Positions 1 to 64,000 of a stretch of 64,000 nt of DNA are shown here, piece after piece. Source of the DNA: an uncultured beta proteobacterium (GTDB lineage Bacteria; Pseudomonadota; Gammaproteobacteria; Burkholderiales; SG8-41). A model generated the notes under the pieces. That model did no database searches. It was not told the DNA's origin and worked only from the letters and a program-made list of their open reading frames with translations. The position numbers and the translations under genes are program-made. The number at the start of each line of letters is the position of its first letter. Position 1 is the stretch's first letter. Location: contig CAISJL010000164.1 in the NCBI GenBank assembly GCA_903885665.1, positions 1-64,000 on the forward strand, read 5' to 3'.

Positions 1-84
1 CATAGCGCTCTGGGTTACCGACCACCTGCGCCTCAAAGTAAAGTTCCTAATCTCATCCATAATCAACCAGCCATGTTTCAATGA
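1..84 (+). CDS. Transposase C-terminal end (IS3-like), partial at window edge
   Basis: Reading frame 1 is open from the first base to a TGA at 82-84. It encodes a short peptide beginning HSALGYRPPAPQ. The string SALGYRPPAP is the typical C-terminal signature of IS3-family DDE transposases, where it normally follows ERPH. The rest of the gene lies outside the window, so it is unknown whether the element is intact. No terminal inverted repeat was identified with confidence just downstream. The element, or a relic of it, borders an AT-rich accessory stretch. The call rests on one motif in 27 residues. Confidence 0.65.
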   Translation, partial: HSALGYRPPAPQSKVPNLIHNQPAMFQ

Positions 85-773
85 TAAGATATGCACACTC
101 TCTTTACCCGTGGCACTAAACTAACATCAGTTCAGTTGATATCTATAAAGATCAAAAGTTTGCATAAGTCCTCGACAATAAATAATTTTTAGAAGCGGTA
201 TTAAGCACTACTTTACAATTGGGAACTCGTTTAATATTTAAATTTATTATCTAGGCGGTCATCTTCGAAAAATATTGTGTATTAAAAAATTAAAATAATG
301 GCTTCAAATTAAATAGCATTTCCGCCATGCATTTAATAAACTTAACAGATAATTATTATTGATTTCCAAACTACAAATCAATAACTTATCGTTAGCCCTT
401 GAAATACTTTTTATAATTTCAGTATCTCTGAAATCATTAAATCATTTTTATAATTATTCTGAATAAAATTTTAGTATTTATCTAATACTAATACTTAGAT
501 GGTGGCGTAATATTCTGGGTTTTATTAATGCGCCACTACGTATTCAGTAATGCATTGGGGTTTTACTCAAAAAAATAAACCCTGATGACTGCGGTGATTG
601 ACTGACCCGATCAGCAATGATCAATACACTGCTTCGTTTGATGGGGGGGCGTTTTCACGCCCTTAATCCTATACGCTATTAACGATCAATAGTTCAACAT
701 GAAAGATCAAAAAATTAAAAATTAAAAATTAAAAAATCAACTATCTATATTAACTACTTTATTAAGCACTCTA
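85..773. other. AT-rich intergenic region with no recognisable gene
   Basis: About 690 bases without a supported coding region on either strand. The sequence is strongly AT-rich, with many stop codons in all frames. It ends in a short A/T repeat (about 711-738, a unit close to TTAAAAAT repeated about three times) just beyond the stop codon of the nitroreductase gene. The right end of the transposable element at the window edge may lie in its first 100 bases, but no inverted repeat can be assigned. Confidence 0.6.
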
Positions 774-1376
774 TTAAAAATGATTTTCAATCATCATCTC
801 TGATTGTGTAATAAATCCAGATTTGGGCCAGGCTGGTTTAATGCCTTTACCAATTACAATCATTGCACCAATAGCATAGTCTGTTGGCAGGCGGACCAAT
901 TGGGCCACTTTGTCAAAATCAAACCCAACCATCGGACATGAGTCATAGCCCATCGCTTTTGCCGAGAGCATTAATGTTTGCAGCATAATGCCCGCAGAGC
1001 GCATGGCTTCATCTCTTTGCAGCTGCTCTTTACCCGAGTAAAACGGATGAATCCATGGCACTACAATATCTTGGGCTTCTTTCGGTGCGTTCACCCAATA
1101 TCGGGCGGGGTCTTTCTCCCACGCTTTAATATCTACCGCCAACACAAATAACACCGATGCCTCGGTGACCTGCGCTTGATTGAATGCCGCTTCACGCAGC
1201 TGGGCTCTGAGCGCTTTATCTGTGACATTCACTAAACGCCAGTGCTGGATATTGAATGATGAGGGGGCCTGCATTGCCAGATCTAGTAACAGCTCCATTT
1301 CAGCTGTAGTCAGATGATGATTAGGGTCGAAATGTTTCACTGCTCTGCGCTGACGTATTGCATCTAATGTGTTCAT
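774..1376 (-). CDS. Nitroreductase-family FMN oxidoreductase
   Basis: A 200-residue protein of the nitroreductase fold. These are homodimeric FMN enzymes that use NAD(P)H to reduce nitro compounds, quinones or other acceptors in the cytoplasm. The N-terminal IRQRRAVKHFDP segment is the usual FMN-phosphate-binding start, followed by QAPSSFNIQHWR, which typically contacts the flavin. The C-terminal part has the GYDSCPMVGFD and IGKGIKP stretches common in the family. Length is normal. The ATG at 1376 has a weak AGGT-type ribosome site. It is a single gene with no partner, and the physiological substrate cannot be told from sequence. Confidence 0.85.
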   Translation of the reverse strand: MNTLDAIRQRRAVKHFDPNHHLTTAEMELLLDLAMQAPSSFNIQHWRLVNVTDKALRAQLREAAFNQAQVTEASVLFVLAVDIKAWEKDPARYWVNAPKEAQDIVVPWIHPFYSGKEQLQRDEAMRSAGIMLQTLMLSAKAMGYDSCPMVGFDFDKVAQLVRLPTDYAIGAMIVIGKGIKPAWPKSGFITQSEMMIENHF

Positions 1377-1400
1377 GTATATTTACCTATTGTGTTGATG

Positions 1401-1488
1401 GATTGCTGGATTGTTGGATTGTTGGATTGTTGAATTATTGAATTATTGAATTGGTACATTGATGCGTTGATCCATTAGTACATTGGTG
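1401..1488. repeat. Degenerate 8-bp tandem repeat upstream of nitroreductase gene
   Basis: Eleven consecutive 8-base units run from 1401 to 1488. They start as GATTGCTG, then GATTGTTG three times, then AATTATTG twice, and decay to AATTGGTA, CATTGATG, CGTTGATC, CATTAGTA and CATTGGTG. A further GATTGTTG follows at 1501. The array lies 25 bases upstream of the start codon on the promoter side of the minus-strand nitroreductase gene, so changes in copy number could alter expression. The rest of the 1377-1671 gap contains no gene. Confidence 0.8.
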
Positions 1489-1671
1489 CATGGCGCATCG
1501 GATTGTTGATCCCACTGGCATTATAAACCCTTGACGCAATCATGTTTGTAATCTGGCTCGCATCGCTACATAGCGCATCTACACATCCACCGACGACATG
1601 CACTCACCACATCTACATCTACAGGCAACAGGTCTGGGCTAACTAGCAGATGTTTGATTGAACATTATTTT

Positions 1672-2160
1672 TTATTCTTTTAATAATTTTAATAACACCG
1701 GATAGGCATCAAAGATTCTATCTGCCTTTTCTATTTCACGCACTACACTCGCAAAGGTCTTAATATCGTGCGGGCTATAGATATACATCGCGCAAGTGAG
1801 ATATTCTTTACTCAAGGACACCTGGATTGATGTGTCATTATTGATTTGATTGATGATTTTTAATAGTTCGTATTCATCTTTTTCGCTCATTAGGTTTTTT
1901 TTGTTAAAAAACCGACTAATCGCTAAGCGCCCCGAATTTTTTTGTAACACAATTTTGTTGGATCCATTTCTGCCAACAATGATTGATGCATTTTTTTCAA
2001 AATCATCAATATCATAGCCCATTGCTTTGAGCTGAATCACCTCCGAGCTGATTAGAGAAAATTGCTGCGCAAAACTGACATGGCTACATAGCCACAATAA
2101 GCAGGCGATCCACTGGTAATAGTTCTTCATATTTAATTTCATTCTGAAAAATTTTAACAT
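1672..2160 (-). CDS. Predicted secreted protein of unknown function
   Basis: A 162-residue protein that I do not recognise. Residues about 8-32 form a typical Sec signal peptide: a Lys-rich n-region, a hydrophobic core around IACLLWLCSHVSF, and an A-Q cleavage-like site. The mature part is about 130 residues, mixed charged and hydrophobic, with two cysteines overall in the hydrophobic core and one near residue 122. No known motif is visible. The start may be ATG 2160 or the internal Met at residue 7 or 11; none has a strong ribosome site. Codons are AT-rich, like the neighbouring amidohydrolase and unlike the Bug genes to the right, which suggests a shared foreign origin. Confidence 0.6.
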   Translation of the reverse strand: MLKFFRMKLNMKNYYQWIACLLWLCSHVSFAQQFSLISSEVIQLKAMGYDIDDFEKNASIIVGRNGSNKIVLQKNSGRLAISRFFNKKNLMSEKDEYELLKIINQINNDTSIQVSLSKEYLTCAMYIYSPHDIKTFASVVREIEKADRIFDAYPVLLKLLKE

Positions 2161-2388
2161 TTACTCTACAAACAGATCTCTACAGCAAGCACCTTCTCAA
2201 ACGCAAGCACGTAGTTCACCACGCTTCATTCAGCTGAATACTGCACCGCTTTAGGTGCCGTCGTTTACAAAATCAAGCTACCGCCTTCCACGCATGTCGG
2301 TCGCCTTAAGCGACGCTGCCCTACCATTACAGAAAGCCCCGCTCCAACATCATGAGTACCTAACCAATTAATTTCCGGCATTCAGCCC

Positions 2389-3348
2389 TTACTCTAGTCT
2401 CATCACCCGCACAGCATTCTTGTAAGCAACGAGTTCAATCGTTGCTGGCTGTAGTGCGCTCAACAAACCTTCTCGGATTTCTTTGATATTTTTTTCAAAA
2501 TCAATCTTGGGGTTGTATGTGTCTGTACCTACCATAAATCGCGTGGGGAACTCTTCAATTAACTGCACCCATTCCTCTTTAACAAAGTTTTCGCCGTACA
2601 CCACCCACAGCTTTGCGCGTTCTGAATCTGGGTTCATGAAATGGGATCTAGATCTAGCAGACATTTCGCAAAACATGTTGGAATAACTCTCTAGCAAGTT
2701 TTTAATGCGATTAACATCGCTTGAAAACATACAGTGCGACAGAATGATAGAAGTATTTTTAAATTTTGTAGATAGTGATTTTAATTCATCCACAGAATCT
2801 GGATCGTCTTCGGAATGTATTTGAACAAAGCCCTTGTGCTGATCAGCAATAGTGAACATTGCTTCTATAGGCGCCGAATTAATCTTCACTTTTCTTCTGA
2901 AAGACACATTGGGGTTTGAAATCTTATTATTCAGTATTAACTCACCAAAACCTTTAACTTTACCATTCGCAAATAAGTGTTCGGCATTGGCTAACAATTC
3001 CTTGTATGTTTTGACATTCATGTCTATCAGGCCTGCAGCACCATACTGATCGAATATGCTACCCAATTCAACCTGACCTATGGTTGGAATATATTGATTT
3101 TTCAGTAGGTCTAAATAAGACATGGTGTCATAGGGGCCAAAAGGTGCACCCACCGCGCCTGACCACTTTACGTTGCTCTTCTCCATTTGCTTTTTTAACA
3201 GTTCAGGAGAAACCCATCTTTGTACATGCCGGTGTACATCTGCAATCGGCACCTCTTGCGCTAGTTTTTTTGAATGCTCAATATCTTGAGAACATACTGG
3301 AAAACTAATTACCATTACACTTAATAAAATATATTTCCTGATCAACAC
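2389..3348 (-). CDS. Exported amidohydrolase-superfamily metal-dependent hydrolase
   Basis: A 319-residue TIM-barrel hydrolase with an N-terminal signal peptide (about residues 1-20, ending VCSQ), so it is probably periplasmic. Metal-ligand motifs of the amidohydrolase superfamily are visible: DVHRH (His39 and His41) after strand 1, IHSEDD near residue 178, ILSHC near residue 205, and a late VGTDTY carrying the catalytic Asp near residue 275. Translation probably starts at GTG 3348, preceded by AAGGAG at a 9-base spacing. That ribosome site lies inside the last codons of the upstream TPR fragment, suggesting old translational coupling. Substrate unknown. Base composition is AT-rich compared with the genes at its right. 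Confidence 0.75.
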   Translation of the reverse strand: MLIRKYILLSVMVISFPVCSQDIEHSKKLAQEVPIADVHRHVQRWVSPELLKKQMEKSNVKWSGAVGAPFGPYDTMSYLDLLKNQYIPTIGQVELGSIFDQYGAAGLIDMNVKTYKELLANAEHLFANGKVKGFGELILNNKISNPNVSFRRKVKINSAPIEAMFTIADQHKGFVQIHSEDDPDSVDELKSLSTKFKNTSIILSHCMFSSDVNRIKNLLESYSNMFCEMSARSRSHFMNPDSERAKLWVVYGENFVKEEWVQLIEEFPTRFMVGTDTYNPKIDFEKNIKEIREGLLSALQPATIELVAYKNAVRVMRLE

Positions 3349-3354
3349 TGTAGA

Positions 3355-3696
3355 TCACTCCTTTGTGAGGAATTTAAGTGCGTGCATTAACGGGTCACTT
3401 GGATGCTGTTTTATTTTATCTATGGCCATTTTTTGAACCTCTTTTGCTATTGGTTCATTTTTGAATTCACTTACACTCAGCATGCTAGTCCAGACCTCTG
3501 TATTTTGAGGGGCAATCTTAAAGGCTTTAGTGAGGTAATTTAATGCTTGTTCTTTACGATTTAGCGTAATCAATAAATTGGCGTAATGAACCAGCAAATT
3601 AATATTTTCTGGAAATTTAACTAACCCTTTATTGTATGCTTCATCGGCAAAGTCTGTAGGTTTTCTTATGGCTGGATCGCATAATCTTCTTATGAG
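3355..3696 (-). pseudogene. 5'-truncated TPR-repeat protein (C-terminal remnant)
   Basis: The frame is open from a TGA at 3697-3699 to the stop at 3355, coding about 113 residues, but there is no ATG, GTG or TTG before the internal ATG at 3597. The upstream residues still look coding (FADEAYNKGLVKFPENIN). The sequence then continues into two tetratricopeptide helices pairs (VHYANLLITLNRKEQALNYL and KAFKIAPQNTEVW). This is the tail of a longer TPR protein, resembling the C-terminal TPR part of O-antigen-ligase/PilF-like proteins. The 5' part is missing, and the next gene (a Bug protein) ends only about 60 bases away, so the junction lies between 3697 and 3758. Confidence 0.6.
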
Positions 3697-3757
3697 TCAA
3701 ATTCGATTTGATGTCGATCCAAGCCTTACATTGATTCTGTGCACGCCCCCTATATAT

Positions 3758-4750
3758 TTAATTCGCCGTCATTCCTGTTGCAGTGACCACTTCTGCCCAT
3801 TTTGCGACTTCTTTTTTGACGAACGCTGCAAATTCAGGGGCAGCAAGGGTTGAAGGTTCTGCACCTTGGGCTTGTAAGCGCCGCAACATCTCAGGTTGAC
3901 GAATAACCCGAATCGCCTCAGTGCCTAGTTTTTGCACAATAGCTGGCGGGGTGCCGGCCGGCACAAACATCCCCAACCAGTTCAGCATTTCATAACCAGC
4001 AAGTCCGCCCTCGGCAATGGTGGGCAAATCTGGCAAGCCAGTAGCGCGTTGACCCGAGGTGACTGCGAGCGCACGCAACTTACCGCTACTCAAGTGCGGC
4101 ACCGTCGCTGCAGCCGTGCCAAAACTCACAGTGACTTCTCCGGTAATCAAGGCCACTAGCGATGGGCCCCCGCCTTTATAGGGGATATGCACAAACTTCA
4201 CATGCCCTAAATGCTCGAACAACACCGCCGCTAAGTGAGTGGATGTCCCAGCGCCAGCAGAACCATAAGTGAGTTGGTTAGGTTTGGTTCGCGCTAAATT
4301 AAGTAAGTCTTTGACTTGCCGCACCGGTAGCGACGGATGCACAGCTAAGATGCTCGGTGCATCCACTAAACGCGCCACCGGCACAAAATCGCGTAACACA
4401 TGAAACGGCAGCTTGGGATAGAGGCTTTGGTTCACACCATGCGTACCAGCACTACCAATCACCACGGTGTAGCCATCAGCAGGCGCACGCGCCACAATTT
4501 CCGAGCCGACAACGCCGCCTGCACCTGCACGGTTATCCACAATCACTTGCTGACCCAAGGCAGTCCCCAAGGGACCGGCCAGCAGGCGGCCAGTAAAATC
4601 TATAAATCCGCCGGGGGCAAACGGCACAACTAAACGTATCGCGCGCACCGGATAGTTCTCAGCCGCCACCACTAAGCCATTGGCACATAACAGAAAAACG
4701 CCCAGCACCCCGAGCAACCCCGTTCGCAAATACCGTTGATTCAAGATCAT
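3758..4750 (-). CDS. Bug/TctC-family periplasmic solute-binding protein (1)
   Basis: A 330-residue tripartite-tricarboxylate-transporter-type substrate-binding protein. Residues 1-30 form a Sec signal peptide ending VVAAEN. The family hallmarks follow: YPVRAIRLVVPFAPGG, VIVDNRAGAGG, PADGYT, YGSAGAGTSTHL and IPYKGGGP. These proteins bind carboxylates or other small organic acids in the periplasm. The ATG at 4750 follows AAGGA at a 9-base spacing. No TctA or TctB membrane subunit is nearby, so the transporter it serves, or a sensory role, is unknown. It is a single-gene unit divergent from the solute-binding-like gene at 5040. Confidence 0.9.
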   Translation of the reverse strand: MILNQRYLRTGLLGVLGVFLLCANGLVVAAENYPVRAIRLVVPFAPGGFIDFTGRLLAGPLGTALGQQVIVDNRAGAGGVVGSEIVARAPADGYTVVIGSAGTHGVNQSLYPKLPFHVLRDFVPVARLVDAPSILAVHPSLPVRQVKDLLNLARTKPNQLTYGSAGAGTSTHLAAVLFEHLGHVKFVHIPYKGGGPSLVALITGEVTVSFGTAAATVPHLSSGKLRALAVTSGQRATGLPDLPTIAEGGLAGYEMLNWLGMFVPAGTPPAIVQKLGTEAIRVIRQPEMLRRLQAQGAEPSTLAAPEFAAFVKKEVAKWAEVVTATGMTAN

Positions 4751-5039
4751 AGCCTGTGTTCCTTAACTCAATAAATCGCTCGAGCCTATCAGATTAGGCT
4801 GCAGCCGTCATCGCATCACGGTGCTGCCATTTTTAATCGGTCGCACAATCTCCTATACTGTGGGCTGTTTTGCAGTCGATGATCACCCGCGAAGTGTGGT
4901 GAGGTCATCACCCAGCCCTGCGCTGGACTATATGTATCCTCTTGATGTTTTTAATATAAATATTCGATGTTTGCTGCACGTTAGTTTTGTCTTCGGTTTT
5001 TATCCATCATTGATTACTCTCGCTACAGGATTCTCCACC

Positions 5040-5774
5040 ATGTCTACTGTTACCCCTGCACTACGCGCCGAATTTGCACCCACTGGCACTCTTCGTGTCG
5101 GCCTTAACATGAGCAATTTTTTGCTCACCCGCACCGATGCCGCTACCGGTAAACCAGCCGGTGTAGCACACGATCTGGGTGTTGAGCTCGCCCGCCGCTT
5201 AGGTCTGCCGGTTGAATTTGTGCCGCACCCAAATCCGGGCGTGCTCGCTGATGCTGCAAACAAAAATATCTGGGACGTGGGTTTTCTGGGGGCCGAGCCA
5301 CAACGCGCCAACGAAATCGACTTTACCGCGGCTTATGTTGAGATCGACTCCACCTACTTGGTGCCTGCCGCGTCTACGCTCAACGACGTCAACGCAGTGG
5401 ATCGTCCGGGTGTGCGGATTATGGTGCCCGCGCGCGCCGCCTACGCACTCTATCTAGAGCGCAGTATTCAGCAAGCGACCTTGGTGGACGTGGCTGGTGC
5501 CGACGCTGCTTTTGACCGCTTTGTCAAAGACGGCTTCGACGCGCTTGCCGGTTTGCGCCCGCGTTTGGTCACCGACCAAGCCAAATTGCCAGGCTCGCGC
5601 ATTCTTGAAGGACGCTTCACCGCCGTTCAGCAAGCCGCTGGTGTGCCAAAGGGTCGCACCCAAGCCGCCCAGTACCTGGGTGCATTTATCGAGGACGTAA
5701 AAGCATCGGGGTTTGTGGCTGACGCTATTCATAATAACCAAGTGGTGGGCTTAACGATTGCCGCAGCCGCCTAA
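5040..5774 (+). CDS. Family-3 solute-binding-domain protein without signal peptide
   Basis: A 244-residue protein matching the bacterial extracellular solute-binding family 3 fold: TGTLRVGLNMSNF at the N terminus, GVAHDLGVELARRLG, DVGFLGAEPQRA and IDFTAAYVEIDSTYLVP. The start is taken at ATG 5040, with ACAGGA about 9 bases upstream. An in-frame extension back to 4821 is possible but has no good ribosome site and does not look like a clean signal peptide. Signal-less members beginning this way are common in Burkholderiales, so this one may act in the cytoplasm, be exported otherwise, or have lost a transporter role. No ABC permease or ATPase gene is near. A strong hairpin follows at 5835-5873. 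Confidence 0.8.
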   Translation: MSTVTPALRAEFAPTGTLRVGLNMSNFLLTRTDAATGKPAGVAHDLGVELARRLGLPVEFVPHPNPGVLADAANKNIWDVGFLGAEPQRANEIDFTAAYVEIDSTYLVPAASTLNDVNAVDRPGVRIMVPARAAYALYLERSIQQATLVDVAGADAAFDRFVKDGFDALAGLRPRLVTDQAKLPGSRILEGRFTAVQQAAGVPKGRTQAAQYLGAFIEDVKASGFVADAIHNNQVVGLTIAAAA

Positions 5775-5834
5775 ACACTAAAATACATTAAATTGTTGAT
5801 TATTAATATAATTTTTTGAGTGTTTAGGTCTGGC

Positions 5835-5873
5835 CGTTAAAAAGCCTAAACCCTTATAGGTGGCTTTTTAACG
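5835..5873. terminator. Hairpin terminator, probably bidirectional
   Basis: A perfect 12-base inverted repeat, CGTTAAAAAGCC at 5835-5846 and GGCTTTTTAACG at 5862-5873, with a 15-base loop. The A and T runs inside the arms give a U-rich 3' side in both directions. It lies 60 bases after the stop of the rightward gene ending at 5774. Confidence 0.75.
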
Positions 5874-5984
5874 GTATAGCGGGAAATATGCAACTGAACA
5901 GAAGCCCTGAAATAACCCTTTGACGATGTGCGTCTCAGGCCATCATTCACCGAAATTTCGCATTAATACAGCCCAACAGCCTGA

Positions 5985-6073
5985 TGTCGACAAATGGCAT
6001 TAATAGCGACACATAATCCAGTCATGCCGTTGGCAGCGACATCTATTTAAAACGTGTCGCTCATGTCGCGACA
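5985..6073. promoter_or_regulatory. Cluster of TGTCGC/GCGACA sites (operator- or iteron-like)
   Basis: Within 89 bases the hexamer TGTCGC or its complement occurs at 6006-6011, 6036-6041, 6055-6060 and as the 10-base palindrome TGTCGCGACA at 6064-6073. The related palindrome TGTCGACA is at 5985-5992. Centre-to-centre spacings are about 20, 30, 19 and 11 bases, close to whole helical turns. The cluster lies in a 487-base gap between two convergent genes, where no promoter is expected; nothing else in that gap looks coding. Function unknown: a relic origin or partition site, or operators of a lost gene, are possible. Confidence 0.45.
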
Positions 6074-6261
6074 ACATCAGAATATATTGATAAAAATCAC
6101 TGTTAAGCCATTAGGAATGCCACGATGTCATGCCCCGTCGGTAAATCACACAATAGCCTGCCGACATTACCTCCCGCACAGAACCTTGAGAGCAGAGCTG
6201 CTCTAAATGCAGGACAACAACTGAGGGAATGCCGCATTGAGCTTACTTTCAAGGCGCTTGA

Positions 6262-6807
6262 TTAGCGCATCGTTTCCCAGTGACGCTGCCACTGGGGACT
6301 TAACTTAGGCTCCCCATCGAATGTTAGTGTCGCCTGACGAGGCGATGCACCAAACGCTTGCACTCTTTTTAATATTGCTTCTGCATAAGGCTCACTAACC
6401 ATACGCAGCACATTGCCACTGTTATAGCCCCGTAGGGCTGCGCGTACGGCTTCAGTGCCAGAGAACTTCTGCTCAAGCGCCTGATACCAAAACTTTAATA
6501 ACACGCGCTGGCCCGCTTGCAAGTTGGTGCAGGGGTCAAATGCCTGCTCCCAACTCAAACTCATGCGTTCAACATTTGAGGAGTGAATTTGAGCTAATCC
6601 CACTGAGAATCGCAGGCCTTGGGATTGCATTTTTTGCGCCATTTCTACTGCTTCTTTTAGAGACTGCGGCTGCCGTGCAAGTGGTTGCATACCGGAATCA
6701 GGCCCGATAGCCCATGGCTGAAAACCTGACTCCTGTTTTACAAGTGCAAAAATCAACGATGGCGGTTTATTTGCCACGTCACCGCTAGTCGCGGTAGCCC
6801 AAATCAA
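6262..6807 (-). CDS. VirB1-like lytic transglycosylase, orphan, possibly frameshifted at 5' end
   Basis: A SLT-type lysozyme-fold domain of the VirB1 kind, which locally opens peptidoglycan for type IV secretion or conjugation. It shows LVKQESGFQPWAIG with catalytic Glu26, then SVGLAQIHSSN and ALRGYNSGN. The frame can only start at TTG 6807, two codons after a stop, and there is no signal peptide. Just upstream, in a different frame, an ATG at 6832 encodes MDLLTVETIDLGY, which resembles the normal VirB1 N terminus. A one-base frameshift near 6785-6807 is therefore likely. No other virB or tra gene is in the window, so this is probably a conjugation relic. Confidence 0.65.
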   Translation of the reverse strand: MIWATATSGDVANKPPSLIFALVKQESGFQPWAIGPDSGMQPLARQPQSLKEAVEMAQKMQSQGLRFSVGLAQIHSSNVERMSLSWEQAFDPCTNLQAGQRVLLKFWYQALEQKFSGTEAVRAALRGYNSGNVLRMVSEPYAEAILKRVQAFGASPRQATLTFDGEPKLSPQWQRHWETMR

Positions 6808-6832
6808 TCGTTTCTACAGTAAGCAAATCCAT

Positions 6833-7313
6833 TGGGTATTTACGTTGAAAATACCTCTTCAATGCGGGTTATTCCCGATGTGGGTATAAAACGCATTTTT
6901 GTTCGTCCTATTTTTAGCAGTCGCGATCAAGGGCAACTGGCCGTTTTGTTCGATGAAACTAAACAAAGATACTAATCTCATCTTGCCTAGCTAGGTATTT
7001 TTATGTATTCAACGATTGAGTCAGGCATATCATCCACCCACTGCTGATTGATTTTAGTTGCTATGCATGAGCACTTCACTAAGTCTGTGGAGCACTTGGC
7101 ATGGAGATCTCTTGTTTAGTCAATAAATCTCCGTAAGCCCGATCACGCATTGGAGGTTTTCTTGCTTCATTCAGCGTTCAATGCGCTTATCGTTAATACT
7201 AACCACCATGTCCTGCTGTTTACACTACACTGGGGCGCGCCAATATGTGCAATTGCCCATGGCATGGGTTTATCCATAATATTGCTTTTACTGCCACTAC
7301 ATCCCTTCATCAC
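6833..7313. other. Gene-poor interval between VirB1-like gene and dioxygenase gene
   Basis: About 480 bases with no convincing gene. Two very short opposing frames overlap: a plus-strand one (ATG 6862 to TAA 6975, 37 codons) and a minus-strand one of 40 codons (start near 6980, stop near 6860). Neither has a recognised motif, and at most one can be real. The remainder up to 7313 shows no repeats or hairpins that stand out. Confidence 0.4.
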
Positions 7314-8135
7314 TTAGGTGTTATTGATCGACACTCGCCAATGTATGCGATCTTGATCCGGCGGATAATCACCCGCAGCCTTATGATACGAACAACGGTT
7401 ATCCCAAATCACCACATCGCCCTTGCGCCATTGGTGGCGGTATTGATTGGGAGGATCAGCCATCATTGCGCTCAAAGCTTCAATCACTGCATCACTTTCT
7501 GGCGCTGACAAACCATCAATGCTAATAATTTTACGTTGGTCAAAATAGAGCAAGGTTCTGCCCGTCTCTGGGTGCACTTGAATCAAACGATGGCACGCTG
7601 GTTTGCGATGACGGTCAGCCGGATCGAGTAGTGCATTATCTTTAATCCGACCGCCGTAGACAAACTGTCCGGTCTTATCCGCCAATAATTGTTTGAGGCT
7701 ATCGTCTAGTGCTTCATAGGCTGAATAAGCGCTCGAGAAAAACGTATCACCACCCACGGTTGGTATTGCGAGGGCATACAGTTGCGTGGCCTTAAATGGC
7801 ACTGCTTCATACGAGCCATCAGTATGAAATCCTTCTGCACCGCGCCGATAGATATCGTTATTTAATGAACCGTCGGCGCGAAATTTATTCACTCCCAGCA
7901 CGGTAATCTCTGGGCAATCAGGATGCCGCGTGCTCTTTGAAGGGTGTGGGGTCAAAGCGCCGAAGCGCTGGCTGTAGCGTAAGTAGTCAGTCAGTTGCAA
8001 GCGCTGATCACGCACCACTAACACATTGCAATCGAGCCACGCTTGATAGATCACAGCAAAATCTTGATCACTGAACTGTCTGACATCTACCCCAACGACC
8101 TCAGCACCTAGAGTGCCTAATTTAGATATATGCAT
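7314..8135 (-). CDS. TauD/TfdA-family Fe(II)/2-oxoglutarate dioxygenase (1)
   Basis: A cytoplasmic enzyme of about 273 residues. It couples 2-oxoglutarate and O2 to hydroxylation of a substrate carbon, often releasing an aldehyde from an adjacent heteroatom bond. The iron triad is visible in HTDGS (His104, Asp106 from this start) and in CSYHKA (His251). The 2-oxoglutarate arginine is in RIHWRVS (about 263-267). The start is ATG 8135, which has GAGGAG nine bases upstream; an in-frame extension to 8168 lacks one. It is the last gene of a leftward operon after a Bug gene (75-base gap) and a semialdehyde dehydrogenase. Substrate not predictable; TauD, TfdA and AtsK are related types. Confidence 0.88.
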   Translation of the reverse strand: MHISKLGTLGAEVVGVDVRQFSDQDFAVIYQAWLDCNVLVVRDQRLQLTDYLRYSQRFGALTPHPSKSTRHPDCPEITVLGVNKFRADGSLNNDIYRRGAEGFHTDGSYEAVPFKATQLYALAIPTVGGDTFFSSAYSAYEALDDSLKQLLADKTGQFVYGGRIKDNALLDPADRHRKPACHRLIQVHPETGRTLLYFDQRKIISIDGLSAPESDAVIEALSAMMADPPNQYRHQWRKGDVVIWDNRCSYHKAAGDYPPDQDRIHWRVSINNT

Positions 8136-8210
8136 TCCAACACGCTCCTCGCTACTGGTTCCTTGCAACTGCTATTAAATTTTTTATAAGCAATTGAAAA
8201 TCAAGATTTT

Positions 8211-9176
8211 TTATTCAGGCTGAATACCTGCCAACTTCACCACCTTACCCCAACGGTCGATCTCCGCCGCCACCATTGCTTTAAAGATGGGCGGTTGGTT
8301 TGGCGCAATCTCCAAAGCCATGGCATTAAAGCGCTCGCGCAACTCCGGTTGCGCTAATGCCTGATGGGTGTATTGCACCAAGCGCGTGAGTAGTGGCGCG
8401 GGTAGCGCAGGTGGCCCCATTACTCCAAACCAATTGGCTACAATCACTTCTTTAACCCCTAACTCTACAAACGTCGGCACCTCCGGTAATACACTGGCGC
8501 GCTGCTCTGCCGCCACTGCCAACACCCGTAGTCGCCCTGCCGCAACATGACCCACTGTCGTCGGCAGGCTTGGAAATGCGGCTTGCACTTGCGCGCCAAT
8601 CAAACCGGTGACTGCAAGCCCAATGCTTTTATAAGGCACACCGACTACATCCAGTTGCAGCGATTTTTTAAACAACTCTCCGGTTAAATGGGTGATGGAA
8701 CCACTGCCGCCATTACCGTAATTGAGGCGCCCGGGTTGCGCCCGCACTAAAGATATAAACGCCGCCAAATCTCGCGCAGTCTGTGGTTGCACAGCTAGCA
8801 CCATCGGCGTGCGTCCGACCATCGAGATAAAACTAAAATCACGGATCGGATCATAGGGAATGTTGCGCAATACATGCACGTTAATCGAATGTACTGCATC
8901 GCCCAACATCAAGGTGTAGCCATCTGGTACAGCACGCGCAGTCAGGCTGCGGCCAATAATACTCGAGGCACCGGCACGATTATCAATCACGACACTCTGC
9001 CCCAGCTGGGCTACCATCATCTGCGCTAAGACCCGCGCGATTGCGTCGGAGGAGCCGCCTGGTGCATAAGGTACAATTAATCGAATGGGGCGCTCTGGAT
9101 AAACCGCCAGCACCACACTCGACAAGCACATCAACAACAAAGCGCGCACTATGTTGCGCATACCGACAATTTGCAT
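8211..9176 (-). CDS. Bug/TctC-family periplasmic solute-binding protein (2)
   Basis: A solute-binding protein of about 321 residues starting at ATG 9176, which is preceded by GGAGGAG. The longer in-frame start at 9236 has no such site. The signal peptide runs to about LSSVVLA, followed by YPERPIRLIVPYAPGG, VVIDNRAGASS, VPDGYTL and VPYKSIG. It lies between a semialdehyde dehydrogenase gene (upstream, 104-base gap) and a TauD-type dioxygenase gene (downstream, 75 bases), all leftward. It probably captures the substrate or a related acid for that pathway. No TctA/TctB genes accompany it. Confidence 0.9.
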   Translation of the reverse strand: MQIVGMRNIVRALLLMCLSSVVLAVYPERPIRLIVPYAPGGSSDAIARVLAQMMVAQLGQSVVIDNRAGASSIIGRSLTARAVPDGYTLMLGDAVHSINVHVLRNIPYDPIRDFSFISMVGRTPMVLAVQPQTARDLAAFISLVRAQPGRLNYGNGGSGSITHLTGELFKKSLQLDVVGVPYKSIGLAVTGLIGAQVQAAFPSLPTTVGHVAAGRLRVLAVAAEQRASVLPEVPTFVELGVKEVIVANWFGVMGPPALPAPLLTRLVQYTHQALAQPELRERFNAMALEIAPNQPPIFKAMVAAEIDRWGKVVKLAGIQPE

Positions 9177-9280
9177 TTCTCCTCCAGCAACCACATGAGC
9201 AACGTCAAGCTGTACAGGCGCAGTCATTGACTGCACCTGCCGCCTTATTCAATTGTTTGCTTGAACACTATTTGATTTAA

Positions 9281-10714
9281 TTACAAAGTGGCTTGGGTCA
9301 CAAACTTCGATACCAAGTATGGGTCCATCGCTTCAGTGCCGCCCTCAGAACCATAACCGGAATCTTTCACACCACCAAATGGCACTTCAGGCAAGGCCAA
9401 GCCCAAGTGATTAATGGTCATCATGCCGGTTTCTACTTGTGCTGCAACTGCAGTGGCCGTTTGTGCTGAACGCGTCCAGGCATAAGCCGCCAAACCATAC
9501 GGCAGACGGTTTGCTTCAGTCACTGCTTCATCAAAGGTTTTAAAGGGATTGATAATCGCCATCGGTCCGAAGGGCTCACCGTTCATGGCTTGGGCAGTGT
9601 TCTCCAACTCGGTGATCACTGTGGGTTCGAAGAAATTACCTTTCTCGCCAATCGGGTAACCACCCGTAACTACGTGACCGCCGTGCTTGCGTGCGTCCTC
9701 AACCATAGTAGTCATGGCTTGCTGTCGACGGGGGTTAGCGAGCGTGGACATTTTAGTGTCTGGATCCATACCATCACCTACTTTCACCGCCTGCACATTG
9801 GCGACAAATTGATCCACAAACTGCTGATAGACGCCTTCTTGCACTAAGAATCGGGTGGGTGAAATACAAACCTGACCCGCATTACGTAATTTCATAAACG
9901 ACATCGTTTTAGCAGCGGCGGTAATGTCTGCATCATCAAAAATTAACACGGGGGCATGACCACCGAGCTCCATGGTTGCCCGCTTCATGTGCAAGCCTGC
10001 CAGCCCAGCTAATTGTTTACCTATCGGTGTAGATCCGGTGAATGAAATTTTACGAATCACTGGATGCGGAATCAAATAACTAGAGATTGTTGCAGGATCA
10101 CCATAAACCAAATTCAATACGCCTGCTGGCACACCAGCATCGGCAAATACGCGCACTAACTCTGCCGGTGAGGCGGGCGTCTCTTCGGCTGCTTTGATAA
10201 TCACCGAGCAACCGGTAGAGAGGGCTGCTGAGATTTTACGAACCGCTTGATTGATCGGAAAATTCCAAGGTGTAAAGGCTGCCACTGGGCCTACGGGCTC
10301 TTTAACTACTAATTGATTGACGCCAGGCATCCGCGCTGGAATCACTCTTCCATAGGTGCGCTTACCTTCTTCGGCAAACCATTCGATCGTATCCGCACCG
10401 CCCATCACCTCCATCTTGGCTTCCATCAAGGGCTTGCCTTGTTCTTGGGTGAGTAATTGTGCAATCGATTCCGCGCGCTCGCGCAATAATTGCGCCGCCT
10501 TACGCAACACTTTAGAGCGATCAAACGCCGACACTTGACGCCAGACCTTGAAACCAGCCTCAGCCGCCTCTAGGGCGCGATCTAAATCCGCCTGCTCAGC
10601 AAACGCCACAGTGCCTATGGTTTGATGCGTGGCGGGATTCACCACAGGAATTGTTCGCCCAGAGAGCGCTGCACACCACTGACCATTGATAAAAAGTTGT
10701 ACGTTGGGATACAT
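9281..10714 (-). CDS. NAD(P)-dependent semialdehyde dehydrogenase (GabD-like)
   Basis: An aldehyde dehydrogenase of about 477 residues that oxidises an aldehyde, plausibly succinic semialdehyde, to the acid. Visible motifs are [10 protein letters not shown] (cofactor/oxyanion loop), FTGSTPIGK (cofactor fold), MELGGHAP with catalytic Glu249, and NAGQVCISP with catalytic Cys283. The start is ATG 10714, which has AAGGA eight bases upstream; the in-frame start at 10735 is less well placed. It is the first gene of a leftward operon with a Bug protein and a TauD-type dioxygenase, so its natural substrate is probably the aldehyde made by that dioxygenase. Divergent from a second dioxygenase operon. 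Confidence 0.88.
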
Positions 10715-10762
10715 AGTGTCAATCCTTGCTGTCATGTGAAATTAAAATGATGATTCGAAACC

Positions 10763-10823
10763 ATTGAACTATTCAATAAACATCGCGTATCGAAAACGGA
10801 TCGAATAGTTCATGAATAATTCA
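10763..10823. promoter_or_regulatory. Palindromic operator cluster between divergent operons
   Basis: The 387-base divergent gap holds a perfect dyad ATTGAA-CTA-TTCAAT at 10763-10777 and a second dyad TGAAT-A-ATTCA at 10813-10823. In addition, TGAACTATTC (10765-10774) and GAATAGTTCA (10803-10812) form a perfect 10-base inverted repeat 38 bases apart centre to centre. All are versions of TTGAAYTATTCA. They lie 49-109 bases upstream of the dehydrogenase start and about 280 bases from the rightward dioxygenase gene. This suggests binding by a dimeric regulator controlling one or both operons; no regulator gene is in the window nearby. The rest of the gap (10824-11101) shows no gene. Confidence 0.55.
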
Positions 10824-11101
10824 AGAATACTGCAATAAAATTCAACGCATACCGAGACAATACCGAAGAATAGACGACTTTGTCGCTGAACGCATAATCG
10901 GCATGATTGAGTTCTTTATTTGGACTCGACAAACAAGGCCAGTGCGCCACTCCAAAACCGTTCATTGCCCTCAAAACTGCTTTATATCAAACACAACTGC
11001 GTGTACCCTTCGGTCTGTCGTGACAGAGACGATACCTGCACGGATTGAACTGCAACAAGCTACCCGCTTAACGATTCAACCCTTTTTACAAAGATACCGT
11101 T

Positions 11102-11968
11102 ATGCCTCTCAAAATACGTCGCCTCTCCAATGCCTTAGGTGCTGAAATTTGCGATATCAATATCGCGCAACCCATGAGTGAGTCCACATTCGGAGAGATC
11201 CACCAGATTTTTCTAGAATATGGCATCTTGTTGTTTCGCAATCAGCACATCAGCCGCGAGCAACATATTGCATTTAGCCGGCATTTTGGTGAACTGGATC
11301 GCCATGAGTCACTACCCCGCGATCGCCATCCCGATTATCCTGAATTATTGCTGGTGACCAATCGCCCCAATCCAGATGGCTCACCCTCAGACTCGCGCTA
11401 TACCGGCAGGCTCTGGCATAGCGACTTATCCTATACCACCCAACCCGCATTAGGCTCCTTGCTCCGTTGTTTTAACTTACCCGAAGTGGGGGGTGACACT
11501 CTGTTTTGCAACATGAGTATGGCCTATGCGGCCTTGTCTACTGGCATGAAAACACTAATCGCCGATCTGCATGGTATTCATTTATCTGGCACCCGTAAAA
11601 TCAACAACGCCGAGACCGGCACTGCACGTGCAGCAGAAGTGATGCGACTCAATCCGCCAATCGCCCAACCCCTGGTTCGCGTTCACCCTGAAACAGGACG
11701 CAAAGCCCTCTACCTCGGGCAAAAGGTCAAACGCTTTGATGGCCTCACCGAAGCCGAGAGCAAGCCCTTAATTGACTATCTCAATCAATATGCAACTCAG
11801 CCCGAATTCGTCTACCGACATCAATGGCGCGAGAACGACTTGTTGGTGTGGGATAACCGCTGCACCATGCATCAGGCGTTAGGCGATTTTGATGAAGCAC
11901 AGTTACGCCATCTCGAACGCACCACGGTCATGGGCACAGCGTCTGGCTATATTGTGGCAAACCCATAA
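11102..11968 (+). CDS. TauD/TfdA-family Fe(II)/2-oxoglutarate dioxygenase (2)
   Basis: A 288-residue dioxygenase of the same family as the leftward copy. The iron ligands are in LWHSDLS (His106, Asp108) and CTMHQAL (His257), with the 2-oxoglutarate Arg at about 273 in LERTTV. Shared blocks with copy 1 include VHPETGR, YRHQWR and VWDNRC, but the rest has diverged, so the two are not recent duplicates and may act on different substrates or successive steps. The ATG at 11102 has only a weak ribosome site. It is followed after about 85 bases by a Bug gene in the same direction. Confidence 0.88.
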   Translation: MPLKIRRLSNALGAEICDINIAQPMSESTFGEIHQIFLEYGILLFRNQHISREQHIAFSRHFGELDRHESLPRDRHPDYPELLLVTNRPNPDGSPSDSRYTGRLWHSDLSYTTQPALGSLLRCFNLPEVGGDTLFCNMSMAYAALSTGMKTLIADLHGIHLSGTRKINNAETGTARAAEVMRLNPPIAQPLVRVHPETGRKALYLGQKVKRFDGLTEAESKPLIDYLNQYATQPEFVYRHQWRENDLLVWDNRCTMHQALGDFDEAQLRHLERTTVMGTASGYIVANP

Positions 11969-11994
11969 CCATTCGCATCAGAGTGTAAATTCGC

Positions 11995-12026
11995 TAACTT
12001 ATTGATTTTATTTAATAAATTATAAT
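11995..12026 (+). promoter_or_regulatory. AT-rich promoter-like element before Bug gene
   Basis: The segment begins TAACTTATTGATTTTATT and ends with a perfect TATAAT at 12021-12026, 28 bases before the next start codon. TTATTG at 11999-12004 could serve as the -35 box with a 16-base spacer. Near-identical segments occur at 60619-60636 before lnt and, less perfectly, at other gene boundaries in this window. It suggests that the Bug gene can be transcribed separately from the dioxygenase gene. Confidence 0.5.
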
Positions 12027-12054
12027 CGCGACCGTATCGTCGCTGGAGACATTT

Positions 12055-13032
12055 ATGTATTGGCAACGCCCCCAAGCCCTTGTTCGCACTCTAATTGGTA
12101 TCGCGCTGTGCAGCGTGTTTAGTTTTTTCGCGCATGCCGAATACCCCGATCGCCCTATCCGCATTCTTGTCCCCTTCACCCCAGGCGGTTCAACCGATAT
12201 CTTAGCCCGCATGATCGGTCAAAAACTCACTGAGGCTTGGGGTCAACAAGTGATCGCTGACAACCGCCCTGGCGCCAATGGTGTAGTGGCCGCTGAGCTC
12301 ACCGCCAAAAGTAATCCTGACGGACATACCTTAATGTTTGTAGCGATCGGCCATGCAATCAACCCCATACTGATCAAAACGTTACCCTACGATCCAGACA
12401 AAGCTTTTAGCGCAGTGAGCTTAACCGCTGTATTGCCACAAATTCTAGCCGTTCATCCTGCTGTCAAAGCCTCGACCTTGCGCGAACTATTAAGCTTGGC
12501 TAAGGGACCAAAGCCCGTCAATTACGCCACCGGTGGTATTGGTTCTTCGCAACATCTAGCCACTGAGTTACTCAATTACATGGCTAAAATTAAAATGAAC
12601 CATGTGCCCTACAAAGGTGGCAATCAAGGATTGTTGGATGTGACTGCAGGTCATGTGGATTTAATTATTACCACTGCACTCACCGTACTTCCTCACGCCA
12701 AAACAGGTCGCATTCGCGCACTGGCCGCAAGCACCAGCAAACGCCTAGAGGTCATGCCGGAGTTGCCAACCATGGCAGAGGCCGGTGTTGCTGGCTATGA
12801 GTCGGTGGCTTGGTATGGCTTGGTCGCCCCTGCAGGACTCCCCCCTAAAGTGCTAGAAAAAATTGCCACCGAAACCGTCAAAGCCACTCGCTCTAACGAC
12901 ATGCAAGCAGCCTTGATTAAGCAAGGTGCAATCCCTATTGGCAACACACCACGTGAATTTACGCAATTCATCAAAGCCGAGACCACTAAATACACCAAAG
13001 TGATTCGGGAAGCCGGGATTAAACCGGAGTAG
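12055..13032 (+). CDS. Bug/TctC-family periplasmic solute-binding protein (3)
   Basis: A 325-residue binding protein with GGAG six bases before its ATG. The signal peptide (about 1-29) ends FFAHAEYP and is followed by RPIRILVPFTPGG, VIADNRPGANG, NPDGHTL, YATGGIGSSQHL and VPYKGGN. It lies downstream of the rightward TauD-type dioxygenase gene and has its own promoter-like element. Its 3' end overlaps by 14 bases the 3' end of the convergent alpha/beta-hydrolase gene. Ligand unknown; the gene context suggests an organic acid or a sulfonated/ether-linked acid handled by the dioxygenases. Confidence 0.9.
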   Translation: MYWQRPQALVRTLIGIALCSVFSFFAHAEYPDRPIRILVPFTPGGSTDILARMIGQKLTEAWGQQVIADNRPGANGVVAAELTAKSNPDGHTLMFVAIGHAINPILIKTLPYDPDKAFSAVSLTAVLPQILAVHPAVKASTLRELLSLAKGPKPVNYATGGIGSSQHLATELLNYMAKIKMNHVPYKGGNQGLLDVTAGHVDLIITTALTVLPHAKTGRIRALAASTSKRLEVMPELPTMAEAGVAGYESVAWYGLVAPAGLPPKVLEKIATETVKATRSNDMQAALIKQGAIPIGNTPREFTQFIKAETTKYTKVIREAGIKPE

Positions 13033-13882
13033 TCGGTGCTGGAATAGTCGGCACTACAGTGGCCGATACCGCAGCCGATGGCGGCACGTGCTTTTGGATA
13101 AAGTGCAGACAAGCCGCCACACAAGCTGCAGCGTCACTGACTGCAACATGGTAAGAATGACCCGGTAACACCAGCAACTCGGAGTTTGGAATCTGCACTT
13201 GCCACTGTCGCGTCAACGCCACACTACCCAAGCCGCTCTCCTCAGTAGTGATCACCAAGGTGGGGCATTGTATTCGCGGCAAGTCCGCGCGAATATCCGC
13301 ATAGTTAATGCCTAAATTAAATCCAACCAAAGACGATACTGGGGCACGACCCATGTATTGCGTCCACCACTGCACGCCCTGTTCTGGAAAGTGCGCACCC
13401 AAGCGTCCGCCCATGGTGCGCTCCGCCCAGTGCGCAGCGCCTAAAGTTTCAAACTCTTCGATTAATGCTGGCACTAACTCCACGCCTGGCCGCAATGCCT
13501 GCGGCGTGCCCAATACTGTGAGCGTCAATATCCGCTCTGGCCGCCGCGCCGCAAACGCGCGTGCAATCGTGCCGCCAATTTTTGCGGCTACCAGATGCGC
13601 CCGATCAATCCCTAAATGATCCAGCAGACGACAATAGTCATCAATTAATTGATCTAAGTGCCACTCGTAATCACGTGCCATTGCCGTAGATTGGCCAAAG
13701 CCACGCATATCGGGACGCAACACTTGAAAGTGTGTAGCGAGTGTAGGCACCCAAGCAAACCACGCCAGACCACTCTCGGCATTCCCATGAAGCATTAATA
13801 CCGTCTGTGGCTTCTGCCAAGGCGGGGTAAATTGGTCCACTTGATAATAGAGCTCGCAGTCATCTAGCGATAAGTAAGGCAT
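13019..13882 (-). CDS. Alpha/beta-hydrolase-fold protein with Lys at the nucleophile position
   Basis: A 287-residue alpha/beta-hydrolase-fold protein: LMLHGNAESG oxyanion loop, RPDMRGFGQS, and a late HSYH with a possible catalytic His at 242 or 245. The nucleophile elbow, usually G-x-S-x-G, reads A-A-K101-I-G-G (codon AAA), so no serine, cysteine or aspartate nucleophile is present at that point. The acid region reads TTEESG. It may be non-hydrolytic, use another mechanism, or be degenerate. It follows a leftward Bug gene by 33 bases, so the two are probably co-transcribed. The Pro/Val/Thr-rich C-terminal tail (about 268-287) overlaps the convergent Bug gene by 14 bases. Confidence 0.75.
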   Translation of the reverse strand: MPYLSLDDCELYYQVDQFTPPWQKPQTVLMLHGNAESGLAWFAWVPTLATHFQVLRPDMRGFGQSTAMARDYEWHLDQLIDDYCRLLDHLGIDRAHLVAAKIGGTIARAFAARRPERILTLTVLGTPQALRPGVELVPALIEEFETLGAAHWAERTMGGRLGAHFPEQGVQWWTQYMGRAPVSSLVGFNLGINYADIRADLPRIQCPTLVITTEESGLGSVALTRQWQVQIPNSELLVLPGHSYHVAVSDAAACVAACLHFIQKHVPPSAAVSATVVPTIPAPTTPV

Positions 13883-13915
13883 GGCGCGATTTCCGTTCGG
13901 TATTTTTAATTCGTT

Positions 13916-14893
13916 CTAATTCGCTTTAATCTGTGCTTTGGCAATCACCTTAGCCCACTTATCGTAATCTGCTTTGTGATAGGCAGCTAAGGCTGCGGGG
14001 GTGCCACCACTCGGCGCTGCGCCATCGCTGGCCAGCGCGCGCCGCATTTCTTCGGTGATTAGTGCTTTATTCGTGACGGTATTGATACGCTCGACCACCA
14101 CCGATGAAATCCCTAGTGGACCATACAAGCCCCACCACTGGCTCGATTCAAAATCAGATAGTGCGCTTTCTGCAACCGTAGGTAACTCGGGGGCAATTGC
14201 CATGCGTTTAGCGCTGGTTACAGCTAATGCCCGCAAACGACCACTACGCATTTGAGCAGATACGCTGGGAAAGGCTGCAAACAACAAAGAAACATTACCC
14301 GCCATCGTATCTATGGTTGCTGGTGCCGCACCCTTGTATGGCACATGCCACAACTTCACCTCAGCGCGTTGCGCAAACAGCTCACCGGTTAAATGACTCA
14401 AGGTGCCCACGCCGTTAGACGCATAGGCCAACACGCCGGGTTTCGCTTTGGCTAAGGTAATCAAGGCTTTAACATGCTGCGCAGGGACTGAAGGGTGTAC
14501 GACTAATACATTCGGAGCATGGCCGATTTGAACAATCGGCGTAAAACTACGCATGACATCGTAGCTGGCTTTGACGCCTAAATGGGGGTTAATGGATAAC
14601 ACACTCGATGAAGCAAATAGTAAGTGGTATCCATCTGTAGGTGAGCGCGCGATGTTCTCGCCGCCAATGACACCACCAGCGCCACCACGGTTATCCACAA
14701 TAATGGTTTGACCTAGACCTTCAGTCAGCCGCGTTGTCACATGGCGTGCCACAATATCGGCTGCACCACCCGCGGGGAAAGGCACTACCACTCGAATTGG
14801 CTTATCGGGGTAAGACTGTGCCAAGGCCGCATGGTCACAAACCCCCATCACCAGCGCTATCAGCATCACACCACTTTGGATCTTTGCACGCAT
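13916..14893 (-). CDS. Bug/TctC-family periplasmic solute-binding protein (4)
   Basis: A binding protein of about 325 residues. ATG 14893 is chosen because AAGGA lies nine bases before it; the ATG at 14902 directly abuts that site. The signal peptide ends DHAALAQS, followed by YPDKPIRVVVPFPAGG, IIVDNRGGAGG, PTDGYHL, YASNGVGTLSHL and VPYKGAAP. It is the first gene of a likely two-gene leftward operon with the unusual alpha/beta-hydrolase. No membrane subunits are nearby. Confidence 0.9.
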   Translation of the reverse strand: MRAKIQSGVMLIALVMGVCDHAALAQSYPDKPIRVVVPFPAGGAADIVARHVTTRLTEGLGQTIIVDNRGGAGGVIGGENIARSPTDGYHLLFASSSVLSINPHLGVKASYDVMRSFTPIVQIGHAPNVLVVHPSVPAQHVKALITLAKAKPGVLAYASNGVGTLSHLTGELFAQRAEVKLWHVPYKGAAPATIDTMAGNVSLLFAAFPSVSAQMRSGRLRALAVTSAKRMAIAPELPTVAESALSDFESSQWWGLYGPLGISSVVVERINTVTNKALITEEMRRALASDGAAPSGGTPAALAAYHKADYDKWAKVIAKAQIKAN

Positions 14894-15433
14894 TGCGATC
14901 ATTCCTTTACTACGGTTCCATCACTCAGCTCATGCCAATCAAGATATTGATTGAATCACCCTAAAAACACTAAGTTATTGAATAATTTGATTAATTAAAG
15001 CTACATTGATACATCTGATATTTTAAATCTGGGCTCTACGCACCCACTCAAAGTCCCATACACAATTCAGGTTCACCACTTACCACCCATCACTCATCAC
15101 TTAACACTTACCCGTAAAACTCACACTTAAAATTCATGTTTAGCTTACCCCGCTATTGTAGAGCTTCACAACGGGGGTGCGCAGATAAAAATCTCCTTGT
15201 TGTTTCGCAATGCCTGATTCGGATATTCAACGCTTATGATAGTTAACTCTTGCGATACTTAACTCTTGCGATACCTAACTCTCCTGTAATCACTAGAACA
15301 GTCACAGCAATTCAATATAAACTGGGTACAATCGTTGATGACCGATAAACGCCTATGACCATCCGCGCTGTATAGAACCACCATTAGCACATTATCGCGA
15401 TGATCTACATTCACTCTACCGCTTGGGTTCAAG
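14894..15433. other. Intergenic region before uvrA with short direct repeats
   Basis: A 540-base gap between the divergent Bug and uvrA genes with no supported coding region. It contains a 16-base tandem repeat, TTAACTCTTGCGATAC at 15243-15258 and 15259-15274, with a third partial copy (CTAACTCT) following. Further upstream (about 15074-15118) is a loose CACTTA-rich stretch. Promoters for both flanking genes must lie here, but none could be placed with confidence. Confidence 0.5.
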
Positions 15434-18400
15434 ATGAAGTCACCAAAACACACACAACCACACATTGCTATTCGTGGTGCTCGTCAAAATAATTTACAAA
15501 ATTTATCCCTCGATATCCCACTGCACGAATTAATTGTAGTCACTGGGGTATCTGGTAGCGGTAAATCATCGTTGGTATTTGATACGCTCTACGCTGAAGG
15601 GCAACGCCGCTACGTCGAGACATTTTCACCCTATGCGCGGCAATTCCTAGACCGTCAAGACAAACCCCAAGTCGACTCTATTGACGGTGTTCTTCCAGCA
15701 ATCGCTATCGACCAAGTCAATCCGGTGCGCAACTCACGCTCTACCGTGGGTACCATGACTGAATTGAATGATCATCTCAAACTATTGTTTGCCCGCGTGG
15801 GCAAACTTTATTGTCGTGGCTGTGGCCAACATGTACAAGCCGATACCGTAGATCACATCGCCAGCGATATTCAACAACGCGCCAGCAAGCTCACCGATCC
15901 ACGCTTAATCATCGCCTTCCCGGTGCCAGTACCTGCCAATTTCCAAACAAGCGAAGTCCAAGCAGCACTGCAAGCCCAGGGCTATAGCCGATTTTTACAT
16001 CAGTCTGATACCCAATTCGAAGTCATTCAAGATCGACTGCGCCTGAGTAATACTGAGCCTAGTCGACTATCCGACGCACTAGAGGCTGCACTACGCGTCG
16101 GCCAAGGACGCGTCAACATTCATCTCGATGAACCACCCACTGCTATTTGGCGCTACTCCACAACGCTACATTGCGCTCATTGCAATATTGACTACAACAC
16201 TCCAAGTCCCAGCCTGTTCTCCTTCAACTCTCCAGTCGGTGCTTGCGAAGCCTGTCGAGGCTTTGGTCGGGTCATTGGCGTTGATTACGGTCTAGTGATT
16301 CCAGACCCTAAAAAATCTCTGCGAGATGGCGCTATCAAAATTTGGCAAACTGCGTCTTATGCCGAATCACAACAAGACTTACTAACCTACGCCCGCCGCC
16401 GCAGCATACCCATTGCTAAACCATGGCAAGAGCTGAGCAAAGATGAACAACAATGGATTCTCATGGGCGACCCCGCTTGGCAGAATTGGCGCGAATCATG
16501 GCCTGGGCACTGGTATGGTGTGGCGAACTTCTTTAAGTGGTTGGAAACCAAATCGTACAAAATGCATGTGCGGGTACTATTGTCAAAATATCGCGCTTAC
16601 ACGCCCTGCCCGACTTGCGCGAGCGCTCGCCTGAAAACAGAAGCCTTATTGTGGCGCATCGGCGATCTAGAAACAGCGACTACAGCTCTGGGCGAACGCG
16701 TACGCTTCACCCCGCAAGGCACTACCGTTGCGCCCCAACTGTGGAGCTTATTACCCGGGCTTGGCATGCATGACATCATGACGCTGCCCTTGGAGCGGGT
16801 GCAAGGCTTCTTTGATCAACTACAACACCAAAGTGGTGCCCAGGAAGCCACGCATCAATTAATCAACGAGATTTGCGCGCGCTTACATTATCTAAATCAA
16901 GTGGGTCTGGGTTACCTAACCTTAGACCGGCAATCGCGGACCTTATCTGGCGGAGAGGTGCAGCGTATCAATCTGACCACCGCACTAGGCACTTCACTCG
17001 TAAATACTTTATTTGTTCTCGATGAACCATCGATTGGTCTGCATCCGCGCGACATTAATCAAGTGGTCGGTGTGATGCAAAAGTTGCGTGACGCTGGGAA
17101 CTCTCTGGTGGTGGTTGAGCATGAACCACAGGTGATGCTTGCTGCAGATCGTATTTTAGACATCGGTCCAGGCCCTGGCAGTCATGGCGGACAGATTGTT
17201 GACTTTGATACCCCCGCACGACTGATGGCGAACCCGAAATCACTCACTGGGCGCTATCTTGCAGGCAACATAACCGGAATCTCTGAACCCATTCCAAACC
17301 CACCTACTGCCACTACACCGAAACTGCAGTTACGTGGTGTGACCGCTCACAACTTAAAACAGCTTGATATTGATTTCCCTCTGCGCCGACTCACAGTACT
17401 CACCGGCGTATCGGGGTCTGGAAAATCAACGCTACTCCAAGACGTGCTGTATCCGGCACTATGCCAAGCACTAGGTAGACCCACAGAGTCCCCAGGTCCT
17501 TTCCGCACTCTAGAAGGCGTATCCCACATCAACGACGTTATCTTGGTAGATCAATCCTCAATTGGCCGCACCACGCGATCCAATCCGGCAAGTTATGTCG
17601 GCGCTTTTGATCTGATTCGCAAACAATTTGCTGATACCGGATTAGCACAAAGTCGCGATTACACTGCAGGCACTTTCAGCTTTAATTCAGGCACCGGTCG
17701 CTGTCCGACTTGTAGCGGTAATGGTTTTGAGCATGTAGAAATGCAATTCCTCTCTGACGTCTATTTACGTTGTCCTGATTGCGATGGTCAGCGCTATCGC
17801 GCCGAAATACTCGAAGTAAAAATTGCTGGGCAATCAATCGCTGACGTACTGAACATGACCATTGCTGATGCCATCACCTTCTTTCATCAGTCGGGAACTA
17901 TCGAGCGCGCACTGCAACCACTTGTTGATGTTGGTCTCGATTATTTAAAACTGGGCCAGCCAGTACCCACCTTGTCTGGGGGCGAAGCGCAACGGCTTAA
18001 ATTAGCTGGATTTTTAGCTGCAGCTGCGCAGCGTGCATTTCAGCGCGTGAGCAATTCCAAGACTACCAGCTTATTTATTTTTGACGAGCCGACTACCGGG
18101 TTACATTTTGATGATGTCCGCAAGCTACTGATTGCATTTCGTAAGTTGCTCATCGCCGGACATTCGCTACTAGTGATCGAACATAATCTAGATGTAATGC
18201 GTGCTGCAGACTGGATTATCGATCTAGGCCCTGAAGGCGGCGATGCAGGTGGTGAGCTGGTGTGCGCAGGCACGCCGGCTGAAATCCTATCCCACCCACA
18301 CTCTCACACTGCCAAAGCGTTGCGTGAATATATCACGTCACAATCTCAGCCCCAGCATTCTGTAAAAAAATCAGCCCCCTTGCGCCGCACTCTAGCCATC

Positions 18401-21157
18401 AATAACAAAGCAAAACCTGCTCCCGCATTAATTAGCATCCATCATGCCCGCGAACACAATTTACAAAATATTAGTGTAGACATCCCGCGCGATCAATTTA
18501 CAGTGATTACTGGGGTATCTGGTAGTGGCAAGTCAACATTAGCCTTTGATATTATTTTTGCTGAAGGTCAGCGCCGCTATCTAGAGTCATTAAATGCTTA
18601 TGCCCGTCAATTTGTGCAAGGTGCACCCCGTCCCGATGTAGAAGCAATTTATGGCATACCACCAACTGTGGCCATAGAACAACGCACCAGTCATGGTGGC
18701 AGGCGCAGCACGGTTGCCACCCTCACCGAGATTTATCATTTTTTGCGACTACTCTATGTCAAGTTAGGTACTCAATATTGTCCCGACTGCGAAGTGGCGA
18801 TTGCTCCCCAAAGTCTTGATCAAATTGCTAATCGTATCAGCACTGATTACCGCCACCAACGCATTGCCCTCATGGCACCGCTAGTCATCGCCCGCAAAGG
18901 CTATTACACCGACTTAGCAAAATGGGCTGCCAACAAGGGCTTTGATTACTTACGGGTGGATGGAACATTAACCAGCACCGCCGCTTGGCCACGACTAGCA
19001 CGTTTTAGCGAACACCATATTGATTTGCCGATCACTGAAATAACGGTGCAACCGGCTCAGCATGCCCAGTTAAGAGCAGGCTTGACTGCTGCGTTAGCGC
19101 ATGGCCTGGGTGTCGTGCGTATAGTGCCTGTAGTGTCCGCCAATGCCACAAGCAACCCTATAAAGACTCCTACAAGCACTGTATCCACCACGAAACCTAA
19201 GCGCCATACCAAACTCGCTCACACTTCAACCTCCGAAGCCACATTTTCGACACAGCGTGCCTGCCCATGCTGCCATGCTAGTTTCCCAGAGCTAGATCCA
19301 AGAATGTTTTCGTTCAATTCCAAGCAAGGTTGGTGTCCGGACTGCTTAGGCACTGGCGTTGCACTTTCAAAGTCTACCTTGGCCGCGACAACCGAACAAA
19401 CCGAAAACGCTGATCGCTTACTCGATACCCTCCTCAATCAACAAGAAACGCTACAGCCCTGCCAGAGTTGTAGTGGTCAACGCCTAAACCAAAATACACT
19501 AGCAGTACGTTATGCAAAACGCTCCATTGCTGAATTAACTGCATTGCCAATTGCCCAACTCTCCACTGAATTTAAAACAATTCGCTTATCCGCTCGCGAA
19601 GCCACCATCGCCCGCGATCTACTCGCCGAGATTCGTTCGCGATTAAGTTTTTTAAGTGAGGTCGGTTTAGGGTATTTGACGCTAGATCGATCAGCGCCCA
19701 GCTTGTCCGGTGGCGAAGCGCAACGTATCCGCTTAGCAGCACAACTGGGTTCTAATCTACGTGGTGTTGCGTATATTCTTGACGAACCCACGATTGGCCT
19801 ACACCCTAGAGATAATGAAATTCTACTGAACACTTTATCAAAGCTACAATCACACGGTAACACCTTAATCGTTGTAGAGCATGATGAAGATACGATTCGA
19901 CGTGCGGATTACGTCATCGATCTTGGCCCTGGTGCTGGACGTCGCGGTGGTCAAATTGTTGCAGCTGGCACTGCTAAACAAATTCAAAAAAACAAACAGT
20001 CGGTTACTGGTCAGCTACTTGCACGACCACTACAACATCCCACCCACCCAACCCGCGACACCCATCGCCACAACCCATCAATTTATATACGGGGCGCACG
20101 CCTTCATAATTTAAAGAATGTGAATGCACGTATTCCGCTAGGGCGCTTAACGGTTGTGACCGGAGTCTCCGGTTCGGGTAAGTCAACGCTCGCCAGAGAT
20201 ATTCTACAAACCAATCTCAATAATTTATTGAGCGCGACTAAACGTCGCGCACCCGCACTGATTGGCTGTCGCGAGCTGAGCGGTTGGGAATCCGTGACTC
20301 GCGTACTTGAAGTTGATCAAACGCCAATCGGGAAAACACCACGCTCATGTCCTGCTACCTATGTTGGATTTTGGGATGCGATTCGTCGACTATTTGCTGA
20401 CACGCCAGAGGCGAGGATGCGCGGCTACTCGCCCAGTCGCTTTTCTTTCAATACCGCTGGTGGTCGATGCGAGGCCTGCGAAGGCCAAGGCGTGCAAAAA
20501 ATTGAAATGAATTTCTTACCCGACGTGCGGGTGCTTTGCAGTAGCTGTAATGGTGCGCGCTTTGACCCAGCTACACTAGCCGTCACTTTCAAAGGTCAAT
20601 CCATTGGCGCAGTATTAGCGATGTGTATTGATGAAGCGGTTGATTTTTTTGCCGCACACGAGACCATTCACCACAGCTTACAGTTATTACAAGCTGTAGG
20701 CTTAGGCTATTTATCCATCGGCCAACAAAGCCCCACCTTATCTGGAGGGGAGGCGCAACGGATTAAATTAGTCACTGAATTAGCCAAAGTACGCACTACC
20801 ATTGCCCCACCGACTAGCAAAGCATCCACACGCATACTTCCCCACACTTTATATGTATTAGATGAACCTACTGTGGGTCTACATATGGCAGATGTTGAAA
20901 AATTAATTGGTGTACTGCATCGCTTAGTCGATGCTGGCAACTCTGTAGTGGTGATCGAACATAATCTGGATGTAATGGCTGAGGCCGATTGGATTGTCGA
21001 TCTTGGTCCGGAAGGCGGTGACGGCGGCGGGAAAATTGTCGCGAGCGGCTCACCCTATCATCTCATTGATCATGGTTTGCGCTCACACACTAGTCGCATC
21101 TTAAGTCAGTTCTTGCGTGATCGAGGCAACACACGATCTCGACACGCTGTAAAATAG
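15434..21157 (+). CDS. uvrA: Tandem (double-length) UvrA excinuclease ATPase
   Basis: A 1907-residue protein made of two complete UvrA units in one chain. UvrA is the DNA-damage-recognition ATPase of nucleotide excision repair and normally acts as a dimer of about 940 residues each. Four Walker A motifs GVSGSGKS are near residues 38, 657, 1026 and 1576. Four ABC signatures LSGGE are present, and zinc-binding CxxC pairs occur in both halves (for example CRGCG, CPTCSG, CPDCLG, CEACEG). The join is near residues 955-985. Double-length UvrA is known in Burkholderiales, usually beside a separate normal uvrA. No uvrB or uvrC is here. pdxH follows 40 bases later. Confidence 0.93.
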
Positions 21158-21197
21158 TTCATTGCATTCAACATTACCCGACATTCTTGGAGCTACT

Positions 21198-21845
21198 GTG
21201 TCTTTAGTCACTCATAAACTGGCCGATCTGCGTAACGAATATCGTAAAGAACGCTTAAATCGTCGCGACCTCCATCCAGACCCATTTGTGCAATTCCAAA
21301 CCTGGTTTGACGCTGCGCTTCATGCTGAGCTTCCCATAGCCAATGCGATGACCTTAGCAACTGCTACCCCAGGCGGAGTGCCATCGGCGCGGATCGTGTT
21401 ATTAAAAGGTTTGGATGCAGAAGGTTTTGTGTTCTATACCAATTACCAAAGTCGTAAAGGTCAAGAACTGAACACCAATCCAATCGCAGCCTTAGTCTTA
21501 TATTGGGCAGAGTTGGAACGCGAAGTGCGTATTGAAGGTCGTGTTAGCACAGTTTCAGCAGCAGAGTCAGACGTCTATTTTGATAGTCGACCGCTGGGCA
21601 GTCGTCATGCTGCAATTGCCTCACCCCAAAGCGCCGTCGTATCTGGACGTAGCCACCTAGAGACACAATTCGCAGCCACGATCGCACAAGAGGGCGATAC
21701 ACCACAGCGACCTGAACACTGGGGTGGCTATCGCGTGCACCCAAACTCGATAGAATTCTGGCAAGGCCGACCTAATCGACTTCACGACCGCTTAATTTAT
21801 AAGCGGCATTCAAATGGTTGGTCCATAGAACGCCTTGCACCCTAG
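21198..21845 (+). CDS. pdxH: Pyridoxamine/pyridoxine 5'-phosphate oxidase
   Basis: A 215-residue FMN enzyme that oxidises pyridoxine or pyridoxamine 5'-phosphate to pyridoxal 5'-phosphate, the last step of vitamin B6 synthesis and salvage. Motifs include [34 protein letters not shown] (FMN binding), EREVRIEGR and, at the C terminus, [15 protein letters not shown] 21198 is chosen as start because GGAG lies five bases upstream and it gives the usual family length; the frame can be read from TTG 21162. It follows uvrA by 40 bases in the same direction. Confidence 0.93.
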
Positions 21846-21928
21846 GACTTTAAGCGTGAACCGATATCAACCCCAATTCCATAATCATTTTTAGAATCTG
21901 CTGTCTGGCACACCTACAGTTCACTATC

Positions 21929-22840
21929 TTGCCCACCTCACTGACTGCTCGCACCTACGAATCCCTACTGGCTTGGTATTTTGTCATTGTATGGGGCTCG
22001 GGGTTTCTTGCCACTAAAGTCGGCCTACAACACGCCCCTCCTTTTACATTTTTATCACTTCGCTTTGCTTTTGGTGTGCTGTGCATGATCCCCATCGTCT
22101 GGTATACACGACCAGTGTGGCCCACACGTCTGATCGACTACATGCATCTGATTATTGCTGGTCTGCTCATGCATGCCGTGCATTTGGGGGGCAGTCACTA
22201 CACGCAATATCTCGGCATGTCAGCCGGCATTACTGCAGTACTACTCTCCATTCAACCGCTATTAACTGCATTGATCGCCAGTCGTTGGCTGGGCGAACGT
22301 TTAGCACCACAGCAATGGGCAGGGATAGCAATTGGTATCGGCGGTGTCGTGTTAATTGTTTGGCATAAGATTGATATCCGAGAAGCAACACTGGGTGCGC
22401 TCATTGCAGTGACCGTTTCTTTGTTTGGTGTCACAGCAGGAACACTATATCAACGCACCTTTTGTCCGTCTGTGGATTTACGTGCTGGTTCACTCATACA
22501 ATTCTCAGGTACCTTGCTGGTTGTTGCACCACTGGCAATCTGGGTAGAAACCACACCCATTCGTTGGACTTGGTTGCTGATCGCGATCATTGTTATTTTA
22601 GTATTCTGCGCATCCATATTAGCAGTAAACGCATTTCACACGCTCATGCGCCGCGGTCAAGCCACTAAAGTGACCAGTCTCATTTATTTCACCCCCATCT
22701 TCGCAGTCGCACTCGAGTTCCTCCTGTTCCAGGTTGTTCCTACCTTCATTGCGCTTACTGGCATTGCTATCACTTGCTTGGGTGTGGCGATGGTCACCTG
22801 GCAACGTCCACCCCAGACTGATCCTAAAAAGACTGCGTAA
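21929..22840 (+). CDS. EamA/DMT-superfamily permease
   Basis: A 303-residue inner-membrane protein with about ten transmembrane helices in two EamA repeats. The first begins FVIVWGSGFLATKVGL, and the second half contains another long hydrophobic series. Drug/metabolite transporters of this type usually export amino acids, metabolites or drugs. Start is TTG 21929; no ATG lies early enough to keep the first helix, and the ribosome site is weak. Its stop TAA shares one base with the ATG of the next gene (MFS), so the two permeases are translationally coupled. Confidence 0.85.
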   Translation: MPTSLTARTYESLLAWYFVIVWGSGFLATKVGLQHAPPFTFLSLRFAFGVLCMIPIVWYTRPVWPTRLIDYMHLIIAGLLMHAVHLGGSHYTQYLGMSAGITAVLLSIQPLLTALIASRWLGERLAPQQWAGIAIGIGGVVLIVWHKIDIREATLGALIAVTVSLFGVTAGTLYQRTFCPSVDLRAGSLIQFSGTLLVVAPLAIWVETTPIRWTWLLIAIIVILVFCASILAVNAFHTLMRRGQATKVTSLIYFTPIFAVALEFLLFQVVPTFIALTGIAITCLGVAMVTWQRPPQTDPKKTA

Positions 22841-23979
22841 TGACTCATACGATCTCGATCTACCGTATTCTGCTATTGACCATACTGTGCCATCTGACCT
22901 TTGCTGGCGTCCGAGTCACCCTATCGCTCTATGCGCTACACCTCAAGGCCTCTCCACTGATCGTGGGTATTCTCATTTCATTACTGGCCGCTGTACCCTT
23001 ATTATTTTCTGTCAGTTGGGGTCGCATGATTGATCGCATTGGTGTGCAAAAACCGCTGCTGATCGGCAGTGGCGCAACCCTAGCTGCAGCACTGATCGCT
23101 GCAGCTTCACCGGGGCTGGAGACTTTATTTATTGTCAGCGCACTATCTGGCAGTGGTTTTATGCTGATTCATATCTGCGTTAATCAAGTCGCAGGCATGC
23201 TGGGCACGCCTGAGCAAAGGCCTAGACACTTTAGCCTGCTAGCGCTCGCATTCTCCACCTCCGGTTTTCTAGGGCCCAGTCTCGCCGGCTTTGCCATCGA
23301 CTTAGTCGGTCATCGGCTCACTTTCTTAATGCTGAGTATCAGTGCTACCGCTGGAATCATCTTACTCATCACCAAACCTATTCAACTTAAATCAGCAACT
23401 AACCATAGCAGTCACAGCCAACCAAAGCGACTCATGGATTTATTTCGGATTCGTGATCTACGACGGGTATTTATTACCAGTGCGATACTCTCAATGGCTT
23501 GGGACTTGTTCACATTTGTGACCCCGATTCACGGCACACAACTGGGATTATCTGCAACCAAAATTGGCCTTATTCTAGGTGCTTTTGGTAGTGCCATCTT
23601 CATTGTGCGTTTAATACTGCCCATGTTAATTCTTCACCTAAGCGAATGGCCTTTATTAATTGGTGGCATGATTGCCACCGGCTTAGCAATGGTGATCTTC
23701 CCACTCATTCATGAGGTATCGCTATTAATGGCTATTGCATTTGTAACTGGGCTCGCTATTGGCGGCACCCAGCCTATGATTATGGCGCTACTCTATAACA
23801 CAGCACCCGAGGGACGTGGCGGCGAGGTTGTGGGTGTGCGCACCTTCTTAATCAATGTCACGCAGGCTGGAATCCCTCTGCTTTTTGGTGTGGTTGGCGC
23901 CACCTTAGGTATGACACCTGTGTTCTGGTGTATGGCCGCTGCCCTACTGATTGGTGGCATCTATATCAGTCGTGGATAA
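22840..23979 (+). CDS. Major facilitator superfamily transporter
   Basis: A 379-residue inner-membrane protein with about twelve hydrophobic helices. The loop after helix 2 reads SWGRMIDRIGVQKP, the MFS signature position (G-x-x-x-D-R-x-G). A polar middle loop (about 180-200) separates the halves. The start overlaps the EamA stop by one base, so the two are one transcription unit. Substrate is not predictable. A hairpin terminator follows at 24056-24081. Confidence 0.88.
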   Translation: MTHTISIYRILLLTILCHLTFAGVRVTLSLYALHLKASPLIVGILISLLAAVPLLFSVSWGRMIDRIGVQKPLLIGSGATLAAALIAAASPGLETLFIVSALSGSGFMLIHICVNQVAGMLGTPEQRPRHFSLLALAFSTSGFLGPSLAGFAIDLVGHRLTFLMLSISATAGIILLITKPIQLKSATNHSSHSQPKRLMDLFRIRDLRRVFITSAILSMAWDLFTFVTPIHGTQLGLSATKIGLILGAFGSAIFIVRLILPMLILHLSEWPLLIGGMIATGLAMVIFPLIHEVSLLMAIAFVTGLAIGGTQPMIMALLYNTAPEGRGGEVVGVRTFLINVTQAGIPLLFGVVGATLGMTPVFWCMAAALLIGGIYISRG

Positions 23980-24055
23980 GCACGAGAGCGGGGATAGGGA
24001 TAGGATCGAAAATGCGAGCGGTCTATGCGTTCAAGATCAATACAGCAGTCACATG

Positions 24056-24081
24056 AAAAAGGGCACCACAGTGCCCTTTTT
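24056..24081. terminator. Bidirectional hairpin terminator between MFS and SWIB genes
   Basis: An 11-base perfect stem AAAAAGGGCAC / GTGCCCTTTTT with a four-base loop CACA at 24067-24070. It serves the rightward MFS gene ending at 23979 and the leftward SWIB gene ending at 24103. Confidence 0.85.
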
Positions 24082-24102
24082 AAATTGCATGTAAGCAATG
24101 AA

Positions 24103-24492
24103 TTACTTCAAGTGCTTGCTGAGCAATTTTGTCATTTCAAACATTGATACTTGCTTCTTACCACCAAAGACAACCTTCAATTTGTCATCGGCGTTAATGT
24201 TGCGCTTGTTCTTGCTATCTTGGAGGTCATGCTTTTTGATATAAGCCCAGATCTTCTTGGTGACTTCAGTGCGAGGCATTGCAGCATTGCCAATCACTGC
24301 ACCAAGCTCTGCGCTCACTTGCATTGGCTTCATGAAAGCCGCGTTAGGCTTACGCTTTGCAGCTACTGTTTTTTTCTTGGCTACTGGCTTCTTAGCAACT
24401 GCTTTCTTCGCTACAGCCTTCTTTGCTACCACTTTCTTTGCTTTGACAACTTTAGTTACTGTTTTTTTTGTCGCTTTTTTCTTTGCAGCCAT
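24103..24492 (-). CDS. SWIB/MDM2-domain protein with histone-H1-like Lys/Ala tail
   Basis: A 129-residue, highly basic protein. Residues 3-48 are low-complexity Lys/Ala/Val repeats of the AVAKK type, like bacterial histone-H1 homologues that coat DNA. Residues about 52-127 form a SWIB domain (FMKPMQVSAELGAVIG ... MPRTEVTKKIWAYIKKHDLQD ... FEMTKLLSKHL), a fold best known from eukaryotic chromatin remodellers and chlamydial proteins. Such fusions are known in Burkholderiales and chlamydiae. It is probably nucleoid-associated. Monocistronic, ending at a strong terminator. The tail's DNA is itself repetitive and may vary in length between strains. Confidence 0.9.
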   Translation of the reverse strand: MAAKKKATKKTVTKVVKAKKVVAKKAVAKKAVAKKPVAKKKTVAAKRKPNAAFMKPMQVSAELGAVIGNAAMPRTEVTKKIWAYIKKHDLQDSKNKRNINADDKLKVVFGGKKQVSMFEMTKLLSKHLK

Positions 24493-24903
24493 CGATTATT
24501 CTCCCGTGTGGGTTAGGGTAAATTTTATCTATTAAATTCAAACATTGCATGAATCAGTGCTCCGTGAAGACTCACGGTGCAGACAGAATGCCGATGGATG
24601 AACACTTTGTCAATGGGTTGCCATAGGGAAAATAGCAACTTTTCACTCTTGAGGACCACTATCCTCCCTATGTAGTGCCTAAAGTGCTTGGCAAACGCGC
24701 AATTCCGATGCATCACTAGGTATGAAATTACACTTTTTGGAGCTCTATTTTTAGCCACTATTTAGCTAAAATTTAGGTCTCTCAGCAGTATTAAATTGGA
24801 TGGTAGCAGCCACAAAAAATACCAACTTCTCCTGGAGAATCACTTGCTACCCATCAAAACGACGGCGCCGCACAACCGATCGTCCATCCTCTATAACAGT
24901 CCG
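24493..24903. other. Intergenic region with a possible structured element
   Basis: No coding region is supported. TTTAGCTAAA at 24761-24770 is a perfect palindrome. At about 24798-24855, GATGG-TAGCA pairs with TGCTACCCATC apart from one bulge, enclosing a second near-palindrome TCTCCTGGAGA (about 24828-24838). This could be an RNA hairpin, but no known riboswitch or small RNA is recognised. The promoter of the leftward SWIB gene should be in the left half. Confidence 0.35.
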
Positions 24904-25467
24904 CTAAGCGCCAAGTGCACTACTCTTGAGTTGGGCAGCGTATTGCTTACGAAATTTTTGAAATTTTGGTGACACCACATATTGACAGTAGGACTGCTGT
25001 GGGTTGCGTTCAAAATATTCTTGATGGTAGGGCTCAGCAATATAAAAGTGAGGCGCAGGTGAAACCTCAGTGACGATAGCTCTCCGGCCATAGATCTGGT
25101 TCATCTCTAAGTTCGCTATCATCTGGCGAGCCAATGCCTGTTGCTCTGGGCTATGATAAAAAATCACTGAGCGATATTGTGTACCGACATCATTGCCTTG
25201 GGCATTTAATGTAGTGGGGTCATGAATATTAAAAAACACCTCTAATAATTTTTCATAACTCATGATGTTCGGATCAAAAGTGATGTTGACAACCTCAGCA
25301 TGTCCGGTATCCCCATTACAAATATCTTCATATCGCGGGTTTTCCAGATGCCCCCCACAATAACCAGACTCCACCGATTGCACGCCTCTAAGGGCATCAA
25401 ATACAGCCTCAATACACCAGAAACAACCGCCGCCAAAAGTTGCTGTTTCTTGCTGATTCGTTGTCAT
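24904..25467 (-). CDS. msrA: Peptide methionine-S-sulfoxide reductase
   Basis: A protein of about 187 residues that reduces methionine S-sulfoxide in proteins, repairing oxidative damage with thioredoxin. The catalytic motif GGGCFWCIE gives nucleophile Cys15 from this start. The conserved GYCGGHLENPRYEDICNGDTGHAE and TQYRSVIF blocks are present. ATG 25467 is chosen because AGGAG lies about ten bases before it; an in-frame start at 25494 is possible. A recycling cysteine is plausible at the SYCQYV segment near the C terminus. Single gene upstream of nothing obviously related; fbp is further upstream on the same strand. Confidence 0.93.
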   Translation of the reverse strand: MTTNQQETATFGGGCFWCIEAVFDALRGVQSVESGYCGGHLENPRYEDICNGDTGHAEVVNITFDPNIMSYEKLLEVFFNIHDPTTLNAQGNDVGTQYRSVIFYHSPEQQALARQMIANLEMNQIYGRRAIVTEVSPAPHFYIAEPYHQEYFERNPQQSYCQYVVSPKFQKFRKQYAAQLKSSALGA

Positions 25468-25517
25468 TTGCTCACCACTCCTATTAAACGCCACACATTC
25501 ACATTATGCCCAGAGAG

Positions 25518-26504
25518 TTACTGACCATCACCATGGTAGGACATAATGCGTTCGACTTCATTACGTGAACCTAAAATCACCCCTACCCGCTGGTGTAAGC
25601 GCTGGGGTTGGACTTCCATAATACGCTGGCGACCAGTAGAGGCAGCACCACCGGCTTGCTCGACAATAAAGGCCATTGGATTAGCTTCATACATCAGGCG
25701 CAGACGGCCCTCGACATGCTTTGAGTCCTGCGGATACATGAACACACCACCGCGAGTCAAAATCCGATAGACATCAGCCACCATTGACGCTACCCAGCGC
25801 ATGTTGTAGTCCTTACCCAAGGGGCCAGATTTTCCTGCCAGGCATTCTTCAATATAACGCTTCACTGGCGCACCCCAGTTCCGCATGTTTGACATATTAA
25901 TGGCAAACTCTGCGGTATCTACAGGGATAGTAATGTTGGGGCTGGTTAATATCCACTGCCCTACCATACGATCCAGCGTAAAACCATGTGCACCCTGACC
26001 CACCGTCAACACCATCATGGTTGCAGGTCCATACACCACAAAACCTGCGGCAATTTGCTGGCTGCCGGCTTGTAGAAATGCCGCCTCATCCGAAGTGTGC
26101 GTTTGTGGTTTACGTAGCACTGAAAAAATGGTGCCTACCGATACATTCACATCAATATTAGACGATCCATCTAAAGGATCCATCAGCATTAACAGCTCCC
26201 CACGCGGATATTGGCTAGGGATAGGGTAGGGCAACTCCATTTCCTCTGAAGCTAGGCCAGCAAGATGGCCGCCCCACTCATTGGCTTGAATCAAAATATC
26301 ATTCGCAATCACATCTAATTTTTTTTGCACTTCACCTTGCACATTGTCAGTGCCCGCACTTCCTAATACACCCTCTTGCAATGCACCTTGCCCAATCGAA
26401 TGACTGATTGTTTGGCAGCCGCTTGCCATTTGTTCAATTAAAAATCGTAAATCAGCACTAACTGCTTCTTGATTAAGAAATTGTGTCAACGTCACTGCTT
26501 GCAT
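25518..26504 (-). CDS. fbp: Fructose-1,6-bisphosphatase class 1
   Basis: A 328-residue cytoplasmic phosphatase converting fructose 1,6-bisphosphate to fructose 6-phosphate in gluconeogenesis. Metal and substrate motifs are visible: [33 protein letters not shown] and the C-terminal [25 protein letters not shown] 26504 has AAGGGG five bases upstream; an in-frame GTG at 26510 abuts that site and is less likely. Normal length. It suggests that the organism grows on organic acids, in line with the many carboxylate-binding proteins. Confidence 0.94.
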
Positions 26505-26580
26505 GTCCACCCCTTATGAATTGAATATCGATCACTGTCTATGATGATCAACTCATCATACTGTCAATCGCTACGGTTAC

Positions 26581-27780
26581 CTAACTGATGGTAATACGCG
26601 CAAATTTGCGCTTACCAATCTGAAATACTGCTGAAGTGCCTGGCGGTAATAACAGACTTTTATCGCTTACTTTTTCGCCGTCGATTTTGACTCCGCCCTG
26701 ACCTAACATCCGAATCGCCTCTGAGGTGGTTTCTGTTAAACCCGCCTGCTTTAAGGCATTAGCGATGGGAATACCGGCCTCTGGTGCGATCAATATCACT
26801 TCTTCGACTACATCTGGTGCGCTGTGTTGGCGAAAACGTGCTTCAAAATCTGCAAGCGCACGCTCTCCTGCACCCGCTCCATGAAAACGATCGACAATTT
26901 CACGTGCAAACTCAACTTTAATATCCCTAGGATTTGCACCAGCGGCAATTGACTCCCGCCACTGCTGAATTTGCGCAATCGAGGCAAACGACAATAATTC
27001 AATATAGCGCCACATTAAGGTATCTGAGATCGACATCAGTTTGCCAAAAATCTCTTGCGGGGGATCTTGAATCGCCACATAGTTGTTGAGCGACTTTGAC
27101 ATTTTATTAACGCCATCCAAGCCTTCTAACAATGGCATGGTGAGAATGCATTGGGGTGCTTGCCCGTGATATTTTTGTAATTCACGGCCCATCAATAAAT
27201 TAAATTTCTGATCGGTGCCTCCCAACTCCACATCGGCCTCTAAAGCGACCGAGTCGTAGCCTTGCACCAATGGATAGAGAAATTCATGAATTGCAATCGG
27301 TTGATTGCCGCGATAGCGCTTCGCGAAATCATCACGCTCTAACATCCGTGCAACCGTATGGGTTGCGGCCAGCTTAATCAACCCAGCCGCATCCATTTTC
27401 CCCATCCAAGTGGAATTAAAAACAACTTCGGTCCGTTGCGGATCTAGAATCCGAAACACTTGCGCAGTATAGGTCTCTGCATTACGTAATACGGCTTCGC
27501 GATCCAAAGGTGGGCGCGTAGTATTTTTACCGGTCGGATCCCCAATCATGCCGGTGAAGTCACCAATCAAAAACAACACATGATGGCCCAACTCTTGAAA
27601 TTGTCGTAACTTATTGATTAATACCGTATGGCCTAAGTGTAAGTCTGGTGCTGTAGGATCGAAGCCTGCTTTAATCCGCAAAGGACGCCCGCTGCGCAAT
27701 TTATCTTGCAATTCCGATAGCACCAGCAATTCATCGCAACCGCGCTGAATGATTTGTAATTGTTGATCTATTGCGACCAT
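26581..27780 (-). CDS. tyrS: Tyrosyl-tRNA synthetase
   Basis: A 399-residue class I aminoacyl-tRNA synthetase charging tRNA-Tyr. The HIGH-type motif is DLHLGH (48-51) and the KMSKS motif is NKMSKS near residue 225. The C-terminal S4-type RNA-binding domain contains [17 protein letters not shown]. Length fits the shorter TyrS/TyrZ class found in proteobacteria. The start is ATG 27780. It lies divergent from anmK, an arrangement frequent in Burkholderiales. Confidence 0.95.
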
Positions 27781-28155
27781 GGAAATCTGCTCACTTTTTA
27801 GGACTCAATTGTTAACCTTATCAGGTAACGCACCCGATTAAATCACTGACTGATTAAATCAATTACTTATTAATCAAATACATATTAATCAACTACATAT
27901 TAAATCGATTGCTTAGCAATAACCTACCGCAACACGAACCAGACCAAAGCTGGGTCAAAGTCTAGCTCCGTGAATACGCTGTCGACTTACGCAGTTCGCA
28001 CATCCGCTATATACTGAACAATGCGCTATCCTCAAACACATGCATTACGACTACATACAATCACCTCTGCTTAAATGATGAAATATGCACTATAGACCTG
28101 TGATTTTAGCCCAAAAGTGCTTACTCTGGCACGCCGCGATGAGCGGGGCGCCCTG
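27781..28155. other. Divergent tyrS-anmK intergenic region with a 15-bp repeat
   Basis: A 375-base gap with no gene. A 15-base direct repeat, ATTAATCAAATACAT at 27869-27883 and ATTAATCAACTACAT at 27884-27898, is followed by a partial third copy. The sequence around it is AT-rich. Both divergent promoters should be here but cannot be placed. Confidence 0.5.
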
Positions 28156-29241
28156 ATGCAATACTTTATTGGCTTGATGTCTGGTACCAGTCTGGATGGT
28201 ATAGACGCCGTATTGCTGTACAGTGGCACGAAACCAAGCATTCATGCCCACACCCATCGCGCGTTCCCTGACGCCTTACGCTCGGCCCTGCTTGCTCTCA
28301 ATTACTCGGGCTCAGATGAACTGCATCGCGCAGCAGTTGCAGCGCAGGAACTAGCGCAGCACTACGCCCTTGCGGTATCTGATTTGCTGCAACAGGCGCA
28401 AATAACTGCAGCCCAAATATCTGCGATCGGATGTCATGGTCAGACCATCCGCCATCGCCCTGATGCTGGATACACTGTGCAATTAGTCAACGCTGCACTA
28501 CTAGCGGAATTAACGCACATTTGTGTGGTGTGTGATTTTCGAAGTCGCGATATCGCCGCGGGTGGCGAAGGTGCACCCCTAGTGCCGGCATTTCATCGCG
28601 CTGCGTTTGGCGATGCATTAAGCACTCGTGCCATTGTCAATATTGGTGGCATTGCCAATATCACCACATTATTTCCCGACCAAAACACCTTCGGATTTGA
28701 CTGCGGACCCGGCAATATCTTAATGGATGCATGGATTCAATCGCAGCTTGGTAAACCCTATGATGATCAAGGACAATGGGCGGGCCAAGGGCAATGCAAA
28801 ACTGAGTTGCTGAATCAATTACTTACACATCCATTTTTCGCACGAAATCCGCCAAAAAGTACTGGGCGTGATTTATTTCACCTCAATTGGCTACGTGATT
28901 ATTTAACAGGCCATGAAGCTGCAGCAGATGTCCAAGCCACCTTACTTGAACTCACTGCGCGCACCATTAGCAATGCGATTCGCGCACATTGTCATGGCAC
29001 CACTGCCGTATTCTTATGTGGCGGAGGTGCTCATAACAGCGCCCTCTTTAATCGAATTGGTGAGCTACTGCCTGAGGCCAGTGTTGCAAGCACCGCACTA
29101 CTGGGGATTGCAGTCGATCATGTTGAAGCTGCAGCATTTGCGTGGTTGGCACAACGCACGCTCAGAGGTGAGTCTGGCAATCTAGCTGCAGTGACTGGCG
29201 CCCGCGGCCCACGCATACTGGGCGCCATCTACCCTGCTTGA
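28156..29241 (+). CDS. anmK: Anhydro-N-acetylmuramic acid kinase
   Basis: A 361-residue kinase that opens and phosphorylates 1,6-anhydro-MurNAc to MurNAc-6-phosphate during recycling of cell-wall muropeptides. The N terminus IGLMSGTSLDGIDAVL, the VNIGGIANIT block, FDCGPGN and the late LCGGGAHN (ASKHA ATPase fold) identify it. ATG 28156 gives the standard N terminus; an in-frame GTG at 28117 would add 13 residues. It lies in the usual place between tyrS and erpA. Confidence 0.94.
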   Translation: MQYFIGLMSGTSLDGIDAVLLYSGTKPSIHAHTHRAFPDALRSALLALNYSGSDELHRAAVAAQELAQHYALAVSDLLQQAQITAAQISAIGCHGQTIRHRPDAGYTVQLVNAALLAELTHICVVCDFRSRDIAAGGEGAPLVPAFHRAAFGDALSTRAIVNIGGIANITTLFPDQNTFGFDCGPGNILMDAWIQSQLGKPYDDQGQWAGQGQCKTELLNQLLTHPFFARNPPKSTGRDLFHLNWLRDYLTGHEAAADVQATLLELTARTISNAIRAHCHGTTAVFLCGGGAHNSALFNRIGELLPEASVASTALLGIAVDHVEAAAFAWLAQRTLRGESGNLAAVTGARGPRILGAIYPA

Positions 29242-29254
29242 TAACAATAAGACC

Positions 29255-29608
29255 TTATGCGGAAAAAGACGAACCGCAACCACACGTAGAACTGGCATTC
29301 GGGTTTTTAATGACGAACTGCGCACCTTCTACATTTTCCTGATAATCAATTTCTGCGCCTGTTAAATATTGCAAGCTCATAGGATCTACCAACAAAGTTA
29401 CCCCACCTTTTTGCAAGGCAGTATCGTCTTCGTTAATTTCTTCATCAAAAGTAAATCCGTATTGAAAACCAGAACAACCGCCACCAGAAACAAACACCCG
29501 CAATTTCAGTGCTTCGTTGCCTTCTTCTTCGATCAACGACCGCACTTTGTTGGCTGCATTTTCAGTAAATACCAGTGGTTCTGGCATCATTTCTGTCACT
29601 GCATTCAT
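29255..29608 (-). CDS. erpA: Iron-sulfur cluster insertion protein ErpA
   Basis: A 117-residue A-type carrier that delivers Fe-S clusters to apoproteins. The three cluster cysteines are visible in [11 protein letters not shown] and STCGCGSSF at the C terminus. ATG 29608 follows GGAG with a six-base spacing; a TTG 12 bases upstream in frame is unlikely. It lies downstream of bactofilin and argC on the minus strand, a neighbourhood common in Burkholderiales, and ends 13 bases from the convergent anmK stop. Confidence 0.94.
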
Positions 29609-29720
29609 GGTCGACTCCAATTTATCAAGATTACATTAATCAAACTATAACAGGCCTATCTTACAGCAAAGCAGTCACTTCTGAAATTAACTCGGCACGA
29701 CATCTATGCAAAGCCCCACA

Positions 29721-30128
29721 CTATTCAGTTGCGGCCGACTTAAACTGTAATACCTTATCTTCCTTAGGGTCTTCTTGATACTTGAGAAGACCCTGCACTA
29801 CTGCACCCAGTTGCATCTCTAGGGTGCGATAACTGACATCCCCGGTCACTTTGGCTTTGCTTTGTAGCTCAACATAATCCAGTGCATAGAGTGGGCCTAA
29901 AATAGTGCCGTTAATCACTGCATGCGAGACTCGTATTTCACCCTCAACCCGAGCTGCCTCTGACAGCACTAGCGTACCCCCTTTATTTTCAGTAGCAATC
30001 ACATTGCCGCGCACAATGCCATCGATCCGCAAGCCACCCGTAAAGTTCACGTCACCAGTAATAACTGTACCTGCTCCGATTAATGAATCAATGCGTCCTT
30101 GTGGTTTAGAGTGTTTTTTACCGAACAT
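29721..30128 (-). CDS. Bactofilin family cytoskeletal protein
   Basis: A 135-residue polymer-forming protein. The central beta-helix domain runs from about residue 14 to 115 (SLIGAGTVITGDVNFTGGLRIDGIVRGNV ... RVEGEIRVSHAVINGTI ... KAKVTGDVSYRTLEM). It has short flexible ends, as usual for bactofilins, which assemble nucleotide-free filaments often tied to the inner membrane and cell-wall enzymes. It follows a membrane coiled-coil protein by 15 bases and precedes erpA, so the three probably share a transcript with argC. Confidence 0.92.
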   Translation of the reverse strand: MFGKKHSKPQGRIDSLIGAGTVITGDVNFTGGLRIDGIVRGNVIATENKGGTLVLSEAARVEGEIRVSHAVINGTILGPLYALDYVELQSKAKVTGDVSYRTLEMQLGAVVQGLLKYQEDPKEDKVLQFKSAATE

Positions 30129-30143
30129 GGTGACTCCTTTAAT

Positions 30144-30887
30144 CTATAAATTAACGTCGTGGGTCAGTTTTGGTGTGTCTGATTGACCTTCAAAAATTCG
30201 GACTTGAAGGCTTAGTATTTGCGCATCAACTGGAATTTTCAAGACGCCCTCAACACGCTGAAAAAACTTAATGTTAATACGATACTGTGGTTGGGTGCGT
30301 TTACTCTCCTCAGGCCAAACAACCGCGGTCTTACGGCCGTTAATCTGCAAATTTAACACCAGCTGCATACTACCCGTAAATTCCTTTGCACGCTCGCCCG
30401 TTTGAACTAATAATAAACGATAACGGTATTCACCCGGGACGCCCTCCGGCATTAGCCGAAATCGATTGACGCTAATGGCGCCAGTCTTGCCAGTGGCGGT
30501 CAGCGACTGAAAAAAGGCTAAATCCTCTTTTAATGCTGAGTTCTCTTGGCTTAAAGTCTTTACCTGCTTCGCTAGATCTTCGTAAGTTGCATGCTCCATT
30601 TGCAGTTGACGCTCTGCAGCAGCCAGCTTAGCGTGGACATCTGCTAATTGTTTTTGTTGATCACGCACCAACACACCCAGCTCTGAATTCACACGCCGTG
30701 CTTCATTTTGGCGAAACCCCGCATACTCTAGACCAACATCATAGGTATACCAAGCAATCGCACCAATGACTACAGCCGCCAACAACCACCGCAACCAATG
30801 CACATACCAGGGCATTTGCGGGCGCACCGATAAGCTAGGTGCCTCAATACTAAAGCGCCGCAGAAACACTTTGAAGCGTCGCATCAT
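30144..30887 (-). CDS. Membrane-anchored coiled-coil protein (DUF6776-like)
   Basis: A 247-residue protein with one transmembrane helix (about 28-46, WLRWLLAAVVIGAIAWY), then a long coiled coil (about 60-125, rich in Gln, Glu, Lys and Leu). A C-terminal beta-rich region carries VNRFRLMPEGVPGEYRYRLLLVQ. This matches the conserved proteobacterial family found between argC and bactofilin, to my knowledge annotated DUF6776. It lies three bases after argC and 15 before the bactofilin gene. That suggests it anchors or organises bactofilin at the inner membrane; this last point is inference. Confidence 0.75.
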   Translation of the reverse strand: MMRRFKVFLRRFSIEAPSLSVRPQMPWYVHWLRWLLAAVVIGAIAWYTYDVGLEYAGFRQNEARRVNSELGVLVRDQQKQLADVHAKLAAAERQLQMEHATYEDLAKQVKTLSQENSALKEDLAFFQSLTATGKTGAISVNRFRLMPEGVPGEYRYRLLLVQTGERAKEFTGSMQLVLNLQINGRKTAVVWPEESKRTQPQYRINIKFFQRVEGVLKIPVDAQILSLQVRIFEGQSDTPKLTHDVNL

Positions 30888-30890
30888 TGG

Positions 30891-31928
30891 CTACGGCAAC
30901 AACGCTAACTGCATTAAACCTGTCTCTTCTGGCAAATTGAACATGATATTCATGTTTTGCACAGCCTGACCAGCAGCACCCTTCACCAAGTTATCAATCA
31001 CCGATAAAATGACGATCGTGTCGCCGCCATGTGGACGATGCACTGCTATTCGGCACTGATTAGCACCCCGCACCGAACGCGTCTCAGGGTGGCTTCCTGC
31101 CGGCATGACATCCACAAACTGCTCACCAGCGTAGCGCTGTTCAAACAAAGCCTGGACATCAATTTCTCGCTTCAAACGTGCATACATCGTCGCGTGTATA
31201 CCGCGAATCATTGGCGTTAAATGCGGCACAAATATCAAACCTACGGATTGACCTGAAGCCCGCGCCAAACCTTGAACAATCTCTGGATGATGACGATGAC
31301 TCATAACGCTATAGGCTTTGAAGTTATCTGACGCTTCAGCCAGTAATGTTGGCACCTCAGCTTTGCGACCCGCACCCGAAACGCCTGACTTAGCATCTGC
31401 AATTAAATGCGTGGCATCAATACAATCGGCCTCAAGTAGAGGCAAAAATCCTAACTGTACTGCGGTTGGATAACATCCTGGATTAGCAATGACGCGCGCA
31501 GCAGCAATCGCTTGGCGATTCATCTCTGGGAGCGCATAAACAGCTTCTGCCACTAACTCAGGGCAAGCATGCTGCATTTGATAATATTTTTCCCACTGCG
31601 CAATATCTTTAATACGAAAATCTGCTGCCAGATCGATAACACGCACACCGGCGTCGACTAGGGCTCGCGCTTCTTGCATGGCAACACCATTGGGAGTGGC
31701 AAAAAAGACTAGATCACAACTCTCGAGACCAGCAGCCGCAGGCTCACTAAAACACAAACCGACTCGCCCACGTAGATTAGGGAACATCTCAGCCACGGGC
31801 ATCCCAGCTTCTTTACGCGAAGTAATCGCCTGCAGCTCACAATACGGGTGCTGCGCTAAGAGTCTTAATAACTCAACTCCGGTATAGCCAGTACCACCAA
31901 CAATACCCACCTTGATCGTCTTGTGCAT
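30891..31928 (-). CDS. argC: N-acetyl-gamma-glutamyl-phosphate reductase
   Basis: A 345-residue NADP-dependent enzyme of arginine synthesis reducing N-acetylglutamyl phosphate to the semialdehyde. The Rossmann motif is [18 protein letters not shown] (about 7-24), and the catalytic cysteine is in [10 protein letters not shown] (Cys152). [11 protein letters not shown] and the late [14 protein letters not shown] fit the family. It follows rpsI on the minus strand across a terminator hairpin, and is followed three bases later by a membrane coiled-coil gene. Confidence 0.95.
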
Positions 31929-32016
31929 CCTGTCTACTCCATGATTATGGTCTGACTAGGCATCCAGAAAAAGATGATTAACTTTCTGAATGCGCTATTA
32001 AATACACCACAGAGAC

Positions 32017-32045
32017 AACAAAGCCGCCTCATCGGCGGCTTTGTT
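32017..32045 (-). terminator. Terminator downstream of rpsI
   Basis: A 12-base perfect stem, AACAAAGCCGCC at 32017-32028 and GGCGGCTTTGTT at 32034-32045, with loop TCATC. It lies 28 bases after the rpsI stop and 89 bases before the argC start, so it ends the ribosomal-protein transcript and separates it from argC. Confidence 0.85.
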
Positions 32046-32072
32046 ATTTTTTTCAAAAACGAATGTCGTGTA

Positions 32073-32471
32073 TTACCGCTTCGAGAACTGCTTACGACGG
32101 CGCGCTTTGCGCAAACCAACTTTTTTACGTTCAACTTCACGCGCATCACGGGTTACTAAACCAGCCTTACGTAAGGCTGGCTTCAAGGTCAAATCGTAGT
32201 CGATTAATGCACGCGTAATACCATGACGCACTGCACCTGCTTGACCAGACTCACCACCACCAGTGACATTTACACTAATATCAAAAGAGTCTAGCTTTTC
32301 AAGTAAGACCAAAGGTTGACGCACGACCATACGGCCAGTTTCACGAGAAAAAAACTCATCAACGGGCTTGCCATTGACAACAATGCTACCCTTGCCAGGC
32401 TTTAAATACACCCGGGCAATCGCACTTTTGCGACGGCCAGTGCCATAATTTTTATCGGTTTGTAATGCCAT
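32073..32471 (-). CDS. rpsI: 30S ribosomal protein S9
   Basis: A 132-residue ribosomal protein with [20 protein letters not shown] at the N terminus, [19 protein letters not shown] in the middle and the basic C-terminal tail [12 protein letters not shown] that reaches the P-site tRNA. ATG 32471 gives the usual start, with AGGA nine bases upstream. It follows rplM by 11 bases. Confidence 0.97.
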
Positions 32472-32482
32472 AGTCATCAATC

Positions 32483-32911
32483 CTAAAAGTCGAGTGTCTT
32501 GGGCTGTTGCGCGACATGGGGATGATCCGTGCCTACATAAGCCTTCAGTTTTTTAAGCATCGCGTATCCCAAAGGTCCTTTAGGCAACATGCCCTTAACC
32601 GCTTTTTCAAGCACGCGGGCGGGGAACTTCTCCTGCATTTTCTCAAAGCTAGTGGTGTAGAGACCACCAGGGTAGCCACTGTGGCGATGATAAAGCTTAT
32701 CCTTAGCCTTATTGCCAGTGACGCGCAATTTGTCGACGTTCACAACGACGATAAAATCACCCGTATCAATATGACGAGTAAACTGCGGTTTATGTTTGCC
32801 GCGCAAACGATGGGCGATTTCGGCAGCCAGACGGCCTAGCACTTTGCCAGAGGCGTCAACGACATACCAGTCACGGGTAATTTCATGCGGTTTAGCGGAA
32901 TAAGTCTTCAT
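32483..32911 (-). CDS. rplM: 50S ribosomal protein L13
   Basis: A 142-residue ribosomal protein starting [20 protein letters not shown], with [19 protein letters not shown] and [11 protein letters not shown] as family signatures. ATG 32911 gives exactly the usual length; longer in-frame starts up to 32953 are not needed. It is first in the rplM-rpsI operon. A promoter-like element lies about 120 bases upstream (33035-33065 on the minus strand). Confidence 0.97.
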
Positions 32912-33034
32912 ACGTGTTCCAGCGCGATCTCGTGATTCATGGGAAACCATCAATTCTATTGGAAATGTGCTACTTATGTCAAACTTCTCAGCACTGCCTG
33001 TAACACTGGCGCAACAAGAGCGGCTCGAGTCAAA

Positions 33035-33065
33035 ATCATAATTTTATATTAAAATCAATAACTTA
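33035..33065 (-). promoter_or_regulatory. Putative promoter of rplM-rpsI
   Basis: On the minus strand, TAAGTTATTGATTTT (starting at 33065) is followed by TATGAT at 33040-33035, a good -10 box. TTATTG would be the -35 with a spacer of about 15 bases. It repeats the TTATTGATTTT core seen at other gene borders in this window. The transcript would have an untranslated leader of roughly 115 bases before rplM. Confidence 0.45.
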
Positions 33066-33095
33066 TTAACAATTTCAAACATTTAAGGCGATTGA

Positions 33096-33863
33096 ATGTT
33101 CAGTTTTTTACTTAGTAATTTTGTGGCTGCATTCCTGATTGTTCCCGGAAATTTGCTATTTTTGATGTTTCTCGGATTTCTGGTCCGCCGCCGCTACCCT
33201 GTTTGGGGAAGGCTGCTACGCTACGGCTCGCCGATTCTACTCTATCTGCTGAGCCTGCCCATACTCAGTCACTACCTAATCACCCAACTAGAACAGCCTA
33301 CGCACGCCCCGCAGGCCATAAAAAACGCCAGTGCCATTATTGTCTTAGGTGGCGGCCGTAGTTTTGCCAGCCCAGAGTTTAATGGCAATGACGCGGTCAG
33401 TGTTGCCACCCTACCGCGCTTGCGTTACGCTGCACAATTACACCGTCAAAGCGGTCTGCCCCTACTAACCACCGGTGGCGCACCCGATGGCGGAGGCGCC
33501 CCCGAAGGCGCGCTGATGGCTGATAGCCTGCACCAGGATTTTGGGGTCAGCGTGCGTTGGGTTGAAGGCGCTTCCGCCAATACCTATGAAAACGCGCGCT
33601 TCAGTTACGCCTTGTTAGTCAATACCCACATAACTACCGTCTATTTAGTGACTCATGCCTGGCACATGCCCCGGGCGCAACGCACCTTCGAAGCCGCCGG
33701 CTTTGTGGTGATACCAGCACCAGTGGCATTCACAACTCGTAATCAGATCACTATCCTCGACTTTATGCCGAGCGGAGGCGCGCTGCGCGATAGCGCCATT
33801 TTCAGCCATGAAATCATCGGCGCGCTCTGGTATCGTATGCGGGCACTACTGAGCCCACGTTAA
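33096..33863 (+). CDS. YdcF/ElyC-type DUF218 membrane protein
   Basis: A 255-residue inner-membrane protein with two N-terminal transmembrane helices (about 6-30 and 42-62), then a DUF218 domain. The domain shows AIIVLGGGR, LPLLTTGGAPDG, WVEGASANTYENA and VYLVTHAWHMPRAQRTFEAAG. Related proteins (ElyC, SanA, YdcF) affect cell-envelope integrity, with ElyC linked to undecaprenyl-phosphate lipid carriers. The exact function here is unknown. Divergent from rplM. Confidence 0.85.
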   Translation: MFSFLLSNFVAAFLIVPGNLLFLMFLGFLVRRRYPVWGRLLRYGSPILLYLLSLPILSHYLITQLEQPTHAPQAIKNASAIIVLGGGRSFASPEFNGNDAVSVATLPRLRYAAQLHRQSGLPLLTTGGAPDGGGAPEGALMADSLHQDFGVSVRWVEGASANTYENARFSYALLVNTHITTVYLVTHAWHMPRAQRTFEAAGFVVIPAPVAFTTRNQITILDFMPSGGALRDSAIFSHEIIGALWYRMRALLSPR

Positions 33864-33967
33864 GGTGCGCATACTTGACGCACTGCCTACGCCTTGCAGC
33901 CGTATAATCTCATCATTCAACACATAAAGTTTTGATTCCTATTGAAATGGATAAGGGAGCGCCCGCC

Positions 33968-34399
33968 ATGAAAGCACGTATTAAATGGGTAGAAAATGTT
34001 TCTTTTATTGCTGAGTCGGGTAGCGGCCATGCATTAGTAATGGATGGCGCCCCTGAAGGCGGCGGTCGAAACATCGGGCCAAGACCTATGGAGGTATTGC
34101 TCATGGGCGCGGGAGGTTGCACGGCCTATGATGTGGTGCACATTCTGCGCAAGTCCCGCGCACCGGTGACCGATTGCGAACTAGAGATTGATTCCGAGCG
34201 CGCCAGTGAAGATCCAAAAGTATTCACTAAAATACATTTTCATTTCATTGTCACTGGCCACAACCTCAAACCAGCGCAAGTGGAGCGCGCGGTAAGTCTA
34301 TCTGCAGAGAAGTACTGCTCAGCCTCGATTATGCTGGCGAAAACCGCACAAATCACTCATGACTTTGAAATTCGCGAAGCGTCTACAGCTATCGCTTAG
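33968..34399 (+). CDS. OsmC/Ohr-family protein
   Basis: A 143-residue protein of the OsmC fold. It shows GRNIGPRPMEVLLMGAGGCTAYDV, with the usual first redox cysteine in GGCTA. The second-cysteine position is KYCSASIMLAKTA. The family reduces organic hydroperoxides with thiols; this YhfA-like branch is less well characterised. ATG 33968 has AAGGGAG eight bases upstream, favouring it over an in-frame TTG at 33932. Convergent with coq7. Confidence 0.9.
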   Translation: MKARIKWVENVSFIAESGSGHALVMDGAPEGGGRNIGPRPMEVLLMGAGGCTAYDVVHILRKSRAPVTDCELEIDSERASEDPKVFTKIHFHFIVTGHNLKPAQVERAVSLSAEKYCSASIMLAKTAQITHDFEIREASTAIA

Positions 34400-34435
34400 A
34401 TAGCGCTGTCGCCAATCACCACATCACCTTCTGTC

Positions 34436-35062
34436 TTAGAGTCGATAGGCTAGGGTGGTCATGACCCGCGAACTCAGCTGCATTGCCAGTTTTACCGGGG
34501 CAGGTAACACACTACCCCCGAGGTCAATTGCTGTGGTGGCATGACGCGCTTCATCTTCCTGCATTTGCACCACAACCGCCCTACTTTTTTGGTCGTTCTT
34601 CGGCAAGCGACTTAAGTGACTTTCTAAATGACTTACTACTTGTTGCTCGGTTTCGGCTAAAAAGCCCAAACTCCAGCGATCGCCAATCGCACCAGCGAAC
34701 GCGCCAATGGCGAACGATCCGGCATACCACACCGGGTTTAACAGGCTTTGACGCCCCCCCAATTCGCGAATCCGTTGTTCAGTCCAAGCCAGATGCTCGG
34801 TTTCCTCGCGCGCAGCGATCTCCAGTGCGGCACGCGCCTGCGGATCACGCGCGGTGAGCGCTTGACCCTGATACAAGGCCTGCGCGCAAACTTCGCCACT
34901 GTGATTAACTCGCATCAAGGCCGCAGCATGACGCTGCTCAACAACACCAAGCTCCGCTTCAGGTAAGGCGTCGCCAGGAATAGTGCGCTTGCTATGCGCC
35001 GACGCAAACACGGTGCGCAAACCTTGATCAATCACCTCAATGAACGCATCTATTCGTAACAT
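34436..35062 (-). CDS. coq7: 3-demethoxyubiquinol 3-hydroxylase (Coq7)
   Basis: A 208-residue di-iron hydroxylase of ubiquinone synthesis. Carboxylate/histidine ligands are visible in [26 protein letters not shown] and [11 protein letters not shown]. The start [16 protein letters not shown] at ATG 35062 is the usual N terminus and has GAGG five bases upstream; earlier in-frame starts go to 35086. Single gene, convergent with the osmC-like gene. Aerobic respiration with ubiquinone is implied, together with the UbiH-type gene at 46.4-47.6 kb. Confidence 0.93.
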
Positions 35063-35206
35063 CATAACCTCGGAAAAATTTAACAAGCGTCATTAAGTTA
35101 TAAGAAGCTAATCATGTCCGTCAAATCATAACAACTCAGTAAACACAATGTAGCACTCATCGATTCACACGTATTTACACGTGCTAACACAAGCACAGCA
35201 ATCCAA

Positions 35207-35995
35207 CTAAGCAAACAGTCTAGCCAATTCCACCCCGGGATCCGATGCCCGCATAAACGCCTCGCCCACTAAAAAACCATGCACAGCATGCGCGCGCATC
35301 AAGGCAACATCGGCCACCGCCAAAATCCCGCTCTCAGTGATCACCATACGCTCAGCCGACACTTGAGGCAACAAGTCAATCGTGGTTTGTAATCGCGTCT
35401 CAAAGGTGCGCAAATTACGATTGTTAATCCCGAGCAGCGGCGTGCGTAATTGCAAGGCGATCTGCAACTCATCAGCCGCATGCACTTCCACTAACACCGC
35501 CATCCCTAGTTCCAGGGCAACCGCCTCTAGTGACTGCAATTGCGCAGGCGTCAAAGCAGCAACAATCAGCAATATGCAATCAGCACCTGCGGCTCTTGCT
35601 GCATATATTTGATAAGGATCCATAATGAAATCCTTGCGTAACACCGGCAACTGACACGCTGCACGAGCGACTACTAAATCAGCCAACTGACCTTGAAAAA
35701 ACTGCTCATCAGTCAATACGGATAAACATGCCGCACCATGCTGCTGATAACTTGCAGCAATCGCTGCAGGTTCAAAGTGCTGGCGTAATACGCCTTTACT
35801 AGGACTCGCTTTTTTAATTTCCGCAATCACAGCGGACTGTCCTTGTGCCACCTTTGCGCGCAGCGCTGCAACAAAGTCGCGCACTGGAGGGGCAACGGCA
35901 GCAGCGACTTGTACGGCGGCCAGCGATTGATGTAGTTGCGCCGCGCGCACTTCTTCCGCTTTAACCGCCATAATGCGTTTGAGAATATCAGACAT
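35207..35995 (-). CDS. trpC: Indole-3-glycerol-phosphate synthase
   Basis: A 262-residue TIM-barrel enzyme closing the indole ring in tryptophan synthesis. It shows [70 protein letters not shown] and ITESGI. ATG 35995 lies inside the end of trpD (8-base overlap), so the pair is translationally coupled. Last gene of the trpG-trpD-trpC run. Confidence 0.96.
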
Positions 35996-37010
35996 AGCGC
36001 TTCGAGAATTCAATAAATTGATCCAACTTCCGCCGCGCCTCACCATTTGCGATGACCGCTTGCGCCCGCTTTACACCATCCAACAAATTAATCGACATAC
36101 CAGCAACATAAATACTCGCCCCCGCATTGAGGGCAACAATGTCCCGCGCCGCGCCGGGCTTATCTGACAAAGCCCCCAACAGCATCGCTTTTGACTCCTC
36201 GACGCTACTCACACGTATGGCCGAATTATTATGTGTTTTAAGTCCCACATCAGCGGGCGCAATCATATACTCTTTGACTTCACCGTATTTGAGCTCACCC
36301 ACTGCACTTGGGCCACTAATCGATAACTCATCCAGACCTTCTAGACCATGTACAATCATGACACGACGACTACCTAGCTGCGCCAAAACCCGCGCTTGTA
36401 TTCCCACCAAATCAGGATGAAACACTCCCATAACTTGCTGACGCGCCCCTGCTGGGTTAGTTAAAGGACCTAAAATATTAAACAAGGTCTTCACACCCAA
36501 TTCACGCCGTACTGGTGCTGCATGTTTCATCGCCGCATGATGATTGGGTGCAAACATAAACCCTACACCCACCTCAGCAATCGAATCGACGACAGCCTGG
36601 GGCGACAGGTTAATATTGACGCCTAAGGCCTCTAAGACATCGGCACTGCCCGATGTGCTAGAAACTGAACGTCCACCATGTTTTGCAATTTTAGCGCCCG
36701 CTGCAGCCGCTACAAACATAGCGGCCGTGGAAACATTAAAAGTGTGGGCTGCATCCCCACCCGTACCACAAGTATCTATTAACTCTAAAGCATCCGGCAC
36801 TGCCACTTTAGTGGAAAACTCTCGCATCACTGTGGCCGCTGCAGCAATCTCACCGATGGTTTCTTTTTTCACCCGCAAGGCGGCGACCAGTGCCGCAATA
36901 CAGACAGGCGAGACTTCCCCAGACATAATCTGTCTCATCAGCGACAACATATCATCATGGGCAATTTCACGATGATCAATCAAATGCGCTAGCGCTTCTT
37001 GCGGCGTCAT
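35988..37010 (-). CDS. trpD: Anthranilate phosphoribosyltransferase
   Basis: A 340-residue enzyme joining anthranilate and PRPP. The PRPP-binding [17 protein letters not shown] (about 84-100), [21 protein letters not shown] and [12 protein letters not shown] are present. Its ATG overlaps the trpG stop by four bases (ATGA) and its 3' end overlaps trpC by eight, so the three genes form one tight unit. Confidence 0.96.
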
Positions 37011-37579
37011 GGTCGCTGCTCCTCTAAAAAGTTTTTCAACAACGCATGACCGTGCTCCGTCAGGATGGACTCAGGATGAAACTGCACCCCCTGCACCGCC
37101 AGCGTGCGATGTCGCACTCCCATAATTTCACCGTCTGCTGTCCATGCCGTTATTTCTAAACAGTCTGGCAAAGTCGCCCGCTCAATTACCAATGAGTGAT
37201 AGCGGGTTGCCACTAAGGGACATGGCAAACCCCGAAACACACCGCCATCGCGATGCTCAATAGGAGAGGTTTTACCATGCATTAATTCTTGTGCACGCAC
37301 AATCCGTCCACCAAAAGCCTGGCCGATACTTTGATGACCCAAGCACACGCCTAAGATCGGGATCTTACCGCTAAAGGCAGTGATCAACGGTACAGAAATA
37401 CCAGCCTCATTTGGGGTGCATGGTCCTGGCGAAACCACGATTCTTGCAGGCCGAAGTGCAGCAACTTCATTCAAAGTGATTTCATCATTACGATGCACTG
37501 CCACGTCCTCACCCAACTCGCCAAAATATTGGGCGAGGTTGTAAGTAAACGAGTCATAATTATCGATCAGTAGTAACAT
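37007..37579 (-). CDS. trpG: Anthranilate synthase component II (glutamine amidotransferase)
   Basis: A 190-residue class I amidotransferase supplying ammonia to Trp[19 protein letters not shown], the nucleophile elbow GVCLGHQ (Cys79) and the His-Glu pair in [12 protein letters not shown] are all present. It may also serve folate synthesis (PabA). In related bacteria trpG directly follows trpE. Here about 1.9 kb carrying a Bug gene and a 2OG-like gene separates them, with 141 bases of non-coding DNA on this side. Confidence 0.95.
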
Positions 37580-37720
37580 AAATTGCCTAATAAAAATTAC
37601 TGAATAAAAATTTCTATACCTAATGAATTAATGCCACCGGATTAAACCCTGCAGAAAATGTAGCGCTATACAAATAACGCTTTGTCATCCGCTCATCAGG
37701 GGCAGCAAAAAATCATCATA

Positions 37721-38389
37721 CTACCAATATAACTTCCAATCGCCTTGCGATAATAGGGCGTGGCCCTGCAATGTAATTCTCTCGTCCTGTGGTTGATACT
37801 CATGAGCAGGAGCGATCTGATGCAACAAACGACCCGAGTGGACGACCATCTCGCCCACGGCATATTCAATATTATGCGTAGGTAGCGCACTGAGAATCTG
37901 TTTTAAATTCACGGCGTCTGCGGGTACATCTGGTTGCCATTCATAATCCCAATAGTTTAAACCGGCACCCTTGCTTGGCAGCGTAATGGGTAATGTAAAA
38001 GAGACTGGTCGAGCAAAATCAGTTTGTGAGGACCAATCTAATGCAAGATGCTGTGCATCCCAATGTACTGCAGCAATAGCCTGTATGAATGCAGGATGCG
38101 CCAAAAAAATATGAAACCCAGGTAATGCATACGCAGGATCATAGACGACTGTTTGCTTAAAGTGCGTTGAAAGTGCGCTTGCCACCATTTCATACAGCCA
38201 ACCAAAAGTCTCCCATAATAACGGTCTCGAATCATGCGCAGACCGATAATAGTGGGCCTTGCTGATTTCCGCATCGAGGTAACTCGCCACACCAAGCGTA
38301 TAGAACGGAAGCTGTGGAATGCGAGAAGTCCAGTGGTGGCGATTAGCATGTATGGCATCGAGGACTGGGATCCGTACGAACTCACTCAT
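37721..38389 (-). CDS. Uncharacterised protein with an HxD...H...R pattern (possible 2OG-Fe(II) oxygenase)
   Basis: A 222-residue protein with no family I can name. It has a plausible iron triad, His109-Trp-Asp111 in AVHWDAQH and His190 in SGRLLHQI, with Arg204 in DERITLQGH. The beta-rich SFTLPITLPSKGAGLNYW segment lies between them. This order and spacing fit the cupin-like core of Fe(II)/2-oxoglutarate oxygenases (HxD, distal His, and Arg about 14 residues later). It lies 17 bases after a Bug gene and between trpE and trpG, all leftward. The function is inferred from pattern only. Confidence 0.5.
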   Translation of the reverse strand: MSEFVRIPVLDAIHANRHHWTSRIPQLPFYTLGVASYLDAEISKAHYYRSAHDSRPLLWETFGWLYEMVASALSTHFKQTVVYDPAYALPGFHIFLAHPAFIQAIAAVHWDAQHLALDWSSQTDFARPVSFTLPITLPSKGAGLNYWDYEWQPDVPADAVNLKQILSALPTHNIEYAVGEMVVHSGRLLHQIAPAHEYQPQDERITLQGHALLSQGDWKLYW

Positions 38390-38406
38390 GATTAGTTAGC
38401 AATCCA

Positions 38407-39390
38407 TTACTCAGCGCGCATACCGCGTTCGCGAACTACGCCCGCCCACCGCTCATTTTCTTTCTTGAGATGCGCTGCAAATTCTTCCGGAGAGCTGACA
38501 GCAATTTCAATACCGCGTTCATTAAACATCCGCACAATTTCTGGCGTAGCCAGTGCTTTACGCATCTGCTCATTCAACACATTCACTGCATTACGTGGCG
38601 TCTTGGCAGGCGCGAAAATACCAAACCAAGTCACAAATTCATAACCAGGCAAGCCACTCTGATCAACCGTTGGGATATCCGGAAAAGCGGGCGAACGTTT
38701 TAGGCTTGTCACACCCAAGGGCCGCAAACGCTTGGCCCGTACATAGGATGAAGTCTCGGCAATGTTGGTAAATGTCGCGCTCACCTCACCACTCATAGCA
38801 GCAACTAGTCCTGGACCACCGCCTTTGTAGTGGACAGCAATTAAGCTAGTCTTGGCCATAAAGTTAAATAATTCGCCGCCAATATGTGGGTTAGTACCAA
38901 CCCCTGCCGAGGCATAATTAATGAGTTTTGGGCGTGCACGGGCAAATGCAATTAATTCTTTAATACTATAGACCGGCACTGACGGGTGCACGGTCACAAT
39001 CGAGGGCGAAATACCCACCATACCGACTGGCGCAAAATCATTAATAGGGTGGTAAGGTGCTTTACCATAAATATGTGGGTTCACCACAAATGGCAAGGTA
39101 TTCATCAACACGGTGTAACCATCAGCCGGGCCGCGCGCCACTAACTCGGTACCGATATTGCCAGAAGCGCCAGAACGATTATCTGCAATCACCGGCTGCC
39201 CCAAAAACTCGGATAACTTGGGCGCCAACATCCTCGACACCAAATCGACACTGCCGCCCGGTGCAAACGGCACAATGATACGCACAGCCTTAGTGGGATA
39301 GTTATCTGACTGAGCTATCCCCAAGGTGGGCACCAAGACCAGACTCATTAGTACCGTTAAGTAGCTGAGTATGTCATAATTTTTTTTCAT
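38407..39390 (-). CDS. Bug/TctC-family periplasmic solute-binding protein (5), inside the trp cluster
   Basis: A 327-residue binding protein whose ATG follows GAGG by five bases. The signal peptide ends TLGIAQSD, followed by YPTKAVRIIVPFAPGG, VIADNRSGASG, PADGYTV, YASAGVGTNPHI and VHYKGGGP. It lies 105 bases after trpE and is followed closely (17 bases) by the possible oxygenase gene. That pair breaks the normal trpE-trpG adjacency. A role in tryptophan synthesis is not expected; insertion of a cassette is more likely. Confidence 0.9.
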   Translation of the reverse strand: MKKNYDILSYLTVLMSLVLVPTLGIAQSDNYPTKAVRIIVPFAPGGSVDLVSRMLAPKLSEFLGQPVIADNRSGASGNIGTELVARGPADGYTVLMNTLPFVVNPHIYGKAPYHPINDFAPVGMVGISPSIVTVHPSVPVYSIKELIAFARARPKLINYASAGVGTNPHIGGELFNFMAKTSLIAVHYKGGGPGLVAAMSGEVSATFTNIAETSSYVRAKRLRPLGVTSLKRSPAFPDIPTVDQSGLPGYEFVTWFGIFAPAKTPRNAVNVLNEQMRKALATPEIVRMFNERGIEIAVSSPEEFAAHLKKENERWAGVVRERGMRAE

Positions 39391-39495
39391 ATCATCCTCT
39401 TGAAATAGTGAATCTCACAACCACTTGCTCCATAACCCCATAGCTCCACAACTCTAATAAACCACACCACTGAATCACATCCCTGAAACACACCA

Positions 39496-40968
39496 CTATA
39501 GTTGCGTATCTAGACCTGCTTCAGCCATTTCGGCAGCACGCAACAATGCGCGCGCCTTGCTTTGTGTTTCTTGCCATTCGGCTTCTGGATCTGAATCGGC
39601 CACCACACCGCCACCGGCTTGTACATGTAATTGTCCGTCTTTAATCACCCCTGTACGCAAAGCAATCGCCACGTCCATGTTGCCATGGAACCCCAAATAA
39701 CCCACTGCACCCGCATAGATACAACGCTTTACCGGTTCGAGCTCGTCAATAATTTCCATCGCCCGCACTTTTGGCGCACCCGACACCGTGCCTGCTGGAA
39801 AAGTGGCACGCAATACGTCTATCGCTTTGAGTCCGTGTTTGAGCTTAGCCTCAACATTAGAGACAATATGCATCACATGCGAATAGCGCTCAATAATCAT
39901 CTGCTCAGTCACCTTCACCGAGCCCACTTGAGCCACACGACCCGCATCATTGCGTCCCAAATCGACCAACATAATATGCTCTGCCCGCTCTTTGTGATCG
40001 GCCAAGAGTTCAGCAGCGAGTGCGGCATCCTCCGCAGGGGTGGATCCGCGGCGACGGGTGCCAGCAATCGGCCGCACAGTGACCAGATCGCCTTCCAAGC
40101 GCGCCAGAATCTCGGGCGAGGCCCCTACGACATGAAAATCATCCAAATTAAAATAATACATATACGGCGAGGGATTAAGCGCCCGCAATGCTCTATACAA
40201 CGATAAAGGTGAAGCAGTAAACGGTTTAGACAAGCGCTGTGAAGGCACTACCTGCATAATATCGCCGGCGCGAATATATTCTTTAGCTTTAGCCACGGCC
40301 GCGTGATACGCGGTTTGACCGAACCCCGAGACTGCAGGGACCGACGCCGTGGGCGCGCTTACGGGCAAATCTACAGGCATGCGCAGTTGTGCCAGCAGTG
40401 CGGCCAAGCGCGCCTTGGCTGCAGCGTAAGCGCCGGGCTGTTGCGGCTTAGCGTAGACCACCAAGGATAACTTGCCCGACAAGTTATCGACGATGGCGAT
40501 CTCCTCGGAGACTAGCAATAAAATATCTGGGGTATTGAGTGGATCAGGGCGTTCGTCATGGGCTAAACGCTTCTCAATATAGCGCACGGTATCGTAGCCA
40601 AAATAACCGACTAAGCCACCACAAAAACGTGGCAATCGGGCATCGGTGGCGACTTTGAAGCGTTGCAAATATTGATCGACATAAGCCAAGGGATCAGCCA
40701 CTGTCTCACTACTGAGCACTTGTTGTTGATGGATTTCTGAGCACGTGTAGCCGCGCACTTCAAGCCGCGTCTGTGCCGCTAAGCCAATAAACGAATACCG
40801 CCCAAAACGCTCACCACCGACCACAGACTCGAGTAAATAACTATACGGTTGATGAGCGAGTTTTAAATAAATCGATAAGGGTGTATCCAGATCAGCGAAG
40901 GTTTCTAACACCATCGGGATACGGTTATAACCCGCAGCGGCGAGTTGCTCAAATTCGACTTCAGTCAT
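39496..40968 (-). CDS. trpE: Anthranilate synthase component I
   Basis: A 490-residue chorismate-using enzyme making anthranilate with TrpG. The N-terminal part has the tryptophan feedback motif LLESV near residue 45. The chorismate-binding domain contains [36 protein letters not shown] and [25 protein letters not shown] 40968 has GAGGAG six bases upstream; an in-frame start at 41001 is not needed. Upstream are gph and rpe in the usual order. Confidence 0.96.
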
Positions 40969-41102
40969 GTGCTGCTCCTCAAAAACGGTAGAAAAGGTCA
41001 ACCAACTCCGGCGCGATCAGCGACGCCAAGTCCAAGCGCAACACCAAAGCGCTTGCGATCGACACACAGAATGGCTCAGACACAGTTTCCAGGAGAGCAC
41101 TA

Positions 41103-41798
41103 TTAAACCTTTTTAATCAAAGAGATGCATTCAGTTAATGTTGCTACTATAGCATCAACTTCATGCCTCTGCACAGCCCGCCCCTCGGTGTAGCCATAGG
41201 GCACTGCAAATATCGGACAGCCTGCGGCACGCGCAGCTTGCACATCATTCATCGAATCGCCCACCATCAACACCTGTGCCGGCGCTAAACCCCATTGTTC
41301 ACAAATATGCAATAGCGGCCGCGGATCGGGTTTTTTTTGGGGCAAGGTATCGCCACAAACGGTAATCGAGAAAAACTCCGCCAAGTCCTGACGCGCTAAC
41401 AACGGCAGCGCAAAGGCAGAAGACTTATTCGTCATACAAGCCAGAGGAAAACCCGCCGCCCGCAATTGTGTCAAACCCGCTACGACGCCAGGGTATATCT
41501 GGGTCTGGGTACCATTGACCGCAGCATAACAACGCTCAAAAATCGGCATGGCGGCGGTCACTGCCGTCGCCTCCGCGACCCCGTCGACGCTACGCGCTAG
41601 GGCACGCTCGACCAATCGCCGTAGACCTTTACCGACAAAAGTGCGCACCACGCTCTCCGGTAACGGCTGCTCCCCCAAGACCACCAACATCTGATTAGTC
41701 GCAACGGTCAGGTCAGCAATTGTGTCCAACATCGTCCCATCGAGGTCAACAATAACGCCCTGAATCGGCAGCGGAAATTGCAATGTACTAGCAGCCAT
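41103..41798 (-). CDS. gph: Phosphoglycolate phosphatase (HAD family)
   Basis: A 231-residue HAD-type phosphatase. Motif I is VDLDGTMLDT (nucleophile Asp18), motif II is MTNKSS, and motif III/IV is KKPDPRPL ... VGDSMNDVQAARAAG. The helical cap follows motif I. It removes phosphate from 2-phosphoglycolate formed by oxygenation reactions or DNA repair. It lies nine bases after rpe and before trpE, the common Burkholderiales order. Confidence 0.93.
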   Translation of the reverse strand: MAASTLQFPLPIQGVIVDLDGTMLDTIADLTVATNQMLVVLGEQPLPESVVRTFVGKGLRRLVERALARSVDGVAEATAVTAAMPIFERCYAAVNGTQTQIYPGVVAGLTQLRAAGFPLACMTNKSSAFALPLLARQDLAEFFSITVCGDTLPQKKPDPRPLLHICEQWGLAPAQVLMVGDSMNDVQAARAAGCPIFAVPYGYTEGRAVQRHEVDAIVATLTECISLIKKV

Positions 41799-41807
41799 CA
41801 GCCCCCC

Positions 41808-42476
41808 TTAGCGACTAACCGTCGTCAAGGCCTGACGCATCGCGCTAATCGTGCGGGCATAATCGGGCGCACCAAATATCGCTGAGCCGGCAACAAATGT
41901 ATCCGCCCCTGCACTGGCAGCAGCGGCAATATTGTCGACCTTAATTCCGCCATCGACCTCAAGGCGGATATCGCGACCCGATTGATCAATGCGCTGGCGC
42001 ACAGCGGCAATTTTACGCAAGGCCTGGGGAATAAACGCTTGGCCACCAAAGCCTGGGTTGACCGACATAATCAACACCAAATCAAGCTGCTCGAGCACAT
42101 GATCTAAGTAATGCAAGGGCGTGGCCGGATTAAACACCAAGCCAGCCTGACAGCCCTGCTCGCGAATCAAGGCAATGGTGCGATCAATATGAGCCGAGGC
42201 CTCGGGGTGGAAGGAAATTAAATTAGCGCCGGCCTTGGCAAACTCAGGCACCAAACGATCAACAGGCTCAACCATCAAATGCACGTCAATCGGGATTGCC
42301 ACATGCGGCCGAATCGCCTGGCAGACCAGCGGGCCAATGGTCAGATTGGGCACGTAATGACTATCCATCACGTCCACATGAATCCAGTCTGCGCCCGCGG
42401 CTTCCACGGCGCGAACCTCCTCACCAAGGCGGGCAAAATCGGCCGACAAAATACTTGGGGCAATGCGATAAGTCAT
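41808..42476 (-). CDS. rpe: Ribulose-phosphate 3-epimerase
   Basis: A 222-residue TIM-barrel enzyme interconverting ribulose 5-phosphate and xylulose 5-phosphate. It shows [53 protein letters not shown] and LEVDGGI. ATG 42476 is the usual start; the frame can be read from 42554 but the added residues are not family-like. First gene of the leftward rpe-gph-trpE run, divergent from apaG. Confidence 0.95.
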
Positions 42477-42614
42477 GATGGTTTCCAATGCGGGGTAAAC
42501 AGTCTCACCATTGTACCCGTTCTCGCCAAGCCGCTCACCTTCTGGCTCGCGCAATATCGGGGTAATTCACACGCAACACTTCCGTGATTGCCGCAGCAGT
42601 GCGAGAATAGGGCT

Positions 42615-42995
42615 ATGAATGATGAAAAATACCAAATCACCATCGCCCCAAAGGCCACTTACATCGCTGACCAGTCAAACGCGCAAATTGAACGTTACGC
42701 CTTTGCCTATACCATCACCATCACCAATACTGGCTCTGTTGCCGCGCGCCTAGTCAGCCGCCATTGGATTATTACCGATGCCAATAACCAAGTCCAAGAA
42801 GTCAAAGGCGAAGGCGTGGTCGGCGCGCACCCCCACCTCAAACCCGGCCAGAGCTTTGAATATACCAGTGGTTCTATCCTAGCCACCCCCGTGGGCACCA
42901 TGCGCGGTAGTTACCAAATGGTTGCCGAAGATGGCACAAATTTCGATGCACCCATTCCAGAGTTCACACTGTCGGTACCTAGGGTTTTACACTAA
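42615..42995 (+). CDS. apaG: Co2+/Mg2+ efflux protein ApaG
   Basis: A 126-residue single-domain protein of the ApaG/fibronectin-III-like fold: YAFAYTITITNTG, RHWIITDANNQVQEVKGEGVVG, FEYTSGSILATPVGTMRGSYQMV. The molecular role is not settled; deletion affects Co resistance and Mg transport in enterobacteria. ATG 42615 gives the usual length. Divergent from rpe. Confidence 0.94.
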   Translation: MNDEKYQITIAPKATYIADQSNAQIERYAFAYTITITNTGSVAARLVSRHWIITDANNQVQEVKGEGVVGAHPHLKPGQSFEYTSGSILATPVGTMRGSYQMVAEDGTNFDAPIPEFTLSVPRVLH

Positions 42996-43033
42996 CTAAC
43001 TGATAAATAAAGATTTTTTATATAATCCTCAGT

Positions 43034-43270
43034 TCATGCAGAAGGTGTTTTTGGCTCAGCGGGCTCAACTGGCTCATTCAGCGCTCCACTAGCGACCACC
43101 GTGACCGGTCTATCCCCTGGCGCGGCACTCTGCTGCCGGGCTTGTATGCTACTGTCCTCGACATTCTCCGCCGCATCACGCTCGGTGCGTGGCCAAGTCG
43201 ACCACACGATACCCACCAGCAAACCCACTGCGCACAACGCCTCGATCAAATACCACAGCAAACCTTGCAT
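43034..43270 (-). CDS. Small single-pass membrane protein, unknown function
   Basis: A 78-residue protein with one hydrophobic helix (about 4-24, LLWYLIEALCAVGLLVGIVW) and then a charged, Pro/Glu-rich tail of about 50 residues. No family is recognised. It lies between the convergent apaG and the divergent mltA gene. Its start region overlaps only the untranslated 5' side assigned to mltA. Reality is supported by the clear membrane helix and acceptable codon use, not by homology. Confidence 0.5.
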   Translation of the reverse strand: MQGLLWYLIEALCAVGLLVGIVWSTWPRTERDAAENVEDSSIQARQQSAAPGDRPVTVVASGALNEPVEPAEPKTPSA

Positions 43271-43336
43271 ACCCCGAACTCCTTAGTTGTTACCATCACA
43301 ACGCATCTCCGCACCCTGCCACGTTACGTTCTAGCG

Positions 43337-43456
43337 CTTATGCGCCTTAAGCTTGTGCACCTTAAGCTTATGCACCTTGAGCTTATGCAACTTAAACTTA
43401 AGCACCTAAAGCTTAAACACCTAGACCTTAGTCACATAGAACTGAGACGCTTAGGC
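43337..43456. repeat. Degenerate 15-bp tandem repeat upstream of mltA
   Basis: Eight consecutive 15-base units, the first being CTTATGCGCCTTAAG (43337-43351) and the next CTTGTGCACCTTAAG and CTTATGCACCTTGAG, decaying toward 43456. Unit borders create repeated AAGCTT palindromes. The array is open in the mltA frame and would encode a five-residue repeat of the type M-H-L-K-L. It precedes the lipoprotein signal peptide by 45 bases, so it is either untranslated leader or part of an unusual N-terminal extension. Confidence 0.85.
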
Positions 43457-43501
43457 CCTAGACTATCACAAGGCCGACCTTCGCTAGGCCACAGCAAGCG
43501 C

Positions 43502-44785
43502 ATGATCAGTCTAGTGATCACCCTAAGCTTGGCAGCGTGTAGCTCGCTCCCTCCGCCGCCTAGCCCTAGCCAACGCAAGCCCATCGCACCACCAGCGAGC
43601 AGCTCACCGGTCATCCCTGCGCCACCGGCGACGGTAACGCCAAGTCCTTCCTCTACATCTGCCCCTGCGCCAGCTGCCGGCACTTTAATCCCCGCCACTT
43701 GGGGGTCACTGCCCGGTTGGTCGACCGACGATCACAGCGCCGCTTGGGATACGCTATTGAGCAGCTGTCGTGTGCTCCAAACCCAAGCACTCTGGCAACA
43801 CCTCTGCGCGGCGGCCCGTAGCGAAAATCGCCCAAACCGCGAACGGGTCAAACAATTTCTAGAGCGCCACCTCGCACCCTACTGGGTCAGTCCCGAGCCC
43901 GGCACCGAAGGGCTCGCAACGGGCTACTACGAACCGCTGATCGCAGGCAGCCGCAAGCCGAGCTCGCGCTATCGATATCCCATCTATGGACAGCCGCGAG
44001 ATTTAATTTATATCGACCTCAGCACGGTCACACCCAACTCAGCAACCGCAGCACACTTTAACGGCATAGCCCCTAACCCTCGTACCCCAGCGCGTAACGA
44101 TGGTAAAAACACACTGCCCTATTACACGCGCGCCCAAATCGAAGCACCCCATAGCCCGCTGCGCGGCCGCGAAATCGCGTGGACTGACGACCCGATTGAA
44201 TTATTTTTTCTGCAAGTCCAAGGCTCAGGTCGAGTCGAACTCGACAATGGCACCACCCTGCGCTTAGGGTTTGCCGGGCACAATGGTCACCCCTATCGCT
44301 CAATTGGCCGCGCCCTCATCGATCGCGGTGAGCTCACGCCCGACCAAGCCTCCATGCAAGGCATCAAACTGTGGGCACAACAAAACCCACAAAAGCTGCG
44401 CGACTTACTCAACCTCAACCCGCGCTACATCTTTTTTCGAGAACTACCCCCCAGCCCGCAAAGCCCACCCGGCGCTCTAGGGGTGCCGCTCACCCCCCAA
44501 CGCTCCGTCGCCATCGATCCCCAATTCATTCCGTTGGGCGCACCACTGTTTATCGCCACCACCTGGCCACTGAGCAACCAACCCTTAGAACGACTGGTGT
44601 TTGCCCAAGACACTGGCAGTGCAATTCGCGGCGCGGCTCGCATCGACTTTTTTTGGGGGGCGGGCGAGGACGCCAGTCGCGAAGCCGGGCGCATGAAACA
44701 AGCACTTAAACTGTGGTTATTATTGCCGCGCGGCTACACCGTACCGCCAAACAGCAGTGCCATCGCTCCCGCCAAGCTTAACTAA
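43502..44785 (+). CDS. mltA: Membrane-bound lytic murein transglycosylase A
   Basis: A 427-residue outer-membrane lipoprotein that cleaves peptidoglycan glycan strands. ATG 43502 gives a lipoprotein signal peptide with lipobox LAAC (Cys at about 12). A Pro/Ser/Ala-rich linker follows (to about residue 60). The MltA domain contains ATGYYEPLIAGS, FFLQVQGSGRV, GFAGHNGHPYRSIG and, in the 3D domain, FAQDTGSAIRGAARIDFFWG with the catalytic Asp. The frame stays open upstream to 43142 through a 15-base repeat array, but that part lacks a credible start or export signal. Confidence 0.9.
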   Translation: MISLVITLSLAACSSLPPPPSPSQRKPIAPPASSSPVIPAPPATVTPSPSSTSAPAPAAGTLIPATWGSLPGWSTDDHSAAWDTLLSSCRVLQTQALWQHLCAAARSENRPNRERVKQFLERHLAPYWVSPEPGTEGLATGYYEPLIAGSRKPSSRYRYPIYGQPRDLIYIDLSTVTPNSATAAHFNGIAPNPRTPARNDGKNTLPYYTRAQIEAPHSPLRGREIAWTDDPIELFFLQVQGSGRVELDNGTTLRLGFAGHNGHPYRSIGRALIDRGELTPDQASMQGIKLWAQQNPQKLRDLLNLNPRYIFFRELPPSPQSPPGALGVPLTPQRSVAIDPQFIPLGAPLFIATTWPLSNQPLERLVFAQDTGSAIRGAARIDFFWGAGEDASREAGRMKQALKLWLLLPRGYTVPPNSSAIAPAKLN

Positions 44786-44889
44786 AGCGCGATTAGGCAA
44801 GGTGATCAATAGCAGTGAGCGTGCACTTATCATTATCAAGTTAAGCGCTGTAATTAAACTAACTTATTGATTTATAAATTCTATTCAAT

Positions 44890-45525
44890 TTAGTCAGGAA
44901 CAACCCGCAATACCACTTGCACACGGCTGCGCACTGCATGACCGGCACGCTCCGCGGGCATAAAGCGGGTCTGGCGAATCAAGGCCTCGGCCTGTTGCGA
45001 CAAGTCACCAGCGGCGAGATCGATCGCTGTCACACTCTCCACCACGCCCACTTGGTTGATGCTGACCCAGAAGCGCAAACTTGTCGGCCCTACCCCCCAT
45101 GCTGGCAATTGCAAGGCGGTCGCTGGACGCGGGTAACGATCGAGCTCGCGCGCACCGTAGAGCCTCAAGTCTGGCCCTAGGGTGTCAGCGCTGGACGCCA
45201 CAGGTGCGGCGACTTCAGCGGCCGGTGCCGTTACGCTTGACTGAGGTTGCGTTGTTGCAGCGCTCGCTTGCGGGTTCACCGAGATGCCGCCGGGTGCGGC
45301 ACTCAGCGTTGCGGGCGCAATCACTTCGCTGAGCGTCAGCAATCGCGATTCGGGCTTGGTATCAATCTGCGCTTGAAACACTGCGCCCAATTTAGGACGA
45401 GCGACACGAGCACCTCCCGCAGGCACCCACACCTGCCACAACAGCACATGCATCAAGGCAGACACAGCAAGCGCCCACAACCAGCGCTCGGCCAGACGCG
45501 ACTGCCAAGGCTGTGGGCCTAACAC
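44890..45525 (-). CDS. TonB-like protein with one membrane helix
   Basis: A protein of about 211 residues. An N-terminal transmembrane helix (WLWALAVSALMHVLLWQVW) has a Ser/His-containing face like TonB. An Ala/Pro/Thr-rich periplasmic linker follows. The C-terminal domain (about 130-208) has LRFWVSINQVGVVESV and SQQAEALIRQTRFMPAERAG, typical of TonB C-terminal domains. The start is uncertain: GTG 45525 has AGG upstream, TTG 45555 is also in frame. No exbB/exbD is nearby. It follows dsbC on the same strand. Confidence 0.7.
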   Translation of the reverse strand: MLGPQPWQSRLAERWLWALAVSALMHVLLWQVWVPAGGARVARPKLGAVFQAQIDTKPESRLLTLSEVIAPATLSAAPGGISVNPQASAATTQPQSSVTAPAAEVAAPVASSADTLGPDLRLYGARELDRYPRPATALQLPAWGVGPTSLRFWVSINQVGVVESVTAIDLAAGDLSQQAEALIRQTRFMPAERAGHAVRSRVQVVLRVVPD

Positions 45526-45598
45526 AGCGGACCTAACACAGAGAACCAAACACAAAGCACTGGGCGCCTAACATTACGGACAGCTTCACTCACCACAA

Positions 45599-46324
45599 CT
45601 AACGTGTGGTAGTGAGCGCCTCCTCGAGTTCAGTGACCGATAAAAATCCACCAATCTGCTGACCAGTGGCCAAATACACTGCAGGCGTGCCACGCACACC
45701 AAAGCGTTTGGCGAGCGCTTGATTATCATCGATTGGCGTCGCGCAATTTTTAGGTGCATTACTCGGCACCACGACATTAGTCATTAAGTCATCCCACAAT
45801 TTAGCGCGGTCTTTGGCACACCATACGGCTTTCGATTTTTCTACCGAGTCAGCCGATAAAATGGGCAGCAAAAAGGTGTAGATGGTCACATCGGTCATCT
45901 TGTTTAATTCTTTATGCAAAGATTTACAGTAACCACAATTTGGGTCTTCAAAGGTATAGATCACGCGCTTACCATTACCGCGCACACGCTTGACAGCATT
46001 TAGCTGCGCTTTGACCAAACCACCGGATGCAATTTGATCGCGCCGTTCGCGAGTTAAATTACGTTCCTCCGCTTGGCGCAGATCAAATAAATTACCGGTG
46101 ATCAAATAATTTAATTTGTCATCTGTGTAGACCACCTGACCATCAAATACGACCTCATACAAACCAGCAAAAGGCGTACGATTAAACTGCTCAATTTTTG
46201 CAGTCGGAAAGCGCGCCTCAAATTTTTTACGCGTCTTCGCTTCATCTGGCTGCGCTGCGACAGGCAAGGCAAGTAGCAACATTAATCCCCAGCCCAAACC
46301 ACTCGCCAACATGCTTATACGCAT
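45599..46324 (-). CDS. dsbC: Thiol:disulfide interchange protein DsbC
   Basis: A 241-residue periplasmic disulfide isomerase. The signal peptide ends PVAAQP (about 24-26). The N-terminal dimerisation domain contains DGQVVYTDDKLNYLITGNLFDL. The thioredoxin-fold domain has the redox motif CGYC (130-133), with a second cysteine pair near residues 170 and 191 and a cis-Pro loop in GVRGTPAVYL. It lies 89 bases after the ubiH-type gene, an arrangement known in Burkholderiales. Confidence 0.93.
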   Translation of the reverse strand: MRISMLASGLGWGLMLLLALPVAAQPDEAKTRKKFEARFPTAKIEQFNRTPFAGLYEVVFDGQVVYTDDKLNYLITGNLFDLRQAEERNLTRERRDQIASGGLVKAQLNAVKRVRGNGKRVIYTFEDPNCGYCKSLHKELNKMTDVTIYTFLLPILSADSVEKSKAVWCAKDRAKLWDDLMTNVVVPSNAPKNCATPIDDNQALAKRFGVRGTPAVYLATGQQIGGFLSVTELEEALTTTR

Positions 46325-46413
46325 ACGCCATATCCTTAAAATATCTACGAATTATTTTCAAGCCTTGCAGTCGCCAGGCTCCCAATTTGACCACAGCAAC
46401 AGCACAGCATAAC

Positions 46414-47589
46414 TCAAGCAATCACGCGCTGCATTAACCACCGCTTCATGCTTGGCATATGCTCGACCATGCGCAAACCCTGGTTGCGCACAGACGCCAA
46501 CAATGGTGCTTGGGTGGCAAACAACTTTTGCAAGGCATCTCCGCCCCAAGCAATCGAGGCAATATCTTCAAGTCGTGCCCGTGCATAACGCTGTAGCAAT
46601 GGGTAGTCGCCGCATGATTGCAACGGCGGCCGCGCGGCCAACACCGCCACTAACTCCCGTACATCACGAAACCCTAAATTCACGCCCTGACCAGCCAAGG
46701 GGTGCACACGATGGGCAGCATCGCCAACCAAAGCTAAGCCCGGCGCTACCAAAGACTGTGCCTGTTGCAAAGACAAGGGGAAGCCAACCGCAGGCGAGAG
46801 AGACTCGAGCACCCCCACTGTCCCAAGACTTGCCGCCTGCACCGCGTTCGCCAAATCCTCAGGCGATAGCGCGAGCAGGGCGTTAGCATGCGCTATTGGC
46901 GTTGACCACACCATTGACACGCGCTGCCCAGGCAACGGCAACAGCGCCAAAACACCATCCGGTCTGAACCACTGGCGCGCCACCGCGCCATGTTGGGCAC
47001 TGATTGCAAAATTCGCCACCACACCCAATTGTTGATAATCATTGCTCTTGAGCGGAATCGCCGCCGCCTCGCGCACCCAAGATTGCCCGCCGTCAGCACC
47101 TACCACCAAATCCGCTGACCACTGCTCACCAGAATCTAAGCGCAGGACAGCAGGGCTTAATGTCAAATCGAGCGTCACAGGACGCGCGTCTGCCAACACC
47201 GTCAGTTCAGGGGTTGCAGCAATCTCTGCGGCAAGGGCGGCCTGCAAAGCCCGACTCTCGACAATCCACGCCAACTCACGTAAGCCCGCTGCTTCAGCGG
47301 CAAACCCCAGATGCGACTGCGCATCACCCCAAATCGCCATGGCTGCCACCGCTTGCACACGTGCCGCATCCACACGCGACCACACGCCAAGACCACCCAA
47401 AAACGCGGCATTACCGGGGCTGACCGCATAAATACGCTGATCCCAAGTCGGCTCGATAGGGGCGCAAGTTGCCAAAGTGGCGGCGGAGGCGACCAAAGCC
47501 ACCCGTTGTCCTTGATGGGCTAATGCGAGCGCCAAACTCGCGCCCACTAAACCACCACCGACCACCAAGACCTGCACGCTATTGTTCAA
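46414..47589 (-). CDS. UbiH/UbiF/VisC/COQ6-family FAD-dependent hydroxylase
   Basis: A 391-residue flavoprotein monooxygenase hydroxylating the aromatic ring of ubiquinone precursors. The dinucleotide motif VVGGGLVGASLALALAHQG is at 9-27. The second motif VVGADGGQSWVR lies mid-chain and GDAAHRVHPLAGQGVNLGFRDV near residue 290. Which ring position it hydroxylates (UbiH, UbiF or UbiI type) cannot be decided here. It is upstream of dsbC. Confidence 0.88.
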   Translation of the reverse strand: MNNSVQVLVVGGGLVGASLALALAHQGQRVALVASAATLATCAPIEPTWDQRIYAVSPGNAAFLGGLGVWSRVDAARVQAVAAMAIWGDAQSHLGFAAEAAGLRELAWIVESRALQAALAAEIAATPELTVLADARPVTLDLTLSPAVLRLDSGEQWSADLVVGADGGQSWVREAAAIPLKSNDYQQLGVVANFAISAQHGAVARQWFRPDGVLALLPLPGQRVSMVWSTPIAHANALLALSPEDLANAVQAASLGTVGVLESLSPAVGFPLSLQQAQSLVAPGLALVGDAAHRVHPLAGQGVNLGFRDVRELVAVLAARPPLQSCGDYPLLQRYARARLEDIASIAWGGDALQKLFATQAPLLASVRNQGLRMVEHMPSMKRWLMQRVIA

Positions 47590-47628
47590 CGAAGCCCCTA
47601 TTTTAATGACCGCATCTTAAAAAATATT

Positions 47629-47647
47629 AATAAAATCAGTAATTTAC
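47629..47647 (-). promoter_or_regulatory. AT-rich promoter-like motif before the ubiH-type gene
   Basis: The minus strand reads GTAAATTACTGATTTTATT from 47647 down, then stays AT-rich to about 47615, some 40 bases before the start codon at 47589. It is another copy of the TTGATTTTATT-type motif found at several gene borders in this window. No exact -10 box is clear. Confidence 0.3.
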
Positions 47648-47652
47648 AATAA

Positions 47653-49317
47653 TTAGCCACCAAAACCGTTCGCCACCGTCACTTCAATCAAGTTCGGTTG
47701 ACCACTTTGAATACCGGCCTTGAGTGCCTGATCTAAGTCAGCTGGATCTGAAACCTTCACGGCACGCATACCCATAGACTGCGCTAATTGACAGTAATCT
47801 ATGGCCGGGTCGTTCATATCCATACCAATAAAGCGGTCGCAGCCTTGCATGGCGACCAACCGTTCTTTGATGATGCGGTAACTCTTATTATTAGCAATCA
47901 CATAGGTAATCGGTAACTTGCAGTGGGCGGCCGTCCACAGGCCTTGAATCCCATACATGGCACTCCCATCCCCTACAATAGCCACCACTGGCCGACCCGG
48001 TTTGGCAAAGCTAATTCCTACGGCGCCAGGAATCGCAAATCCCAATCCACCACTGGTCAGACCAAAAAAACTATCAGGATTATGCTGGTGTAAATACTGC
48101 GGTAAGGGATGGGTTGACGTGAGTGCCTCTTCGACCACAATCACGTCGGGGGTGAGTTGGGCGCTAACGTGCATCACAAAGGTGGCGGCCGACATCGGCC
48201 TGACCGCACTTTGGGTCATCACTTGACTGACCAATTGCGCCCGAGTGACTGACCAGTTATGCGTTGCAAGGGCGGCGCCGCGCGACTGTGCTTGCGCCAT
48301 ATAACCGGCACTGATACGCGCACGCAACACTGGCAATAGCGCCTGTAGGGTTTCGCTGACATTGGCTTGCAAAGCCAATTCGGTGCGGTAATTTTTACCG
48401 AGCTCCCAACTGCGCTCACTCAAATGAATCACCCGCGAATGATCTGGCAGTGGTTCGACTGGGCTGTACACCGACATTCGCAACAAATCCGCACCCAAAC
48501 AAAATATCAAATCAAACGGTTCCAGCGTTTTACGCACCACCTCTTGGGCGCGAGTCAGCATGCCTTGGTATTGGCTATGCGCGGTTGGAAAGCTGGCGCT
48601 ATAAGGTATGGCCTCTTGAAACACTCCAGCTCCGAGCAGCGTTGCTAACTCACTGGCATCAGCGAACGCTTGCGGGCTAGACAACTCCTGCCCAACAATC
48701 ATCACAGGATGGCTGGCAGACAACAAAGCATCCGCTAAGGCCACGAGCGCTTGGTCAGAGGGGCGCACACGACGATCCACACGCACCGATTGTCCCAAGT
48801 CAATCTCAGCACAGTCATTGAGAATGTCGCCAGGCAGGCTGATAAAGACAGGGCCTGTGGGCGGTGTCATCGCCACCTTAGCTGCCCGCCGCATGATGCG
48901 CGGCAAGTCTTGTAGGCGTGTGACTTCGATTGACCATTTCACCAAAGGTGCGGCCATTGCCATTAAATTATCGTAGAGCAAAGGCTCTTGCAGACCATGG
49001 CCTTGCTCTTGTTGGCCTGCAGTTAGAATCACCGGGGATCCCGAAAATTTAGCGTTATACAACGCCCCCATCGCATTACCCAATCCGGGTGCGACATGCA
49101 CATTGGCAGCAGTCAGTTGGCGGGATGCACGAGCATAGCCATCCGCCATCCCCATCACTACCGCTTCCTGTAGCCCCAACACAAACTTCAACTGCGGGTA
49201 ATCGGGCAAGGCTTGCATAATGGGCAACTCGGTAGTGCCAGGGTTGCCAAACAAATGGGTCACACCTTCGCTCATCAACAGCTCGACAAAAGCCTGACGT
49301 CCGTATAATTGGGACAT
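47653..49317 (-). CDS. Thiamine-diphosphate enzyme, benzoylformate-decarboxylase-like
   Basis: A 554-residue ThDP-dependent enzyme of the 2-oxoacid decarboxylase/acetolactate-synthase family. The N-terminal PYR domain has HLFGNPGTTELP and catalytic Glu51 in GLQEAVV. The C-terminal cofactor motif starts VGDGSAMYGIQGLWTAAHC and ends VIANN (about 446-474). The arrangement, and GLTSGGLGFAIPGAVGIS, resemble benzoylformate decarboxylase more than acetolactate synthase. It probably decarboxylates an aromatic or branched 2-oxoacid to an aldehyde. No partner genes of a mandelate pathway are near. The tRNA-Met gene lies upstream on the same strand. Confidence 0.82.
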   Translation of the reverse strand: MSQLYGRQAFVELLMSEGVTHLFGNPGTTELPIMQALPDYPQLKFVLGLQEAVVMGMADGYARASRQLTAANVHVAPGLGNAMGALYNAKFSGSPVILTAGQQEQGHGLQEPLLYDNLMAMAAPLVKWSIEVTRLQDLPRIMRRAAKVAMTPPTGPVFISLPGDILNDCAEIDLGQSVRVDRRVRPSDQALVALADALLSASHPVMIVGQELSSPQAFADASELATLLGAGVFQEAIPYSASFPTAHSQYQGMLTRAQEVVRKTLEPFDLIFCLGADLLRMSVYSPVEPLPDHSRVIHLSERSWELGKNYRTELALQANVSETLQALLPVLRARISAGYMAQAQSRGAALATHNWSVTRAQLVSQVMTQSAVRPMSAATFVMHVSAQLTPDVIVVEEALTSTHPLPQYLHQHNPDSFFGLTSGGLGFAIPGAVGISFAKPGRPVVAIVGDGSAMYGIQGLWTAAHCKLPITYVIANNKSYRIIKERLVAMQGCDRFIGMDMNDPAIDYCQLAQSMGMRAVKVSDPADLDQALKAGIQSGQPNLIEVTVANGFGG

Positions 49318-49634
49318 GAATTGCTATCCTTTTACTCAAATAGAGATCCAGCCAACATGGGCGCCATAAATAGCGCGTCGGTTCAAGCGCCCCAATACAC
49401 CCCAAACTAGCATGACCATTTAATACCGACTGTTAAACAGCGCGCTTGTCGTGCGAATCTAGCGAATGTTGCGAATCTATCTACGACGTCAACTGATTGC
49501 GCCAACTCTAAGCCGAATACACCCATATTGCAATCGCCAAAAATGCTGATGCGCACCAAGAAAAAAGCCGTAACTCACTGATTTATTAGTGAATTACGGC
49601 TTTTTTAAGATGTCACATATGACATGTTACATCT
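49318..49634. other. Intergenic region between the ThDP enzyme and tRNA-Met genes
   Basis: About 317 bases with no gene. It contains the tRNA terminator at 49561-49606. Its left part must hold the promoter of the leftward ThDP-enzyme gene, but none is obvious. Confidence 0.5.
49561..49606 (-). terminator. Strong hairpin terminator after tRNA-Met
   Basis: A long stem pairs AAAAAAGCCGTAA at 49561-49573 with TTACGGCTTTTTT at 49594-49606. It continues after one mismatch with TCACT (49575-49579) and AGTGA (49588-49592) around an eight-base loop. It lies 29 bases beyond the 3' end of the tRNA gene. The A and T runs allow it to work in both directions. Confidence 0.88.
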
Positions 49635-49711
49635 TGGTGGTGATAGGTGGATTTGAACCACCGACATCAGCATTATGAATGCTGCGCTCTAACCAGCTGA
49701 GCTATATCACC
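49635..49711 (-). tRNA. tRNA-Met (anticodon CAT)
   Basis: A 77-base cloverleaf on the minus strand. Acceptor arms are GGTGATA / TATCACC, the D arm GCTC / GAGC, and the anticodon stem CAGCA / TGCTG around loop TTCATAA with anticodon CAT. The variable loop is ATGTC and the T arm GGTGG / CCACC around TTCAAAT. Discriminator A and an encoded CCA tail (49637-49635) follow. A fully paired acceptor first base pair indicates an elongator type; a lysidine-modified tRNA-Ile (CAT) cannot be strictly excluded. Confidence 0.95.
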
Positions 49712-50066
49712 AGAAAGCGGCTTAATTAGCATCTGTAATAAAAATCAATTGCACCCGACAAGAACAACATACTGCCAAGCTTAACACGATCGGGCAAAAA
49801 CGACCCGTATGCCCTCGGGGTGGGGGATTATAACTAAAAATCTACCAACCCGAAAGTAATTGGGCTGGTCGCTGCACAATCGGCTAAATACCTACAATGA
49901 CAGCCAAAGCGGGGTATTTGTTGTTTAATTTGTTATTTAAGTTGTTGATTAAGTCGCGGCTGTGAATTCAATCAGTCTGGCAACTTTGACATCTCCAAAT
50001 AAACACCTCCCTGCGCAACTTGCTTAAGCATTGCCCCCAATATGCCCAACATGCTATCGTAATAGC
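49712..50066. other. Divergent intergenic region, tRNA-Met to secreted-protein gene
   Basis: About 355 bases without a coding region. Besides the tRNA promoter-like element near 49723-49748, nothing specific is recognised. The right part must contain the promoter for the gene at 50067. Confidence 0.45.
49723..49748 (-). promoter_or_regulatory. Putative promoter of tRNA-Met
   Basis: On the minus strand, TTGATT (49748-49743) precedes TAATTA (49728-49723), 12 bases before the tRNA 5' end. The spacer between these is 14 bases; reading CAATTG as the -35 gives 18. The TTGATTTTTATT string belongs to the recurring motif seen elsewhere in the window. Confidence 0.4.
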
Positions 50067-50411
50067 ATGATTAAACACACGATGTTGTTAGTTTTTTTTC
50101 TTCTACAATTATTGACCGCTAGCGCAAACAGCCGAGCGCAAACACTGCGCGAAGTACCGCCTGATGCATTCATCGCGCGCACCAACACACAACGTGTGTA
50201 CCCTGAGATCAGTCTCAACAGTAAAACCTATCAATTAGCGCCAGGCGGCCGCATCATCGACAGCAATAATCGCAGCCTCACTCATAATCAACTCATTTCG
50301 AACGCCCCCGTCGCCTTGCGATTGGACACAAACCATCAGATTAGTTTGCTCTGGTTATTGTCCGAGAGTGAATATACGCAATACAAAAAGTCTCTGAATC
50401 AATTACCTTGA
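50067..50411 (+). CDS. Predicted exported protein of unknown function
   Basis: A 114-residue protein with a signal peptide (MIKHTMLLVFFLLQLLTASANSRAQ, written here only to mark residues 1-25). The mature chain is about 90 residues with TLREVPPDAFIARTNTQRV and a beta-like PEISLNSKTYQLAPGGRIID. No known family is recognised, though similar short exported proteins precede miaB in related bacteria as far as I recall. ATG 50067 is favoured over an in-frame start at 50031 because it begins directly at the signal peptide. miaB follows after 108 bases. Confidence 0.65.
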   Translation: MIKHTMLLVFFLLQLLTASANSRAQTLREVPPDAFIARTNTQRVYPEISLNSKTYQLAPGGRIIDSNNRSLTHNQLISNAPVALRLDTNHQISLLWLLSESEYTQYKKSLNQLP

Positions 50412-50519
50412 TGCGCAACGTCTCCACCATGCACCGCCAAGTTAAATCTAAAACACACTACCGCTTATCCCCTGTTCAGGGACAACAGCAGACATTGACA
50501 ACTGCCATTACGTATTGCC

Positions 50520-51968
50520 ATGGGTAAGATCTATATCAAAACCTTTGGCTGTCAGATGAACGAGTACGACTCGGCCAAGATGGTAGACATTTTAAGCGCG
50601 CACGCCGATTACACCGTGACCGACGACCCAGCAGCAGCAGATATTATGTTGTTCAACACCTGCTCGGTGCGCGAAAAAGCACAAGAAAAAGTTTTCCATG
50701 ATCTCGGTCGTATCAAACAATACAAACAACACAATCCACAACTCATTATTGGCGTAGGTGGTTGCGTGGCTAGTCAAGAGGGTGCGGCAATTGTCAAACG
50801 CGCACCTTATGTAGACTTGGTATTTGGGCCACAAACCCTGCATCGTCTACCGCAAATGATTGCGGCCAAACGGCAAACCGGCCGATCACAAGTAGACATC
50901 AGCTTTCCTGAGATCGAAAAATTTGATCACCTACCACCAGCACGCGTTGTGGGGGCCAGTGCATTTGTCTCGATTATGGAAGGATGTAGTAAATACTGCA
51001 CGTTCTGTGTGGTGCCCTACACTCGTGGCGAAGAAGTCTCACGACCCTTTGCAGATGTGTTAGCAGAAGTAGCCGAACTCGCCCTCCAAGGCGTGCGCGA
51101 AATCACGCTACTGGGGCAAAATGTCAACGCTTATACTGCCGCTATTCGCATTCAAAGTGCAAATAGCAGTGGCAACCCCTCTATTAGCAGTAGTCAGGAT
51201 AACGCTGCAGATCTCGCGCTGCTCATAGAATACATCGCCGAGATTCCAGGTATAGAACGCATTCGGTTTACCACCTCACACCCCAAAGAATTCACGCAAC
51301 GCTTAATTGATTGCTTTGGGCAAATCCCGCAACTGGCAAGCCATGTGCATCTGCCAGTGCAAGCTGGCGCAGACTCGGTGTTAGGTGCGATGAAGCGCGG
51401 ATATACTGCACTCGAATACAAATCCATTGTGCGCCGCCTGCGCGTACAACGTCCCGATATTTCGATCACTTCAGACTTCATTGTTGGTTTTCCAGGCGAG
51501 ACCGCGAACGACTTTGAACAAACCATGCGACTCATCACAGACATTGAATTTGATGCTAGCTTTAGTTTTGTCTACAGTCCTCGGCCTGGCACACCTGCAG
51601 CTGCACTAGTTGACGCTACGCCACATGCAATTAAACTGGAGCGCCTGCAACGTTTGCAAGCCTTAAATGAAACCCACACCCACGCCTTTAGCGCAGCCCT
51701 AGTCGGCAGTCAACAACGCGTATTAGTATTGCCCCCCCTAGACTTGGAAACAATACCCGAGACTCAATTACTGATTCCGCTGCGCGGACAAACTGATCAC
51801 AATCGGATGGTACATTTTGTCGGTCCACGCACCCGTATCCATACGATACAAACTGTGACCATCACCCGCGCCCAAGCTCGCACACTCCATGGTGAGCTAC
51901 TTGATCACCACCCACAGATTGCAACTCAACAGTTCCATTCCACCCACCAAAGAACGGCATCGCCTTGA
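50520..51968 (+). CDS. miaB: tRNA-2-methylthio-N6-isopentenyladenosine synthase MiaB
   Basis: A 482-residue radical-SAM methylthiotransferase that adds a methylthio group to isopentenylated A37 of tRNAs. The N-terminal cluster is bound by Cys11, Cys48 and Cys82. The radical-SAM motif CSKYCTFC gives Cys156, Cys160 and Cys163. A C-terminal TRAM domain follows. A Ser/Asn-rich stretch of about 20 residues after NVNAY (about 206-229) is longer than usual. The stop overlaps the TTG start of the phoH-like gene by four bases. Confidence 0.95.
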
Positions 51969-52945
51969 AATCATTGGACTTAAGCTTTACCCCGATCGAC
52001 AACCAACGACTGTCTAATCTGTGCGGCGCTCTCGATGAAAATTTACGCCAAATCGAAACCGCGCTAGACATTCACATCACCCGCCGTGGTGAACGCTTCT
52101 CTCTGAGTGGTGCGGCTGAGCGCACACGCATTGCCGCACGTGTCATCCAAGACTTCTATGACAAAGCGCAACAACCCTTGTCGCTGGATCGGATTCAATT
52201 GGCTTTGATTGAAGCCGGACATCAGGGTGTACCGCATGCCGGCCTACCCAGCCCTTCACTCATTACTCGCAAGCAAGACTTCCAAGGTCGCACGCCACGC
52301 CAGAACGAATACCTGCTCAACATTCAAAAGCACGATATTACTTTTAGTATAGGCCCTGCCGGCACAGGCAAAACTTATTTAGCAGTTGCTTGTGCAGTAG
52401 ATGCCCTTGAGCGCGATGCAGTACAACGCATCATTTTAGTGCGGCCAGCAGTCGAGGCTGGCGAGCGCCTCGGTTTTCTACCGGGTGACATGGCACAAAA
52501 AGTAGACCCGTATTTGCGGCCTTTGTATGACGCGCTCTACGACCTCATGGGTTACGATCGCGTTGCTAAAATGTTTGAACGCAATGCTATTGAAGTCGCC
52601 CCCTTAGCGTTTATGCGCGGTCGCACACTGAATCATGCATTCATTATTTTAGATGAAGCACAAAACACAACACGCGAACAAATGAAAATGTTTTTAACTC
52701 GTATTGGGTTTGGAAGTAAAGCCGTAATCACTGGCGATGTGACCCAAATCGACTTGCCTAAAGGTATGGTCAGCGGCTTGGTGGAAGCACAATCGGTGCT
52801 GAAAAAAGTGCGCGGCATCGCATTCACGCACTTTCTGGCCGCCGATGTGGTGCGTCATCCTTTAGTGCAACGTATCGTGAACGCCTATGATCGCCATCAA
52901 AAAGAATCGGTAAAACCCACCAAAACTAATACCCCATCATCATGA
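51965..52945 (+). CDS. ybeZ: PhoH-like ATPase (YbeZ)
   Basis: A 326-residue PhoH-family P-loop ATPase, known to work with YbeY in RNA metabolism. The N-terminal KH-like segment is followed by Walker A GPAGTGKT (130-137) and Walker [11 protein letters not shown] near residue 228. The start is TTG 51965, whose TTGA overlaps the miaB stop. The 3' end overlaps the ybeY ATG in an ATGA. The operon order miaB-ybeZ-ybeY-corC is standard for proteobacteria. Confidence 0.94.
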
Positions 52946-53418
52946 GTGCGCCCGCTCGCCACCCCCATAAAATTCGAATCACCGTGCAGTCTGCAACGAC
53001 CGCTCGCAACGTGCCGCCGCCCTACCGCATTCGTCAATGGGCGCGTGTGGCACTTCAAGGGGCTGCCAATGTGACGATTCGGCTGGTTGGCAACCAAGAG
53101 GGTCGCACCCTCAACCGACATTATCGCAACAAAGACTATGCCACCAATGTGCTCACCTTTGTGTTTCGTGAACACGCACCGCTCGAAGGTGATATTGCCA
53201 TTTGTGCACCAGTAATTACGCGCGAAGCGCGCGCTCAGCGTAAAACCGTTGCCGCACATTATGCGCATATGGTGATCCACGGCTTACTGCATTTACAAGG
53301 CTACGACCATATCAACGACAACGACGCCACTGTGATGGAGCGATTAGAAACCAAACTACTAAAACGTTTAGGCTATCCTGACCCATATCGCACTCCGTTA
53401 GACAATGGTCGCGCGTAA
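52942..53418 (+). CDS. ybeY: Endoribonuclease YbeY
   Basis: A 158-residue zinc endoribonuclease needed for 16S rRNA 3' maturation and ribosome quality control. The metal motif HGLLHLQGYDH gives His113, His117 and His123. NRHYRNKDYATNVLTF is the usual upstream block. The start overlaps ybeZ by four bases. It precedes corC by 53 bases. Confidence 0.95.
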   Translation: MSAPARHPHKIRITVQSATTARNVPPPYRIRQWARVALQGAANVTIRLVGNQEGRTLNRHYRNKDYATNVLTFVFREHAPLEGDIAICAPVITREARAQRKTVAAHYAHMVIHGLLHLQGYDHINDNDATVMERLETKLLKRLGYPDPYRTPLDNGRA

Positions 53419-53471
53419 CAGTGTTATCTTGTAACCCAGCCCTATTTGATTGACTACCCAGACACTGAATT

Positions 53472-54305
53472 ATGGACCCCACCGCCAAACCAACCCTTCT
53501 TGAACGCTTATCAACATTTTTGCTACGCGAGCCTGAAGACCGCGAGCAGCTCATCGAGTTGCTGCACTCCGCCTACGAACGTAATTTATTAGACGCTGAT
53601 GGATTGGCCATGATCGAAGGCGTATTGCAAGTCTCCGAGATGCAAGCGCGCGATATCATGGTACCCCGCGGTCAAATGGATGTGATCGATGTGAATCAAC
53701 CCCCTGATCAATTCATCCCCTTAGTGATTGAAACCGCACACTCACGCTTTCCAGTCATTGGAGACAATCGTGACGATGTGATTGGAATACTCTTAGCCAA
53801 AGATCTGTTGCGCTATTACGCCGGTGAAGAAGAATTTAATGTTCGCGATATGCTACGCCCTGCGGTGTTTATCCCTGAATCCAAACCGCTCAATATCTTA
53901 CTCAAAGATTTTCGTAAGAATCGTAATCATATTGCGATCGTGGTGGATGAATATGGCGCAGTTGCAGGACTCATCACTATTGAAGATGTGCTCGAGCAAA
54001 TTGTCGGTGATATCGAAGACGAATACGACTTCGATGAAGCAGAAGACAACATCGTACAAGAGAAGCGCGGCGTCTATCGGGTCAAAGCCCTCACCGAGAT
54101 CGCCGATTTCAACGCCGCCTTTAATTCACAGTTTAGTGATGACGAATTCGATACTATTGGCGGTTTAATTCTCAACCACTACGAGCGCGTGCCCAAACGT
54201 GGCGAACAGATCACCTTAGGCGCACTCAGCTTTCGTATACTACGCTCGGATAGTCGACGTATTTATTTACTGCAAGTCTTTAAGTTGCCGGAAACAACCA
54301 GTTAA
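53472..54305 (+). CDS. corC: CorC/HlyC-family CBS-domain protein
   Basis: A 277-residue cytoplasmic protein with two CBS domains (about 60-190: RDIMVPRGQMDVIDV, HSRFPVIGDN, DEYGAVAGLITIEDVLEQIVGDIEDE). A C-terminal transporter-associated domain follows (about 200-275). Linked to Mg/Co efflux. In related genomes lnt follows immediately; here a four-gene cassette of about 6 kb intervenes before lnt. Confidence 0.93.
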   Translation: MDPTAKPTLLERLSTFLLREPEDREQLIELLHSAYERNLLDADGLAMIEGVLQVSEMQARDIMVPRGQMDVIDVNQPPDQFIPLVIETAHSRFPVIGDNRDDVIGILLAKDLLRYYAGEEEFNVRDMLRPAVFIPESKPLNILLKDFRKNRNHIAIVVDEYGAVAGLITIEDVLEQIVGDIEDEYDFDEAEDNIVQEKRGVYRVKALTEIADFNAAFNSQFSDDEFDTIGGLILNHYERVPKRGEQITLGALSFRILRSDSRRIYLLQVFKLPETTS

Positions 54306-54804
54306 ACATCGTACAGCGCGAACAATGTCCATCATTTGAATGGTCAAATATTTGATTAACCCGCGCAAACTAGCAGCACTGGCCTGACAGCTACGCCTTA
54401 AAGCAAGCTCCAATCTGTGGGCTTTCTTGATCAATGCCCGCGACCACACGCTGCGCCACCATCATATTCGCTGCGATTACCCAATGTATTGGGCAAAAAC
54501 ATTCTGATCGCTGGTCCGCATCGTCGCAAGTCAGGCTGTTCAAATCGACATTTCCCACTAAAATAGCGCTAATATAGATCGAGTAAGATTGAACTTAAAT
54601 AATCCTCGCCTATGATTCACTGAGCACTTACCCATCGCGTTTAAAACCTTTTTACTATCTATTCAATACTTATTGAATAATTATTGAATACTTAATTAAT
54701 ACATACAATACAAACTTTACACACTTTACACACTTTACACATTTATTAATCAATCACTACTCAATCACCTGTTTTTCTAGGCCTAATCTCTTGGATATTG
54801 ACTC
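54306..54804. other. AT-rich intergenic region with a 9-bp repeat
   Basis: About 500 bases with no supported gene between corC and the acyl-CoA synthetase gene. Three perfect copies of the nonamer ACTTTACAC are at 54714-54722, 54723-54731 and 54732-54740. They are preceded by a TATTGAATA-rich stretch (54660-54700). This region probably marks the left border of the inserted cassette and holds its promoter. Confidence 0.5.
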
Positions 54805-56937
54805 ATGACACTCACTACAACATACCGCAATAAAGATATCTCAAAACTACTCAGCCCATCAGCCGTAGCTGTCATTGGCGCCTCCACCAACCCCAAGTCC
54901 ATCAGTGGCCAACCTTTAGCCCACATGATTAACTGCAAGTACGAGGGCGGGCTCTATCCAGTCAACCCACAACGTAGCGAAGTGCAAGGCCGTAAATCTT
55001 ACGCCAGCGTATTAGACATCCCCGAACAATGTGATGTTGCGGTGATTGCCGTGCCACGCGCACACGTGCCCAAAGCCCTCGATGATTGTGGCAAAGCAGG
55101 CATTCCGTTTGCCGTAATTCTGACCGCTGGTTTTATCGAAACCGGTGATGACGCTGGCGCCGCCATGCAACTCGAACTCGAGCAAGCCATTGCCCGCAGC
55201 GGGGTATGTGTAGTCGGCCCCAACTGTGTAGGTGTGATGAACGTTATCACCCGCGCTTATATGGCTTTTGGTGGTGCATTATCCGACCCCGCATTACGCC
55301 CGGGCCCACTCGCCATCGTCTCGCAAAGCGGCGGTTTTGGCCAATCGATGATGACGTTTGCCAATGCCCAAGGCATAGGCTCTAACTATGTCATCTCCTG
55401 CGGTAACGAAACTGGCTTAACCTTCTTTGACTTTGCGCACGACTTCTTAGAGCGTGATGAAGTCAAAATGATTGCCACCTATATGGAAGCTACCACTGCT
55501 GGCCACGAACTGCGCGAGCTCGGTCAGCATGCGTTGCGCGTTGGCAAACCCATTTTAATGATCAATGTTGGCAATGGTGCTGCAGGTCGCAGAGCAGCCA
55601 GCTCACACACCGGTAAACTCACTGCCGATCACACCTTATTACGCGCCACTTTCCAAGAAGGTGGTTTTATTGAAATTAGCGACCTCGATGAATTAGCCGA
55701 TGTCGCGCGCTTAGTCAGTGCTGGCAAATACCCCAAAGGTCGCCGCGTCTGTGTCTTTACAGGCTCCGGCGGTTGGGGTGTGCTGATGGCCGAGCACTGC
55801 GAAAAAAACGGTCTCAGCTTGCCGCTGCCTGAAGCGGCTACCCAAGATAAACTGCGTGGGCTCGAGTCGACATTCTCGTCGGTGGGCAACCCCATTGATA
55901 TGATGGCCAATTATGGCGATCAATACAAAGCTATTGAATGTGTGCTCGATGATCCTTCGTTCGATATGTTTATGGTGCGCTCAGCCTCAGGCCCCGATGT
56001 GGGGATTTGGACCGATCGTTTAATTGCCACTGCTGCTAAAACCGACAAGCCGATCATCGTCAACTGGTCGTCCTCGCCAACCCGCGATGTCGATGTACGC
56101 ATGCGGCTAGAAAATAGTGGCGTGTTATGCGCCCACTTTGCTGGTCGTGCTGCCCGCGCTATGGCCATCTTCACCGACTTTGCACTGAAGCGTGAACGTC
56201 ATCTCCAAGCCAAAGACAGCCCACGTCCGATTGCGCCCCAAGATTTAGCACTGCCCAGTAGCGGAGGCGCTTTGTCTGAACAACAATCCAAAGCCTGCGT
56301 TGCACGCTATGGTATACGTACCACACAAGAGGTATTGCTCAGCTTAGCGGAGATTCATGCACTGACTAGCGCTCCGCTGCAATTCCCAGTTGCTGTCAAA
56401 CTTGCCTCACCCGATATCCCCCATAAAACCGAAGCTCAGGCTGTTCTGCTCAATATTCAATCCTTAGCTGCGCTCAAAACAGCTGCCCAAACCGTCCATG
56501 ACAATGGCTTGCGTTATGCGCCTGGTGCGCGTATCGATGGCGTCTCTATTCAAGAGATGGCCAGCGGCATTGAGTTCATCATCGGTGCTGTCAACGATCC
56601 GCAATTTGGCCCTTACATCATGGTGGGTCTCGGTGGTATTTTCACCGAGGTCTTAGGTGACGTCGCCCATCGCTTCGCACCGGTGAGTCCGGCTGAAGCC
56701 GAAACCATGGTGAGCGCACTACGGGGCGCTGCCATGCTCGACGGTGTGCGGGGGCAAGCCCCAGCTGATCGGGCAGCGTTAATCGACGCGATCGTGCGCC
56801 TATCATGGCTGATTACCGACCACGCCGATCATATTAGTGAAATCGATCTGAATCCGATATTTATAGGCCCTGTGGGTGAGGGCATTACGGTCGCCGATGC
56901 CCTGATTGTTACCCCGACACTGACACCGACCGCTTGA
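54805..56937 (+). CDS. Acyl-CoA synthetase, NDP-forming (acetate-CoA ligase type)
   Basis: A 710-residue fused alpha/beta acyl-CoA synthetase interconverting an acid, CoA and ATP with acyl-CoA, ADP and phosphate. The CoA-binding domain starts LLSPSAVAVIGAST (17-28). The ligase domain contains VVGPNCVGV and the phospho-His loop SSHTGK (His268). The C-terminal ATP-grasp domain (about 490-700) has VAVKLASPDIPHKTEAQAV. It is followed ten bases later by an acyl-CoA carboxyltransferase gene and two Bug genes, suggesting activation of an imported organic acid. The acid is unknown. Confidence 0.88.
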   Translation: MTLTTTYRNKDISKLLSPSAVAVIGASTNPKSISGQPLAHMINCKYEGGLYPVNPQRSEVQGRKSYASVLDIPEQCDVAVIAVPRAHVPKALDDCGKAGIPFAVILTAGFIETGDDAGAAMQLELEQAIARSGVCVVGPNCVGVMNVITRAYMAFGGALSDPALRPGPLAIVSQSGGFGQSMMTFANAQGIGSNYVISCGNETGLTFFDFAHDFLERDEVKMIATYMEATTAGHELRELGQHALRVGKPILMINVGNGAAGRRAASSHTGKLTADHTLLRATFQEGGFIEISDLDELADVARLVSAGKYPKGRRVCVFTGSGGWGVLMAEHCEKNGLSLPLPEAATQDKLRGLESTFSSVGNPIDMMANYGDQYKAIECVLDDPSFDMFMVRSASGPDVGIWTDRLIATAAKTDKPIIVNWSSSPTRDVDVRMRLENSGVLCAHFAGRAARAMAIFTDFALKRERHLQAKDSPRPIAPQDLALPSSGGALSEQQSKACVARYGIRTTQEVLLSLAEIHALTSAPLQFPVAVKLASPDIPHKTEAQAVLLNIQSLAALKTAAQTVHDNGLRYAPGARIDGVSIQEMASGIEFIIGAVNDPQFGPYIMVGLGGIFTEVLGDVAHRFAPVSPAEAETMVSALRGAAMLDGVRGQAPADRAALIDAIVRLSWLITDHADHISEIDLNPIFIGPVGEGITVADALIVTPTLTPTA

Positions 56938-56947
56938 GGAGATCATC

Positions 56948-58495
56948 ATGACTTGGCAACCTGTGATTGACCAATTACACGCCCATCAACGGCTTGCCCA
57001 AGAAATGGGCGGGACCGAGCGGGTTGCCAAACATCGTGCTGCCGGCAAACTCACGGTGCGCGAGCGTATTACGCAACTCTTAGACCCTGATTCTTTTCAC
57101 GAAGTTGGTAGTATTAGCGGCACACCCGTATACGACGAACAGGGAAATATTGTTGCCCTCACCCCGAGTTACTTAGTGATGGGGCGCGGTCGGATCAACG
57201 GCCTACCGGTAATCATCTCGGGCGACGATTTTACTGTTCGTGGCGGATCCTCAGAGGGTGGTATCAAAGATAAGTTATTGCGGGTGGAGATGATGGCACG
57301 TGAATTACGTCTACCCCTGATTCGGTTGGTCGATGGTACTGGCGGCGGCGGTTCAGCGCGCACTACCGAGGTCTTAGGTTATATGAAATGCCCTAGCCTT
57401 TTAGGCTGGGGGCTAGCGGTAGAGAATTTATCGACCATACCTGTGGTGAGTCTCGCCTTGGGTTCGGTAGCCGGACTAGGTGCGATGCGTGTTGCTGGCA
57501 GTCATTATTCGATTATGATCAAAGACACTTCGCAACTGTTTGTAGCAGGTCCACCGATTGTGAAACGACTGGGTCAGAATTACACCAAAAATGAACTCGG
57601 TGGCAGTCAAATCCATGCTCGTAATGGTACTGTCGATGATGTGGCAGCGTCTGAAGCGCAAGCTTTTGCGCTCGCCCGACGTTTTCTATCATACTTGCCG
57701 CCTTCAGTCTATGAACTACCACAGCGCACACCCAATAGCGACGATCCGCAACGCCGCATTGATGCCTTAATTGAAGCAGTGCCGACCGACCCGCGCAAGG
57801 TCTACAAAATACGCCCGATTGTCGAGTCCGTAGTGGATGCCGGTTCTTTCTTCGAAATCGGCCGCCAATGGGGACGCTCCATAGTCACCGGCTTTGCCCG
57901 CCTTGATGGTTGGCCAGTTGCCATAATGGCGAGCGATCCGTTTCACTATGGAGGCGCATGGACAGTACATGCCGCACGCAAGATTCGACGCTTTGTCGAC
58001 CTCGCCCAAACATTCCATCTACCGATGGTGCATTTAGTCGACTGCCCAGGCTTTATGATAGGTCTCGAAGCCGAACAAGACAGTGCGATTCGCTTTGGTA
58101 TGGAGGCAATCACCGCCATTAACGAAGGCTCCATCCCTTGGTGTGGCATCATCATGCGCAAATGTTTCGGGATTGCTGGTGGCGCTCACGTCAACAACGC
58201 CCGCTATTCCATGCGTTATGCCTGGCCGTCAGCAGAATGGGGATCGTTACCGATCCAAGGCGGCCTAGAAGTCGCGTATCGCGCTGAGATCGATGCCGCG
58301 CCTGACCCAGCTGCAAAAATGGCCGAAATCGAGAAACGCCTTCGCCTCCTAGGCTCACCCTTACGGAGCGCTGCAGCATTCAATATTGATGAAATCATTG
58401 ACCCCCGTGATACCCGTAGAATCCTTTGCGATTTTGCTAATGTCGCTGCCGGCGCTCGCGTCCCAGGACGACCCAGTTTTGGCTACCGTCCGTAG
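56948..58495 (+). CDS. Acyl-CoA carboxyltransferase (propionyl-CoA carboxylase beta type)
   Basis: A 515-residue carboxyltransferase subunit. It moves CO2 from biotin to an acyl-CoA; the two crotonase-like halves are visible (VRERITQLLDPDSFHEVG, GGGGSARTTEV ... PMVHLVDCPGFMIGLEAEQ, CFGIAGGAHVN). Normally a biotin-carboxylase/BCCP subunit is encoded beside it; none is in the window. It may use a subunit encoded elsewhere, or act as a decarboxylase or transcarboxylase. It starts ten bases after the acyl-CoA synthetase and probably overlaps the start of the next Bug gene. Confidence 0.85.
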   Translation: MTWQPVIDQLHAHQRLAQEMGGTERVAKHRAAGKLTVRERITQLLDPDSFHEVGSISGTPVYDEQGNIVALTPSYLVMGRGRINGLPVIISGDDFTVRGGSSEGGIKDKLLRVEMMARELRLPLIRLVDGTGGGGSARTTEVLGYMKCPSLLGWGLAVENLSTIPVVSLALGSVAGLGAMRVAGSHYSIMIKDTSQLFVAGPPIVKRLGQNYTKNELGGSQIHARNGTVDDVAASEAQAFALARRFLSYLPPSVYELPQRTPNSDDPQRRIDALIEAVPTDPRKVYKIRPIVESVVDAGSFFEIGRQWGRSIVTGFARLDGWPVAIMASDPFHYGGAWTVHAARKIRRFVDLAQTFHLPMVHLVDCPGFMIGLEAEQDSAIRFGMEAITAINEGSIPWCGIIMRKCFGIAGGAHVNNARYSMRYAWPSAEWGSLPIQGGLEVAYRAEIDAAPDPAAKMAEIEKRLRLLGSPLRSAAAFNIDEIIDPRDTRRILCDFANVAAGARVPGRPSFGYRP

Positions 58496-59471
58496 TCCCT
58501 ACCATCTCCATTACGCTCGCGCACTGCTGTGCTTAAGTGTAGGGCTTGCGTCACTCGTTTGGGCGCAATCTTATCCTGAGCGCGCAATTCGACTGGTTGT
58601 GCCTTTCGCTCCAGGTGGCACTGCCGATGTCCTGGCGCGCATTCTGGGGCAGCGCCTAGCAGAAAACCTGGGTCAAGCCGTGATGATCGATAATCGCGGC
58701 GGGGTTGCCGGCAATCTAGGCACTGCATTTGCAGCTCGTGCCGCTGCTGATGGCTACACTTTATTACTTGGTGTAGTGTCCCCATTAGCAATTAATGTCA
58801 GCCTCTATGGCGCTAAGTTGCCCTACGATCCACTGCGCGACTTTGCGCCGATCTCTTTGATTACTAAAATGCCTCAAGTAATCGCCTCACACCCCTCAGT
58901 ACCGATACGCGACGTCAAAGGTCTCATCCGCCTTGCCCAGCAACGACCGGGCAAACTCTCTTTTGGGAGTGCTGGTATCGGCACTTCAAATCATCTGGTT
59001 GGCGAATTACTCAATACCGTTGCCCATATTCGGATGGTGCATGTACCCTTCAAGGGTGCAGGCCCTGCATCTGTGAGCGTGTTATCCGGAGAAATTGATA
59101 TGATGATTTCTGGGCCGCCCGCCGTCATGCCTTTTTTCAAAACCCAACGCTTACGCGCGCTTGCGGTCACGAGCGCCGAGCGTTCTCCGGCACTGCCAGA
59201 AGTGCCAACCTTAATCGCTGCCGGCTTTCCTGGGCTTGAGGCTACCGCTTGGTATTCCTTAATGGCACCCACTGGTACAGCACGCCCAATCATTGATAAA
59301 GTGCATAGCGCTCTGCTCAAAGCCTTAGAAACACCACAAATTCGCCAACGCCTACTCGATGAGGGCGCGGCCCCTCAATCCTCAAGCCCTGAAGAACTAC
59401 TCAGTTTCATGCGTCAAGAAATCGCCAAATGGGCCTTAGTGGTTCACCAGGCAGGGGTGCGTATTGATTAG
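58479..59471 (+). CDS. Bug/TctC-family periplasmic solute-binding protein (6)
   Basis: A binding protein with signal peptide core ARALLCLSVGLASLVWAQS, followed by YPERAIRLVVPFAPGG, VMIDNRGGVAG, AADGYTL, FGSAGIGTSNHL and VPFKGAGP. The start is uncertain: TTG 58479 (AGGA about ten bases upstream) gives a normal 30-residue leader and overlaps the carboxyltransferase stop by 17 bases. An ATG at 58440 would make a longer n-region. The overlap implies coupled translation with the carboxyltransferase, linking uptake with acyl-CoA metabolism. Confidence 0.85.
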   Translation: MATVRSPYHLHYARALLCLSVGLASLVWAQSYPERAIRLVVPFAPGGTADVLARILGQRLAENLGQAVMIDNRGGVAGNLGTAFAARAAADGYTLLLGVVSPLAINVSLYGAKLPYDPLRDFAPISLITKMPQVIASHPSVPIRDVKGLIRLAQQRPGKLSFGSAGIGTSNHLVGELLNTVAHIRMVHVPFKGAGPASVSVLSGEIDMMISGPPAVMPFFKTQRLRALAVTSAERSPALPEVPTLIAAGFPGLEATAWYSLMAPTGTARPIIDKVHSALLKALETPQIRQRLLDEGAAPQSSSPEELLSFMRQEIAKWALVVHQAGVRID

Positions 59472-59590
59472 CGCACTAAGCTTCATGCTTAATCCTATAA
59501 TTACCGTAAACCTGTATTCATTGCAATGCAATGCATTCCTAATCTATTTTAAATCCACTCGCGCTTGACCCACTCTCGGAGGTTGTCTCC

Positions 59591-60595
59591 ATGACACGCA
59601 ATATCCAACACCGCCCAAAATCCAATCCCATACACTTAAGCTTATCCCTGCTGTTCTGCGCCCTTGCCAGCTTCAGCAGCTTGATCCACGCACAACAATG
59701 GCCAACCAAAGCTGTGCGGATCATCGTGCCCTTCCCGCCAGGTCAGGCTGCCGACATCATTGCCCGAAACATTGCCGAGCGGCTCACACCCGTATTCGGT
59801 CAAGCAGTGATGATCGATAATCGTCCGGGTGCTGGTGCCGCGCTAGGTACCGAATTGGCGGCAAAGTCTGCCCCTGATGGTTATACGTTTCTCGCTGGCG
59901 GTACTGCGGCATTGGCGATTAATCCCCATCTCTATCCTAAAATTGGCTACGACACCCTGCGCGACTTTGCACCCGTGTCGCAGTTAGTCGGCATCGGTAT
60001 GGTGTTTACCGTGACGCCAAGTCTGCCCGCCCGCAACCTACAAGCACTCATCAGCTTAGCGCGCCAAAAACCCAAACAACTCAATTACGGTTCTTCCGGT
60101 AGCGGTAGCACTTCGCACTTAGTTACCGCCATGCTCGCCTCGCGCGCTGGTATCGAACTCACCCACATCCCCTACAAAGGCGCGATCCCTGCGCTCACCG
60201 ACTTGATGGCCGGACAAGTGATGTTGGTCGCCGACACCACCGCAGTCACCATTCCGTTGATTAAAGCGCAAAAAATTCGCGCCCTCGCCATCTCAACTGA
60301 AAAGCGCCTGCCGCAGTTACCAGACTTAGCTACAGTCGCGGAGCAAGGCTATCCCGGGTATCACTATCAAACATGGACCTCGATTGTTGCCCCAGCCAAC
60401 ACACCTACCGCCATTGTGGAGCGCATGAGCAATGAAATCGTCAAAATCATTCAACAACCCGAGGTCAATAAACGCCTCACCGAGATGGGCTTTATTCCCG
60501 TTGGCAGTCCGCGCGAGCAAGCCACTGCGTTTATCAAAGCCGAATACAGCGCGTGGCAGAAAGCGGTGCACATCTCTGGCGCCAAAGTTGACTAA
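59591..60595 (+). CDS. Bug/TctC-family periplasmic solute-binding protein (7)
   Basis: A 334-residue binding protein with GGAGG eight bases before ATG 59591. The signal peptide ends SSLIHAQQ, followed by WPTKAVRIIVPFPPGQ, VMIDNRPGAGA, APDGYTF, YGSSGSGSTSHL and IPYKGAIP. The usual PGG is PGQ here. It is 119 bases after Bug 6. It closes the cassette between corC and lnt, and may bind a different ligand from Bug 6. Confidence 0.9.
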   Translation: MTRNIQHRPKSNPIHLSLSLLFCALASFSSLIHAQQWPTKAVRIIVPFPPGQAADIIARNIAERLTPVFGQAVMIDNRPGAGAALGTELAAKSAPDGYTFLAGGTAALAINPHLYPKIGYDTLRDFAPVSQLVGIGMVFTVTPSLPARNLQALISLARQKPKQLNYGSSGSGSTSHLVTAMLASRAGIELTHIPYKGAIPALTDLMAGQVMLVADTTAVTIPLIKAQKIRALAISTEKRLPQLPDLATVAEQGYPGYHYQTWTSIVAPANTPTAIVERMSNEIVKIIQQPEVNKRLTEMGFIPVGSPREQATAFIKAEYSAWQKAVHISGAKVD

Positions 60596-60618
60596 ATTCC
60601 AAAACGGTTGAAATGAAT

Positions 60619-60636
60619 TAACTAATTGATTTTATT
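60619..60636 (+). promoter_or_regulatory. AT-rich promoter-like motif before lnt
   Basis: TAACTAATTGATTTTATT at 60619-60636 differs at one base from the same-strand element at 11995-12012. It lies 15 bases before the TTG start of lnt, so it could restore transcription of lnt-glyQ-glyS after the inserted cassette, or belong to the leader. No separate -10 box is certain. Confidence 0.35.
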
Positions 60637-60650
60637 GAATTATTTTTAAA

Positions 60651-62180
60651 TTGCTTAGCCTGCTTCGCAATTACCAGTATCGTCAATGGGCAGTGGCTGC
60701 TGCACTCGGTGCAACCACCGTGTTGGGCTATGCACCCACCGCCTACACGCTGATCCCTATCATCACCTTCGGCGGATTGTTCGCGCTATGGCAGCACGCC
60801 ACTACAGCGCGCGCTGCAGCGCTGATCGGCGGGTGCTTTGGGCTGGCTTGGTTTGGTGTTGGAGTGTCATGGATTTACATTAGCCTGCACGACTTTGGCG
60901 GCACGCCTGCGACAGGTGCATTACTACTGACCGCGGCGTTTTGTAGCTACTTAGCCCTGTTTCCAGCGCTTGCCGGTTACTGCGTTAAGCGCTTTCAACA
61001 AGCCCATATCAGCTATTGGCTACTCGTCGCGCCCGCGCTGTGCACCATCAGCGAATGGCTACGCGGTGTATTGTTTACCGGCTTCCCTTGGTTGCATCCT
61101 GGCTACAGTCAGACCGCTAGTCCACTGGCCGGTTATGCCGCTGTACTCGGTATTCATGGCATTAATTTTCTATTGTTTACTAGTGCTGGCCTCTGTGCTT
61201 TGCTCTACCAATCCTTGCGCTCACGCACCACCACACCCAAGCTTTGGGCTAGCACCGTCATCGTGGGGGCGCTATGGGCGGGCGGCTACGGCCTCAACCA
61301 AATCGCCTGGACCAGCGCCTCACCCCAGCCGCTGACTGTGAGTGTTTTGCAAGGCAATGTCTCCCAAGATCAAAAATGGCATCCTACAGCGCTACGTGAA
61401 ACACTACTCACCTACCTTGATATGGTGCGTCAAAGCCACAGCCAACTGATTGTGTTACCCGAGACTGCACTTCCCCTATTCCTCCAAGATGTGCCATCAG
61501 ATTATCTAGAGGCGATGGCACATCACGCCCGAGCCCAAGGCGGGGCGGTATTGCTGGGCGTGCCTGAGCGTGGTCGTAGCGGCGAGTATTACAACAGTGT
61601 GCTAGCGCTCGATGGTCACACCAGTCAGTTTTATCGTAAAAGTCACTTAGTACCATTTGGCGAATTCATCCCCTTGCGCGCACTCATCGCCAGCCTAGTC
61701 TCACAAATCGCTATCCCACTCCAAGACTTCAGTCCCGGTAGCATCACCCAACAACCTCTCACACTAGGCAACGAACGTATCGCCATCAATATTTGTTACG
61801 AAGACGCGTTTGGGGACGAAATCATCCGCCAACTGCCGCTGGCGACCGTGTTAGTCAATGTCAGCAATGTCGCGTGGTTTGGACACTCCCATGCCGCCCA
61901 ACAACACCTACAAATAGCACAGATGCGGGCACGCGAGACAGGGCGCTTTATGCTACGCGCCACCAACACCGGCATGACCGCGATCATTAACCCCTATGGT
62001 CAGGTGCTAGCTGCCGCCCCCGAGTTTAGTCGCACGTCGGTAGACTACACCGTCACCGGCATGCATGGCAGCACACCATACATTTATTGGGGTAATCACT
62101 GCATACTCTGGCTGTGCGGCCTAATTTTGGGCGGAGCCACAATTCTACGCTATCGCGCTCGCCCAACTGCTAACCACTAG
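60651..62180 (+). CDS. lnt: Apolipoprotein N-acyltransferase
   Basis: A 509-residue inner-membrane enzyme adding the third acyl chain to lipoproteins. Six or more transmembrane helices fill residues 10-215. The nitrilase-type periplasmic domain has the catalytic triad Glu271 (VLPETALP), Lys330 (YRKSHLVPFGEF) and Cys382 (INICYEDAFG). The start is TTG 60651, directly before the first helix. It is separated from corC by an accessory cassette and followed by glyQ after 107 bases. Confidence 0.95.
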   Translation: MLSLLRNYQYRQWAVAAALGATTVLGYAPTAYTLIPIITFGGLFALWQHATTARAAALIGGCFGLAWFGVGVSWIYISLHDFGGTPATGALLLTAAFCSYLALFPALAGYCVKRFQQAHISYWLLVAPALCTISEWLRGVLFTGFPWLHPGYSQTASPLAGYAAVLGIHGINFLLFTSAGLCALLYQSLRSRTTTPKLWASTVIVGALWAGGYGLNQIAWTSASPQPLTVSVLQGNVSQDQKWHPTALRETLLTYLDMVRQSHSQLIVLPETALPLFLQDVPSDYLEAMAHHARAQGGAVLLGVPERGRSGEYYNSVLALDGHTSQFYRKSHLVPFGEFIPLRALIASLVSQIAIPLQDFSPGSITQQPLTLGNERIAINICYEDAFGDEIIRQLPLATVLVNVSNVAWFGHSHAAQQHLQIAQMRARETGRFMLRATNTGMTAIINPYGQVLAAAPEFSRTSVDYTVTGMHGSTPYIYWGNHCILWLCGLILGGATILRYRARPTANH

Positions 62181-62287
62181 GCATGATCTACTAGATCAAG
62201 CACTGCCAAGCCGTCATCCCCATCAAGCCCCTTTGGCGTCTAGCGCTAAACACGGTACAATCGCCGCTTACTCACGGCCACCCATTT

Positions 62288-63163
62288 ATGCTGACTTTTC
62301 AACAAATTATTCTCACGCTCAACCAATTCTGGGATGGCCAAGGCTGCGCCTTGTTACAACCCTACGATATGGAAGTCGGTGCAGGTACTTTTCATACGGC
62401 AACCTTTCTCCGTGCAATTGGCCCAGAGCCTTGGCAAGCCGCATTTGTCCAACCCTCGCGACGCCCCAAAGATGGTCGCTATGGCAACAACCCCAATCGC
62501 CTACAGCACTACTATCAATACCAAGTGGTGCTCAAGCCCTCGCCGCTACATATTCAAGAACTCTACCTCGACTCACTACGCGCGCTGGGCATCGACACCC
62601 AAGTCCATGACATCCGCTTTGTTGAAGATGATTGGGAGTCCCCGACACTCGGTGCCTGGGGTTTGGGCTGGGAAGTTTGGCTTGACGGCATGGAAGTGAC
62701 CCAATTCACCTATTTCCAAGAAGTCGGTAGTCTCGTGTGTAAACCCGTGCTCGGCGAAATCACCTATGGCCTAGAGCGGCTCGCGATGTATTTACAGGGC
62801 GTTGAATCGGTGTTTGATCTGATCTGGACGCCGGGGGTGACCTATCGCGACGTCTACCACCAAAACGAAGTCGAGCAATCCCGCTACAACTTTGAACTCT
62901 CCAATACCGATATGCTGTTCCAACACTTCAAAGACTACGAGAGCGAAGCGCAACGGCTGATTACTGCAGCTTGCGTATTACCAGGCTATGAAATGGTGAT
63001 GAAAGCCTCACACACCTTTAACCTGCTCGATGCCCGAGGCGCGATTTCAGTGACCGAACGAGCAGCCTATATTGGACGGGTGCGCGCACTCGCCCGTGCT
63101 GTAGCGCAAGCCTACTACGACTCGCGTGAAGCCTTGGGCTTCCCCTTGGTGCGTGCACGATGA
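62288..63163 (+). CDS. glyQ: Glycyl-tRNA synthetase alpha subunit
   Basis: A 291-residue class II catalytic subunit of the tetrameric glycyl-tRNA synthetase. [56 protein letters not shown] and [21 protein letters not shown] are family hallmarks. The stop overlaps the glyS ATG by four bases. Confidence 0.97.
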
Positions 63164-64000
63164 GCACCGATATATTACTGGTAGAGCTGCGCACCGAGGA
63201 GCTACCACCCAAATCCTTGGCCAAGCTAGCCGAAGCGTTTCGCCATAACCTCAGCACCGACTTACAACAACAGGGCTTTCTCAGCCCCGAGAGTCAGTCT
63301 CGCGCCTATGCCACACCACGCCGCTTAGCAGTAGAGATCAGCGCGGTAGTCAGCCACTCGCCGGACAAAACCTTAGAAGTGCTAGGCCCGTCACTCAAAG
63401 TCGGGCGCGATGCAACCGGTCAAGCCACACCAGCACTCCTTGGCTTTGCCAAGAAAAACGGTATGCGCGTAGAGCAACTGAGCGAAATCGATACCCCTAA
63501 AGGTCGCGTCTTTGTCTGCCGCAAAACTGTTAGCGGTAGCGCCCTCGCGCAAAGCCTTGCAAGTAGTGTTGAGGCCGCACTAAAACGCCTACCTGTCGCG
63601 AAAATGATGCGCTGGGGCAGCGGGGACGCCGAATTCGTGCGTCCCGTCCACGGCTTAATCCTGCTCCATGGCAGCAGTCTGATTACTGGCCAAGTATTGG
63701 GTATTGATGCTAGCCACCAAACCTGCGGTCATCGGTTTATGGGCAGCGCGCGCCTGAACATCAACAACGCCACTGAATACGCGACTCGCTTAGCCACCGA
63801 AGGCATGGTGATGGTCGACATTGCCGAGCGCCGCGCCTTGATCGATCACTTACTGCAAGCCGCCGCGAGCACCCACCACGCCACACTCGGTGCACTGGCT
63901 GACTACAACCGATTACTCGATGAAGTCACCGCCTTGGTCGAATACCCCGCTGTCTACACCGGTGCCTTCGATTCCGAATTCTTAAGCGTGCCGGCCGAGT
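63160..64000 (+). CDS. glyS: Glycyl-tRNA synthetase beta subunit (partial, runs off window)
   Basis: The frame opens at ATG 63160 inside the glyQ stop (ATGA) and stays open to the window end, giving 280 codons of a protein usually near 700 residues. The N terminus [31 protein letters not shown] and [20 protein letters not shown] match the beta subunit, which recognises tRNA-Gly. Only the 3' end is missing. Confidence 0.96.

What the first reader, a model, noticed from the sequence alone, without database searches (positions are those of the whole stretch)
37721..39390. Bug plus novel oxygenase-like gene inserted between trpE and trpG
In related Burkholderiales trpE, trpG, trpD and trpC are contiguous. 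Here a Bug gene and an unrecognised protein with an HxD...H...R pattern sit between trpE and trpG, in the same direction and 17 bases apart. The insertion keeps the operon's polarity, so the trp genes could still be read through. The unrecognised protein may be a new branch of the 2-oxoglutarate oxygenases.
Basis: partly seen in the sequence, partly recalled or inferred. Interest (0 to 1): 0.55.

Follow-up and report, generated by a model that had tools for sequence, protein, structure and literature searches.

The report
Peptide-hydroxylase-like gene inside tryptophan operon
A gene for an iron-dependent hydroxylase, of a little-studied type whose relatives sit beside bacterial peptide natural products, injection machines and in phages, lies inside one bacterium's tryptophan operon; the position is a common landing site for stray genes, but the enzyme family itself is largely unexplored.

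Summary
In detail: between trpE and trpG, on the same strand, lie a Bug (TctC-type binding protein) gene and a 222-aa gene, 17 bases apart. The 'contiguous in relatives' premise holds in the genus (13 of 15 genomes) but not in the family, where 27 of 44 genomes carry 0.4-8.8 kb at this junction: an insertion hot spot. The Bug's best relatives lie downstream of trp in another genus.

The 222-aa protein is by fold and residues an Fe(II)/2-oxoglutarate oxygenase: pLDDT 96.6, Z 20 to WelO5 over 213 residues, and HxD, H, R almost invariant in 133 relatives. It lacks WelO5's halogenase Gly, so it should hydroxylate rather than halogenate. It reaches no Pfam or NCBIfam cut-off; PHROGs lists it without function. 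It was found in none of 73 other genomes of its family and in 3 of 399 of the order (itself included).

Relatives recur beside lanthipeptide, ATP-grasp-like and other peptide-maturation genes, beside eCIS genes, and in phages, often next to an Asp/Asn beta-hydroxylase. I infer a stand-alone peptide/protein hydroxylase gained horizontally; the substrate is unknown, and a role in tryptophan metabolism is unsupported.

The parts
39496..41001 (-). trpE, upstream flank of the insert
   Evidence: ORF; 79-84% identical trpE in the genus (one partial match 80%)
39391..39495 (-). 105-bp spacer trpE-Bug
   Evidence: coordinates; no unusual fold (z 0.39)
38407..39390 (-). Bug / TctC periplasmic binding protein gene
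   Evidence: PF03401, 213.3 bits, cut-off 27; PDB relatives BugD, Bug27, terephthalate-binding protein
37721..38389 (-). OXY: 222-aa HxD-type, WelO5-fold Fe(II)/2-oxoglutarate oxygenase
   Evidence: AF2 pLDDT 96.6; Foldseek and VIA to WelO5; family alignment
38057..38065 (-). codons H109-W110-D111 (HxD, proposed Fe ligands)
   Evidence: sequence; H 133/133, D 132/133
37820..37822 (-). codon H190 (proposed third Fe ligand)
   Evidence: 131 of 133, 2 gaps
37778..37780 (-). codon R204 (proposed 2-oxoglutarate anchor)
   Evidence: 130 of 133, 2 gaps, 1 Leu
37580..37720 (-). 141-bp AT-rich spacer OXY-trpG, without the G-rich ribosome site seen before trpG in three contiguous same-genus genomes
   Evidence: fold z -2.24
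37007..37579 (-). trpG, downstream flank of the insert
   Evidence: ORF; relatives
35207..37010 (-). trpD (35988-37010) and trpC (35207-36046)
   Evidence: ORFs; same order in g9 genomes

Best explanation
OXY is a stand-alone Fe(II)/2-oxoglutarate-dependent hydroxylase with the WelO5 fold but the HxD triad of hydroxylases. It should bind Fe(II) through H109, D111 and H190, anchor 2-oxoglutarate through R204, use O2 to make an Fe(IV)-oxo species and hydroxylate a C-H bond; with Asp where WelO5 has Gly it should not chlorinate. (Shown: fold by model, nearly invariant residues. Inferred: the chemistry.) Its substrate is most likely a side chain of a peptide or protein, because relatives sit beside RiPP precursor and maturation genes, in eCIS clusters and in phages, often beside an AspH-type hydroxylase. 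(Shown: the neighbourhoods. Inferred: the substrate.) One lineage gained the gene horizontally (inferred from its patchy distribution). It lies, with a Bug gene related to ones downstream of trp in another genus, in the trpE-trpG spacer, where this bacterial family often carries unrelated genes. It is probably read with the trp genes (inferred); no role in tryptophan synthesis is implied.
For: Fold: pLDDT 96.6, first 17 Foldseek PDB rows WelO5-type from E 6.7e-10, Z 20.0 over 213 of 222 residues, next kind SadA Z 14.5, family profile finds WelO5 at 1.6e-5 with the G166D form first. Residues. Distribution: none of 73 other genomes of the family, 3 of 399 of the order with itself, 35 loci from several phyla, 84 viral contigs. 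Context of 35 genome loci: 9 with LanM, Nif11/NHLP leader, NHLM-type exporter and/or GNAT; 5 ATP-grasp-like; 4 M50-HlyD; 7 AAA/fibre (eCIS); 10 none; AspH in 17 of 35. Curated cut-offs passed for LanM, Nif11, NHLP, NHLM exporter, AspH, eCIS core in 6 of 7 loci scanned. Hot spot.
Against: The window gene is solitary: no leader peptide, LanM, ATP-grasp or AspH relative in the window or in about 15% of the genome, and the nearest relative by identity is a chlamydial gene also without such neighbours, so the peptide inference is by kinship only. Its place in the tree is unresolved. Codon usage and GC are native, which gives no support to a recent transfer. 10 of 35 relatives have no marker. The ATP-grasp and M50 assignments are below curated cut-offs. 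Activity, metal binding and expression are untested.
Confidence: 0.6

Rival explanations
1. OXY is a small-molecule oxygenase working with its Bug neighbour: Bug captures a carboxylate in the periplasm and OXY does the first oxidative step after import, as TauD does for taurine.
For: 17-bp spacing, same strand. Two TauD-type dioxygenase genes in the window also lie beside same-strand Bug genes. The solved fold relatives WelO5 and SadA act on small molecules (titles).
Against: Bug neighbours are common: 82 of 310 other genes (26%) in the sampled Bug-rich stretches have one on the same strand, TauD 3 of 6. Among the neighbour clusters and the markers I saw no Bug; Bug was not itself searched for there.
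Confidence: 0.2
2. OXY acts on tryptophan, indole or an anthranilate-derived compound, and its place in the trp operon is functional.
For: Place in the operon; WelO5 acts on an indole alkaloid, 12-epi-fischerindole U (titles).
Against: The junction carries unrelated genes in 27 of 44 family genomes (contents of 13 inserts opened). Relatives are not seen beside trp genes in the neighbour lists (one search's output was cut).
Confidence: 0.06
3. OXY and Bug are passengers without present function in a tolerated insertion site.
For: Seen in one genome; hot spot with varied contents; trpG has lost the G-rich ribosome site of relatives.
Against: Both frames are intact and OXY keeps all four catalytic positions although at most 45% identical to any relative found; native codon usage.
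Confidence: 0.12
4. Assembly chimera or contamination.
For: Draft genome of 187 contigs, 3.09% contamination; seen once.
Against: Both flanks are trp genes of the genus on one 69.5-kb contig; the Bug belongs to a lineage of this family; composition is native.
Confidence: 0.02

Closest known systems
WelO5 / Wi-WelO15 carrier-independent Fe(II)/2OG halogenases (Pfam PF22814)
   Same: Nearest fold: Z 20.0, 2.9 A, 213 residues; profile match 1.6e-5; distal His and Arg align's printed alignment.
   Different: OXY has HxD where WelO5 has HxG (the best PDB sequence match is the engineered G166D form); 17% identity; about 222 against about 290-315 residues; below Pfam's cut-off; contexts are peptides, eCIS and phages.
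SadA N-substituted L-amino acid dioxygenase (3w20, 3w21)
   Same: Second kind of solved fold, Z 14.5.
   Different: Clearly further than WelO5; 16% identity over 185 residues.
phrog_24927 (cyanophage family, e.g. P-HM2 PHM2_172)
   Same: E 1.7e-33 over residues 23-222; 35-36% identity to the phage proteins.
   Different: Function unknown; phage genes lie by replication and virion genes.
RiPP hydroxylases CorC (5-hydroxylysine isopeptide) and SmaO/SmaX (Asp to aminomalonate)
   Same: Oxygenases in ATP-grasp peptide clusters; tandem OXY pairs lie beside ATP-grasp-like genes in L047, L052, L055, L056.
   Different: CorC is PF13640 (PMC13097080, section 10); the SmaO/SmaX paper is not held, so kinship is untested.
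Bug / TctC solute-binding proteins (BugD, Bug27)
   Same: Bug neighbour: PF03401 and PDB matches 1e-28 to 1e-62.
   Different: Ligand unknown; moved into trp.

Membership tests
Fe(II)/2-oxoglutarate oxygenase superfamily | double-stranded beta-helix fold | tested here: met
   AF2 model pLDDT 96.6 and many oxygenase matches
Fe(II)/2-oxoglutarate oxygenase superfamily | HxD...H metal triad and 2OG-binding Arg, conserved in the family | tested here: met
   (by sequence; geometry not measured)
Fe(II)/2-oxoglutarate oxygenase superfamily | Fe- and 2OG-dependent activity | not testable with these tools
   needs protein
WelO5 halogenases (PF22814) | fold | tested here: met
   Z 20.0, 213 residues, standing above other kinds
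WelO5 halogenases (PF22814) | Gly in place of the metal-binding carboxylate (HxG), leaving a halide site | tested here: not met
   D111 in OXY, D in 132 of 133 relatives; PDB title 'WelO5 G166D variant' shows the wild-type Gly
WelO5 halogenases (PF22814) | Pfam gathering score | tested here: not met
   24.9 against 27 bits; 14 of 62 family members match at E <= 0.01
phrog_24927 | profile match | tested here: met
   1.7e-33, residues 23-222
RiPP tailoring enzyme | precursor peptide or maturation genes beside it in the window | tested here: not met
   none in the window or the sampled 15% of the genome by single-sequence searches; met for relatives
RiPP tailoring enzyme | acts on a ribosomal peptide | not testable with these tools
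   needs assay
Bug / TctC binding protein (neighbour) | PF03401 over the cut-off | tested here: met
   213.3 against 27 bits
Ancestral trp operon order of the family | same Bug-OXY genes between trpE and trpG in relatives | tested here: not met
   OXY in none of 73 other family genomes; no OXY or Bug match (E <= 1e-8) in the 13 inserts opened

The most novel reading that the evidence does not exclude
OXY belongs to an undescribed family of WelO5-fold hydroxylases acting on ribosomally made peptides and proteins, shared between bacterial RiPP clusters, extracellular contractile injection systems, cyanophages and perhaps giant viruses, often as a two-hydroxylase module with AspH; solitary copies such as the window's act on an unlinked cellular peptide or protein and are here placed under a biosynthetic operon's control.
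Probability: 0.3. Interest if true: 0.75.

Novelty: new variant of a known kind. Interest (0 to 1): 0.5.

Why it matters
If true, one kind of oxidative modification with no assigned reaction links RiPPs, contractile injection systems and phages, and the family gives a natural HxD counterpart to the WelO5 halogenases for comparing hydroxylation with halogenation. It also marks trpE-trpG as a recurrent gene-landing site in one bacterial family. The listings of my nine completed literature searches (open-licence papers only) showed no paper that by title or abstract start describes this family; the SmaO/SmaX paper, which might, is not held.

Tried and rejected
Halogenase reading: rejected because Asp fills the halide position. 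Bug-oxygenase adjacency as a functional link: weak after the control (82 of 310 other genes, 26%, have a same-strand Bug neighbour; TauD 3 of 6; stretches were chosen for Bug density, so the baseline is inflated). Foreign composition: looked for, not found (OXY at the 47th percentile of GC, 54th of GC3, 48th of codon fit among 360 genes). RNA element: no Rfam match; the pre-trpG spacer folds with z -2.24 (5 of 200 shuffles as good), not followed. Promoters and terminators at chance. Insertion repeats: one 19-nt pair at 84% (37230, 39481), one copy inside trpG and one in the trpE-Bug spacer, judged chance. Plasmids: no match. The first viral scan with the single protein found nothing; with alignment A1, 84 matched and 80 were kept. 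AspH in the own genome: no hit, but no control rang, so absence is not shown. Tree: the window gene lies in no starred set. Lys-rich neighbours as a substrate hint: a Lys-rich protein one or two genes upstream in 26 phage loci (12-14% Lys in five measured), L063 23%, L047 17%, and the K/D/E/G repeat protein of L056: noted only. The VIA list is a second look at Foldseek's rows, so families missing there are not excluded.

Full report
What is there. On the - strand the operon reads trpE (39496-41001), Bug (38407-39390), OXY (37721-38389), trpG (37007-37579), trpD, trpC. Bug and OXY are 17 bp apart; the spacers to trpE and trpG are 105 and 141 bp. Terminator-like and promoter-like sites in 36900-41300 are at the shuffled level (3 against 4.2; 7 against 6.5) and no Rfam family matches, so read-through is plausible but not shown. 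In the three contiguous same-genus genomes I looked at, trpG has a G-rich ribosome-site-like stretch overlapping or just after the trpE stop; in the window trpG is preceded by AT-rich DNA without it.

Is the interruption unusual? Inside the genus, yes: 13 of 15 genomes with trpE and trpG on one contig have 16-108 bp between the matches; the exceptions are the window's genome (1919 bp) and G014 (1151 bp), which carries a Glyco_transf_61 gene instead. In the family, no: of 74 genomes searched, 44 had both genes on one contig, 17 with under 120 bp and 27 with 413 bp to 8.8 kb; 16 had them on different contigs and 14 lacked a match to one or both. I opened 13 interrupted loci; none held an OXY or Bug match at E <= 1e-8 and their contents differ. 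Reading by eye for 24 genomes of other families of the order: 11 contiguous, 7 with 1.3-17 kb, 2 far apart, 3 on different contigs, 1 without a trpG match. So the junction is a hot spot; what is unique is the cargo.

Where the Bug came from. Its best relatives are 63-71% identical, in nine genomes of genera g9 and g6; the best same-genus match is 50%. In G028, G089 and G094 (g9) it lies 1.7-4.7 kb beyond tyrS, in the same conserved block that runs downstream of trp in the window, 13-17 kb from trpG (gene names such as tyrS are recalled from sequence, not tested, and my gene caller missed parts of the block in G089). The simplest reading is a family gene that moved a short distance; this is inference from best matches in a huge paralogous family (150 listed matches in this 3.03-Mb genome).

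What OXY is. By sequence Pfam gives WelO5 at 24.9 bits (cut-off 27), PHROGs phrog_24927 at 1.7e-33, NCBIfam nothing. AlphaFold2 on a 62-row alignment gives pLDDT 96.6 and pTM 0.92. Foldseek's first 17 PDB rows are WelO5-type, from 6.7e-10; VIA gives Z 20.0, 2.9 A, 213 residues for WelO5 and 14.5 for SadA. The family profile finds WelO5 in the PDB at 1.6e-5, the G166D form first. Across 133 rows the HxD, distal His and Arg are almost invariant; the one D replacement is His in L069, a long-branch row. So it should work like a 2OG hydroxylase; it is structurally nearest to WelO5 and fails the defining test of the WelO5 halogenases.

Distribution. OXY was found in none of 73 other genomes of its family and in 3 of 399 genomes drawn from its order, itself included. 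The one scan of genome contigs gave 35 loci from cyanobacteria, chlamydiae, Pseudomonadota, acidobacteria, actinomycetes and a Dehalococcoidia-labelled bin; the profile scan of viral contigs gave 84 relatives, 80 kept. Among annotated phages six records of three Prochlorococcus phages match. The best viral structural match is a pithovirus protein (E 6.0e-18, TM 0.85 by query). Nearest to the window gene are a chlamydial bin (45% identity) and cyanobacterial genes (up to 44%); its place in the tree is unresolved.

Neighbourhoods. Of the 35 genome loci: 9 with LanM, Nif11/NHLP leaders, NHLM-type exporter and/or GNAT (L036, L037, L040, L041, L043, L044, L045, L050, L067; L043 and L050 are one bin); 5 with ATP-grasp-like genes (L047, L052, L055, L056, L063); 4 closely similar ones with an M50-HlyD gene (L058, L059, L060, L066); 7 with a fibre-like ORF and an AAA ATPase (L051, L054, L057, L061, L062, L064, L065); 10 without a marker (L038, L039, L042, L046, L048, L049, L053, L068, L069, L070). 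An AspH-type gene lies in 17 of the 35, usually next to OXY, and a 40-aa AspH-like fragment in L037; by the coarse clustering AspH-type genes also lie within two genes in 12 viral loci. Two family members side by side occur in 23 of 109 loci with a called member (an undercount). Curated cut-offs are passed by the representatives scanned for LanM, Nif11 leader, NHLP leader and NHLM exporter and PF05118; the ATP-grasp and M50 matches are below theirs. PF13699 eCIS core is present in 6 of 7 AAA-type loci scanned (not L057; L061 and L159 not scanned). Loci are not independent, contigs are short, and markers came from single-sequence searches.

What it most likely does. Relatives keep company with ribosomal peptides, delivered proteins and a second hydroxylase, so a peptide or protein side chain is the likeliest substrate. 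Published enzymes of like role are the graspetide oxygenases CorC (5-hydroxylysine isopeptide; PF13640) and SmaO/SmaX (Asp to beta-hydroxy-Asp to aminomalonate), as told in PMC13097080 (section 10); whether SmaO/SmaX belong to this family I could not test. For cyanophages P-HM1/P-HM2 the genome paper names asparaginyl beta-hydroxylases (T4-GC 536 and 546) among 70 genes found in both and in no other cyanophage it sequenced (passages of PMC3037559); T4-GC 536 (tlmH) lies about 2.2 kb from the OXY relative, T4-GC 539.

Limits. In the window and about 381 kb more of the genome (15% in all) single-sequence searches found no leader peptide, LanM, ATP-grasp, M50 or AspH relative, only six ABC-transporter-like matches to the NHLM seed; the own-genome PF05118 search is inconclusive because no control rang. 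Codon usage is native. The Bug adjacency is little evidence. No expression data exist here. I put the hydroxylase class itself high (about 0.9), the peptide or protein substrate at about 0.55, and a trp role under 0.1; the overall confidence of 0.6 covers the whole statement.

Noticed in passing
window 7314-9236 (-) and 11102-13032 (+): Two TauD-type dioxygenase genes (PF02668) each beside a same-strand Bug gene, 42 and 86 bp apart.
   Followed up: partly
whole genome G000: 150 listed matches to TctC/Bug (PF03401) in 3.03 Mb, all over the cut-off; 150 of 237 candidates were scored.
   Followed up: no
trpE-trpG junction in 44 genomes of the family: Insertion hot spot: 27 of 44 carry 0.4-8.8 kb there; G014 has a Glyco_transf_61 gene at the same place.
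   Followed up: partly
L036, L037, L040, L041, L043, L044, L045: OXY relative in lanthipeptide or leader-peptide clusters with a GNAT, most with AspH; possibly like acylated lanthipeptides such as nostolysamides (GNAT NpuN, passages of PMC13060382).
   Followed up: partly
L031, L051, L054, L057, L061, L062, L064, L065, L159: Recurrent block fibre-like ORF - OXY (mostly two) - AspH - AAA ATPase, with eCIS core proteins downstream in 6 of 7 loci scanned.
   Followed up: partly
L033 5174-5878 with 5875-6648, and other phage loci: A Lys-rich protein (12-14% Lys in five measured) lies one or two genes upstream of OXY in 26 phage loci; in P-HM2 the two frames overlap by 4 bp.
   Followed up: no
L056 3068-3613: A 181-aa protein with K/D/E/G-rich repeats two genes upstream of an ATP-grasp-like gene and tandem OXY pair: possible precursor.
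   Followed up: no
L037 5822-5944: A 40-aa AspH-like fragment just before OXY, perhaps a decayed AspH gene.
   Followed up: no
window 37580-37720: Spacer before trpG folds better than shuffles (z -2.24) and lacks the G-rich ribosome site seen in relatives.
   Followed up: no
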